A DNA stretch of 40,319 nucleotides from Candidatus Yanofskybacteria bacterium RIFCSPHIGHO2_01_FULL_43_32 (GTDB lineage: Bacteria > Patescibacteriota > Minisyncoccia > 2-02-FULL-40-12 > GWA2-44-9), in assembly GCA_001794125.1 (NCBI GenBank), contig MGJF01000003.1, positions 22,114-62,432 of the forward strand, given 5' to 3'. The translations under genes and the position numbers were made by a program. Of this stretch, positions 1 through 40,319 are shown piece after piece (the stretch's first letter is position 1; each line of letters starts with the position of its first letter). A model generated the notes under the pieces. The model made no database searches, was not told where the DNA came from, and saw nothing but the letters and a program-made list of their open reading frames with translations.

Positions 1-2
1 AA

Positions 3-923
3 TCCTGGAAAGAATTCTTGAAAAGAAAACGTAAAAGAAAGGATGTTCAGGAATTCAGCTTGTCTTTAATGGACAATATTGTCCAGCTTCACCAAGATTT
101 AACTAATCATACATATAATCACAGCCCATATCAAGCATTCCGTATAAATGACCCTAAGCCGAGGCAAATACATAAGTCTATAGTGCGAGACAGATTGCTA
201 CATCATGCCATACACAGAACGCTTTATCCCTTCTTTGACCGCACTTTTATTGGCGATTCTTTTTCTTGTCGGATAGGAAGGGGGACACACAAAGCCTTAA
301 ATCAATTCAGACAATTCGGATATAAAGTAAGCAAGAACAATACCCAGACCTGTTGGATACTGAAATGTGACATCAGGAAGTTTTTTGAAAATATTAACCA
401 TGAAATTTTACTTAGTATTTTAAAAAAATATATTTCTGACCCAAACATCATTTGGCTTTTAGAAAAAGTTATCAAAAGTTTTTCATCGGTTTCAGGCCGG
501 GGCTTGCCTTTAGGCAATCTTACCTCCCAGCTGTTCGTAAATATTTATATGAATGAATTTGACCAATGGATAAAGCATCACATGAAGGCGAAACATTATA
601 TCCGTTATGCCGACGATTTTGTGATTTTATCACACGATAAACCAGGGCTTGAGGAGTTGTTGCCGAAGGCGGGCGACTTTCTTTCAGAAACTCTGAAGCT
701 TGATGTCCATCCAGATAAGGTGTTTATTAAGACGCTTGCTTCCGGTGTTGATTTTCTGGGCTGGGTGCATTTTTCTGACCATCGGGTATTAAGAACCACA
801 ACAAAAAGGAGAATGTTTAAGAGAATTAAAAAAAATCTTGCGCCAGAAATCCTTAATTCTTATCTTGGACTTTTAAAGCACGGGAATACCAATAAAATCA
901 AATCTGTGATAAAATCTTTCTGA
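3..923 (+). CDS. Reverse transcriptase (RNA-directed DNA polymerase), DGR-like; 5' end truncated by window
   Basis: Motifs GLPLGNLTSQLFVNIYMNEFDQW (LGxxxSQ type) and IRYADDFVIL; N-terminal block DPKPRQIHKSIVRDRLLHHAIHRTLYPFFDRTFIGDSFSCRIGRGTHKA. Frame stays open upstream of the TTG at 18 (SWKEFLKRKRK), so the true start lies outside the window. Confidence 0.85.
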   Translation, partial: SWKEFLKRKRKRKDVQEFSLSLMDNIVQLHQDLTNHTYNHSPYQAFRINDPKPRQIHKSIVRDRLLHHAIHRTLYPFFDRTFIGDSFSCRIGRGTHKALNQFRQFGYKVSKNNTQTCWILKCDIRKFFENINHEILLSILKKYISDPNIIWLLEKVIKSFSSVSGRGLPLGNLTSQLFVNIYMNEFDQWIKHHMKAKHYIRYADDFVILSHDKPGLEELLPKAGDFLSETLKLDVHPDKVFIKTLASGVDFLGWVHFSDHRVLRTTTKRRMFKRIKKNLAPEILNSYLGLLKHGNTNKIKSVIKSF

Positions 924-1369
924 TGTTAGACCTCGTTTTCAAAAATTATACACAAGGAAAGGCTCCGGGTGAAAAGTTTTTCAGGAAGATTTTGAATACA
1001 GGCACAAAGGAACTCAATATAAAGGATAAAAATGTTGAGGTGGGCTTGAATTTGGTAGGTGAAGCCAAGATAAAAGAGCTTAACAAGAAATACCGAGGCA
1101 AGAACGAGGTTACCGATGTTTTGTCTTTTCCTCTTGAAGAAACCGGATTGAGAAAATATGGTATACTTCCGTTAGGAGACATTTTCATTTGTCTACCTTT
1201 TGCGGTTAAAGAAGCAGAAAGACAGAGCATTAGCTTAGAAAAAGAATTGGCGCGGCTAACAGTACATGGATTTTTGCATTTATTGGGATATGACCACGAA
1301 AAATTCGTTGCTGAGAAGAAAAAAATGTTCAGATTGGAAAGTAAAATTTTAAATAAATTAAACAAGTAA
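923..1369 (+). CDS. ybeY: Endoribonuclease YbeY (rRNA maturation factor)
   Basis: HGFLHLLGYDHE metal-binding motif; NKKYRGKNEVTDVLSFPLEE; ATG overlaps RT stop (TGATG). Confidence 0.93.
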   Translation: MLDLVFKNYTQGKAPGEKFFRKILNTGTKELNIKDKNVEVGLNLVGEAKIKELNKKYRGKNEVTDVLSFPLEETGLRKYGILPLGDIFICLPFAVKEAERQSISLEKELARLTVHGFLHLLGYDHEKFVAEKKKMFRLESKILNKLNK

Positions 1370-1370
1370 T

Positions 1371-2612
1371 ATGGCCCGTCCATACATAATTTCTGGGATA
1401 GACATTGGTAATTCTCAAGTAAAAGTCGTAATCGCAAAGATAGACCGCGATACTTTGGGGGCCGAAATTTTAGGAGTGGGAAGCGCCATTTCAAACGGTT
1501 TAAGACGCGGAACGGTGGTTGATATAGAGGAAACCATCGAGAATGTTCGGACGGCAGTCCAAAGAGCCGAGGCAATGGCCGGTGTTAATATTAAGAGAGC
1601 TTACCTTGCCGTAAACGGACTTCACATCAAAACCCAGATATCCCGGGGCGTGATTGCCGTATCCCGCGTCGACGGGGAAATATCCCAGAATGATATTGAC
1701 AGAGTTTTGCAGGCGGCATCGGTCGTGAGTTTGCCGGCTAATAGAGAAGTAATTCATATCTTACCGCGCAACTATATTGTAGACGGAACCGAATACGTCA
1801 AAAATCCAATGGGCATGAAAGGCGTCCGCCTGGAATCGGAGGTATTTATAATTGACGGACTTTCTCCTTATTTAAGAAACATGGCCAAGTGTGTGAATGA
1901 AAATAATATAGAAGTATCCGGATTGGTTTTTGCGCCATTGGCTTCAGCGCTTGCGGTTCTGGATAAAAACCAAAAAGAATATGGAGTTATGAATCTTGAT
2001 TTCGGCGGAGGCACTTCCACTCTGACAGTCTTTGAAGAGGCCGATTTGCTTCATAGTGTAGTTTTACCGATTGGTTCAAAACATATTACATCTGATCTGG
2101 CCGTTGCTTTGAGAACTTCTATAGATACCGCTGAAAGAGTAAAAATCGAACACGGAGCGACCTCGGAAGGCGAGGATCTGCGCAAAAGAGGGAATATAGA
2201 TTTGTCTGAACTGATGGCGGAGAAAGATTTTGTTCTTCCCAGAAAGCAATTAATAAGAGTTGTAGACGCACGCGCTCAGGAGTTATTGGAAATGGTGGCA
2301 AATGAATTGAAAAAGATTTCCAAAGGAATGCTTCCGGCCGGAGTGGTTTTGTCGGGAGGCGGAGCAAATTTACCCGGTCTTGCGGCTATGGTAAAAGATA
2401 AGTTGCGGTTGCCGGTAAGAATTGCCAAACCTTTGAATCTGTCCGGAACGGCCGATAATATGGACGACCCTTCTTTTTCGGTCGCGGCTGGATTGATAAC
2501 ATGGGGTATAGATGAAGAATTTGGCGGGAACAAGGGTTCTAAAAACGGCCAGTTTTTTAACGATGGCTCATTTAAGAAGATTTTGAGCTGGTTAAAAAAC
2601 TTCTCCCCCTAA
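1371..2612 (+). CDS. ftsA: Cell division protein FtsA
   Basis: Actin-like ATPase motifs (SGIDIGNSQVKVVIA, NLDFGGGTSTLTVF, VVLSGGGANLPGL); adjacent to ftsZ. Confidence 0.93.
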   Translation: MARPYIISGIDIGNSQVKVVIAKIDRDTLGAEILGVGSAISNGLRRGTVVDIEETIENVRTAVQRAEAMAGVNIKRAYLAVNGLHIKTQISRGVIAVSRVDGEISQNDIDRVLQAASVVSLPANREVIHILPRNYIVDGTEYVKNPMGMKGVRLESEVFIIDGLSPYLRNMAKCVNENNIEVSGLVFAPLASALAVLDKNQKEYGVMNLDFGGGTSTLTVFEEADLLHSVVLPIGSKHITSDLAVALRTSIDTAERVKIEHGATSEGEDLRKRGNIDLSELMAEKDFVLPRKQLIRVVDARAQELLEMVANELKKISKGMLPAGVVLSGGGANLPGLAAMVKDKLRLPVRIAKPLNLSGTADNMDDPSFSVAAGLITWGIDEEFGGNKGSKNGQFFNDGSFKKILSWLKNFSP

Positions 2613-2625
2613 GTCCGACATCGGG

Positions 2626-2646
2626 TTATTCACAGAGTTATCCACA
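2626..2646 (+). promoter_or_regulatory. Two tandem DnaA-box-like 9-mers (TTATTCACA, TTATCCACA)
   Basis: Direct match to DnaA box consensus TTATNCACA; starts 12 bp apart (2626, 2638). Confidence 0.6.
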
Positions 2647-2663
2647 GCCAGTTAATCCATTAT

Positions 2664-2692
2664 TTGATACTGGTATTATTTTGTGTTAATAC
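2664..2692 (+). promoter_or_regulatory. Putative sigma70-type promoter upstream of ftsZ
   Basis: TTGATA - 17 nt - TAATAC. Confidence 0.5.
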
Positions 2693-2724
2693 GCATATGA
2701 CATTGCCATAATTAATTAAATTCT

Positions 2725-3861
2725 ATGGGACAAATAGTAAAACCTCCGTTTGAAACATTCGCAAGGATAAAAGTCGTCGGCGTAGGCGGTTCGGGCTGCA
2801 ACGCTTTGGCAAGAATGATCGAAGCCAGAATCCACGGCGTAGAATTTATTGCCATTAATACTGACGCGCAGGCTTTGCATAATAGCATCGCCACCACCAA
2901 GATCCACATTGGCAAAAGTTTAACCCGGGGTCTTGGCGCCGGAATGAATCCGGAAATAGGCAAACAAGCCGCCGAAGATACCAAAGAAGAAGTGATGAAC
3001 GCTTTAAAAGGCGCCGATATGGTTTTTATAACGGCGGGAATGGGAGGCGGAACCGGAACCGGAGCCTCGCCGGTAATTGCGGATATCGCAAAAGACGTCG
3101 GAGCTCTTACGGTAGCCGTTGTGACCAAGCCCTTCAGTTTTGAAGGACCCCAAAGGTCAAGAATCGCCGAAGACGGATGGAATGTCTTGAGAGACAAGGT
3201 TGATGCTTTGATTACCATTCCCAACGACCGGCTCTTATCGGTTATAGATAGAAAAACTCCCTTGTTAGAATCATTCGGAATAGTGGACGATGTTTTGAGG
3301 CAGGGTGTTCAAGGCATTTCCGATCTGATAACCATTCCGGGAATAATCAATGTTGATTTTGCTGATGTTAAAACAATTATGGCCAATTCCGGCTCGGCAT
3401 TAATGGGTATAGGTAAATCAATCGGCGAAGACAGGGCAGTAGAAGCCGCCAAGATGGCGATTAACTCTCCCTTGTTGGAAGTTTCAATAGATGGAGCCCG
3501 CGGAGTTTTGTTCAACGTATCCGGAGGTACGGATATGGCGATGGCTGAAATAAATGAGGCGGCCAGAATAATTACGGAACACATTGATCCTGACGCAAAA
3601 GTTATTTTCGGAGCGGTTTTGGATAATAATCTTAAGAAAGGAGAATTAAAAGTTACCGTTGTGGCCACTGGATTTAATAACGGCTATCCCGCTGCCACCA
3701 AACTGCCGATGAGTGAAAGGCAAAATATGTTTGAAAATGTAGCTAAAAAACAGGTTAATCAATTCAATGGCACACCCGCAGTCAAGGAACTCGTTGATTC
3801 TTCGTTGAATGACGAAGAATTCGATATCCCGGCGTTTATCAGGCGGAAGATGAATAAGTAG
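2725..3861 (+). CDS. ftsZ: Cell division protein FtsZ
   Basis: Tubulin signature [19 protein letters not shown]-terminal [10 protein letters not shown] peptide. Confidence 0.97.
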
Positions 3862-4145
3862 GGCGCTCCGCCCCTTCCGCTCAGCCACAATCCATCTCAG
3901 ACACGCCTCCGGTTCCCCAGCGAGGAACCTCGGCTACGTTCGCCACGGCTTCGCCTCGGCTTTTCGAATCCGGTTCAGATACTATTATAACCGGATTCGC
4001 CATGCGAAAAGCCGGGTCTCAAGTGTCTTCAATTGGATTGTCGGCCTGCGCTTTAAGATGGTGAGGAGGCAAACGGCCTCAAACGGAGAGGGGTTTCGCT
4101 CCACGGCGTCTTGTTTACATAGGTCCGCCCTATGTAGGTTTTTAT
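3862..4145 (+). other. Structured intergenic region downstream of ftsZ ending in a terminator-like hairpin
   Basis: Nested inverted repeats: ACAATCCA(3887)/TGGATTGT(4034), GACAC/GTGTC, CGGCTTTTCGAATCCGGTT(3957)/AACCGGATTCGccatgCGAAAAGCCG(3989), GGTTCCCCAGCGAGGAACC(3911); TACATAGGtccgCCTATGTA + GGTTTTTA at 4116-4143. Confidence 0.5.
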
Positions 4146-4156
4146 GTCTCAGTCAA

Positions 4157-4202
4157 ATGCTTAATTTTGCCTCGAACTCGAAAAACACAGAAAGTTTTTA
4201 AG
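4157..4202 (+). repeat. Dispersed repeat, copy 1 (related to 19594-19640)
   Basis: ATGCTtaATTTTGCCTCGAACTcgaaAAACACAGAAaGTTTTTAA shared with second site. Confidence 0.55.
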
Positions 4203-4413
4203 TTTTTCGATTTATAATGATATAATATGGATATGAATAAAACTACCAAGTTAACTTTAGTGGTAATAATTCTGTGGGCTGTTTGGATAACGAGTAAAGT
4301 GATTGTTCTCGAGGCCTGGTCCAATCAGTTCCGGCTTGTTATTGAAGCCATAAATGGGTTTAAGTAAGGCGCAATCTTGCCCATTTTAGACCGTTTGGTT
4401 TCGAGGGTAACAC

Positions 4414-4526
4414 AATGCTTAAATTAACTGATAATTTGCTTAAATAACAAATTTTAGCCGGAAAATCCCCTTAGGGAGGAACGGATGCTAAAATTTGTTA
4501 AGCAAATTGAGATTAATTTAAGTATT
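4414..4526. repeat. Long imperfect inverted repeat upstream of nrdJ
   Basis: AATGCTTAAATTAACTGATAATTTGCTTAAATAACAAATTTTAGC (4414-4458) versus reverse complement of 4487-4526 (AATACTTAAATTAATCTCAATTTGCTTAACAAATTTTAGC). Confidence 0.7.
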
Positions 4527-4702
4527 TGTCCGAAGAAGACAATAAGTCGTAATCCAACAGGTCGAAAATGGGTGAGGGTGAGCATACTTATCAACTTTTT
4601 TGAGGCTTGAAATAAATTAAATAAATTTCTATAGTGAAGCACGCGAGTTGGCGTATGTTTTAAAATAATTTCCCGCCTTTAAGCGGGATTAAATCTTCTT
4701 TA

Positions 4703-7438
4703 ATGGACAATAATTTATTTACCGACGAAGGTTCGACCGAACAAGGTCTCAAATGGCCGAGGATTTTTGGTTCTAAACATCCGTACGAAGAAATTATTTG
4801 GGAAAACAGGACTGCCAAGATTATTAAAGGAGACGGAACAGTTGTTTTTGAACAGAATGGCGTCGAGGTTCCTAATTTTTGGAGCCAGACGGCGACGGAT
4901 ATTGTTGCTTCGAAATATTTCCGAGGTCAGCTAAGCACTCAAAACAGAGAATACAGCGTAAAAGACATGATAGACCGGGTAGCCAAGACGATTGGTTATT
5001 GGGGATTCAAGGACGGTTTTTTTGCCACAGCCGGAGATTCTGAAAATTTTATTTTGGACCTGACTTGGATACTGGTAAATCAATACGCGGCGTTTAACAG
5101 CCCGGTTTGGTTTAATGTCGGCGTGCATGAAAGACCTCAATGTTCAGCCTGTTTTATCTTGGCTGTTGAAGACAACATGCAGTCGATTCTTGACTGGTAT
5201 CGCGACGAGGGCTGGATATTCAAATATGGTTCCGGCGCCGGAACAAACCTTTCTAAATTACGTTCTTCAAAGGAGCCGTTGTCAAAAGGCGGTTATTCTT
5301 CCGGCCCGGTTTCGTTTATGAAGGGTGCCGATGGCATCGCTAACTCTATTCGTTCGGGTGGCACGACCAGACGGGCGGCCAAGATGGTTGTTCTAAACGC
5401 CGATCATCCGGACATAAAGAATTTTATTTACTGCAAAAAGATAATTGAAAACATGACCAAAGCGCTCATCAGCGGCGGGATAAAAGATTCCATTACGGCC
5501 GATATTTTTGATCCCTACACCCTTCTCCCGTATCAAAATGCAAATAATTCGGTCAGAGTTAACGACGAATTTATGAGAGCGGTCCAAGCCGACGGGTATT
5601 GGGATTTAAGAGGTGTAACCACCGGTGAAACAATAGAAACCATAAAAGCAAGAGAATTAATGGATTGGATTGCCGATGCCGCCTGGCATAGCGCCGATCC
5701 TGGCATGCAATACGATACGACAATTAATGAGTGGCATACCTGTCCAAACACCGGAAGAATAAACGCTTCTAATCCCTGCAGCGAGTACATGCACTTGGAT
5801 AACAGCGCCTGCAATTTAGCTTCTTTGAATCTTCTCAAATTTTTGAAAATGGGCGGAAAGTTTGATGTGGAGTTGTTCAGAAAAGTTGTTGACACTATGA
5901 TTACCGCCCAGGATATACTCATAGATAATGCTTCATACCCTACTCAAAAGATAGGCGAGAATGCGAGGAATTACAGAGAGCTTGGTCTTGGATATGCCAA
6001 TCTCGGAGCAACCTTAATGGTTCTGGGATTGCCCTATGATTCGGAAAGGGGAAGAGTTTTGGCCGGGCAGATAACTTCTCTAATGTGCGGAGAGGCCTAT
6101 CGGATGTCGGCTGTGTTATCGAGTATCAAGGGACCTTTTGCCGGATATGAATTGAATATGGAACCGATGCTGGGGATTGTGGCCAAACATCTCGGTGAAT
6201 CGGAAAAATTATTTGAGATATCGGAGATGATGGGAATCGAAGACGGAGACCTTCATTTGGCTTCCCGTCTTGTCTGGCGCGACGCTTTGGATCTCGGAAG
6301 AAAATACGGCATAAGAAATTCTCAAATGACCGTCTTGGCGCCGACGGGAACGATTGCTTTTATGATGGACTGCGACACTACCGGAATCGAGCCGGAGCTT
6401 GCTCTCGTTAAATACAAAAAACTGGTGGGAGGAGGAACTTTGAAGCTGGTTAATACCCATGTCCCCTTGGCTTTAAGAAGATTGGGATATTCCAATGAAC
6501 AAATAGAAGATATTTCCAAATATTTAATGGATAAGGAAACAATAGAAGGCGCTCCGCATTTGAAAGAAGAACATACTCCTGTTTTTGATTGCTCGTTCAA
6601 AGCGCATAACGGGAAAAGAAGCATTGGTTACATGGGCCATATTAAAATGATGTCAACCGCCCAGCCGTTTATAAGCGGCGCAATATCAAAAACCGTAAAT
6701 TTGCCGGCTGAAGCGACCGTAGAAGACATAAAAAACGTTTTTATGGAAGGCTGGCGTTTGGGATTAAAGTCAATCGCGGTTTATCGCGACGGTTCCAAAT
6801 CTATTCAACCGCTTAATACAAAAAAAGAAGAGAACAACGCCTTTGTTGAAAAAATTAACGGCTATACAAGAATTAAACTGCCCAATGAAAGGCCTTCAAT
6901 CACTCACAAATTTAACGTCGGAGGATTTGAAAGTTATCTTACGGTTGGATTTTATCCCGACACAATGAAGCCCGGTGAAACTTTTCTTATCGCCGCCAAA
7001 GAGGGGAGCACGATATCGGGTTTATTCAACACAATAGCGACGCTTATATCCATGTGTCTTCAGTCGGGAGTTCCTTTGAAAACTCTGGTAAGAAAGTTTA
7101 AAGACACGAGATTTGATCCGGCCGGATTTACCACCAATCCGGAAATACCGACGGCGAAATCAATTACCGATTACGTTTTCAGATACTTGGGGATGAAATA
7201 TTTAAAGCCGGAAGACAAGGAAGAATTATTCGGTCCTGATCACTCTGTTGTATCGCCAACTGAGGTCAGGCCTCAATTGGCTGTTGAATCAAAAACTGAT
7301 TCTCTGTTAGCTGAACTGGTCTCAAAACCTTTTATTACTGACGCTCCCGCCTGCGTCCAATGCGGAACGCTGATGATCCGCGCCGGCTCCTGCTATTCAT
7401 GTCCTAATTGTTTTGCAACGACGGGTGTCTGTAACTAA
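4703..7438 (+). CDS. nrdJ: Adenosylcobalamin-dependent (class II) ribonucleoside-diphosphate reductase
   Basis: NSPVWFNVGV, NPCSEYMHLDNSACNLASLNL, TVLAPTGTIAFMMDCDTTGIEPE, C-terminal CVQCGTLMIRAGSCYSCPNCFATTGVC. Confidence 0.95.
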   Translation: MDNNLFTDEGSTEQGLKWPRIFGSKHPYEEIIWENRTAKIIKGDGTVVFEQNGVEVPNFWSQTATDIVASKYFRGQLSTQNREYSVKDMIDRVAKTIGYWGFKDGFFATAGDSENFILDLTWILVNQYAAFNSPVWFNVGVHERPQCSACFILAVEDNMQSILDWYRDEGWIFKYGSGAGTNLSKLRSSKEPLSKGGYSSGPVSFMKGADGIANSIRSGGTTRRAAKMVVLNADHPDIKNFIYCKKIIENMTKALISGGIKDSITADIFDPYTLLPYQNANNSVRVNDEFMRAVQADGYWDLRGVTTGETIETIKARELMDWIADAAWHSADPGMQYDTTINEWHTCPNTGRINASNPCSEYMHLDNSACNLASLNLLKFLKMGGKFDVELFRKVVDTMITAQDILIDNASYPTQKIGENARNYRELGLGYANLGATLMVLGLPYDSERGRVLAGQITSLMCGEAYRMSAVLSSIKGPFAGYELNMEPMLGIVAKHLGESEKLFEISEMMGIEDGDLHLASRLVWRDALDLGRKYGIRNSQMTVLAPTGTIAFMMDCDTTGIEPELALVKYKKLVGGGTLKLVNTHVPLALRRLGYSNEQIEDISKYLMDKETIEGAPHLKEEHTPVFDCSFKAHNGKRSIGYMGHIKMMSTAQPFISGAISKTVNLPAEATVEDIKNVFMEGWRLGLKSIAVYRDGSKSIQPLNTKKEENNAFVEKINGYTRIKLPNERPSITHKFNVGGFESYLTVGFYPDTMKPGETFLIAAKEGSTISGLFNTIATLISMCLQSGVPLKTLVRKFKDTRFDPAGFTTNPEIPTAKSITDYVFRYLGMKYLKPEDKEELFGPDHSVVSPTEVRPQLAVESKTDSLLAELVSKPFITDAPACVQCGTLMIRAGSCYSCPNCFATTGVCN

Positions 7439-7445
7439 AGTGTTC

Positions 7446-7649
7446 CCAGTCCGTCTCTAATTTTGACCACCAGTCCTCGTCTTCAAAAATATACTTAGCT
7501 CATTTGGGATTTAAGCCAAAATAACAGGTAACCCTCTCTTGCCTCCTCACTTGAAGCTCGGCGTTCGACCTCGTTATTTTGGATAAATCCTTAATTCTCT
7601 TTCATATATTTTCTCATCCTCAGAAAAGGCAAAATCAGAGACGGGCTGG
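7446..7649. repeat. Nested inverted-repeat structure downstream of nrdJ
   Basis: Outer CCAGTCCGTCTCTAATTTT(7446)/AAAATCAGAGACGGGCTGG(7631); inner GGATTTAAGCCAAAATAAC(7507)/GTTATTTTGGATAAATCC(7573). Confidence 0.6.
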
Positions 7650-7707
7650 TCGCTTATTATGTAATCTGGCTATTTCGCTCAAGTTTTGTTATTTTTGTTG
7701 TTAATAT

Positions 7708-8295
7708 ATGAAAAATATTGAACATATTTTTATTGGAATAGTTGGTCCTTCTGGCTCAGGCAAAACAACCCTTTGCAAAAAGTTAAAATCACTTTTGAAG
7801 GACTGCGAGCATATAAGATTGGATAATTATTTCAAAGCATCTAAAACTTTTCCCAAGAAAGGTAATTTTCGAAACTGGGAATTACCCTCTAACTTAAAGT
7901 TCGATGTTCTCTTGAGAAATCTAAAATTATTGAAAAATGGTCAAAGTGTCCACACAAAAACATTTCCTAAAAAAGCAGGGGCTAAAAGCGAACCATTAAT
8001 CCTGAAACCAAAAAGAATAATTCTTATAGAAGGCTTCGTGCTTTTCGAAGATAAAAAGGTTAGAGAGATGTTAGACGTAAAAATATACTTGGATATCCAT
8101 CCAGAATTAATGCTAAAGCGTAGAGCAATAAGATTTGGGCCAACTCATATAAATGAATACGATACTAAAATCGCTATTCCAGAATTTCTGAAATACGGAG
8201 TAACTCAAAAGAAATATGCGGACTACATTATAGATGCCACTAAGGCACAACCTTCAGTTATTAAGAAAGTGCAAAAAATTATCAGTTTTCTATAG
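7708..8295 (+). CDS. Uridine kinase-like P-loop nucleoside kinase
   Basis: GPSGSGKTTLCKKL Walker A; LDNYFK; IILIEGFVLF; overall uridine kinase/PRK family pattern. Confidence 0.75.
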   Translation: MKNIEHIFIGIVGPSGSGKTTLCKKLKSLLKDCEHIRLDNYFKASKTFPKKGNFRNWELPSNLKFDVLLRNLKLLKNGQSVHTKTFPKKAGAKSEPLILKPKRIILIEGFVLFEDKKVREMLDVKIYLDIHPELMLKRRAIRFGPTHINEYDTKIAIPEFLKYGVTQKKYADYIIDATKAQPSVIKKVQKIISFL

Positions 8296-8348
8296 AGCGT
8301 AGCCCCATTGCTTTTATGTCACTTTGACGAGACGAGGAAACAGATGAA

Positions 8349-8470
8349 TTTGAACTTTTATTGCCAATTGCTATCTAACCACCTAAGCAACCGGCGGAGG
8401 TAGAACCATTTTTAAAAATCAGTAGTATTTTTAAAAATGGTTCTACGTAGCATGCATGGAGGTTGTGTGA
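8349..8470 (+). repeat. Dispersed structured repeat family A, copy 1
   Basis: TTTGAAC..TATTGCC..AAGCAACCGGCGGAG + perfect 20-bp hairpin (8400-8419/8427-8446) + GTAGCATGCATGGAGGTTGTGTGA; shared with 21785-21904 (-) and 25064-25182 (+). Confidence 0.85.
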
Positions 8471-8496
8471 ACGGTAAAACCTGATATCTTAATTTA

Positions 8497-9912
8497 ATGC
8501 ATAAATCGCAGATATTGTTTTATCTTCTCCTTGCTTTTATTTGCGGAGTTTTTGTTGCCTCCTTTTTGGCGATATCAGAAACATGGATACTGGTTTTTTT
8601 AATTTTCGCGATTGGTTTGATTACGATTTCGGGTTACCGGAAAACGTATTCAAAAAATGGCTTATTTGCGGGGGCGCTATTCTTTGTTTTTATTTTCGGC
8701 ATTATCAGGTTTAACTCGTTTAATCTTGCCAACAGTATTTTAAACCAGTTTGCCGATATTGAAGTTGGGGGAAAGGGTGTAGTGGTTACATTGACGGGAT
8801 ATGTAGATGAGGAGCCGGATGTAAACGGAGATAAATCCCAGATAGTTTTTAAAGTGAAAGAATTAATCGTTCCAGACAAAACATTGGTGGTTGACGAGCG
8901 GACGCTTATATATACCAACGCTTTTCCTAGATATAAATTTGGCGATAATCTTTCGGTAATTGGTGCGCTCAAAAGCCCCCAAAATTTTGTAGAAGATTTT
9001 GACTATGTTTCTTATTTAAAAAAACAAAACATAAGAACAGTTGTTTCCTTTCCAAAAGTAACAGAAATTAATGATTTAGATACAGGATTTTTTGAGAAGA
9101 CAAAGATAGGTTTATATAAAAAAATATTTGGATTAAAAAATAAATTTGAATCAGCTATTAATAAATCAATTTCAGAGCCGAATGCATCTTTCATAAACGG
9201 TATTTTATTGGGAAGCAGACAGAATATTCCTGAGGAAATAAAAGAGGCTTTCAATAAAACAGGCACGACTCATATTCTTGCCATCTCTGGCTATAATATA
9301 ATGATAATTTCCTGGGCTGTACTTTCTTTGTTGGTGTATTTTTTCAAAAGGCGGACGGCATTTTGGCTTTCAGTTGCGATAATAATTTTATTTACTATTT
9401 TGACTGGGGCTTCCTCGTCGGTCGTCCGCGCATCAATTATGGGATTGTTGCTGTTATTTGCCAATGGATATGGCCGTCTTTATGACCCAAAAAATTCTAT
9501 AATATTGGCCGGAGTGGCAATGATATGGTCCAATCCTTTTGCTTTGGTTTTTGATATCGGTTTTCAGCTTTCATTTGTGGCGGTTATCGGACTTATGTAT
9601 TTGTATCCGAGGATTGACAGTAAATTGAAAAAATTGCCCAAGCTTGGAAACTTAAAAGAAATGTTTTTGATGACTCTCTCGGCTCAAATAGCCGTAGCGC
9701 CTCTTTTGATATATTATTTCAAAAATTTCTCCCTTGTTTCTTTGCTTGCCAATATATTAATTCTTCCATTTCTGCCAGCGGCGATGTTTATCGGATTTAT
9801 TTCTGGTCTTGCGGGCGTGATATTTTTGCCCGTCGGACAAGTCGTTGGTTTTATCGCTTGGGCGATTACAACTTATCAGATTAAAATCATTGAGTTTCTC
9901 GCCTCGATATAA
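8497..9912 (+). CDS. comEC: ComEC/Rec2 competence membrane domain protein
   Basis: HILAISGYNIMIISW, LTGASSSVVRASIMGLL, GFQLSFVAVIGLMYLYP; multiple TM segments. Confidence 0.9.
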   Translation: MHKSQILFYLLLAFICGVFVASFLAISETWILVFLIFAIGLITISGYRKTYSKNGLFAGALFFVFIFGIIRFNSFNLANSILNQFADIEVGGKGVVVTLTGYVDEEPDVNGDKSQIVFKVKELIVPDKTLVVDERTLIYTNAFPRYKFGDNLSVIGALKSPQNFVEDFDYVSYLKKQNIRTVVSFPKVTEINDLDTGFFEKTKIGLYKKIFGLKNKFESAINKSISEPNASFINGILLGSRQNIPEEIKEAFNKTGTTHILAISGYNIMIISWAVLSLLVYFFKRRTAFWLSVAIIILFTILTGASSSVVRASIMGLLLLFANGYGRLYDPKNSIILAGVAMIWSNPFALVFDIGFQLSFVAVIGLMYLYPRIDSKLKKLPKLGNLKEMFLMTLSAQIAVAPLLIYYFKNFSLVSLLANILILPFLPAAMFIGFISGLAGVIFLPVGQVVGFIAWAITTYQIKIIEFLASI

Positions 9913-9962
9913 GCGCTGAACATGACTTTTATTTTTACTAAGATTTGTGATAAATATTTTCT

Positions 9963-10823
9963 ATGCAATCTCGTCAACTAAAATTAGTACATTTAGTTAC
10001 AATTTTATGCTTATCAGTTTTTGCTTACTCGACAAATTCAATTGCCGGTCAAAAGAACGGCTTATTAAAGATTTACTTTTTTGACATCGGGCAAGGGGAT
10101 GCGATATTCATTGAAACGCCGAATGGTAATCAGGTTTTAATTGATGGCGGACCCGACAATAAAGTGCTTCAGGAATTAGCACAAGTAATGCCTTTTTATG
10201 ACAGAGAAATTGATGTGGTAGTTCTTACTCATCCCCATGCTGATCATGTGGCCGGATTGATAGAAGTTTTGGAAAGATATGAAGTAAAAAACATAGTACA
10301 AGCTAAAGAGGATTATAATTCTCCTGTGGTGCCAGTTTGGCAAGATGCGGTAAAAAATGAAAAAGCAAATGAAATAGAAGCAATTGCCGGTAAAACAATT
10401 GAGTTGGGGAATGATGTTGTGTTAAAAATAATATATCCTAAGGAATCTTTAGAAGGACAAACAGTTAAAAATCCAAATAATAGTTCTGTAGTAATGATGC
10501 TTGATTATAAAAATACAGAAATCTTTTTAGTGGGCGATATTGAAGCAAAAGCAGAAAAAGAATTATTGAACGATGATATTGATGCTGATATTTTGAAGGT
10601 GGGACATCATGGCTCTAAAACTTCAACGACAGTTAATTTTCTGGAAAAAATTAGTCCGCAAGTTGCATTTATTCAAGTTGGAGCAAAAAACCGCTATAGC
10701 CACCCCTCGCTGGAAGTTACTCAACGACTTGAAGGATTTGGAATAAGGTATCATCGTACAGATCTGGATGGACACATGGAGGTAATTACCGATGGTGAGA
10801 CATTCCAAGTTAAAAAATATTGA
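9963..10823 (+). CDS. ComEC C-terminal-like metallo-beta-lactamase-fold hydrolase, N-terminal signal/TM
   Basis: FFDIGQGDAIFIETPNGNQVLIDGG, VLTHPHADHVAGL, LKVGHHGSKTST; hydrophobic N-terminus. Confidence 0.9.
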   Translation: MQSRQLKLVHLVTILCLSVFAYSTNSIAGQKNGLLKIYFFDIGQGDAIFIETPNGNQVLIDGGPDNKVLQELAQVMPFYDREIDVVVLTHPHADHVAGLIEVLERYEVKNIVQAKEDYNSPVVPVWQDAVKNEKANEIEAIAGKTIELGNDVVLKIIYPKESLEGQTVKNPNNSSVVMMLDYKNTEIFLVGDIEAKAEKELLNDDIDADILKVGHHGSKTSTTVNFLEKISPQVAFIQVGAKNRYSHPSLEVTQRLEGFGIRYHRTDLDGHMEVITDGETFQVKKY

Positions 10824-10891
10824 ACCGAAGCTTGCATTTTTTAAAATTAATGGCACAATAGCCGGAGCAGTTCTTTGCAAAACAAGGAATC

Positions 10892-12061
10892 ATGATGGCG
10901 AAAGACAGAATAGTTATTGTGCGAAGTTTTGAGTATGATTCTATAGATTTAGCCGTGGCGTTTAACAATGTTGCCGGAGATGTGTTTGGCCGGGACCCAT
11001 TTTATGGCACCAAAGACAGATTCTGGATGTCGAGAAACCCCGTTGCTTTTTCAACGGTCAAAGTCGGCCTCAACCAAGAAGCAAAAATAGCTATCGGCCG
11101 AATGAAAATAAGAGGTGTTGACGGTGAATTTATTTTAGACGGTTCTTCGGTCCAAGCCCTGGTAAACAAAAATGAAACCGTTAAGGTCGAATCTTTTTTG
11201 GATAAGGTCAAAGCAAATCTGAAAACCGCCAGTTTGTATAAAAGCAAAGCGGTGACTTCCTCAAGAGGATTTATGGATTTGAGCAAGGTTAATCTCGGTC
11301 AGCTCGTATATAACGACAGGGTATTCGGCGAATTAGCGGACAATCTTTGGGTTTTAATTGAAAAAACAGAGCAATGCCGGCGGGCCGGTGTGCGTATCAG
11401 GCGTAAGATTTTGTTTCAAGGCAGATTTGGAACAGGAAAGACAATGGCGGCTCTTGTAACGGCAAAAAAGGCCGTTGAAAACGGTTTCACTGTTTTTTAT
11501 CTGGAACCGACCAATCCCGATGTGTCCGGGGCGATTGAATTCATGCTCCAAGTGGCCAAAAAATATCCTCCGGCGCTTCTCATAATTGAAGATTTTGACC
11601 GGGAACAGCGGTCGGGGGATTTTCATGCGATGGGCAAAACGATGGCGGCAATTGACGGGATGACCTCAAAAGACTCCGAAATAATCGTTGTTTTCACCAC
11701 TAACTTTAAAGATAAAATTGCGGGGGGATTCCAAAGGCCCGGCCGGATCGATAAAACAATCGGTTTTAACTCTTTTACCCCTCAAGATACGGAACGGCTG
11801 TTAAAAGTTGTTGTTCCATCGGAATATCTTGGTTCCGATATTAACTGGGAAAAGGTCAGTGGCGCTACTTCTCACATGACACCCGCTTTTATCGGAGAAG
11901 GAATTGGTGTTGGCGCCACCCTTGCCGCCATAAGCAGGGCAAGCAATGGAGAAAGGCCCATTGTTACCGAAGAAATTCTGCTTCAAGTTTCTGAAGGACT
12001 GCAAGATCAGCACAAAGCCTGCGAAACAGCCGAACAGATGGGCTTTAGTCAAAGCAAATAA
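10892..12061 (+). CDS. AAA-family ATPase
   Basis: GRFGTGKTMAA Walker A, ALLIIEDFD Walker B-like, FTTNFKDKIAGGFQRPGRIDKTI (sensor/arginine finger region). Confidence 0.8.
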   Translation: MMAKDRIVIVRSFEYDSIDLAVAFNNVAGDVFGRDPFYGTKDRFWMSRNPVAFSTVKVGLNQEAKIAIGRMKIRGVDGEFILDGSSVQALVNKNETVKVESFLDKVKANLKTASLYKSKAVTSSRGFMDLSKVNLGQLVYNDRVFGELADNLWVLIEKTEQCRRAGVRIRRKILFQGRFGTGKTMAALVTAKKAVENGFTVFYLEPTNPDVSGAIEFMLQVAKKYPPALLIIEDFDREQRSGDFHAMGKTMAAIDGMTSKDSEIIVVFTTNFKDKIAGGFQRPGRIDKTIGFNSFTPQDTERLLKVVVPSEYLGSDINWEKVSGATSHMTPAFIGEGIGVGATLAAISRASNGERPIVTEEILLQVSEGLQDQHKACETAEQMGFSQSK

Positions 12062-12073
12062 TTCAAATACCAT

Positions 12074-12101
12074 GCCGAGCTTAGCTCGGCTTTTCTTTTT
12101 G
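12074..12101 (+). terminator. Rho-independent terminator
   Basis: GCCGAGCttaGCTCGGC followed by TTTTCTTTTT. Confidence 0.85.
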
Positions 12102-12124
12102 TTAATTTTGTGTAGAATAATAGC

Positions 12125-12601
12125 ATGTCAAAAACAAAAGAAAGAACACTCGTTATATTGAAGCCCGATGCAATGCATAGGGGATTGTTGGGTGAAATAC
12201 TTTCGCGTTTTGAAAGAAAAGGAATAACTCCGGTTGGAATGAAAATGATGAAGATGTCCAATCTTTTATTGGACAAACATTATGCCCAGCATAAGGGCAA
12301 ACACTTTTTGCCTAAACTGAAAGAGTTTATGATGAAGTTGCCGGTTGTCGTGATTGTGTTTGAAGGTTTAGAGGTTGTAAGGGTCACAAGGGCTATGTGC
12401 GGACCAACAGATGGTAAGAATGCTCCGGCAGGAACGATAAGAGGGGATTTTAGCATGTCTACATCCAGTACCATAGTTCATTCCTCGGAAGATGTAAAAG
12501 CCGCTAAAAGAGAGATAGCTATTTTCTTCAAATCCGGCGAATTATTCAATTATGACAGACCAGATCTCGATTTTTACTATGCAGAAGATGAATTGAACTA
12601 A
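12125..12601 (+). CDS. ndk: Nucleoside diphosphate kinase
   Basis: ERTLVILKPDAMHRGLLGEIL; MCGPTDGKNAPAGTIRGDF; TIVHSSEDVKAAKREI. Confidence 0.93.
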   Translation: MSKTKERTLVILKPDAMHRGLLGEILSRFERKGITPVGMKMMKMSNLLLDKHYAQHKGKHFLPKLKEFMMKLPVVVIVFEGLEVVRVTRAMCGPTDGKNAPAGTIRGDFSMSTSSTIVHSSEDVKAAKREIAIFFKSGELFNYDRPDLDFYYAEDELN

Positions 12602-12617
12602 AAGTGGACAATTGAAA

Positions 12618-12647
12618 TTGTAAATTAGTAACTGAAAATTGTATAAT
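12618..12647 (+). promoter_or_regulatory. Putative promoter for downstream ncRNA candidate
   Basis: TTGTAA - 18 nt - TATAAT. Confidence 0.5.
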
Positions 12648-12649
12648 GG

Positions 12650-12824
12650 AGGTAGGCCCTTCTTTTGTTTCCAAGCTTTAGAACAAATAATTATCTCGGG
12701 TTTCTTATATGACGGCAACTCCTTGGAGTTGCCCTGCGGAGACCACTTTTGATAAATAGCTGAAGACTTGAAAAATAAAAGCCAGGGCTACCTAAAAATC
12801 GCGCAATGCGCGATTTTTAGGTAG
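12650..12824 (+). ncRNA. Candidate small RNA with rod-like fold (6S-like architecture)
   Basis: 5' AGGTAGgCCCTtCTTTTGTTTccCAAG pairs with 3' CTTGAAAAATAAAAGccAGGGCTACCT; apical GGCAACTCCTTGGAGTTGCC hairpin; promoter upstream; perfect 17-bp hairpin at 3' end. Confidence 0.4.
12788..12824. terminator. Perfect 17-bp hairpin, terminator-like
   Basis: CTACCTAAAAATCGCGC-AAT-GCGCGATTTTTAGGTAG. Confidence 0.6.
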
Positions 12825-12891
12825 TTTGAACAGAGCAATAAATGATTATCAACTTGTTGCATGTTATCGGCTTGATATAATGAAAGTAATC

Positions 12892-13119
12892 ATGGATAAC
12901 AAAAAGCTGATTACAGTTGTCGTCATTATGATGCTTATTATGGCCGGTGGAATCGGTTTTTGGTATTGGTCAAAGAGCAAGCAAGCCCCGTCTTCTTCGC
13001 TGGGGAGCCAGATCTTTGAAAAAACACAAAATCCGCTGGAAGGCCAAGTGCCGGATACTAATCCCTTCAAAGATCAGAAAAATCCTTTAGACGCAATTTA
13101 TCAAAACCCATTTGAATAA
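12892..13119 (+). CDS. Small single-TM hypothetical protein
   Basis: MDNKKLITVVVIMMLIMAGGIGFWYWSKSK; ORF called from 12826, internal ATG at 12892 more likely start. Confidence 0.6.
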   Translation: MDNKKLITVVVIMMLIMAGGIGFWYWSKSKQAPSSSLGSQIFEKTQNPLEGQVPDTNPFKDQKNPLDAIYQNPFE

Positions 13120-15534
13120 ATGAATATTTTAAATATAAAAAAACGCAGCATATTTTTATTGGCCGGTTTTGTATTTGCTCTTATTTTAGCCGGTTCTCCG
13201 GCTTCGGTAACCGCAGTAACCGACCAAGAATACGAATCTATCGCAGATAGATATTACACAAACCTTAAAAATGCGATGGGAGAGATTGGCTGTAATACCG
13301 TGCAGGAATGCGACGATTATTGCTATAAAACCGGAGAGCCGACTCCGGATTGCTACGCTTATGATCCGTTGGTAACCGACCCGCCCATCATAGTAAGTTA
13401 TATGCAAACGGCGGGTTGCGGTGAATCCGGTGACCCATTTTTTAAAGATTTTAAAACATGCGTTGCTTATTGCGATAAGGAGTTAACCGCAGATTGCTTC
13501 CCGTTTATCGGATACAGAGAGGATCTTGCCGGCTTAAATAAGTTATACGACAAATTTAAAAATGAAGATGAGACGAGGAAGTTGGTGCTTTCTGTTATAG
13601 ATTCAATCAAAAATAATACTAAACTTCCTCCGGTCTGTCAGCGCCGTGTTGACTGTATGAATTATTGTTCAAGTTGGGTAAATACGGCCTGCATTGATTA
13701 TGCGGAAAAGACGGGTTACATTTCTTCCAAGTATGCGGATAAAGCGAGAAAGTTTTTATCATTGGTAAAAGCCGGCAATCCGACTCCGTCCGGATGCGAT
13801 ACTATGGGCCAGTGCGAATATATTTGCAGTCAGCCGGAGAATTTCACGGAATGCACCGAATTTGCCAAGAAAGCGGGCTGGGAAGAAGAAATTCTGCCGG
13901 AGAAACAAGTATTAATTACAGCAATTCAAAAAAGGGAAAGCCCCGGCCAGTGCAAGGATGAGATCTCCTGCCGCAACTACTGCGAGGATATTGACCATAT
14001 AGAAGAATGCGTTAGTTTTGTGGAAAAATTCAATTTGGCCAGCGGCGATGAGTTAAAAGAAATTCGCAAAATAGCTGATATCAAAAAAGCGGGCGTGGCG
14101 TTTCCTGGTAACTGCAAAAGCAAAGAAAGTTGTTTGAAGTATTGCGACAACTCCGCTAACGCGGTTGTGTGCATGGAATTTGCCCTAAAGGCCGAATTTA
14201 TACCAAAAGAAGATGCCGAAGCGGTCGGCAAAATCCTTCCCTATCTTAAAAAAGGCGGAAAAATGCCCGGTGGGTGCGCGACAAAGGAATCGTGCGATGC
14301 ATATTGCGATACTCATGCCGTTGAATGTGTTGATTTTGCGGTAGGAGCGGGATTTATGACCAAAGAAGACGCCGACATAGTGAGGAAGACCGGGGGCAAA
14401 GGCCCGGGGAATTGCAAGTCGCGAGAAGCGTGCGACAATTATTGTAAAGATGAAAAGCGCATCGATGAATGCGTTGATTTTGCGGTTAAGGCCGGTTTTA
14501 TATCAGCGGGAGACGCGGCAGATGCCAAAAAATACAAGATCACTTCCGGTCCGGGCAATTGTAAAAGCAAAGCTGACTGCGAGGCCCTCTGCGTCCTTCC
14601 CGAAAACCAGGATATTTGCTTTAAATTTGCCAAAGACCACGGCATGATCAGCGAAGAAGATCTTAAAAATATTGAACAATATCGCAACCAAGGACCGCCT
14701 GATTTCAGCCAAGTCAATCCTAAATGGCTTGTCTGCATGGAAAAAGAAATAGGTTCTGATATTTTTGGGCGATTCAAGGCGGGAAAATCAGGGCGTGCGG
14801 ATGTCTCTGCCATACAAGCATCCCAGAAAAAGTGCGAGAGCGAAATGGGCTCGGATGTCAGTAAAGAGATCGAGGTTTGCTTAAGTAAGCCTACCTGCGC
14901 TGAGTTTAGTACTTGCATGGCTACTTTTCAGCAAGGCGGCGGGGAACAGCAGGACGGACAACAAACGCCGGATCCAAAAGTTGACGCAAGGATGAAGGCC
15001 TGCAAAGACGAAATACAAAAAGAAAAAACAAGCGCGTGTCTTTCAAAATCATGCAGTGAATTTGAACCATGCCTAAAGTCATTAGAGCAAAGCGGCGACA
15101 AAAAAGATGGACAGCAGCAAGCGGAGAGTACTTCGGATCCGGCAGTTAACGCGAAAGCCCAGGCCTGTCAAAAAGAAAAGATCAACGCGTGTCTTACAAA
15201 ATCATGCGGTGAATTTCAGAGCTGTCTTAATTCTTTGGGTGGCGGTGGCGGAGAAAAGCAACAGGGAACACCTGATCCGGCGGTTATAGCCAAAGTGAAA
15301 TCGTGCCAGCCCCTTAAGCAATCGGGTCCCCAACAACAATCGCCATCGAGTAGTCCACAATCCCAACAAAGCGGCGACCAGTCACAAATTCCGCAGGGGT
15401 TTTCTTCGTGGGAAGCGTTTTGCAGGGCCAACTCGGGCGATTCTCGCTGCGCTGCGTACGCGCCACAGCAATACCCCTTATTACTACAGCATTCAATTTT
15501 TGCCGAGGTTTTAAATTTTCTTTCCGGGCGTTAG
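13120..15534 (+). CDS. Secreted cysteine-rich tandem-repeat protein
   Basis: N-terminal signal peptide; about nine units of pattern PGxCxSKxxCxxYC...C.(D/E)FAxKAGFI..(D/E)DA; then C-terminal units ACLxKSCxEFxxCLxSL with Q/G/S-rich linkers. Confidence 0.85.
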   Translation: MNILNIKKRSIFLLAGFVFALILAGSPASVTAVTDQEYESIADRYYTNLKNAMGEIGCNTVQECDDYCYKTGEPTPDCYAYDPLVTDPPIIVSYMQTAGCGESGDPFFKDFKTCVAYCDKELTADCFPFIGYREDLAGLNKLYDKFKNEDETRKLVLSVIDSIKNNTKLPPVCQRRVDCMNYCSSWVNTACIDYAEKTGYISSKYADKARKFLSLVKAGNPTPSGCDTMGQCEYICSQPENFTECTEFAKKAGWEEEILPEKQVLITAIQKRESPGQCKDEISCRNYCEDIDHIEECVSFVEKFNLASGDELKEIRKIADIKKAGVAFPGNCKSKESCLKYCDNSANAVVCMEFALKAEFIPKEDAEAVGKILPYLKKGGKMPGGCATKESCDAYCDTHAVECVDFAVGAGFMTKEDADIVRKTGGKGPGNCKSREACDNYCKDEKRIDECVDFAVKAGFISAGDAADAKKYKITSGPGNCKSKADCEALCVLPENQDICFKFAKDHGMISEEDLKNIEQYRNQGPPDFSQVNPKWLVCMEKEIGSDIFGRFKAGKSGRADVSAIQASQKKCESEMGSDVSKEIEVCLSKPTCAEFSTCMATFQQGGGEQQDGQQTPDPKVDARMKACKDEIQKEKTSACLSKSCSEFEPCLKSLEQSGDKKDGQQQAESTSDPAVNAKAQACQKEKINACLTKSCGEFQSCLNSLGGGGGEKQQGTPDPAVIAKVKSCQPLKQSGPQQQSPSSSPQSQQSGDQSQIPQGFSSWEAFCRANSGDSRCAAYAPQQYPLLLQHSIFAEVLNFLSGR

Positions 15535-15633
15535 TTAAGGATAAAAATTAATTATGCAGTCTTCCAATTGAAACAAAAAAATACCACTCTTGTTGTTTTT
15601 TTGTTATTGTTGGTCGGAACGCCGGGGTTGAAT

Positions 15634-16503
15634 TTATACCAAGAAACCCAATACCTGATCTAACTTATTTTTTGGGAAAAGGTGGGTCGGTTTTAACTCG
15701 ATTAATTTAAACCTGTGTTTTCTAGATAATTTTCTTTTTAAGCTTACTGTGCGGTCATATTCTCTAAGCTCTCCTTTTAGACCAAAGAATTCTATAAAGG
15801 TTTTGTTAACCACAAAATCACAAGTCAACTTATTATATTCAGGATAGGGGACACTTCTTTTGTGAGAGATACCTTTTGAAAGAAACCACTCATCTATTAT
15901 TTTCTCTGCCAACGAATCGCATTTATGACCATCTCTGGCCACATATTTTTTGGCGAACATAACTGGGTTGGTTTGAAATCCAGCAGCTTCAACGGCTTTA
16001 TTCCATGTGCCAAAAACGTCTCGGGCCTTACCATACGCATCGTACATTTCTTTTTTGGCAGGTATTCTGCCGTTAAGTCTGTTGAACCTTCTTATTTTGC
16101 CCAGGACTTCCTTTTTAAGACTTTCTGGAGTTCTTTTTCTTGAAAAAGCCCCGTGTGTTTGTGGGCAATAAAACTGGTCTCGAGGAATTTGTTTATTGCA
16201 ATCGGGATGTCTACAGAAATTTTTGGGCAATGCTTCACTGCGAAGATTGTTATTGAATATTGCTGCGCAGGAGGCATTGCAGAAAAATCTATTAGTTCGG
16301 CTTGCTTTTAACTCTTTTGGAGTGCGCCAAACTTTTTTACTGCAAGTTTGGCAATCTCTGTACTCTCCTGTTAGTCGTGCATTGAATTGACATCTGGGAG
16401 AACAATATTGATTCCAACCAAATTTCAACGCTTCATTAGCCTTGTTTTTTGGACGAGTAAATTTTTTACGACAAGTCTTGCATCTGATTATCTTATAGTT
16501 CAC
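15634..16503 (-). CDS. Zinc-finger protein with homing-endonuclease-associated repeat and Vsr/PD-(D/E)XK-like nuclease domain
   Basis: Multiple CxxC pairs; NGRIPAKKEMYDAYGKARDVFGTWNKAVEAAGF resembles the HNH_repeat/HEAR family; C-terminal SLAEKIIDEWFLSKGI..CDFVVNKTFIEFFGL..YD...K......FKLIELKP. Confidence 0.6.
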   Translation of the reverse strand: MNYKIIRCKTCRKKFTRPKNKANEALKFGWNQYCSPRCQFNARLTGEYRDCQTCSKKVWRTPKELKASRTNRFFCNASCAAIFNNNLRSEALPKNFCRHPDCNKQIPRDQFYCPQTHGAFSRKRTPESLKKEVLGKIRRFNRLNGRIPAKKEMYDAYGKARDVFGTWNKAVEAAGFQTNPVMFAKKYVARDGHKCDSLAEKIIDEWFLSKGISHKRSVPYPEYNKLTCDFVVNKTFIEFFGLKGELREYDRTVSLKRKLSRKHRFKLIELKPTHLFPKNKLDQVLGFLV

Positions 16504-16557
16504 CTTCTAATTTTAACATGTCGAGAGTGCTATTTATTGGAGGAATGTTGATAAGTG

Positions 16558-16631
16558 TCGGGCTGCCGGGATTCGAACCCGGAAAATCTCCTGCACCCCA
16601 TGCAGGCGTGTTACCGTTACACTACAGCCCG
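16558..16631 (-). tRNA. tRNA-Pro(GGG)
   Basis: Full cloverleaf on minus strand: CGGGCTG/CAGCCCG acceptor, GTGT/ACAC D stem, CCTGC-ATGGGGT-GCAGG anticodon arm, CCGGGTTCGAATCCCGG T arm, C1-G72 and A73; no encoded CCA. Confidence 0.92.
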
Positions 16632-16635
16632 ATAT

Positions 16636-17646
16636 TTACTCAAATATCTTTAATCCTATTTTCAACGCCTGATAAACCCCGTCGTTGTTATTGGCGGCCT
16701 CTTCGTCAAAGGAAAGTTTTAGTCCCTGCTTATCTGCGGGCGCGGTTTTGTCTTTTTTAACTTCAGCGATCAGCTCAAGAGCTTTTTCGTATTCTCTGGC
16801 AATTTCGGGCTGATTGTTTTTTGCCGCGAAATCGGAAAAAGTTTTCAACTGAAGTTCTATTTCGCCCAAGAATAACAACTGAACCCGGTGCTTAGCCAAT
16901 TTTGAAACGGCATCCTTTAAACGCGTCTCCATGGACTTTATTGATTCAGGAGATAATCCTCCGGATTTTTTATTTTCTTTTAATGCGCGCGATAAGCCGT
17001 GAATTTCCAGCCGCAATAAACCCAACTCTTTTATGGAAACCGCATCGGTCCCCACAACGACTTTCGGAACATTCGGAATTTCTTGTCTGGCTCCCTGGGA
17101 CGAAACAAAATATTTCACGTAAGCCATGCGGCCATTCCGTATATCGTTTTTTATTCTCTGAAACTTTTCTTCTAAAGAAGACACATTGGAAGTAACATCA
17201 ACGCTTAATCCCATTCGGGAATCCAGTTCGTCCGCCTTTTCTTTTTTAAAGAATTCTACGATCAGGTCAACGCCATTCTTGACATCGTCGTAGCGCGATG
17301 CGGTGATTGGCTTGGCCTCTCGTCCAAGCCAGTTGTCGTGGCCTATCTCATCCCAGGTTATGGCTTCAAGAAGTTCCGCCCGTCTTTTAAGGTGGGCCGT
17401 GTCGGGGTTTTCATCTTTTCTGAATTTATCCTCCATTCTTTCCACATACCTTGTGTCCTCGGCTATCATGTTCGCATCATAAAGACCTTCAAAAGCAGAA
17501 AGGTGAATGGCTGATCTTTTGTGGGCGGGTACGAGAAGCAAAAAAAGCTTTCTCTCCTCTTCGGAGAGCTGTTCCAGGCCTTGTTCGGATATCTCGAGTC
17601 GAGCCTGCGGTTTCGGTGGATGAGAAGGGGCTCTTTCTGTGACCAC
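16636..17646 (-). CDS. Hypothetical protein, CPR-type family with possible PD-(D/E)XK-like core
   Basis: SRYDDVKNGVDLIVEF...LSVDVTSN...EEKFQRIKNDI...VKYFVS...VPKVVVGTDAVSI pattern. Confidence 0.6.
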   Translation of the reverse strand: MVTERAPSHPPKPQARLEISEQGLEQLSEEERKLFLLLVPAHKRSAIHLSAFEGLYDANMIAEDTRYVERMEDKFRKDENPDTAHLKRRAELLEAITWDEIGHDNWLGREAKPITASRYDDVKNGVDLIVEFFKKEKADELDSRMGLSVDVTSNVSSLEEKFQRIKNDIRNGRMAYVKYFVSSQGARQEIPNVPKVVVGTDAVSIKELGLLRLEIHGLSRALKENKKSGGLSPESIKSMETRLKDAVSKLAKHRVQLLFLGEIELQLKTFSDFAAKNNQPEIAREYEKALELIAEVKKDKTAPADKQGLKLSFDEEAANNNDGVYQALKIGLKIFE

Positions 17647-17651
17647 TTTGT

Positions 17652-17852
17652 TTAGTTCTTATTTAATGTCTTAATGCAATCCGTGCAGATCCTGATTCTC
17701 CGCCAGCCGGCGGATGCCGTTTTATCTAGAACTTTGGCCCATTGGAGGTTGGGGTATCTCTTGGACTTTGAAGTCGGATTATAATGACCGCGAAGCAAAA
17801 TTCGCGTTGTAGACATTATCGGTTTTTTTCCGCATTGCGGACACTTAGTCAT
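17652..17852 (-). CDS. rpmB: 50S ribosomal protein L28
   Basis: MTKCPQCGKKPIMSTTRILLRGHYNPTSKSKRYPNLQ...RIRICTDCIKTL. Confidence 0.8.
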   Translation of the reverse strand: MTKCPQCGKKPIMSTTRILLRGHYNPTSKSKRYPNLQWAKVLDKTASAGWRRIRICTDCIKTLNKN

Positions 17853-17891
17853 AGATTGATAATATACATTAATCTTGGTAATATTTCAAGT

Positions 17892-18515
17892 ATGGAGACA
17901 TTATTACTCCCAATTTTTTATATTGTTGTCCTGCTTTACTCCGTGGTTATTCATGAGGTTAGCCATGGTCTGATGGCCGATTCTTTGGGAGATCCCACGG
18001 CCAAGAATCTCGGCCGCCTGACCTTGAACCCTCTAAAACATTTGGACATGTTCGGTTCGGTGCTTTTGCCTCTATTGTTACTCATGATACGTTCACCATT
18101 CATTATCGGTTATGCCAAGCCGGTTCCTTACAATCCGCACAACTTGAATGATAAGAAATACGGTCCGGCCAAAGTCGCCCTTGCCGGCCCGGCTTCCAAT
18201 ATTATCCTTGCTTTGATATTCGGATTGAGCTTGCGCTTAATGCCCGACGTATTTACATCTTCCCTGATACCTCAATTATTTTCTTTTATTATTCTTCTAA
18301 ATCTTGTATTGGCTATTTTCAACCTTTTTCCCATACCGCCGTTGGACGGCCACTGGCTTTTGATGACCTTTCTACCGGCCAGATTCAATGCTCTGAAGGT
18401 CTTTCTTTATAGATATAGCTTACCGCTTTTATTTGTATTTCTAATTTTTATTTTTCCTCTGATATTTCCACTGGTCTCAATTCTCTACAGGCTCATAACG
18501 GGTATTAAGCTTTAA
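17892..18515 (+). CDS. Site-2 protease family (peptidase M50)
   Basis: HEVSHGLMADSLGDPTAKNLGRLTLNPLKHLD; NLFPIPPLDGH; start at 17892 rather than the ORF start 17784. Confidence 0.88.
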   Translation: METLLLPIFYIVVLLYSVVIHEVSHGLMADSLGDPTAKNLGRLTLNPLKHLDMFGSVLLPLLLLMIRSPFIIGYAKPVPYNPHNLNDKKYGPAKVALAGPASNIILALIFGLSLRLMPDVFTSSLIPQLFSFIILLNLVLAIFNLFPIPPLDGHWLLMTFLPARFNALKVFLYRYSLPLLFVFLIFIFPLIFPLVSILYRLITGIKL

Positions 18516-18519
18516 ATAA

Positions 18520-18549
18520 TTGACACTGGCCGTAATTGTTTGATATACT
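18520..18549 (+). promoter_or_regulatory. Sigma70-type promoter for rpsL operon
   Basis: TTGACA - 18 nt - TATACT. Confidence 0.8.
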
Positions 18550-18550
18550 C

Positions 18551-18575
18551 AATAAGACCTAAGGGTCTTATTTTG
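18551..18575 (+). promoter_or_regulatory. Leader hairpin at mRNA 5' end of rpsL (attenuator-like)
   Basis: AATAAGACCtaagGGTCTTATT followed by TTG. Confidence 0.55.
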
Positions 18576-18585
18576 TTATAAATAT

Positions 18586-18996
18586 ATGCCGACATTTAGA
18601 CAGCTTTTGAAAAAACCAAGAAAAATAGCCAGAGCGAAGACAAAGTCGCCGGCTTTGATTTACGGATTTAATTCTTTAAAGAACAGACCGGTTTATTACC
18701 CGGCGCCGTTTAAGAGGGGGGTTTGTTTATCGGTAAAGACAACCACGCCGAAGAAACCTAATTCTGCTTTGAGAAAGATTGCAAGGGTCAGATTGACCAA
18801 TGGGATGGAAGTTACCGCTTATATTCCGGGTATCGGCCACAATCTTCAGGAACACTCGGTGGTTGTATTGCGAGGCGGAAGAGTCAAGGATTTGCCCGGT
18901 GTGCGTTATCATATAGTAAGAGGCGTTTTGGACTCTTCGGGAGTTGAAGGCCGAAAACAACAGCGTTCTAAATACGGAGCCAAGAAAGCAAAATAA
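18586..18996 (+). CDS. rpsL: 30S ribosomal protein S12
   Basis: [62 protein letters not shown]. Confidence 0.98.
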
Positions 18997-18997
18997 C

Positions 18998-19465
18998 ATG
19001 AGAAGACCAGTTAAAAAGAAAACACACACAGAACCGGATTTGAAATATTCGAGTCTTTTGGTTGCCAAATTTATAAACAAGATAATGTATTCCGGAAAAA
19101 AGGCGATTGCCATGAAGATTGTGTACGGCGCTCTTGAAAGAGCCGAAAAGAAATTAAACAAACCGGCCATGGAAGTTTTGGACCAGGCCATTGCCAATGC
19201 CGGCCCTCAAATGGAATTGAAATCACGAAGAATCGGAGGCGCCAATTATCAGGTGCCTATTGAAGTCAAGCCGGAAAGAAAAACAACTTTGGCTATCAGA
19301 TGGATTGTTGATTCCGTTCGCGGTCAAAAAGGAAAAGCCACAGAAGAAAAGCTTGCCGAAGAATTAATGAATGCTTTTAATAATACCGGCGGCGCGGTAA
19401 AGAAAAAGACGGATGTTCACCGAATGGCAGAAGCCAATAAAGCATTTGCTCACTTTGCTTGGTAA
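18998..19465 (+). CDS. rpsG: 30S ribosomal protein S7
   Basis: MRRPVKKKTHTEPDLKYSSLLVAKFINKIMYSGKKAIA; VEVKPERKTTLAIRWIV. Confidence 0.96.
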   Translation: MRRPVKKKTHTEPDLKYSSLLVAKFINKIMYSGKKAIAMKIVYGALERAEKKLNKPAMEVLDQAIANAGPQMELKSRRIGGANYQVPIEVKPERKTTLAIRWIVDSVRGQKGKATEEKLAEELMNAFNNTGGAVKKKTDVHRMAEANKAFAHFAW

Positions 19466-19636
19466 AAACTTTTGTGTGCCTGGCTCATTCCGCCAAGCGG
19501 AATTACGAGCCGACGGCACCCTGAAGGGTTTGACTAATTTCTTCGTTAAAATCTCCGCTTAGTCCTCACCATAGTTTACTATGGCTCGGCCTAATGCTCG
19601 ATTTTGCCTCGAACTTAGCCAAACACAGAAGTTTTT
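19464..19636 (+). promoter_or_regulatory. Structured rpsG-fusA intergenic element
   Basis: Closing stem AAAAACTTTTGTGT(19464)/ACACAGAAGTTTTT(19623); internal ATTCCGCcaaGCGGAAT and CCATAGTttACTATGG hairpins. Confidence 0.55.
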
Positions 19637-19640
19637 AAAA
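19594..19640 (+). repeat. Dispersed repeat, copy 2 (related to 4157-4202)
   Basis: ATGCTcgATTTTGCCTCGAACTtagccAAACACAGAAGTTTTTAA. Confidence 0.55.
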
Positions 19641-19677
19641 AGAAGGGCAGGCTCCCGATTAATATTAAAATAATACT

Positions 19678-21783
19678 ATGCGTGACTATGCTATAGATAA
19701 AACCAGAAATATCGGCATCATTGCTCATATAGATGCCGGAAAAACAACCGTTTCCGAAAGGGTGCTTTTTTATACCGGAGTTTCTCATAAAATAGGAGAA
19801 GTTCACGAAGGAGATACGGTTATGGATTGGATGGAACAGGAGAGAGAAAGAGGAATTACCATTACCTCGGCCGCCACGACTGCTTTCTGGACCCCGTTGG
19901 GATTGCCTAAAAATAAAGATAACGAATATAAATTTAACCTTATTGATACGCCGGGCCATATTGATTTTACCGTTGAAGTAAAACGCTCTTTGAGAGTATT
20001 GGACGGAGCGGTTGTGGTTTTTGACGGAGTGGCCGGGGTGGAGCCGCAGTCGGAAACGAATTGGCGCTATGCCGACGATTACAAAGTGCCGAGGATTTGT
20101 TTTATCAACAAGTTGGACCGCCTCGGCGCTTCTTTCGAAAGATCTTACCAGTCCATTCTTGCTCGGTTGACTCCCAATGCCGTCAGAATGCAGATACCCG
20201 ACGGAGAAGAGGACCAGTTTAAGGGAGTGGCCGATCTTTTGACCCAGAAATATTATGTTTTTGAAGGCGAGCACGGAGAAAGAGTGCTTGAACAACCGAT
20301 TCCGGAACACATCGCGGGAAAAGTAAAAGAGCTTCACGGGGTTTTAGTTGAGAAGATCGTTGAGAACGATGACGAGGCCATGAGCCAATATCTTGAAGGA
20401 AAAGAAATCCCGGCAGAAAAATTAAAAGAAATTTTGAGAAAAGCTACTATTGAGAATAAAATAGTTCCAGTTTTTACCGGTTCGGCCCTTAAAAACAAGG
20501 GAGTTCAATTCATGCTTGATGCCGTTGTTTATTATCTGCCTTCGCCGGTTGATTTGCCTCCTTTAATGGCGCATGACGCCAAAACAGGTGAAGAAGTAAG
20601 ATGCGAACCATTAGACGACACTCCTTTTGCGGCCCTTGCTTTTAAGGTTGCCACTGACCCCTACATGGGCCAGCTGACATTCTTCCGTGTTTATTCCGGG
20701 ACTTTAAATACCGGGTCTTATGTATTGAATACAACAAGCAATCAGCAGGAGCGCATCAGCCGCTTAGTCCGGATGCATGCTAATGAAAGAAAAGAAATTA
20801 AAGACGTATTGGCCGGAGATATTGTGGCAACAGTAGGAATGAAAGCCACAAGAACAGGAGACACTCTTTGCGATCCCGACCATCCGGTTGTTTTGGAGAG
20901 AATTGAATTTCCGGAACCGGTTATTTCTTTGCGCATAGAACCGAAGACCAAAGCCGACCAGGAAAAGATGGGTATATCTTTGAAAAAATTATCAGACGAA
21001 GACCCGACTTTCAAAATAAGGAGCGACGAAGAAACCGCGGAAACAATTATTTCCGGAATGGGAGAATTGCACTTGGAAATTATCGTTGACCGCATGAAGA
21101 GAGAATTCGGGGTCAATGTAAATGTCGGCCGGCCGCAGGTTGCCTACAAAGAGACAATTTCCGACAAATCCCAAGCTGAAGGCAAATATATCAAACAATC
21201 CGGAGGCCGCGGACAATACGGCCATGTTTGGCTGCGCGTTGAACCGAAAGAACGGGGAGCCGGATTTGAATTTATTGATGCCATCAAAGGCGGATCCATT
21301 CCCGAAGAATTTATTACCCCGGTTGAAAAAGGTGTTAAAGAGGCGTTGGACAAGGGAGTTATCGCCGGTTTTCCGGTGGTAGATATGCAAGTTACTTTAT
21401 ACGACGGTTCTTACCATGAAGTCGACTCGTCTGAAATTGCTTTCAAAATTGCCGGAACTATGGCGCTTCAGGAGGCCATCAAAAGAGCAAAACCCATCCT
21501 GCTGGAACCTATCATGAAGGTTGAGATTATCGTCCCCGATTCTTTTATGGGTGAGGCCACCGGAGATATCGCGTCACGAAGAGGCCAAGTATTAGGTATT
21601 AACGACAGGAGTCCGATGAATTTGAAGGTCATTGACGCCAGAGTTCCATTGTCGGAAATGTTCGGTTACGCTACTTCGGTAAGGTCCTTGACTGAAGGAC
21701 GCGGCACGTTTAATATGGAATTCGACCACTACGAACCCGTGCCGAATAATATGGTTGAACTTATCAAAGAAGGAAAGAAATAG
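19678..21783 (+). CDS. fusA: Elongation factor G
   Basis: NIGIIAHIDAGKTTVSERVLFYTG; ERERGITITSAATTAFW; DTPGHIDFTVEV. Confidence 0.98.
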   Translation: MRDYAIDKTRNIGIIAHIDAGKTTVSERVLFYTGVSHKIGEVHEGDTVMDWMEQERERGITITSAATTAFWTPLGLPKNKDNEYKFNLIDTPGHIDFTVEVKRSLRVLDGAVVVFDGVAGVEPQSETNWRYADDYKVPRICFINKLDRLGASFERSYQSILARLTPNAVRMQIPDGEEDQFKGVADLLTQKYYVFEGEHGERVLEQPIPEHIAGKVKELHGVLVEKIVENDDEAMSQYLEGKEIPAEKLKEILRKATIENKIVPVFTGSALKNKGVQFMLDAVVYYLPSPVDLPPLMAHDAKTGEEVRCEPLDDTPFAALAFKVATDPYMGQLTFFRVYSGTLNTGSYVLNTTSNQQERISRLVRMHANERKEIKDVLAGDIVATVGMKATRTGDTLCDPDHPVVLERIEFPEPVISLRIEPKTKADQEKMGISLKKLSDEDPTFKIRSDEETAETIISGMGELHLEIIVDRMKREFGVNVNVGRPQVAYKETISDKSQAEGKYIKQSGGRGQYGHVWLRVEPKERGAGFEFIDAIKGGSIPEEFITPVEKGVKEALDKGVIAGFPVVDMQVTLYDGSYHEVDSSEIAFKIAGTMALQEAIKRAKPILLEPIMKVEIIVPDSFMGEATGDIASRRGQVLGINDRSPMNLKVIDARVPLSEMFGYATSVRSLTEGRGTFNMEFDHYEPVPNNMVELIKEGKK

Positions 21784-21784
21784 C

Positions 21785-21904
21785 TCACACAACCTCTATG
21801 TATGCTGCGTAGCGCACTTTTCTGAAATCTACTAATTTCATAAAAGCACGCTACCTCCGCCGGTTGCTTAGTAAGCAGATGATGACTGGCAATAGGGGTT
21901 CAAA
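21785..21904 (-). repeat. Dispersed structured repeat family A, copy 2 (inverted)
   Basis: Minus strand TTTGAACCCCTATTGCC...AAGCAACCGGCGGAGGTAGCGTGCTTTTATGAAATtagtagATTTCAGAAAAGTGCGCTACGCAGCATACATAGAGGTTGTGTGA. Confidence 0.85.
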
Positions 21905-21972
21905 GTTTCTCTGAAATAAAGTGGGGTGCTGTGTTTGATTTTTATCTTAAAACCTGCGATAATTCCAGTTAA

Positions 21973-24654
21973 ATGGATAAAAACCAGGCTAAACTCACAA
22001 TTCAAAAACTCGTAGAAAAGCATGAGGAAGTTTTAAGGTCCGGTAAGGCTAAAACATACACAGAAGAAGATACTAAAAAGGGATTTATCGTCCCGCTTTT
22101 TTCTGCGCTTGGGTGGGACATGGAAGATAGAAATGAAGTCACATCCGAAGAGCATATTTCTGGCGACAGGGTGGATTATGGATTTTATGTCAATGGCCGC
22201 CCTAAATTTTATTTAGAAGCGAAACCTTTTAAGGCTGATTTGAATAATGCCAAGTATGCCCGACAAGCAATAAAGTATTCTTGGAACAAGGGTGTAACTT
22301 GGGCAGTTCTTACCGACTTTGAAAGTATCAAAGTTTTCAACGCCGATTTTCAGGCAGAAGAACTGGCTCATAGCAAATTCTTTGAAATTTCTTACGACAA
22401 GTATCTTGACGATTTTGATCGCCTTTGGCTTTTATCCAAAGAATCTTTTGAGAATGGTGATATGGATAAAAAGGCAGAAGAATGGGGGAAGTCCTTAAAA
22501 CGAGCATCTGTTACCGACGCTCTTTATAAGGACCTAACGGAATGTCGTAAACTTTTGACTGACAGCTTAAGACGCTGGAATGAAAAAGTGCCGGAGGACT
22601 TGCTTGATGAAGGTGTGCAAAAACTTTTAAATCGCCTTGTTTTTATTAGGGTTTTAGAAGACAGGAATATTGAACCCCAGATATTAAAAACCATTGTGCG
22701 GGAATGGGGGGCGGGGCATTATGATAAAAGTCGGCCTCCGCTCTACTTGTCATTAGTGAAAAAATTTAGAGAACTTGATGTCCAATATAATTCTAATCTT
22801 TTTGATGAGCATCCTTTTGAAACATGGGAAGAACACGACAATTATACCAAAAAAGTCATAGATATTTTATATGGAAAATCGGGATATTATGAATATGACT
22901 TTAAGATTATGCCAGCCGATATATTAGGTGCCGTATATGAGAATTATTTAGGATATAAATTAGAACAATTAAAGAAAGGTAGCAAGATTGGTCAGGACTC
23001 TAAAAAACGCAAAGAGCACGGAATTTACTACACGCCGGAATTTATTGTTGATTACATTATAAAAAACGCGCTTAGGCCAGTCCTGGAACAATGCGAAACC
23101 ATAGATGAGTTGATGAAAGTAAAAGTCCTTGACCCGGCATGCGGTTCGGGGTCATTTCTTATTAAAGCGGTTGATGCCATCTATCAGAGATATTGTGAGA
23201 TGAGCTTTCGCGGTTCGCCTACATATAAAAAAATTCAGATTATCACTCAAAACATTTATGGTGTAGACCTGGATTCACAAGCGGTTGAAATTGCCCGATT
23301 AAACCTTCTTATCAATGCCGTAGAAGAAAAAATTCTTTTGCCTTCGTTAGCGAAGAATATTAAAAACGGCAACTCGCTTATTTCTGGCACGGACGAAGAA
23401 CTCAAAAAATATTTCGGCAATAATTTTCGTGAAAAAAAGCCATTCAACTGGCGAGAAGAATTTCCAGAAGTTTTTAAACGGGGTGGTTTTGATGTCATAA
23501 TCGGTAATCCTCCTTGGGGTGCCAATTTAGAAAGCAATGAAAAAGATTTTTATAAAAATTTATTTGTAACTGGCATAGGTATAGTAGATACATTCGCCTT
23601 ATTTGTAGAGAGGTCTACAAAATTTTTAAAAGATAGTGGGAAACTAGGTCTCGTATTACCAGACATAGTCCTCTTAAAAAATTATCCCAATGTAAGAAAA
23701 TTGATTCTCGATAACTTTCTAATATCACACATTTATTATACGGGTATGGCATTTCAGGGCGTAAATTTAGATTCAGTGGTCTTGATTTTCCAAAAAGAAA
23801 ATCAAGAAAAAATAAGAAATAATAACAATATTTCAGTGCTTATTGATAAAGAAGAGGGCAAGATTAAACAAACAGTTTTTCTTGAAAATAAAGACTATAA
23901 ATTTAATTTGCGTTTAAATCCTATAGTATTAAACTTTAAAGAAAAACTTGATGCATGTTCCATCAAGCTTGGGACTATTTTAGAAATTCACGAGGGTATA
24001 CACTCTGGAAATATAAGAGAAAAATTATTTACAGATTCACAAACATCGGGTAAGTCAAAAAAGCTTCTCTTCAAAGGGGTGGAAATAAATCGTTATTTTG
24101 AAAGCTGGGCTGGAAAATTTGTCAATTACGATAAGAGTGTAATCAATAAAGCAGCTGGCGAATATGCCAATCTAGGCAAAGACGAGTACTTTAGTAATGA
24201 AAAGATTTTGGTTAGAAGGACTGGAGATAAAATTATTGCTACCATAGACCGGGATGGTTACTTTGTAAGTAATAACTTTTTTGTTCTATACAAGAAGAAT
24301 TCGGATGACAAAATTAGCTTGAAATTTATTTTGGCGATACTAAATTCTGGTATAGGAACTTGGTATTTTTTAGCCATACAACCTCGGAAGGGTAAATTGT
24401 TTGCTGAGATAAAAATAAATCACCTTGCTGAAATACCAATACCAAAATTAAACCTTGAGAACAAACACATAGAGATAGTTAATTTAGTCGATCGGATGAC
24501 AGAGCTACAAAAAAATATACACTCCATGGAAGAGAATTCTAACGAATGGGGTCGATTAAAATCTGAAATCGAAAAAACTGATAAACAAATAGACCAAAAA
24601 GTTTACGAATTATACGGATTAACAGACGAAGAAATTAAAATCGTGGAAAAGTGA
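21973..24654 (+). CDS. Type IIG-like restriction-modification enzyme (N6-adenine methyltransferase with N-terminal nuclease-like domain)
   Basis: N-terminal GDRVDYGFYVNGRPKFYLEAK (D..ExK); DPACGSGSFLIKAVDAIY (motif I), IIGNPPWGANL (NPPW); C-terminal target recognition-like region. Confidence 0.88.
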   Translation: MDKNQAKLTIQKLVEKHEEVLRSGKAKTYTEEDTKKGFIVPLFSALGWDMEDRNEVTSEEHISGDRVDYGFYVNGRPKFYLEAKPFKADLNNAKYARQAIKYSWNKGVTWAVLTDFESIKVFNADFQAEELAHSKFFEISYDKYLDDFDRLWLLSKESFENGDMDKKAEEWGKSLKRASVTDALYKDLTECRKLLTDSLRRWNEKVPEDLLDEGVQKLLNRLVFIRVLEDRNIEPQILKTIVREWGAGHYDKSRPPLYLSLVKKFRELDVQYNSNLFDEHPFETWEEHDNYTKKVIDILYGKSGYYEYDFKIMPADILGAVYENYLGYKLEQLKKGSKIGQDSKKRKEHGIYYTPEFIVDYIIKNALRPVLEQCETIDELMKVKVLDPACGSGSFLIKAVDAIYQRYCEMSFRGSPTYKKIQIITQNIYGVDLDSQAVEIARLNLLINAVEEKILLPSLAKNIKNGNSLISGTDEELKKYFGNNFREKKPFNWREEFPEVFKRGGFDVIIGNPPWGANLESNEKDFYKNLFVTGIGIVDTFALFVERSTKFLKDSGKLGLVLPDIVLLKNYPNVRKLILDNFLISHIYYTGMAFQGVNLDSVVLIFQKENQEKIRNNNNISVLIDKEEGKIKQTVFLENKDYKFNLRLNPIVLNFKEKLDACSIKLGTILEIHEGIHSGNIREKLFTDSQTSGKSKKLLFKGVEINRYFESWAGKFVNYDKSVINKAAGEYANLGKDEYFSNEKILVRRTGDKIIATIDRDGYFVSNNFFVLYKKNSDDKISLKFILAILNSGIGTWYFLAIQPRKGKLFAEIKINHLAEIPIPKLNLENKHIEIVNLVDRMTELQKNIHSMEENSNEWGRLKSEIEKTDKQIDQKVYELYGLTDEEIKIVEK

Positions 24655-24720
24655 CCCTATGGGTTTTCTTAGCGTTTCCAAACATGTTTTTGGTCATAGT
24701 ATCGTTTTATACTTATCAAC

Positions 24721-24748
24721 TTAAACTTTCCAGATATTCTGCTAAAAT
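24721..24748 (+). promoter_or_regulatory. Putative promoter for tRNA-like transcript
   Basis: TTAAAC - 16 nt - TAAAAT. Confidence 0.35.
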
Positions 24749-24777
24749 ATTGGCGGTGGTCTAGCTAGATTACCAAT

Positions 24778-24850
24778 GGGCCGGTAGTATTAACAGTTAA
24801 AATAGTTAGCTGATACCTAAAAGATACGGGTGCAAGTCCCGTCCGGTCCA
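24778..24850 (+). tRNA. tRNA-like sequence, anticodon GAU (Ile) if functional; degenerate or tRNA mimic
   Basis: 73 nt; acceptor GGGCCGG/CCGGTCC + A; T arm ACGGG-TGCAAGT-CCCGT; anticodon arm TTAG-CTGATAC-CTAA; atypical D loop and T loop (G at 55). Confidence 0.5.
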
Positions 24851-25002
24851 TACTTGACCTGTGTATATCTCTTGGTATATACTCATAGTAGGTATCAGCT
24901 AATCACTAGTGTTTTTCTTTGAGGTTCTTTAAGGGCTTCAAGGTTTTTATCCATTTCCTTGAAATTCTGGATTTCTTAATTCAGATAAAAACATTAGGCC
25001 TT

Positions 25003-25027
25003 CAGTCCCCGAAAGGGGGCTTTTGGT
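25003..25027 (+). terminator. Terminator-like hairpin
   Basis: AGTCCCCgaaaGGGGGCT followed by TTTGGTCTT. Confidence 0.55.
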
Positions 25028-25063
25028 CTTAACTATCATAGCCCATATCTTATTTCAGGCGAG

Positions 25064-25182
25064 TTTGAACTTTTATTGCCGATTGTTACCTACCACCCAA
25101 CCAACCGGCAGAGGGGGTGTGCTTTTTTAAAATCAGTAGTATTTTTAAAAAGTGCACCCCGCAGCATGCGTAGAGGTTGTAG
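25064..25182 (+). repeat. Dispersed structured repeat family A, copy 3
   Basis: TTTGAACTTTTATTGCC...CCAACCGGCAGAGGGGGTGTGCTTTTTTAAAATcagtagtATTTTTAAAAAGTGCACCCCGCAGCATGCGTAGAGGTTGT. Confidence 0.85.
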
Positions 25183-25239
25183 GGTGCTATCTGAAATGAA
25201 GTTGCATTTTTTTGAATATTTTAATAATATACTCCAGTA

Positions 25240-25566
25240 ATGAACATAGACGAACTAAAAAAATTAGTTAAGCATTCTACGGCGGTTTTAGTGCTGGATA
25301 ACGGAGAGCCGTCTTTTGCGATTTTAAGCTATGAGATGTATAAGGATCTTGTTTTGGGCGGAAAAGAAAAGGAAATCAAGATAAATCACACAGTTACTAA
25401 TGGAATAAGCCAAAAAGAAAACATAATTCCTCCTGCAAAACCCACACTTCCCGACAACGAGCTCGAGATACTAGAAAGGATAAATAAGGATATATTGGCT
25501 TTACAGAGTGAGATAGAGAAAGAGGAAAAATTGGTGGCAGTTGATCCCTCACCTTTCGTGGATTAA
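25240..25566 (+). CDS. Small hypothetical protein, possible Phd/YefM-like N-terminus
   Basis: MNIDELKKLVKHSTAVLVLDNGEPSFAILSYEMYKDLV; weak resemblance only. Confidence 0.5.
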   Translation: MNIDELKKLVKHSTAVLVLDNGEPSFAILSYEMYKDLVLGGKEKEIKINHTVTNGISQKENIIPPAKPTLPDNELEILERINKDILALQSEIEKEEKLVAVDPSPFVD

Positions 25567-25612
25567 TCTTGTCTATGGCATAGTGAATGCATATCCACAA
25601 AAGGTGAGGGAT
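25544..25612. repeat. 20-bp near-perfect inverted repeat between the 108-aa ORF and the tuf promoter
   Basis: ATCCCTCACCTTTCGTGGAT(25544)/ATCCACAAAAGGTGAGGGAT(25593), one mismatch. Confidence 0.75.
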
Positions 25613-25640
25613 TGACTAATCGGCGCCATTCCGCTAAAAT
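25612..25640 (+). promoter_or_regulatory. Sigma70-type promoter for tuf
   Basis: TTGACT - 17 nt - TAAAAT. Confidence 0.7.
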
Positions 25641-25736
25641 AGATATTACGTGTTTAATTAATGTAATGGCCAATAGGATAGATAGCCAATAGTCGAAAAC
25701 TATTTGCTAATCACTATTCGCTAATCACTAAAGCAA

Positions 25737-26939
25737 ATGGCAGGGAAATTTGAAAGAACTAAGCCGCATTTGAATGTCGGCACAATCGGTCATGTTGACC
25801 ACGGAAAAACCACGCTAACGGCGGGTATTTTGCATGTTTTGAATTTAATGAAAGATGACGGGTATTCTGCCCGTGAAGAAGGAGTAGACCAGATCGACAA
25901 CGCTCCTGAAGAAAAGGCCAGAGGTATCACTATCGCTTTACACCACTCTGAATATGAGACGCCCAAGCGCCACTACGCTCACGTTGACGCTCCGGGCCAC
26001 GCCGACTACATCAAAAACATGATAACCGGCGCCGCCCAAATGGATGGAGCGATTTTGGTTGTTGCCGCCACTGATGGTCCTATGCCTCAAACAAGAGAGC
26101 ATATTTTGCTTGCAAGACAAGTTGGTGTTCCCAACATTGTCGTATTTCTTAACAAAGTAGACATGGTTGATGATTCGGAAATGGTTGACTTGGTTGAAGC
26201 CGAAATAAGAGAATTATTGAATAAATATCAATTCCCCGGAGACAAAACCCCGATTATTCGAGGTTCTGGCTTGAAAGCCCTTGAAGCCAAATCAAAAGAT
26301 GACCAGTATGCCAAGCCGATTAAAGAATTGATGGATGCATTGGACACTTTCTTTCCGGATCCCGTCAGAGAAGTTGAAAAACCGTTCCTCATGCCCGTTG
26401 AAGACATATTTTCAATTGAAGGAAGAGGAACCGTTGTAACGGGAAGAATTGAAAGAGGAAAGGTCAAACTCAATGAAGAAATCGAGATAGTCGGCATCAA
26501 ACCGACTGCGAAGACCGTTGTCACCGGTATTGAAATGTTCAATAAGCAATTGGACGAAGGTATGGCCGGAGACAATGCGGGGATACTTTTAAGAGGAACC
26601 AAGAAAGAAGAAATTGAAAGAGGACAGGTTTTGGCAAAGCCGGGCACGATTACTCCTCATACCGACTTTGACGCAGAAATATATGTTTTGACAAAAGAAG
26701 AAGGCGGAAGACACACCCCTTTCTTCAAAGGATACAAACCTCAATTCTATTTCCGAACCACCGATGTTACGGGAGAAGTATTATTGCCGGAAGGAACCGA
26801 GATGGTAATGCCCGGAGACACCATAAGTTTGAAAGTACAGTTGATTGCTCCTATCGCTATGGAAGAAAAGCAGAGATTTGCCATTAGAGAAGGAGGCAAG
26901 ACTGTCGGTGCCGGAGCCGTAACCAAAATTAATAAGTAA
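25737..26939 (+). CDS. tuf: Elongation factor Tu
   Basis: [52 protein letters not shown]. Confidence 0.98.
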
Positions 26940-26946
26940 TAATTAA

Positions 26947-26978
26947 ATTGAAGCCCCGACGGGTAGTCGGGGCTTCAA
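26947..26978 (+). promoter_or_regulatory. Strong hairpin between tuf and rpsJ
   Basis: TTGAAGCCCCGACgggtaGTCGGGGCTTCAA; no U-tract follows. Confidence 0.6.
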
Positions 26979-26997
26979 AATGTTCTTTTCAAGTAAA

Positions 26998-27324
26998 ATG
27001 GCTAAAAAAACGATAGAAACAAGTCAAAGAATACGAATCAAACTGCGGGCTTATGATAATAAGATCATAGACAAGTCCGCTGCCCAGATCGTTGAAACGA
27101 TTGAAAGATACGGGGGCCACCCGATAGGTCCGGTGCCGTTGCCGACTGAAATAGCGAAGTATACGGTAAACCGTTCGGCTTTCATTGATAAGAATTCCAG
27201 GGAACAGTTTGAGATGAGAACCCACAAGAGAATCATAGACATAGAAGCACCGACACCGAAGATAATTGATGCACTGATGAATTTGAATCTGCCATCCGGA
27301 GTAGATATAGAATTAAAAATGTAA
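26998..27324 (+). CDS. rpsJ: 30S ribosomal protein S10
   Basis: [41 protein letters not shown]; start trimmed from 26980. Confidence 0.96.
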
Positions 27325-27735
27325 TAATTATTCCCTTACTTCTCGCCTTAAGAAATTAGGACGAGAGAATAAGGTAGCCACCGCCTTGGGCGGGGCCCCG
27401 CTAAAAGCGGTGGTAATAAGACGGTGTATTTATCCGGCAAGGGTTGGACAAGTTCGCGAAAGCGAGAACATCCATCACATCCGGTTCCGCCAGTTGGCGG
27501 ATAAAAATTCACTTATCGTATTAAAACCTTAATTGAAATAAGTGGTTTTAAACAAGGTAAGACCAAATTAAATAGTCAAAATAAGATTAGCGGCAGCGCC
27601 GGCTAGTCCGGCGTTTTGTTTTGAATAACGTTGACCGAGGGGTGGCCCGAGTGGGGACCCCAGTGACGCGCAGGCAGCAGTCGAGCATCTCTGGGGTGAT
27701 GAGGGGCAGGCCCCCGAAGGCCATTAATAAAAAAC
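27325..27735 (+). promoter_or_regulatory. Long structured rpsJ-rplC intergenic region, candidate r-protein leader
   Basis: Several stems, e.g. CCACCGC/GCGGTGG, TTATCCG/CGGATAA, GTTCgCGaaagCGaGAAC, GCCGGctagtCCGGC, ACCCCAG/CTGGGGT and GGCCcccgaaGGCC just before rplC. Confidence 0.45.
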
Positions 27736-28353
27736 ATGAAATTCATATTAGGTAAAAAATTAGGGATGTCACAGGTTTTTGAGGAAGACGGAAAGGTCAT
27801 TCCTGTTACCGTTGTTGAAGTTGAGCCAAATGTTGTGGTGCAGGTAAGGACTAAAGAAAAAGACGGTTATGAAGCGGTTCAAGTGGGAACGGGAACCAGA
27901 AAGATTAAAAACATAAATAAACCGCAAAAAGGACACTACAAAGATTTAGGAAACTTTGAGACCTTAAAAGAATTTAGGATCACAGAAGCGGGCGGCCAGG
28001 AATTGAAAGCGGGAGATAAATTCGATGCTTCTGTTTTTGCCGTCGGAGACAAGGTAAGAGTTACGGGGATGTCCAAGGGTAAAGGTTTTGCCGGAGTTAT
28101 GAAAAGACACGGTTTTCACGGAATGCCTCACAGCCACGGCCATCACCACGTTGCAAGACATGCGGGTTCTATCGGTCAAAGATTTCCCCAGCATACGTTG
28201 CCGGGAATGAGAATGGCCGGACGAATGGGAGCTGACCAGGTAACCACAAGAGGGCTGAAAATCGTGAGAGTTGATGTTGAGAACGGATTGCTTGCGGTCA
28301 AAGGCGCGACTCCGGGATACAGAGGTCAATTATTAATGATCCAATCACAATAA
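27736..28353 (+). CDS. rplC: 50S ribosomal protein L3
   Basis: ILGKKLGMSQVFEEDGKVIPVTVVE; HGHHHVARHAGSIGQRFPQHTLPGMRMAGRMG. Confidence 0.97.
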   Translation: MKFILGKKLGMSQVFEEDGKVIPVTVVEVEPNVVVQVRTKEKDGYEAVQVGTGTRKIKNINKPQKGHYKDLGNFETLKEFRITEAGGQELKAGDKFDASVFAVGDKVRVTGMSKGKGFAGVMKRHGFHGMPHSHGHHHVARHAGSIGQRFPQHTLPGMRMAGRMGADQVTTRGLKIVRVDVENGLLAVKGATPGYRGQLLMIQSQ

Positions 28354-28354
28354 A

Positions 28355-28993
28355 ATGCAGTATCCATTATACAATCAAAAAGCTGAAAATATCGGAAAGG
28401 TTGATTTGCCCGATGCGATTTTTAATTTGGCGATGAATAATGACTTGGTTCATCAGATTATAACTTCCTTGAGGTCTAACAAGAGACAGGTTATCGCTCA
28501 CGCCAAGGGCCGGGGAGAAGTAAGAGGCGGGGGTAAAAAACCATGGAAACAGAAGGGTACCGGCCGGGCCAGACACGCTTCCATCCGTTCACCGATTTGG
28601 AAAGGCGGAGGAGTAACCTTCGGACCGACCAAGGAAAGAAATTTCAAAAAGAAGATAAATAAAAAAATGGCCCGAAGAGCGCTGTTCATGGTCTTGTCTT
28701 CAAAAGCAAAAGATAAACAACTTTTTGTTTTGGATGACGTTAGATTGGAAAATCCAAAAACAAAAGAAATGGCGGTAATAATGAAAAATCTTTCAAGCCT
28801 GATGGGTAATAAACCGACCGTTTTGCTGGCGCTTCCTTCAATGGAGGATAAGATAAAAAGGTCGTCAAAAAATTTGCCCAACTTTTCAGCGGTCGAAGCC
28901 AGAAACTTGAACCCGTTAGAAATTTTGTCTTATAAGTATTTGGTTTTGGCCAAAGATTCCGTAGATGCTTTAAATAAGACATTTAATAAATAA
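28355..28993 (+). CDS. rplD: 50S ribosomal protein L4
   Basis: AKGRGEVRGGGKKPWKQKGTGRARHASIRSPIWKGGGVTFGP. Confidence 0.97.
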   Translation: MQYPLYNQKAENIGKVDLPDAIFNLAMNNDLVHQIITSLRSNKRQVIAHAKGRGEVRGGGKKPWKQKGTGRARHASIRSPIWKGGGVTFGPTKERNFKKKINKKMARRALFMVLSSKAKDKQLFVLDDVRLENPKTKEMAVIMKNLSSLMGNKPTVLLALPSMEDKIKRSSKNLPNFSAVEARNLNPLEILSYKYLVLAKDSVDALNKTFNK

Positions 28994-28994
28994 T

Positions 28995-29429
28995 ATGGCG
29001 TTAAATCTTTTTAAAAAAAATCCGTCAGTTGACGGAAAGAAAAAGAAGCCTTCAAAAAAGGAAGGTGTTGCCGCAATGGAAGAAACAAAATCCATTCGAC
29101 AAGCTCAGGACAGGGAATCTGCGCCAATGTTGCCGGTTGCTGGCAATGCGGAAGCTTACAGGGTTTTGAAAAATTTTTATGTAAGCGAAAAAGCTTCTTT
29201 ATTGAACGGATTTAATCAATATATTTTCAAGGTTTTTAGAAGCGCCAATAAGAGCCAGATAAGAAAACAAGTTGAAAAACTTTTTAATGTAAAGGTTGAG
29301 AGCGTTAAGGTTTTAAATATGCCGAGAAAAAGGAGAGATTTGGGCCGGCATCCCGGTTTCAAGTCTGAATATAAGAAAGCAATCGTAGTTTTGGCAAAAG
29401 GCCAGACAATAGAACAGGCCAAACCATAA
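28995..29429 (+). CDS. rplW: 50S ribosomal protein L23 with N-terminal extension
   Basis: VSEKASLLNGFNQYIFKVFRSANKSQIRKQVEKLFNVKVESVKVLNMPRKRRDLGRHPGFKSEYKKAIV. Confidence 0.94.
   Translation: MALNLFKKNPSVDGKKKKPSKKEGVAAMEETKSIRQAQDRESAPMLPVAGNAEAYRVLKNFYVSEKASLLNGFNQYIFKVFRSANKSQIRKQVEKLFNVKVESVKVLNMPRKRRDLGRHPGFKSEYKKAIVVLAKGQTIEQAKP
29095..29113 (+). repeat. REP-like palindromic repeat inside rplW
   Basis: TTCGACAAGCTCAGGACAG; core TTCGACAAGCTCAGGA is the reverse complement of the sequence at 34482-34500. Confidence 0.65.
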
Positions 29430-29438
29430 AACAGAGTT

Positions 29439-29588
29439 CCCGTTAGTCGCCGACGCGTGTCCCCATTCCACTTCTACAGAGAGTTATCGGGCTAAAGCAC
29501 CGATACACTCCGAGCCGAGTAGCATTAAGAAAGGGAAAAGAGAATGGGGCCCCTCGCGGGCGACTTTAACGGGAGCCCACTCCGCGAC
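29439..29588 (+). promoter_or_regulatory. Structured leader of rplB
   Basis: CCCGTTAGTCGCC(29439)/GGCGACtttAACGGG(29559); CCCCATTC(29461)/GAATGGGG(29542); hairpin TATCGG(29485)/CCGATA(29500); ACTC/GAGT. Confidence 0.65.
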
Positions 29589-30413
29589 ATGAAAGAATAT
29601 AAACCGACAACACCTTCCAGAAGAGGAATGAAAGGATATGATTTTTCTCAATTAACCAAGATTGAGCCTTTAAAGTCGCACAAATGGGGATTCAGCAAAT
29701 CATACGGAAGAAATAACAGGGGAAGGATTACCGGTCCGCGAAAAGGCGGCGGAGCAAAGAGATTGTTCAGAGACATAGATTTCAAGCAGACGGACAAATT
29801 GAACATTCCCGGAAAGGTTGTAGCTTTGGAATACGATCCGAATCGAACGTCGAGAATAGCCAGAATTCATTTTGCGGATGGAGAAAAAAGATATATATTG
29901 GCTCCGCAAGAATTGAAGGTGGGAGATTCGGTTATTACCGCAGAACAGGCCCCCATAAGACCCGGCAATAGAATGAAATTGAAAAACATTCCACAGGGTT
30001 CCCTTGTTCATAATGTGGAATTATTCCCGGGACAGGGCGGAAAAATAGTCAGGTCAGCGGGTTCCGGAGCCACTGTTTTAGCGAGCGAAGGCGGTTTTGT
30101 TCAGTTAGTAATGCCGTCATCTGAAAATAGAAGGATTTTGGGAGAGTCCTATGCGTCTATCGGCCAGGTTTCTAATTCAGAACACAGCACGATTGTCTTA
30201 GGGAAAGCGGGAAAATCCAGATGGCTTGGCCGAAGACCCAAGGTAAGAGGTACGGCCATGAATCCGGTTGACCACCCATATGGAGGCGGAGAAGGCAGGC
30301 AGGGCAGAGGAACAAGACGCCCGAAGACCGCTTACGGAAAAATTACGGGCGGAAGAAAAACAAGAAATAAAAAGAAAAAGTCGGGTAAATTCATAATCAG
30401 AAGAACCAAATAA
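29589..30413 (+). CDS. rplB: 50S ribosomal protein L2
   Basis: MKEYKPTTPSRRGMKGYDFSQLT; GRRPKVRGTAMNPVDHPYGGGEGR; start trimmed from 29544. Confidence 0.97.
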   Translation: MKEYKPTTPSRRGMKGYDFSQLTKIEPLKSHKWGFSKSYGRNNRGRITGPRKGGGAKRLFRDIDFKQTDKLNIPGKVVALEYDPNRTSRIARIHFADGEKRYILAPQELKVGDSVITAEQAPIRPGNRMKLKNIPQGSLVHNVELFPGQGGKIVRSAGSGATVLASEGGFVQLVMPSSENRRILGESYASIGQVSNSEHSTIVLGKAGKSRWLGRRPKVRGTAMNPVDHPYGGGEGRQGRGTRRPKTAYGKITGGRKTRNKKKKSGKFIIRRTK

Positions 30414-30419
30414 AACAAC

Positions 30420-30782
30420 ATGAGCCGATCACTTAAAAAGGGGCCATATGTGGACGAAAAGCTATTGAAAAAGGTAGGCAAGCTTAGGGCGGGCGACAAG
30501 ACGATTATCAAGACATGGTCAAGGGACTGCACGATTATTCCGGAAATGATAGGATTCACTTTCGGCGTGCATAACGGCAGAGTTCATGTTCCTGTTTTTG
30601 TGACAGAAGACATGATTGGACATAAATTGGGGGAGTTTTCATTAACCAGAAAATTCGTAAGACATGGCGGAAAAATGCAGAGAGAATTAGAGGCCGCCCA
30701 GAAACAGAAAGAGATTGAAGCCGCCCAGGCGGCCAAAGCTCCGGCCGAAGGAGCCGCGCCAGCCGTTGCGTCCAAAAAATAA
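30420..30782 (+). CDS. rpsS: 30S ribosomal protein S19 with Ala-rich C-terminal extension
   Basis: [19 protein letters not shown]...[48 protein letters not shown]. Confidence 0.97.
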
Positions 30783-30799
30783 TATTTAAATATTTCAAT

Positions 30800-31309
30800 A
30801 TGACCCAAGTTAAAGCACAACTGAACGGATTGAGAATCGCCCCGAGAAAAGTCAGGGCTGTTACGAATTTGCTCAAGGGCAAAGATGTTGTCTATGCCCT
30901 GAATCAGATGGAGTTTTTTATGAAGAGATCTGTTTTGCCGTTGATAAAATTATTGAATTCAGCTATTGCCAACGCGGAGAACAATTTCAGCATGGTTAAG
31001 AACAATCTTTATATTAAAGAGTTTCTTGTTGACGAGGGGATTAAATTAAAAAGATTCAGACCGAAAGCGCAGGGAAGAGCCGGGGAAATTCAGAAGAAAA
31101 CCAGCAGAGTACGGCTTGTTCTGGATGAAAGAGTTGCCGGATTAAAGAGACAGGCAACGGAAAAGAAAGCCAAAGAAAAAACCGGGCCAATCGCAGAAGA
31201 ATCAACAAAGACAGAAATAAAGAGACATGAACACGAAGTTAAGACCGAAATAGGAAAGAAAAGCGAGGGTAGTATAGCCAGGAGATTATTTAGAAGGAAA
31301 CAAGTATAA
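30800..31309 (+). CDS. rplV: 50S ribosomal protein L22 with charged C-terminal extension
   Basis: LRIAPRKVRAVTNLLKGKDVVYALNQMEF...IKLKRFRPKAQGRAGEIQKKTSRVRLVLDE. Confidence 0.95.
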   Translation: MTQVKAQLNGLRIAPRKVRAVTNLLKGKDVVYALNQMEFFMKRSVLPLIKLLNSAIANAENNFSMVKNNLYIKEFLVDEGIKLKRFRPKAQGRAGEIQKKTSRVRLVLDERVAGLKRQATEKKAKEKTGPIAEESTKTEIKRHEHEVKTEIGKKSEGSIARRLFRRKQV

Positions 31310-31323
31310 TAGCCGATATCAAT

Positions 31324-31959
31324 ATGGGACAAAAAATATCACCGACATCATTCAGGACGGGTATTCAAAAGGACTGGGCGTCCCGTTGGTTTGGCGGACG
31401 CAAATATGTGCCGTATTTAAAAGATGATGTCGCCGCAAGATCTTTTCTGAATAAAAAATTAAAGAATATGAGCGTGGACAGGATTGAACTGGAACGGGGA
31501 ACCGACGCCTTGAACGTGATTATTTTTACAGCCAGGCCAGGATTGCTGATCGGACGCGGAGGCACTGGTGTCGAAGAACTTAAAAATGCCATTCAGAAAA
31601 TGTTTAAAAACAAAGTTTCAGTCAGAATAGAGATCCAAGAGATCAAAAATCCGGAAGCATCCGCCATGATAATGGCCGAATCCATAGTTGACCAGATAGA
31701 AAAGAGAATTCCTTTCAGAAGAGTAATGAAACAGACGTTGGCCAAAATAATCGCTTCTAAGCAGGTTAAGGGCGCCAAGATATTGCTCGGCGGCCGGTTA
31801 GACGGAGCCGAGATTGCGCGTTCCGAACACTTGGAAGAAGGCAATTTGCCGCTACAAACATTGAGAGCCGATATAGATTACGCAAAAGCAACCGCCAGCA
31901 CCACATACGGAACAATAGGAGTGAAGGTGTGGATTTATAAAGGAGAGAAATTCGAGTAA
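31324..31959 (+). CDS. rpsC: 30S ribosomal protein S3
   Basis: MGQKISPTSFRTGIQKDWASRWF; ARPGLLIGRGGTGVEEL; GAEIARSEHLEEGNLPLQTLRADIDY. Confidence 0.97.
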   Translation: MGQKISPTSFRTGIQKDWASRWFGGRKYVPYLKDDVAARSFLNKKLKNMSVDRIELERGTDALNVIIFTARPGLLIGRGGTGVEELKNAIQKMFKNKVSVRIEIQEIKNPEASAMIMAESIVDQIEKRIPFRRVMKQTLAKIIASKQVKGAKILLGGRLDGAEIARSEHLEEGNLPLQTLRADIDYAKATASTTYGTIGVKVWIYKGEKFE

Positions 31960-31984
31960 AGTTTAAACGTTTTAAGATACAAAC

Positions 31985-32386
31985 ATGCAACCAGCAAGAG
32001 TAAAACATCCAAAAGTTCATAAGGGCAACTTAAAAACCAAGGCCACAAGGGGCACGTATTTAAGTTTTGGAAGTTTCGGTTTGAAAGCGGGGGAATCAAG
32101 CTGGATAAAGGCCAATCAGCTGGAAGCGGCAAGGCGTGTTATGACGAGGTTTGTTTCCAGGGGCGGTAAAATCTGGATGCGTGTATTTCCGGACAAGCCC
32201 CGCACCAATCACGGAGGAGAACTTGGAATGGGCGGCGGCGCCGGAACTTTGGACCATTTTGTGGCGGTGGTTGAAGCCGGGAAAATAATTTTTGAAATAG
32301 ACGGATTACCGGAAGATCAGGCAAGAAAAGCTTTGACGCTTGGCTCGCACAAACTTGCGATAAAAACGAGAATAGTTAAAAGATAA
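31985..32386 (+). CDS. rplP: 50S ribosomal protein L16
   Basis: FGSFGLKAGESSWIKANQLEAARRVMTRFVSRGGKIWMRVFPDKPRT. Confidence 0.96.
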   Translation: MQPARVKHPKVHKGNLKTKATRGTYLSFGSFGLKAGESSWIKANQLEAARRVMTRFVSRGGKIWMRVFPDKPRTNHGGELGMGGGAGTLDHFVAVVEAGKIIFEIDGLPEDQARKALTLGSHKLAIKTRIVKR

Positions 32387-32392
32387 GATAAA

Positions 32393-32587
32393 ATGTCTAA
32401 AAATATTGATTTACAAAACAAGACGAAAGAAGAGACGGCGACAATGCTGAAAGATTTAAAGGCAAAGCTTTTGCGGTTTAACTTTGAATTGGGCGAAAAA
32501 AGATTGAAAGATTTCAGCCAGATTAGTAAAACAAAAAAAGAAATAGCAAGGATTTTAACTGAGTTGTCCAAGAGGACGAGTGTATAA
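32393..32587 (+). CDS. rpmC: 50S ribosomal protein L29
   Basis: TATMLKDLKAKLLRFNFELGEKRLKDFSQISKTKKEIARILTEL. Confidence 0.92.
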   Translation: MSKNIDLQNKTKEETATMLKDLKAKLLRFNFELGEKRLKDFSQISKTKKEIARILTELSKRTSV

Positions 32588-32599
32588 CACGAAGTTCGA

Positions 32600-32745
32600 T
32601 TGGTTACACGAAGTTACCCCGCACCATCTGGGCTGATAGTGAGAGATAGCACCCAGACAGAGCCGAGAGGCGGCTTACGCCTCTAGACTGGAAATAGCAA
32701 AACACTATGATTCCAGATGGTGCGGGGTGACAAGTTTGTAACTAC
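32600..32745 (+). promoter_or_regulatory. Structured leader between rpmC and rpsQ
   Basis: Perfect 16-bp stem ACCCCGCACCATCTGG(32616)/CCAGATGGTGCGGGGT(32713); internal AGAGGCGgcttaCGCCTCT; outer GTTAC/GTAAC. Confidence 0.7.
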
Positions 32746-32766
32746 TCGCTTCGCTCATAGACAAAC

Positions 32767-33024
32767 ATGTCAAATACAAAACCAAGAATACTAAAAGGAG
32801 TCGTCACGTCGGACAAAATGACCAAAACCGCAGTGGTGAAGGTTTCGAGTCTGAAGAAGCATCCGAAATACAAGAAATATTTTAAAGTTTCACAAAAATA
32901 CAAAGCCCATGACGAAGAGAATCAATATCACACCGGAGACCGGGTTTTAATTCAAGAAACCAGACCGACGTCCAAAGAAAAAAGATGGACAGTAATCGGA
33001 AAAGTTGAACCGAACGTTAAATAA
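32767..33024 (+). CDS. rpsQ: 30S ribosomal protein S17
   Basis: [66 protein letters not shown]. Confidence 0.96.
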
Positions 33025-33045
33025 AAATCAAATTAATTTTTAAAT

Positions 33046-33411
33046 ATGTTACAGCTTCGTTCAATCGTAAATGTTGCGGACAACTCAGGAGCCAAAAAGG
33101 TCGGGGTCTTTAAGGTTCTTGGAGGATCACGACACAGATATGCCCAGCTTGGAGACATTGTCGTTGTTTCGGTAAAAGTTGCCGAGCCGAGAAAATTGGT
33201 TAAGAAAAAAGAGGTTTTAAGAGCGGTTGTGGTCAGACAGAGAAAACCATTCCGAAGAAAAGACGGAACCTATATCAGATTTGACGATAATGCGGTTGTG
33301 ATTTTGGACGGAAAAGAACCGAAGGGTGGAAGAATTTTCGGACCGATCCCGAGAGAAATAAAAGAAAGAGGATATAATACAATAGCTTCATTAGCCGAAG
33401 AATTGGTATAA
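33046..33411 (+). CDS. rplN: 50S ribosomal protein L14
   Basis: MLQLRSIVNVADNSGAKKVGVFKVLGGSRHRYAQLGDIVVVSVK. Confidence 0.97.
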   Translation: MLQLRSIVNVADNSGAKKVGVFKVLGGSRHRYAQLGDIVVVSVKVAEPRKLVKKKEVLRAVVVRQRKPFRRKDGTYIRFDDNAVVILDGKEPKGGRIFGPIPREIKERGYNTIASLAEELV

Positions 33412-33416
33412 CGATT

Positions 33417-33722
33417 ATGAAATTACGAAAAGGAGACAATGTAATAATGCTGAACGGGAAAGACCGGGGAAAGACCGGAAAGATTTCCATGGTCATACCA
33501 AGTATCGACAGGGTTGTTGTGGAGGGTTTGAATTTAATAAAAAAGAATATTCGGGCTAAAAAGCAAGGTCAGAAAGGCCAGATTATCAGCAAGGAAAGAG
33601 CGGTTAGCGCGTCAAGCGTGGCTCTTGTATGCAAATCATGCGGAAAAATGACCAGAATCGGGTATAAATTTGAAGGTGAAAACAAGACGAGAATTTGTAA
33701 AAAGTGCAAAAGTGATGTATAG
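33417..33722 (+). CDS. rplX: 50S ribosomal protein L24
   Basis: LRKGDNVIMLNGKDRGKTGKISMVIPSIDRVVVEGLNLIKKN. Confidence 0.95.
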   Translation: MKLRKGDNVIMLNGKDRGKTGKISMVIPSIDRVVVEGLNLIKKNIRAKKQGQKGQIISKERAVSASSVALVCKSCGKMTRIGYKFEGENKTRICKKCKSDV

Positions 33723-33740
33723 TAATGCCTCCTAATCAAT

Positions 33741-34283
33741 ATGACAAGATTACAAGAAAAATATAGAAAAACAGTAATTCCTGCGTTGCAGAAATCTTTT
33801 GGAATTGAGAACGTAATGGCTGTGCCGAAGATAGAAAAGGTCGTCATCAACACCGGAATCGGAAGAATTACAAAAGAAGATAAAACAACAGAAAGAATCG
33901 CAAAGGATTTAACAATGATTGTGGGACAAAAGCCGGTTTTCAAAAAAGCCAAGAAATCCATATCGGGATTCAAGTTGAGACAAGGTGTAAATATCGGAAT
34001 CTCGATTACCTTGAGAGGAAAAAGAATGTATGATTTTTTAGACAGATTGATTTCAATTGCTCTTCCCCGGTCTAAGGATTTCAGGGGCATAGAAACCAGG
34101 AATTTTGACAAGATGGGGAATCTTAATTTCGGCATTAAAGAATCCAGCATTTTCCCGGAAATAAATTATGAAAACACGAAAGACATATTCGGGCTGGAAG
34201 TAACCGTGGTTACAACGGCCAAAAACAGAGAAAGAGGAATTGAGTTTTTAAAACAAATGGGATTTCCGATTAAAAATGGCTAA
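33741..34283 (+). CDS. rplE: 50S ribosomal protein L5
   Basis: [61 protein letters not shown]. Confidence 0.97.
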
Positions 34284-34461
34284 AAAATCTACAATCGCAA
34301 GATCAAATAAAAAACCCAAATATTCGACCCGCGAGGTGCGCCGATGTTTTATGTGCGGAAGGAAGGGCGGATTTATGAGGAGTTTTGGTTTGTGCAGAAT
34401 ACACTTTCGGGAATTGGCCAGCGCAGGTCAATTGCCGGGGGTTAAAAAATCAAGCTGGTAA
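34276..34461 (+). CDS. rpsN: 30S ribosomal protein S14, zinc-type
   Basis: [46 protein letters not shown]; overlaps rplE stop. Confidence 0.95.
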
Positions 34462-34481
34462 TTTTGCCAAAGGCAAAATTA

Positions 34482-34500
34482 TCCTGAGCTTGTCGAAGGA
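34482..34500 (-). repeat. REP-like palindromic repeat upstream of rpsH
   Basis: TCCTGAGCTTGTCGAAGGA; reverse complement shares TTCGACAAGCTCAGGA with 29095-29113. Confidence 0.65.
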
Positions 34501-34507
34501 TAAATTT

Positions 34508-34906
34508 ATGGATCCGATATCAGACATGTTAATAAGAATAAAGAATGCTCAAGCCGTGAAAGGCGAGCAGGTTGCGATGCCTTTTTCAAGGGTTAAATTT
34601 AAGATTGCCAATATTTTGAAAGAAGCGGGATATATTTCCGAAGTTGAAAGAAAAAATAAAAAAGAAAAAAAATCAGAACATGAATATCTCCAACTTACGC
34701 TGAAATATCAGGATAATCAGGGAGCCTTGAACGGTGTTAAAATTATCAGCCGCCCCTCTCGGCGGATGTATATCAAGGCCAAAGACATAAAATCCGTCCG
34801 TTCCGGATACGGCTTGGCGGTTGTTTCGACCTCCAAGGGGATTATGAGTTCAAGAGAAGCCAAGAAATTAGGCCTTGGAGGAGAAATAATTTGTGAAGTC
34901 TGGTGA
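34508..34906 (+). CDS. rpsH: 30S ribosomal protein S8
   Basis: MDPISDMLIRIKNAQAVKGEQVAMPFSRVKFKIANILKEAGYI; GYGLAVVSTSKGIMSSREAKKLGLGGEIICEVW. Confidence 0.96.
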   Translation: MDPISDMLIRIKNAQAVKGEQVAMPFSRVKFKIANILKEAGYISEVERKNKKEKKSEHEYLQLTLKYQDNQGALNGVKIISRPSRRMYIKAKDIKSVRSGYGLAVVSTSKGIMSSREAKKLGLGGEIICEVW

Positions 34907-34980
34907 TTGCGAAGCAATCACTCCGAGCTTGTGGTTCGGTAGACTCACCACGGTGAGCTTGCCGAATCCGTCGAAGAGTA
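34907..34980 (+). promoter_or_regulatory. Hairpin-rich rpsH-rplF intergenic element with REP-like sequence
   Basis: TGATTGCgaaGCAATCA; CTCACCacGGTGAG nested in TTCGG/CCGAA; GAGCTTGCCGAA core. Confidence 0.5.
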
Positions 34981-34988
34981 AAAAACAT

Positions 34989-35525
34989 ATGAGCAAAATT
35001 GGCAAAAAATCGATAAAAATACCAAAAGATGTCCAGATAAAAATGGACAACGGCTTAGTTTTGGTTAAAGGTCCAAGGGGCGAATTAAGAAGATTTATTC
35101 CCGGAGACGTGGACTTAAACATAGAGGGCGACGAATTGAAGGTAATTCCTAAAAACAAAGAAGACAGCGCGACATGGGGATTGGCCAGCGCTCTTATTAA
35201 AAACATGATAAAAGGAGTGAATGAAGGATTCGAAACGGTTATGGAGTTTCAGGGAGTCGGATATAAAGCGGCGGTAAAAGGAAATGATTTGGAATTAGGG
35301 TTGGGATTTTCACACCCTATTACCGTTAAAGCTCCGGAAGGAATAACTTTTAAGGCAGAGAAAAATGTGATTAGAGTCCAGGGTATGGATAATGAATTAG
35401 TCGGAAAAGTGGCCGCAGAAATAAGATCGTGGAGAAAGCCGGAACCGTACAAAGGAAGCGGAATCAGATATCAAGGCGAAATTATAAAGAGAAAAGCGGG
35501 CAAGAAAGCCGTTGCCGCCGGTTAA
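34989..35525 (+). CDS. rplF: 50S ribosomal protein L6
   Basis: [64 protein letters not shown]. Confidence 0.97.
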
Positions 35526-35542
35526 ATCATGTTTTAGATCAT

Positions 35543-35908
35543 ATGAAAGTTAAATCAAAACAACAATACAAGATTATGCGTCATCGCAGAATACGCGCTA
35601 AGATAACAGGCACCAAAGAGCGGCCGAGAGTTGCCGTTTTCAAAAGCAATCAATATATTTATGCCCAAGTTATAGACGATAAAGCCGGCAAAACATTGGC
35701 GAGCGCGTCTAATTACGGAGGGAAAAAAACCAAAACAAAAACCAAGGATAAAAAGTCTGAAGGAGCCTCAAAAGTCGGGGAGGCCTTAGCCGAAAAAATG
35801 AAGAAAACAGGAATTACTGAAGCTGTTTTTGACCGAGGAGGATTTAAATTCCACGGCAGGGTAAAAGCGGTAGCCGAAGGTTTAAGAAAGGGAGGAATTA
35901 AAATTTAG
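35543..35908 (+). CDS. rplR: 50S ribosomal protein L18
   Basis: [58 protein letters not shown]. Confidence 0.95.
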
Positions 35909-35912
35909 AAAA

Positions 35913-36560
35913 ATGGAAAACGAAACACCAAAAAATACAAACACAGAAACACCGGCATCAGCACCGGTAACAACACCCGTACCAGTATCGGGGCAAGCAC
36001 CACGCCCGGGAGGGGGAAGCCAAAGATTTGGCGGAGGTCAAAGAAGCGGCGGCCGAGGCGGATTCGGCGGAGGCCGCGGACGAAGACCCGGGGGCAGAGG
36101 CGGTTTTGCCGCGAAGTCAGAATACGACCAGAAGGTTTTGGACATTGCAAGAGTTTCCCGCGTTACCAAAGGAGGCAAGAGATTCAGTTTTAGGGCGACA
36201 ATCGTTATCGGAGACGGAAAAGGAAAGGTCGGAGTAGGAATGGCCAAAGGCAAAGATGTGGCTCAATCGGTTCAAAAAGCTTTTAATCAAGCCAAGAAAA
36301 ATTTGGTAACCGTTCTTATTAAAGACGGAACGATTCCTTATCAGGTTGAAGCCAAATACAACAGCGCTGTCGTGTTGCTGAAACCGGCCAGAGGCGGAGT
36401 TAAAGCGGGCGGACCGGTCAGGGTTGTGGCCAAGCTTTCGGGTATTACTAAATTGACCGGAAAACTTTTGGAAAGAACCAACAACAAAGTTAATATAGCC
36501 ATGGCTACAATCGAGGCCCTGAAAAAATTAAGAGCCGACAAAGATAAAGTTTCAAAATAA
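35913..36560 (+). CDS. rpsE: 30S ribosomal protein S5 with Gly/Arg-rich N-terminal extension
   Basis: VLDIARVSRVTKGGKRFSFRATIVIGDGKGKVGVGMAKGKDVAQSVQKAFNQAKKNL. Confidence 0.96.
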   Translation: MENETPKNTNTETPASAPVTTPVPVSGQAPRPGGGSQRFGGGQRSGGRGGFGGGRGRRPGGRGGFAAKSEYDQKVLDIARVSRVTKGGKRFSFRATIVIGDGKGKVGVGMAKGKDVAQSVQKAFNQAKKNLVTVLIKDGTIPYQVEAKYNSAVVLLKPARGGVKAGGPVRVVAKLSGITKLTGKLLERTNNKVNIAMATIEALKKLRADKDKVSK

Positions 36561-36561
36561 A

Positions 36562-37014
36562 ATGCAACTAAATCAATTAAAATCACATACAAAAAGGAAA
36601 TCGGTCAAGCGTGTCGGAAGGGGAGGAAAGCGAGGCACTTATTCCGGAAAGGGTACGAAAGGACAAAAGTCGCGGGCCGGAGCTGGATTCAAGCAGGGTT
36701 TCAGGGGCGGAGACAACCGTCTTTGGCAGCTCTTTCCCAAATTGAGAGGCGCCACCAAAAAGCCGGGTTCAAACAGGCCTCACGCAAAGCACCGATATTT
36801 CCAGTTAAGACACGACAAGGTCAAGATTTTAAATTTGGACTTTTTCAATAAATTTGAAGACGGACAAGAGATTTCCCCGGAATTTTTATCCAGCAAAGAA
36901 GTTAAAATTCTCGGAGAAGGACAGCTCAAAAAGAGACTGGAATTTAAAGGATTTAAATTTTCTAAATCTGCCCGTGAGAAGATATTAAAATCAGGCAGTA
37001 CAATTAATGAATAA
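36562..37014 (+). CDS. rplO: 50S ribosomal protein L15
   Basis: KRVGRGGKRGTYSGKGTKGQKSRAGAGFKQGFRGGDNRLWQLFPKLRG. Confidence 0.95.
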   Translation: MQLNQLKSHTKRKSVKRVGRGGKRGTYSGKGTKGQKSRAGAGFKQGFRGGDNRLWQLFPKLRGATKKPGSNRPHAKHRYFQLRHDKVKILNLDFFNKFEDGQEISPEFLSSKEVKILGEGQLKKRLEFKGFKFSKSAREKILKSGSTINE

Positions 37015-38266
37015 AATCTTACAAATATTCAAAAGACCGGACTTAAGGAACAAGGTTTTGTTCATCTTTTTCTTATTGGCTGTATCTCGTTTGATAGCCA
37101 GTATTCCTATTCCGGCCGTCGATGTCTCCCGTTTGAAAGATTTCTTTGCCCAGAATCAATTTTTTGGACTTATCAGTTCATTTACGGGCGGTTCATTGTC
37201 CACTCTTTCCATCGCGATGCTTGGTTTGGGGCCTTACATTACAGGTTCAATCATAATGCAGCTTCTGACCATGATATTTCCTGCTTTGGAGCAAATGTAT
37301 AAATATGAGGGAGAAGCCGGCAGGATGAGATTCAACCAGTATTCCCGTCTTCTAACCGTTCCTTTGGCCGCTCTTCAGGGTTACGGTTTCTTGGTCTTGT
37401 TGGCGAGACAGAATATAATCGGCCAGCTCAGTCTTCTTGATTGGGCCTCGGCTATTTCGGTTATCGTCGCCGGAAGCGTATTTCTTATGTGGCTGGGAGA
37501 ATTAATATCCGAAAAAAATCTTGGCAACGGCGTTTCTCTTCTGATTCTTGCCGGTATTGTTGCCGGATTTCCCGCATCTATACAACAAACCCTTTTCACG
37601 TTTGACGCGAGCCAGCTGTTTACTTACCTCGGTTTTATAATTGTGGCTCTGGCTGTTATCGTCGGGGTTGTTTATATTTCAGAAGCACAGAGAAACATTC
37701 CCATCAACTATGCCAGACGCGTCAGAGGCATGAAAATGTACGGCGGCGTTTCTACATACTTGCCGATGAGGGTGAATAACGCCGGTGTTATTCCAATAAT
37801 TTTCGCGTTATCGCTGCTGCTTTTTCCGGGCATGATTGGCAATTTTTTTGCCGGTTCCAGTATCCCCGTTATCTCAGGTGTTGCCGCTTTTTTCACCAAC
37901 TTTATCCAGAATCAGCTCTGGTATTCTCTGTCTTACTTCTTTTTGGTTGTTTTGTTCACTTATTTTTATACCGCGGTTACTTTTGACCCCAAATCAATTT
38001 CTGAAAATATTCAGAAGCAGGGAGGATATATTCCCGGAATAAGACCGGGTCCGATGACGGCTCAATTCTTAAATCATCTCTTGAACAGGGTTACTCTTGT
38101 TGGAGCGATATTTTTGGGATTGATAGCCGTGATGCCAAACATCGTTCAGGGCGCGACCGGAATTACCACCTTCACCGTCGGAGGCACTTCAATTCTTATC
38201 GTGGTTTCCGTGGCGTTGGAGATTATGAAGCAGGTGGACGCGCAGTTGAGCATGTATGAATATTAA
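37007..38266 (+). CDS. secY: Preprotein translocase subunit SecY
   Basis: GLGPYITGSIIMQLLTMIFPALE; YARRVRGMKMYGGVSTYLPMRVNNAGVIPIIFA; GGYIPGIRPG. Confidence 0.97.
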   Translation: MNKILQIFKRPDLRNKVLFIFFLLAVSRLIASIPIPAVDVSRLKDFFAQNQFFGLISSFTGGSLSTLSIAMLGLGPYITGSIIMQLLTMIFPALEQMYKYEGEAGRMRFNQYSRLLTVPLAALQGYGFLVLLARQNIIGQLSLLDWASAISVIVAGSVFLMWLGELISEKNLGNGVSLLILAGIVAGFPASIQQTLFTFDASQLFTYLGFIIVALAVIVGVVYISEAQRNIPINYARRVRGMKMYGGVSTYLPMRVNNAGVIPIIFALSLLLFPGMIGNFFAGSSIPVISGVAAFFTNFIQNQLWYSLSYFFLVVLFTYFYTAVTFDPKSISENIQKQGGYIPGIRPGPMTAQFLNHLLNRVTLVGAIFLGLIAVMPNIVQGATGITTFTVGGTSILIVVSVALEIMKQVDAQLSMYEY

Positions 38267-38279
38267 TCAGGAGTTTTGT

Positions 38280-38326
38280 GCCGCCGATGTCTCATCGCGA
38301 GACATCGGCGGCTTTTTTATTTTTTT
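38280..38326 (+). terminator. Rho-independent terminator after secY
   Basis: GCCGCCGATGTCTCatcgcGAGACATCGGCGGC followed by TTTTTTATTTTTTT. Confidence 0.93.
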
Positions 38327-38349
38327 AAATTTGTTATGATAAATCCAAG

Positions 38350-39093
38350 ATGAAAAATTATGTGGTTCAGTTGTTGGGTTGGACTTCGGAGGCGGCCGAA
38401 AACTTAAATCAAGATCCTAAAAAGTGGGCTGTTTTTTTAATTGGACCACCGGGTTCAGGCAAAGGCACACAGGCGGATTTATTGGCGGAAAGGTTTGGGT
38501 TGGTTCATATTCAAACCTCAAAACTTGGGGAAGCCAAGATAAACGATTCAGAATTGATTAAAAATGATCCTGAAGTGGCGGAAGTCAAAAGATTGTATGA
38601 CAAGGGCGAACTTTTTCCACCTCCATGGACGGTAAAAATTGTCTTGGAGAAAGCCCAAGAATTAGCAGACAAGGAGCAGGGCACTATTTTCAGCGGTTCT
38701 CCCCGGACTATTTATGAAGTTGAACAGGAATTGCCATACTTTGAGAATTTGTACGGGAAAGAAAATATAAAAGTAGTAAATATAAAGATTAATGAAGAGG
38801 AATCCATAATCAGAAACAGCAGCCGCAGGGTGTGCAAGGCCAGCGGCCATCCGATACCCAATTTTGAAAAATTTAAAAACATACTTGTGTGTCCACAGGA
38901 CGGTAGTGAGATAATAACCCGGGGCTTGGATACCCCGGAAACGATAAAAACAAGGAATGAAGTTTATCACAGGAGAACAGAACCAATATTTAATTTTTTG
39001 GAGAAGAGCGGATATAAAGTAATAGAAATCAACGGAGAACAGTCAATTGAAAATGTTTTTAAGGATATACTGCAGGAAATTTCTAAATCCTAA
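38350..39093 (+). CDS. adk: Adenylate kinase family protein with N-terminal extension
   Basis: FLIGPPGSGKGTQADLLAERFGLVHIQTSKL; SGSPRTIYEVEQE; NSSRRVCKASGHPIP. Confidence 0.9.
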   Translation: MKNYVVQLLGWTSEAAENLNQDPKKWAVFLIGPPGSGKGTQADLLAERFGLVHIQTSKLGEAKINDSELIKNDPEVAEVKRLYDKGELFPPPWTVKIVLEKAQELADKEQGTIFSGSPRTIYEVEQELPYFENLYGKENIKVVNIKINEEESIIRNSSRRVCKASGHPIPNFEKFKNILVCPQDGSEIITRGLDTPETIKTRNEVYHRRTEPIFNFLEKSGYKVIEINGEQSIENVFKDILQEISKS

Positions 39094-39110
39094 TTTCTAA
39101 ATAAATCCCA

Positions 39111-39863
39111 ATGATTCAAATTCCAATTAAAACAGACAAAGAAATAGAAATAATGAAAGAGGGTGGTAAAATTCTGGCGGGTATCTTAAAAAAATTAGAG
39201 GAAGCAGTAAAACCGGGAATTACCACCAACGATTTAGAAAAGCTCGCCGGAGAGCTTGTTTTATCTTACGGAGTACAAGGTTCTTTTCTTGGTTTTGACG
39301 ATTACCCAAACATTCTGTGCACGTCTTTAAATGACGAGATTGTTCATGCTATTCCATCCGGCACAATTTTAAAGGAGGGCGATTTGCTGAAAATTGATAT
39401 GGGCATTTTGCATAAAGGTTTTCATGCCGATTCAGCGACCACGGTTCTTGTTGGAAACAGCGGTGATCAAGTTAAGAGAAAATTAATTCAAACAACAAAA
39501 GAATCTTTGGAGATGGGAATTTCAAAAGCCAAAGCCGGCAATACTCTTGGCGACATCGGTTCGGCTATTCAGAAATATGTTGAAGACAAGGGTTTTAATG
39601 TGGTCAGAGATCTTGTCGGTCATGGCATCGGCAGAGAGCTTCATGAACCGCCGCAGGTTTTGAATTATGGAAAAGCGGGCCAAGGCGAGAAGTTGGTGGC
39701 CGGCATGGTAATTGCCATTGAGCCCATGGTTGTTACTGGAAAATGGGCGATTAAAAACGGCAAAGACGGATATGCTTTCATTACCAAAGATGGCGGTTTA
39801 GCCGCGCATTTTGAACACACGGTGGCCATAACAAACGAAGGGCCGGAAGTCTTAACAAGATAG
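39111..39863 (+). CDS. map: Methionine aminopeptidase type I
   Basis: EIMKEGGKILAGIL; DDYPNILCTSLNDEIVHAIP; GHGIGRELHEPPQV; HFEHTVAIT. Confidence 0.95.
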   Translation: MIQIPIKTDKEIEIMKEGGKILAGILKKLEEAVKPGITTNDLEKLAGELVLSYGVQGSFLGFDDYPNILCTSLNDEIVHAIPSGTILKEGDLLKIDMGILHKGFHADSATTVLVGNSGDQVKRKLIQTTKESLEMGISKAKAGNTLGDIGSAIQKYVEDKGFNVVRDLVGHGIGRELHEPPQVLNYGKAGQGEKLVAGMVIAIEPMVVTGKWAIKNGKDGYAFITKDGGLAAHFEHTVAITNEGPEVLTR

Positions 39864-39866
39864 GGG

Positions 39867-39896
39867 TTGACTTGTGGATAGGCCATCTGATATACT
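39867..39896 (+). promoter_or_regulatory. Sigma70-type promoter upstream of 23S rRNA region
   Basis: TTGACT - 18 nt - TATACT. Confidence 0.75.
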
Positions 39897-40200
39897 AATA
39901 CTTACAAAGAAATATGTATAAAACACTCACAAATAACATTACAAGCGGCTGATAAATCCTCTTTTTTTGGTGCTAAGCAATCAAAGCCGCCTGTAAAGCG
40001 GTGTTTTTATTACTAAATTTGGCTCTCGACGACTGGATTCATTAATGAATTTAGTGGCTGATAGCTAACGGCAAGCATATTGAAAAATAGATTTCTTTCT
40101 AAACAGCTTTTTAAGGTTTGTAAGAAATCTCATAAGCGTTTCGTAAATTATCAAGTAGTTTACGGAACAGCGGGTAAGTAGAAAGTAGAAATAATCACAA

Positions 40201-40228
40201 ACCCCTCACCTATTCATAGGTAAGGGGC
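40201..40228 (+). promoter_or_regulatory. Hairpin in rRNA leader
   Basis: CCCCTcACCTATtcATAGGTaAGGGG. Confidence 0.6.
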
Positions 40229-40254
40229 AAACAAAAGAAATTTAATTTTACAAG

Positions 40255-40319
40255 GAATCATTACTCATTAAATATAAGGGCGTATGGAGGATGCCTTGAC
40301 ACTAAAAGACGATGAAGGA
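40255..40319 (+). rRNA. rrl: 23S rRNA, 5' end (truncated by window); start approximate
   Basis: GGAGGATGCCTTGACACTAAAAGACGATGAAGGA matches the conserved 23S 5' segment GGTGGATGCCYTGGCAGTCAGAGGCGATGAAGGA. Confidence 0.9.

Follow-up and report, generated by a model that had tools for sequence, protein, structure and literature searches.

Few mobile elements are known from the reduced genomes of Patescibacteria, yet even close relatives among them differ in accessory genes such as restriction-modification systems. In a window of 40,319 nucleotides (the whole stretch of DNA analysed here) from the 762-kb genome of a Candidatus Yanofskybacteria bacterium (G000), a short sequence with a hairpin, designated repeat A, occurs three times. 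The question raised by this locus is whether repeat A is a non-coding RNA or a mobile element, the two possibilities named in a preliminary description of this DNA. Repeat A is probably a terminal part of small gene cassettes that can be exchanged, and not a new regulatory RNA. A polarised repeat at the boundary of accessory genes would offer a handle on their entry and exit, and repeat A could serve as a marker for mapping cassettes over many genomes.

Repeat A in the window, the genome and its relatives

Profile matches place the three copies at the positions and on the strands at which they had been described.

8347..8480, + strand: repeat A copy 1 (its left end, at 8348, is GTTTGA-like and its right end falls at about 8480; profile match 8347-8470)
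8400..8446, + strand: variable central hairpin of copy 1, GTAGAACCATTTTT..AAAAATGGTTCTAC
21785..21906, - strand: repeat A copy 2 (profile match with the same limits)
21809..21854, - strand: variable central hairpin of copy 2, GTAGCGTGC..GTGCGCTAC
25062..25190, + strand: repeat A copy 3 (profile match 25062-25185)
25114..25160, + strand: variable central hairpin of copy 3, GGGGTGTGC..GTGCACCCC

The three stems had also been given correctly except for a few wobbles, and the motifs described as common are present in all three copies, although only approximately, copy 1 having GTAGCATGCATGGAGGTTGT (two differences) and copy 3 having CCAACCGGCAGAG and GCAGCATGCGTAGAGGTTGT. The consensus of repeat A is [A]GTTTGAACYTTTATTGCCAATTGTCANCTANNACCNAAGCAACCGGCGGAG-hairpin-GCAG(T)CATGCATRGAGGTTGTGTGARCTATT, with a length of about 127-135 bp and GGTTGTGTGAACTATT as the sequence of the right end. 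Its ends are crisp, because sequence information drops steeply on either side.

The repeat is real, and its family extends beyond the three copies. The genome sequence was studied as stretches around repeat A matches. A 20-mer of the right frame, with at most 3 mismatches, is found 12 times in the genome and 0 times for a reversed control, and a 14-mer of the left frame, with at most 2 mismatches, 42 times versus 9 for the control. A covariance model was built from 29 copies, which fit it by construction, and about 34 copies score above the cut-off of 44 bits in the 762-kb genome, three of them in the window. This frequency is far beyond chance. The search of other Patescibacteria with such a model, proposed in the preliminary description, yields further copies in relatives: about 10 in a congener (G001), about 5 and 3 in two genomes of another genus, and one each in a genome of another family of the order and a genome of another family of the class, where the class-wide search scored few candidates per genome and copies may be missed. 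The match in G032 was obtained with the first model only. No copies were found in the remaining relatives searched with the models, and the copy number among relatives ranges from 0 up to 34.

Named database records with repeat A belong to Candidatus Yanofskybacteria. Two named proteobacterial pattern matches are apparently due to chance, the rest of the frame being absent. No match was found in viral contigs or in plasmid and phage collections, the latter two queried with copy 1. In the window and seven related loci, Rfam called only tRNAs and no family for repeat A above the gathering cut-off, in agreement with the earlier failure to recognise a named family, and the matches of copy 1 in a permissive Rfam search are far under the cut-off. 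A literature search turned up no description of such an element for this group of bacteria. Between copies, similarity over 130 bp is only about 77%. In one genome (G013), three near-identical copies of 198 nt, two of them identical, lie in unrelated contexts, which speaks for continued dispersal.

The fold of repeat A

The central hairpin had been described as co-varying, and an alignment of 24 copies bears this out: 12 of the 19 pairs of the central stem have changes on both sides, 54 cells over the whole structure are changed on both sides (14.8 +/- 3.7 in shuffles), and pairing holds in 91.9% of cells versus 39-57% at slid registers. Stem position 5 is TA, AT or CG in 15, 13 and 6 copies, and position 6 is GC, CG or AT in 16, 11 and 7 copies. 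The outer helix, GAACYYYYAU/AURGAGGUU, is paired in 85% of cells (34-55% when slid). Its own partners pair no better than exchanged partners, because the right side hardly varies. In the other genus, however, the outer helix is re-paired with other letters, as ACCUUUCUC/GAGGGAGGU in L129 and as CUUCUCGA/UCGGGAAG in L128. A further helix at the left end, TTGCC/GGCGG, reaches 95% pairing in this genus solely through wobbles and is not claimed, because it is absent in the other genus. Mutual information between columns was likewise discarded as evidence for pairing, since it mostly reflects subfamilies.

Within the constant frame, whole hairpins are swapped. Among the forms are AT-rich loops; L073, L085 and L086 have TTTGTATACAAA as a perfect palindrome, and the inner domain is larger in a form of 190 nt (L070 and L080-L082). 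In L031 and L084 the hairpin is lost between GGAG repeats. In L031, L084, L073 and L086 it is lost or replaced outright. The inner domain of the 190-nt form (L070, L080, L081 and L082), CCCAAAGAAGAACGTTCGCAGGCGGGTAGCCGAGATAGAGC..GCGGTCTTCGTGGG, is conserved and common to two species, and could be a separate nested element.

The compensated stem would be expected of a structured RNA, a regulatory or processing signal with its fold under selection. Wobbles in the outer helix point the same way, as T.G occurs in 75 cells and C.A in 10, favouring the written strand. The central stem, on the other hand, has wobbles of both kinds (G.T in 35 cells and A.C in 13), and both strands of repeat A fold about equally well, ahead of most shuffles (z -1.7 to -4.7), so that RNA and single-stranded DNA are not separated by these features. 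Template-switch repair of palindromes could keep the arms matched in the absence of RNA selection. The earlier argument that the pattern is not simple duplication is right as far as the joint change of the paired arms goes, although such repair could give the same result.

Orientation, polarity and cargo

Copies of repeat A are intergenic and dispersed, and the strands of the genes to their left and right are -/- in 14 cases, +/+ in 11, +/- in 6 and -/+ in 5. The orientation to neighbouring genes is thus random, which excludes a role as leader, riboswitch or terminator. No conserved promoter or terminator was found in the flanks beyond the crisp ends. Insertion specifically 3' of terminators was also considered: a terminator-like hairpin lies to the left on the same strand in 20 of 36 cases and in 10-13 at each of the other three positions, which is not decisive. 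Random orientation, the lack of a conserved promoter or terminator, the folding of both strands, the dispensable hairpin and the jumps in copy number from 0 to 34 between relatives weaken the non-coding RNA of the preliminary description and leave the mobile element as the favoured half of that proposal. A structured RNA is highly unlikely on this evidence.

To conserved chromosome, in contrast to genes, repeat A has a fixed relation. G000 and G001 were aligned around 36 copies, 24 of which have usable syntenic blocks. The intergenic junctions are not base-exact, because G001 is only about 75-85% identical to G000. Of the 24 right ends, 20 have a syntenic block within 100 bp, as have 2 of the left ends, and the right end is the nearer one by 21:3 (Wilcoxon p 6e-4), in a single genome pair with regions picked partly for a repeat A copy in both genomes and with some slots counted from both sides, each slot counted once giving about 15 independent boundaries. 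Three further copies in C4, tested after the hypothesis had been formed, all agree: the gap is 5, 184 and 109 bp on the right and 8645, 1112 and 1187 bp on the left. Right ends often begin directly past the stop codon of a backbone gene: that of copy 2 (21785) is immediately 3' of the TAG stop of the gene at 19678-21783. The right end of copy 1 abuts the backbone gene at 8497-9912, and that of copy 3 faces the backbone gene at 25240-25566. Neighbouring copies are inverted with their left ends inward in 6 of 6 cases when less than 1 kb apart and in 7 of 8 when less than 2 kb apart, and none of 20,000 orientation shuffles matched the seven such pairs below 2 kb. Repeat A is therefore polarised: the conserved chromosome nearly always lies at its right end and the cargo at its left.

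Repeat A might be an ordinary MITE that spreads alone into intergenic regions, its link to cargo arising from variable slots that tolerate insertions. Copies are indeed intergenic, dispersed and often single, and those of the two congeners occupy different spots within a shared gene neighbourhood. Independent insertion, however, explains neither the facing of right ends to the backbone nor the inverted pairs with left ends inward, and this explanation is unlikely, though it deserves to be taken seriously.

The cargo in the window, and a second repeat at the edge of one cargo, are the following.

21973..24654, + strand: type IIG-like restriction-modification gene, 893 aa (Eco57I, N6_Mtase, TaqI_C and HSDR_N matches), between the inverted copies 2 and 3
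24778..24850, + strand: tRNA gene, also between copies 2 and 3
7708..8295, + strand: gene for a P-loop protein of 195 aa (phosphoribulokinase/uridine kinase family), cargo to the left of copy 1
7502..7598, + strand: repeat family B, a framed hairpin, at the far end of the cargo of copy 1

Neither the restriction-modification gene nor the kinase-like gene was found at the syntenic place in G001. An N6_N4 methylase and an MjaI endonuclease lie between the copies of another pair. Other cargo includes an NADAR/gp30.3 protein, a DUF218-like protein (under the cut-off) and small unknown proteins. Inverted pairs are spaced 0.35-3.2 kb apart, and many cassettes have only one visible copy. Cargo bounded by two copies is found in one congener and is absent or different in the other. 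The C9 slot measures 802 bp with element and cargo versus 42 bp without, the slot at G001 C2:1069 about 500 bp versus 8 bp, and the slot of the C4 pair 1428 bp versus about 420 bp. In a slot common to both species, C8:22987-23700 (copies at 22987/23569) and G001 C2:21559-22300 (copies at 21559/22179), each has two inverted copies around unrelated cargo.

The C2 restriction-modification cassette and its counterpart in G001 C14 likewise occupy one slot with unrelated cargo, and repeat A is at the same edge in the same orientation. This arrangement would also result if cargo were exchanged by homologous recombination between copies of repeat A and conserved flanking genes (for example after DNA uptake), with repeat A merely carried along. 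Such passive exchange gives no account of the first spread to about 34 places or of the kept pairing, and copies about 77% alike over 130 bp are poor homology arms; it appears distinctly unlikely.

With slightly better than even confidence, repeat A is regarded as a non-autonomous, ERIC/MITE-like mobile element that forms the outer boundary of exchangeable gene cassettes. It is an imperfect palindrome of about 127-135 bp whose constant frame is asymmetric and whose central hairpin can be swapped, set at the outer edge of a cassette with its right end to the chromosome and its left end to the cargo. Many cassettes have two inverted copies with left ends inward, like a composite transposon made of MITEs. 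A transposase or recombinase acting in trans would recognise the folded or inverted ends and move either the element alone or a pair together with its cargo. The hairpin would persist for its role in recognition, which more likely takes place in DNA than in RNA.

Relation to known mobile elements

Like MITEs, repeat A is short, non-coding, dispersed and intergenic, and has no transposase. Its ends pair imperfectly as inverted repeats (mean score 14.4 versus 12.7 in shuffles), the terminal arms of the best copy matching at 16 of 17 positions, and no convincing excess of matching flanks, as expected of a target-site duplication, was found at any boundary offset tested. Prokaryotic MITEs including ERIC have been reviewed (PMC10969869), and 127-bp repeat units are described in enterobacteria (PMC2759123). 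Repeat A resembles their description in its length of about 127 bp, imperfect palindrome, intergenic location in both orientations, tens of copies, and internal insertions and deletions. It differs in that no target duplication was found and that its terminal repeats are weak. To our knowledge, no polarity to backbone and cargo has been described for ERIC.

Mobile insertion cassettes (MICs) have a passenger gene between inverted ends and no transposase gene. The cassettes of repeat A share this organisation, but the ends of MICs are short repeats of a known IS, whereas those here are framed hairpins of 130 bp with no known IS. The term MIC occurs in passages of PMC2266710 and PMC6542083. Composite structures bounded by Tn3-derived MITEs have been termed TIME-COMPs (PMC13367494). 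These also have two MITE copies around cargo genes, and are moved by a transposase in trans. The likeness is one of layout, and a transposase acting on repeat A is putative. Pairs of TIMEs are direct or inverted and mostly plasmid-borne, whereas close pairs of repeat A are almost only inverted and lie on chromosomal contigs.

REPs and REPINs, which are associated with TnpA-REP (PMC3116915; PMC8266576), resemble repeat A in their palindromes and inverted pairs, and Y1 genes are present in every genome with repeat A that was checked (6 of 6, versus 8 of 19 genomes without it). REPs, however, are 20-40 bp long, have a GTAG or CGTC tag and are closely spaced, whereas repeat A is 130 bp long with pairs 0.35-3.2 kb apart. 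The genome has two Y1/RAYT-like genes, and no copies or ends of repeat A are found beside them, unlike the REP palindromes that flank a RAYT gene, so that repeat A is not a member of this class. A tree of Y1 proteins has no clade specific to repeat A. An attachment of repeat A to Y1/RAYT genes was therefore rejected. The sole tyrosine recombinase in G000, as in G001, is XerD-like (by sequence, judged by eye), and none of the Y1/RAYT and tyrosine recombinase genes examined is tied to repeat A.

The frame with a variable hairpin at the cargo edge is also reminiscent of integron attC sites. In an integron-like, site-specific recombination, repeat A and the framed hairpins B and C would act as attC-like sites. 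A short helix, an unpaired asymmetric stretch and a variable terminal hairpin fit this, as do the unrelated single-gene cassettes bounded by repeat A and the presence of B at the other cargo end in two slots. The boxes of attC have the consensus RYYYAAC and GTTRRRY. Repeat A has AAGCAAC and GTTGTGT, which do not fit this consensus. No integron integrase was found, only the one XerD-like recombinase in each of G000 and G001, and the copies are dispersed and inverted without attC boxes or an array. Integron-like recombination is thus extremely improbable. A cassette exchange specific to some Patescibacteria, in which framed-hairpin families (A, B and perhaps others) serve a putative enzyme as polarised recombination boundaries of single-gene cassettes, is a tentative and rather unlikely idea. 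MITE-bounded composites are already known (PMC13367494). Repeat A fits best as a new ERIC/MITE-like family in Patescibacteria, one whose role as a polarised boundary of cassettes is unusual.

Several other repeats are found besides repeat A. The hairpin of family B is CCAAAATAAC..GTTATTTTGG, and its full copies lie at window 7502-7598 and at G000:C9:20754-20844. Both full copies examined sit at the cargo end opposite repeat A, in two slots with a single copy of the latter. Family C (window 19530-19631) is an imperfect palindrome of about 100 nt, GTTTGACTAA..TTAGCCAAAC, present at at least seven places in G000 and G001. Family D (window 4369-4584), a palindromic repeat of about 215 bp, is found at at least eight places in the two genomes, and in G001 it occupies two slots where G000 has cassettes bounded by repeat A. 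The short repeat E (window 8297-8335), TTGCTTTTATGTCACTTTGACGAGACGAGG, of about 39 nt, adjoins copy 1, and is fused to the frame of a 190-nt copy of repeat A at G000:C2:119557-119747. A 27-bp palindrome, CAACGGCTCACATATGTGAGCCGTTGA, often lies just outside the left end of repeat A (G000 C9:20420-20446, C4:26420-26446 and C3:12564-12590) and is possibly a bidirectional terminator. A hairpin repeat of about 80 nt (GCACCAAGCTAATCCGCTGACCGCCATT..; L178 at about 16615-16700, corresponding to G000:C4:27615-27700) lies to the right of at least three copies of repeat A, and at C4 it has a short direct repeat on its flanks.

Follow-up and report, generated by a model that had tools for sequence, protein, structure and literature searches.

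A tRNA-like RNA with a complementary neighbor in Patescibacteria: a candidate antisense-controlled alanine-acceptor tRNA mimic

The window, i.e., the whole 40,319-nt stretch of DNA from Candidatus Yanofskybacteria bacterium RIFCSPHIGHO2_01_FULL_43_32 analyzed here, contains a tRNA-shaped RNA followed by a perfect complement of its own anticodon arm. The locus raises the question of whether this RNA is a tRNA at all, and of what an adjacent sequence able to cover its anticodon arm would mean. The initial annotation proposed one transcript that switches between a tRNA fold and a fold in which the arm is masked. The most likely reading, which we hold with moderate confidence, is an antisense-controlled alanine-acceptor tRNA mimic, made up of a tRNA-like RNA (B) and a small partner RNA (A).

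The tRNA-shaped RNA of the window

The 73-nt tRNA shape of RNA B (Table 1) was recognized by the Rfam tRNA model with 48.1 bits (gathering score, 29), tRNA being the sole Rfam family above its gathering score, and ARAGORN called it tRNA-Ile(gat). The acceptor, A73, the TGCAAGT T loop, and the atypical D loop, which lacks G18G19, were all as first described. The suspicion that this is not an ordinary tRNA-Ile was borne out by the presence of a canonical tRNA-Ile(GAU) in the same genome (G000:C3:9966-10038), and that identity was rejected. Since the canonical gene is present, window B would be dispensable as tRNA-Ile in this genome of 0.76 Mb, where 49 tRNA hits were obtained. The pair G3:U70 is the alanine identity pair, following the identity rule of alanyl-tRNA synthetase (AlaRS), and the acceptor of window B, with G3:U70 and A73, points to alanine rather than isoleucine, as judged from its sequence. 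Its anticodon loop, CUGAUAC with A37, resembles a decoding loop. When considered as a tmRNA, the window RNA proved to be a contiguous 73 nt with neither a reading frame nor pseudoknots between the tRNA halves, and a separate tmRNA of this genome was located at G000:C1:35468-35827.

The changed elbow pair was seen as described but is not odd alone. A TGCAA T loop (G55) likewise occurs in the ordinary tRNA-Tyr of the same genome (within L031); an altered elbow is thus not unique to the tRNA-like RNA, and in the relatives of window B described below G55 accompanies the loss of G18.

Table 1. Features of the A/B locus (positions in the window)
Feature	Position	Strand	Basis
RNA B, tRNA-like, alanine-type acceptor (GGGCCGG/CCGGTCC, G3:U70, A73)	24778-24850	+	ARAGORN, Rfam tRNA model, identity to G024, covariance models
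G3 of the G3:U70 pair (partner U70 at 24847)	24780	+	Direct sequence reading
B anticodon arm, TTAG CTGATAC CTAA, target of the complement	24806-24820	+	Sequence and arm comparison
Possible extended -10 element of B, TGCTAAAAT (uncertain)	24740-24748	+	Direct sequence reading
RNA A, putative start and end; 5' end, anticodon-arm complement; 3' end, terminator	24889-24948	+	Promoter and terminator scans, family spacing rule
14-nt perfect complement of 24806-24819	24889-24902	+	Arm comparison, shuffles
Promoter-like site of A, TTGACC-18-TATACT	24854-24883	+	Promoter scan; position relative to complement kept in relatives
A terminator, stem 24917-24943, then TTTTT	24917-24948	+	Terminator scan
Second terminator-like hairpin, further downstream	25004-25021	+	Terminator scan

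The complement as the probable start of a second RNA

The perfect complement of the anticodon arm was confirmed: the two 14-nt arms (24806-24819 and 24889-24902) are 100% complementary, and in 5,000 dinucleotide-preserving shuffles the 250 nt downstream of the 73-nt RNA never contained a perfect 14-nt complement to it. The folding z score of the region was -4.3. The terminator-like hairpin reported near 25003 was found, together with an earlier one that ends in a T run (Table 1). The promoter scan yielded TTGACC-18-TATACT as the only sigma-70-like match in 24600-25240, a result that is not significant alone (shuffles averaged 1.9 matches), and gave no such site for B in that region. As for the GTATAT/ATATAC hairpin between the two arms, it is present but its meaning differs from the one proposed, since it includes the -10 element of this promoter-like site.

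The window thus combines a promoter-like site, a terminator, and a complement to the B anticodon arm, and the complement probably marks the start of A, an additional small RNA transcribed from its own promoter and ended by its own terminator. Because the complement lies at the expected start of such an RNA, and because this second RNA sits upstream of B in 53 of the 56 distinct loci described below, the single switching transcript is probably wrong. What stands of the proposed switch is the masking of the anticodon arm, the complementarity being kept with changing sequence in about 55 loci. Given that no clear T-tailed terminator was found between B and A in the window or in its closest relative (G024), read-through pairing in cis may take place at these two loci.

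Closest relative and distribution of the B family

A search of 58 relatives with the window region gave one good match, in a genome of the same family (G024), with 76% identity to window B over 76 nt (E = 5e-6). Conservation between the two covers the tRNA 3' half, and the anticodon arm differs; downstream, G024 has a perfect 14-nt complement of its own arm (0/5,000 shuffles). The complement is therefore kept in relatives, and the opposite case, an ordinary tRNA followed by an unconserved complement, fails on this point. Both loci share the layout of B, promoter, and 14-nt complement, with different sequences, the G024 promoter-like site (TTGACA-17-TATACT) lying between B and the complement, ahead of its A. 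The downstream region of G024 also carries complements of the D-arm and acceptor strands, and its locus had a folding energy of -123.5 kcal/mol (z = -12.2).

A pattern search across the class revealed numerous RNAs sharing this 3' half, of which ARAGORN rejected the majority. A covariance model built from 12 RNAs, those of the window and G024 included (R1), found 44 B genes in 34 of the 384 genomes of the class (E at most 1e-13) and B in 4 further genomes among 380 sampled in the phylum; the same-genus relative G001 had none in the R1 search. When 85,462 species genomes were scanned with a pattern, 24 loci were recovered; their named records all belong to Patescibacteria lineages (Yanofsky-, Nealson-, Uhr-, Harrison-, Sungi-, Azam-, Campbell-, and Gribaldobacteria, plus others). 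Altogether, about 55 related B RNAs were found in Patescibacteria, with a patchy distribution and one to three copies per genome. Most of those tested escape both ARAGORN and the Rfam tRNA model; when 11 loci were compared with Rfam, only tRNA scored above its threshold, in 2 of the 11, and no other family matched.

Structure of RNA B across the family

In 23 members, G000 and G024 excluded, 97.6% of the cells of the 20-pair cloverleaf were paired, and 68 cells had changed on both sides, compared with 21 in shuffles, a value above those of all 500 shuffles. Pair 3:70 was G:U in 53 of 56 RNAs and A:U in the other 3, and A73 was present in 54 of 56. The acceptor 3' strand belonged to the search pattern used for the first members, so its conservation is inflated; the 5' strand did not belong to it, and the model searches were unrestricted. 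The elbow covaries as well: all 9 RNAs with U55 have G18, while none of the 49 with G55 does (position 18 being assigned by motif).

Decoding tRNAs carry a purine at position 37. In the B family, the matching position was C or U in 53 of 53 tabulated pairs, within a 9-nt anticodon loop (NNUYNNYAM) that has no conserved anticodon; on sequence grounds, this loop is unsuited to decoding. The cloverleaf, the acceptor with G3:U70 and A73, and the elbow pairing are what B shares with canonical tRNA (RF00005), from which it differs in that loop, with its pyrimidine at 37, in having its own promoter and terminator, and in the neighboring A.

A -10 element matching at least 5 of 6 positions precedes B in 38 of 50 loci, mostly 6 nt ahead of GTGGA(YC). 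In 50 of 56 RNAs, the 5' leader, GTGGAYCYG, is complementary to the acceptor 3' strand (8 to 9 of 9 pairs), and 47 of 52 fold predictions preferred this pairing to the acceptor helix. The alternative fold is absent from the window, G024, U668, and U559. The conservation of U70 may partly reflect pairing with the leader.

RNA A and its predicted pairing with B

Of the 56 distinct loci, 53 carry the A unit immediately 5' of B, encoded on the same strand. Its promoter matches at least 10 of 12 consensus positions in 48 of 52 cases, and the complement mostly begins 6 to 8 nt past the -10 element. The order of parts in A is promoter, complement of the 5' half of the arm, hairpin, complement of the 3' half, and terminator, which makes A something other than a simple antisense copy. 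The five pairs of the A stem, predicted independently by RNAalifold, had all changed on both sides (5/5). The A alignment is short and only 55% identical.

The match between A and the 3' half of the B anticodon arm was 10/10 in 46 of 53 pairs and 9/10 in the remaining 7, whereas a 10/10 match was found in only 2 of 65 ordinary tRNA occurrences at G000 loci (overlapping loci, some counted repeatedly). Loop positions l5 to l9 were paired in 265 of 265 cells, with about 15 different sequences; when A was swapped between systems, pairing fell to 77%. The duplex energy was -16.4 kcal/mol with the own A versus -10.2 kcal/mol with a swapped A. The shuffle controls leave the shared ancestry of the sequences in place; inheritance alone is nevertheless unlikely as the cause of the A:B match, because many different matched sequences exist. 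If both halves paired, strand exchange between A and the stem of B would produce two helices, one of about 8 pairs and one of about 10. This two-helix form was better than the separate hairpins in 51 of 53 pairs, with a mean net energy of -9.6 kcal/mol in simple sums that leave out the junction cost. The weakest paired position was l4 (36/53), at the junction of the two halves.

Comparison across loci therefore supports, at the level of sequence, the existence of the two genes, the fold of B, the stem of A, and a coevolving A:B complementarity. In the explanation that we propose, the locus would belong, as a diverged member, to a two-RNA system of Patescibacteria. B would fold as an L-shaped tRNA with an alanine acceptor signature and, probably charged with alanine by AlaRS, would work outside normal decoding. 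A would be a separate small RNA of about 60 to 90 nt, with its own promoter and terminator, that pairs with its cognate B at the anticodon arm and opens this arm, so holding B in check in an antisense- or antitoxin-like role. We infer separate expression of A, binding of A to B in the cell, charging of B with alanine, and a restraining action of A rather than a structural partnership. A more specific version, put forward only tentatively, is an RNA-only addiction or control system in which the alanine-charged tRNA mimic is the active species and A, complementary to both arm halves, strand-exchanges into a two-helix complex.

The layout of most loci, with A (strong promoter, terminator) directly upstream of B on the same strand, would also suit a leader or attenuator of B transcription, B binding nascent A as feedback. 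This follows the logic of T-box riboswitches, RNAs that read a tRNA's anticodon region. Unlike a T-box, A would pair 9 to 10 nt per half instead of a codon, its partner is its own neighbor, and no regulated protein gene lies 3' of it. Two features make attenuation less likely: most loci provide B with a -10 element of its own at a constant spacing, and in the window and G024 the order is reversed, with A following B. Moreover, the paired segment and the terminator stem do not overlap. We regard this alternative as improbable.

Equally doubtful is a lasting complex of both RNAs, such as a tmRNA-like particle in which A replaces the anticodon arm. The two pairing halves can in principle form together, the junction position l4 is the least paired, and the acceptor is of the alanine type, as in tmRNA, but no conserved reading frame was seen in A, and a tmRNA match was obtained in 58 of 58 relatives including G000, 52 of them over the cutoff. 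The presence of tmRNA in the same genomes speaks against a role as a tmRNA substitute. With tmRNA (RF00023), A/B has in common the alanine-type tRNA-like acceptor and an anticodon arm given over to other RNA pairing; it differs in consisting of two separate RNAs, with no reading frame and no pseudoknots, in genomes that also have tmRNA. The antisense-controlled mimic remains the preferred reading.

The window as a probable member of the family

Window B scored 65.7 bits with R1, a model built including it. With the model built without G000 and G024 (R2), it scored 50.0 bits, inside the range of ordinary tRNAs (a tRNA-Ala hit of G000 scored 55.3), whereas G024 scored 70.2 bits, clearly above them. 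The leader of window B ends in ACCAAT and its loop is CUGAUAC, the family leader GTGGAYCYG and loop NNUYNNYAM being both absent. In the window and G024, A comes after B, whereas it precedes B in the other loci; the complement, continuous in the former two, is elsewhere split into two halves around a hairpin. With a leave-out score of only 50.0 and an atypical leader and loop, the grounds for membership are the resemblance to G024 and the A unit lying downstream.

The leave-out score, together with the lack of B in the only same-genus genome (G001), would suit a decaying tRNA gene beside a local inverted repeat, outside the family. Such an origin is unlikely for the window element, given the 76% identity to the G024 member noted above and the common layout of promoter and 14-nt complement, found in 0/5,000 shuffles for each locus, with complementary arms that differ in sequence between the two. 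We consider it likely that the window locus is a diverged member of the two-RNA family.

Comparison with known systems and significance

In the ColE1 RNA I/RNA II system, a small RNA pairs with its partner's stem-loops, as predicted for A on B. Those RNAs come from opposite strands of one DNA, whereas A and B are separate same-strand genes whose match is confined to the anticodon arm. RNA toxin-antitoxin pairs such as CreT/CreA (PMC8501985, PMC10097628) likewise consist of two linked small RNAs, one of which possibly affects translation. CreA acts there through the CRISPR effector Cascade, whereas A would pair directly with the tRNA-like RNA. The pseudo-tRNA tRNAOther of Bacillus cereus is a tRNA-like RNA outside translation; it belongs to an unrelated lineage, and its abstract mentions no dedicated antisense partner (PMC3399842).

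A literature search, with subscription papers mostly outside its reach, retrieved no description of such a tRNA mimic/antisense pair. A tRNA mimic paired with a dedicated antisense RNA would extend the range of known bacterial RNA systems. In some 55 loci the tRNA-like RNA and its partner stay matched while their sequences drift, in hosts with very small genomes, where such extras cost. The system offers a clear test of whether alanyl-tRNA mimics are used outside translation in bacteria, and some odd tRNA genes of Patescibacteria may be other things.

Genomic context

The A/B loci are intergenic and lie in many different contexts. In the window, the pair is located in the interval 19678-26939, downstream of fusA and of a type IIG restriction-modification gene (21973-24654) and upstream of tuf; a 108-amino-acid open reading frame with no Pfam match also lies between fusA and tuf. 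Together, the restriction-modification gene, the A/B locus, and this reading frame form an accessory insertion in the housekeeping str operon. In four genomes of two families (G135, G257, G243, and G258; loci L197, L193, L178, and L188), the space between atpA and atpG holds an A/B pair in antisense orientation, and relatives of three of the four hold other insertions, or little, at that site. Mobile-element ends were sought by means of the empty atpA-atpG site, and this approach was discarded, the relatives being too divergent to define boundaries. An all-against-all comparison of neighboring genes showed no protein family recurrent beside most loci, and a conserved protein partner was rejected. 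Viral contigs searched with the 5' pattern contained no B. A viral or phage origin was also rejected: the looser 3' pattern matches sit among phage tRNAs and tmRNAs, none of them B-like in score.

Varied intergenic sites, including insertions between operon genes, would suit an RNA-only toxin-antitoxin module, the stronger form of the explanation preferred here. In this module, A would be the antitoxin and B a toxic alanine-acceptor mimic, acting by sequestering AlaRS or EF-Tu or through misuse by the ribosome. The strict A-B linkage (53/56 loci) argues for such a module, as do the patchy presence (34/384 class genomes), with up to three systems of different pairing sequences per genome, and a near-consensus A promoter beside a weaker B promoter. 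Patchy, multicopy presence fits other accessory RNAs as well, however, and the viral contigs searched were free of B; the module is possible but less likely than not.

Some individual loci showed further peculiarities. At L143 (G019), a large serine recombinase-like gene directly follows B, about 73 nt downstream of it, a possible case of an RNA gene used as an integration site. L199 (G166:C17) has two B/A copies 1 kb apart, with identical B and flanks, due to either segmental duplication or an assembly artifact. B lies within about 250 nt of a contig end at L177, L194, L195, L150, L145, and L192, which may point to repeats or strain variation. At L206 (G308), B breaks off after CCGG near its 3' end and gives way to unrelated sequence, as would result from an insertion. 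Finally, a tRNA gene lies immediately 3' of B at L201 (G065), so the 3' end of that B may come from tRNA processing.
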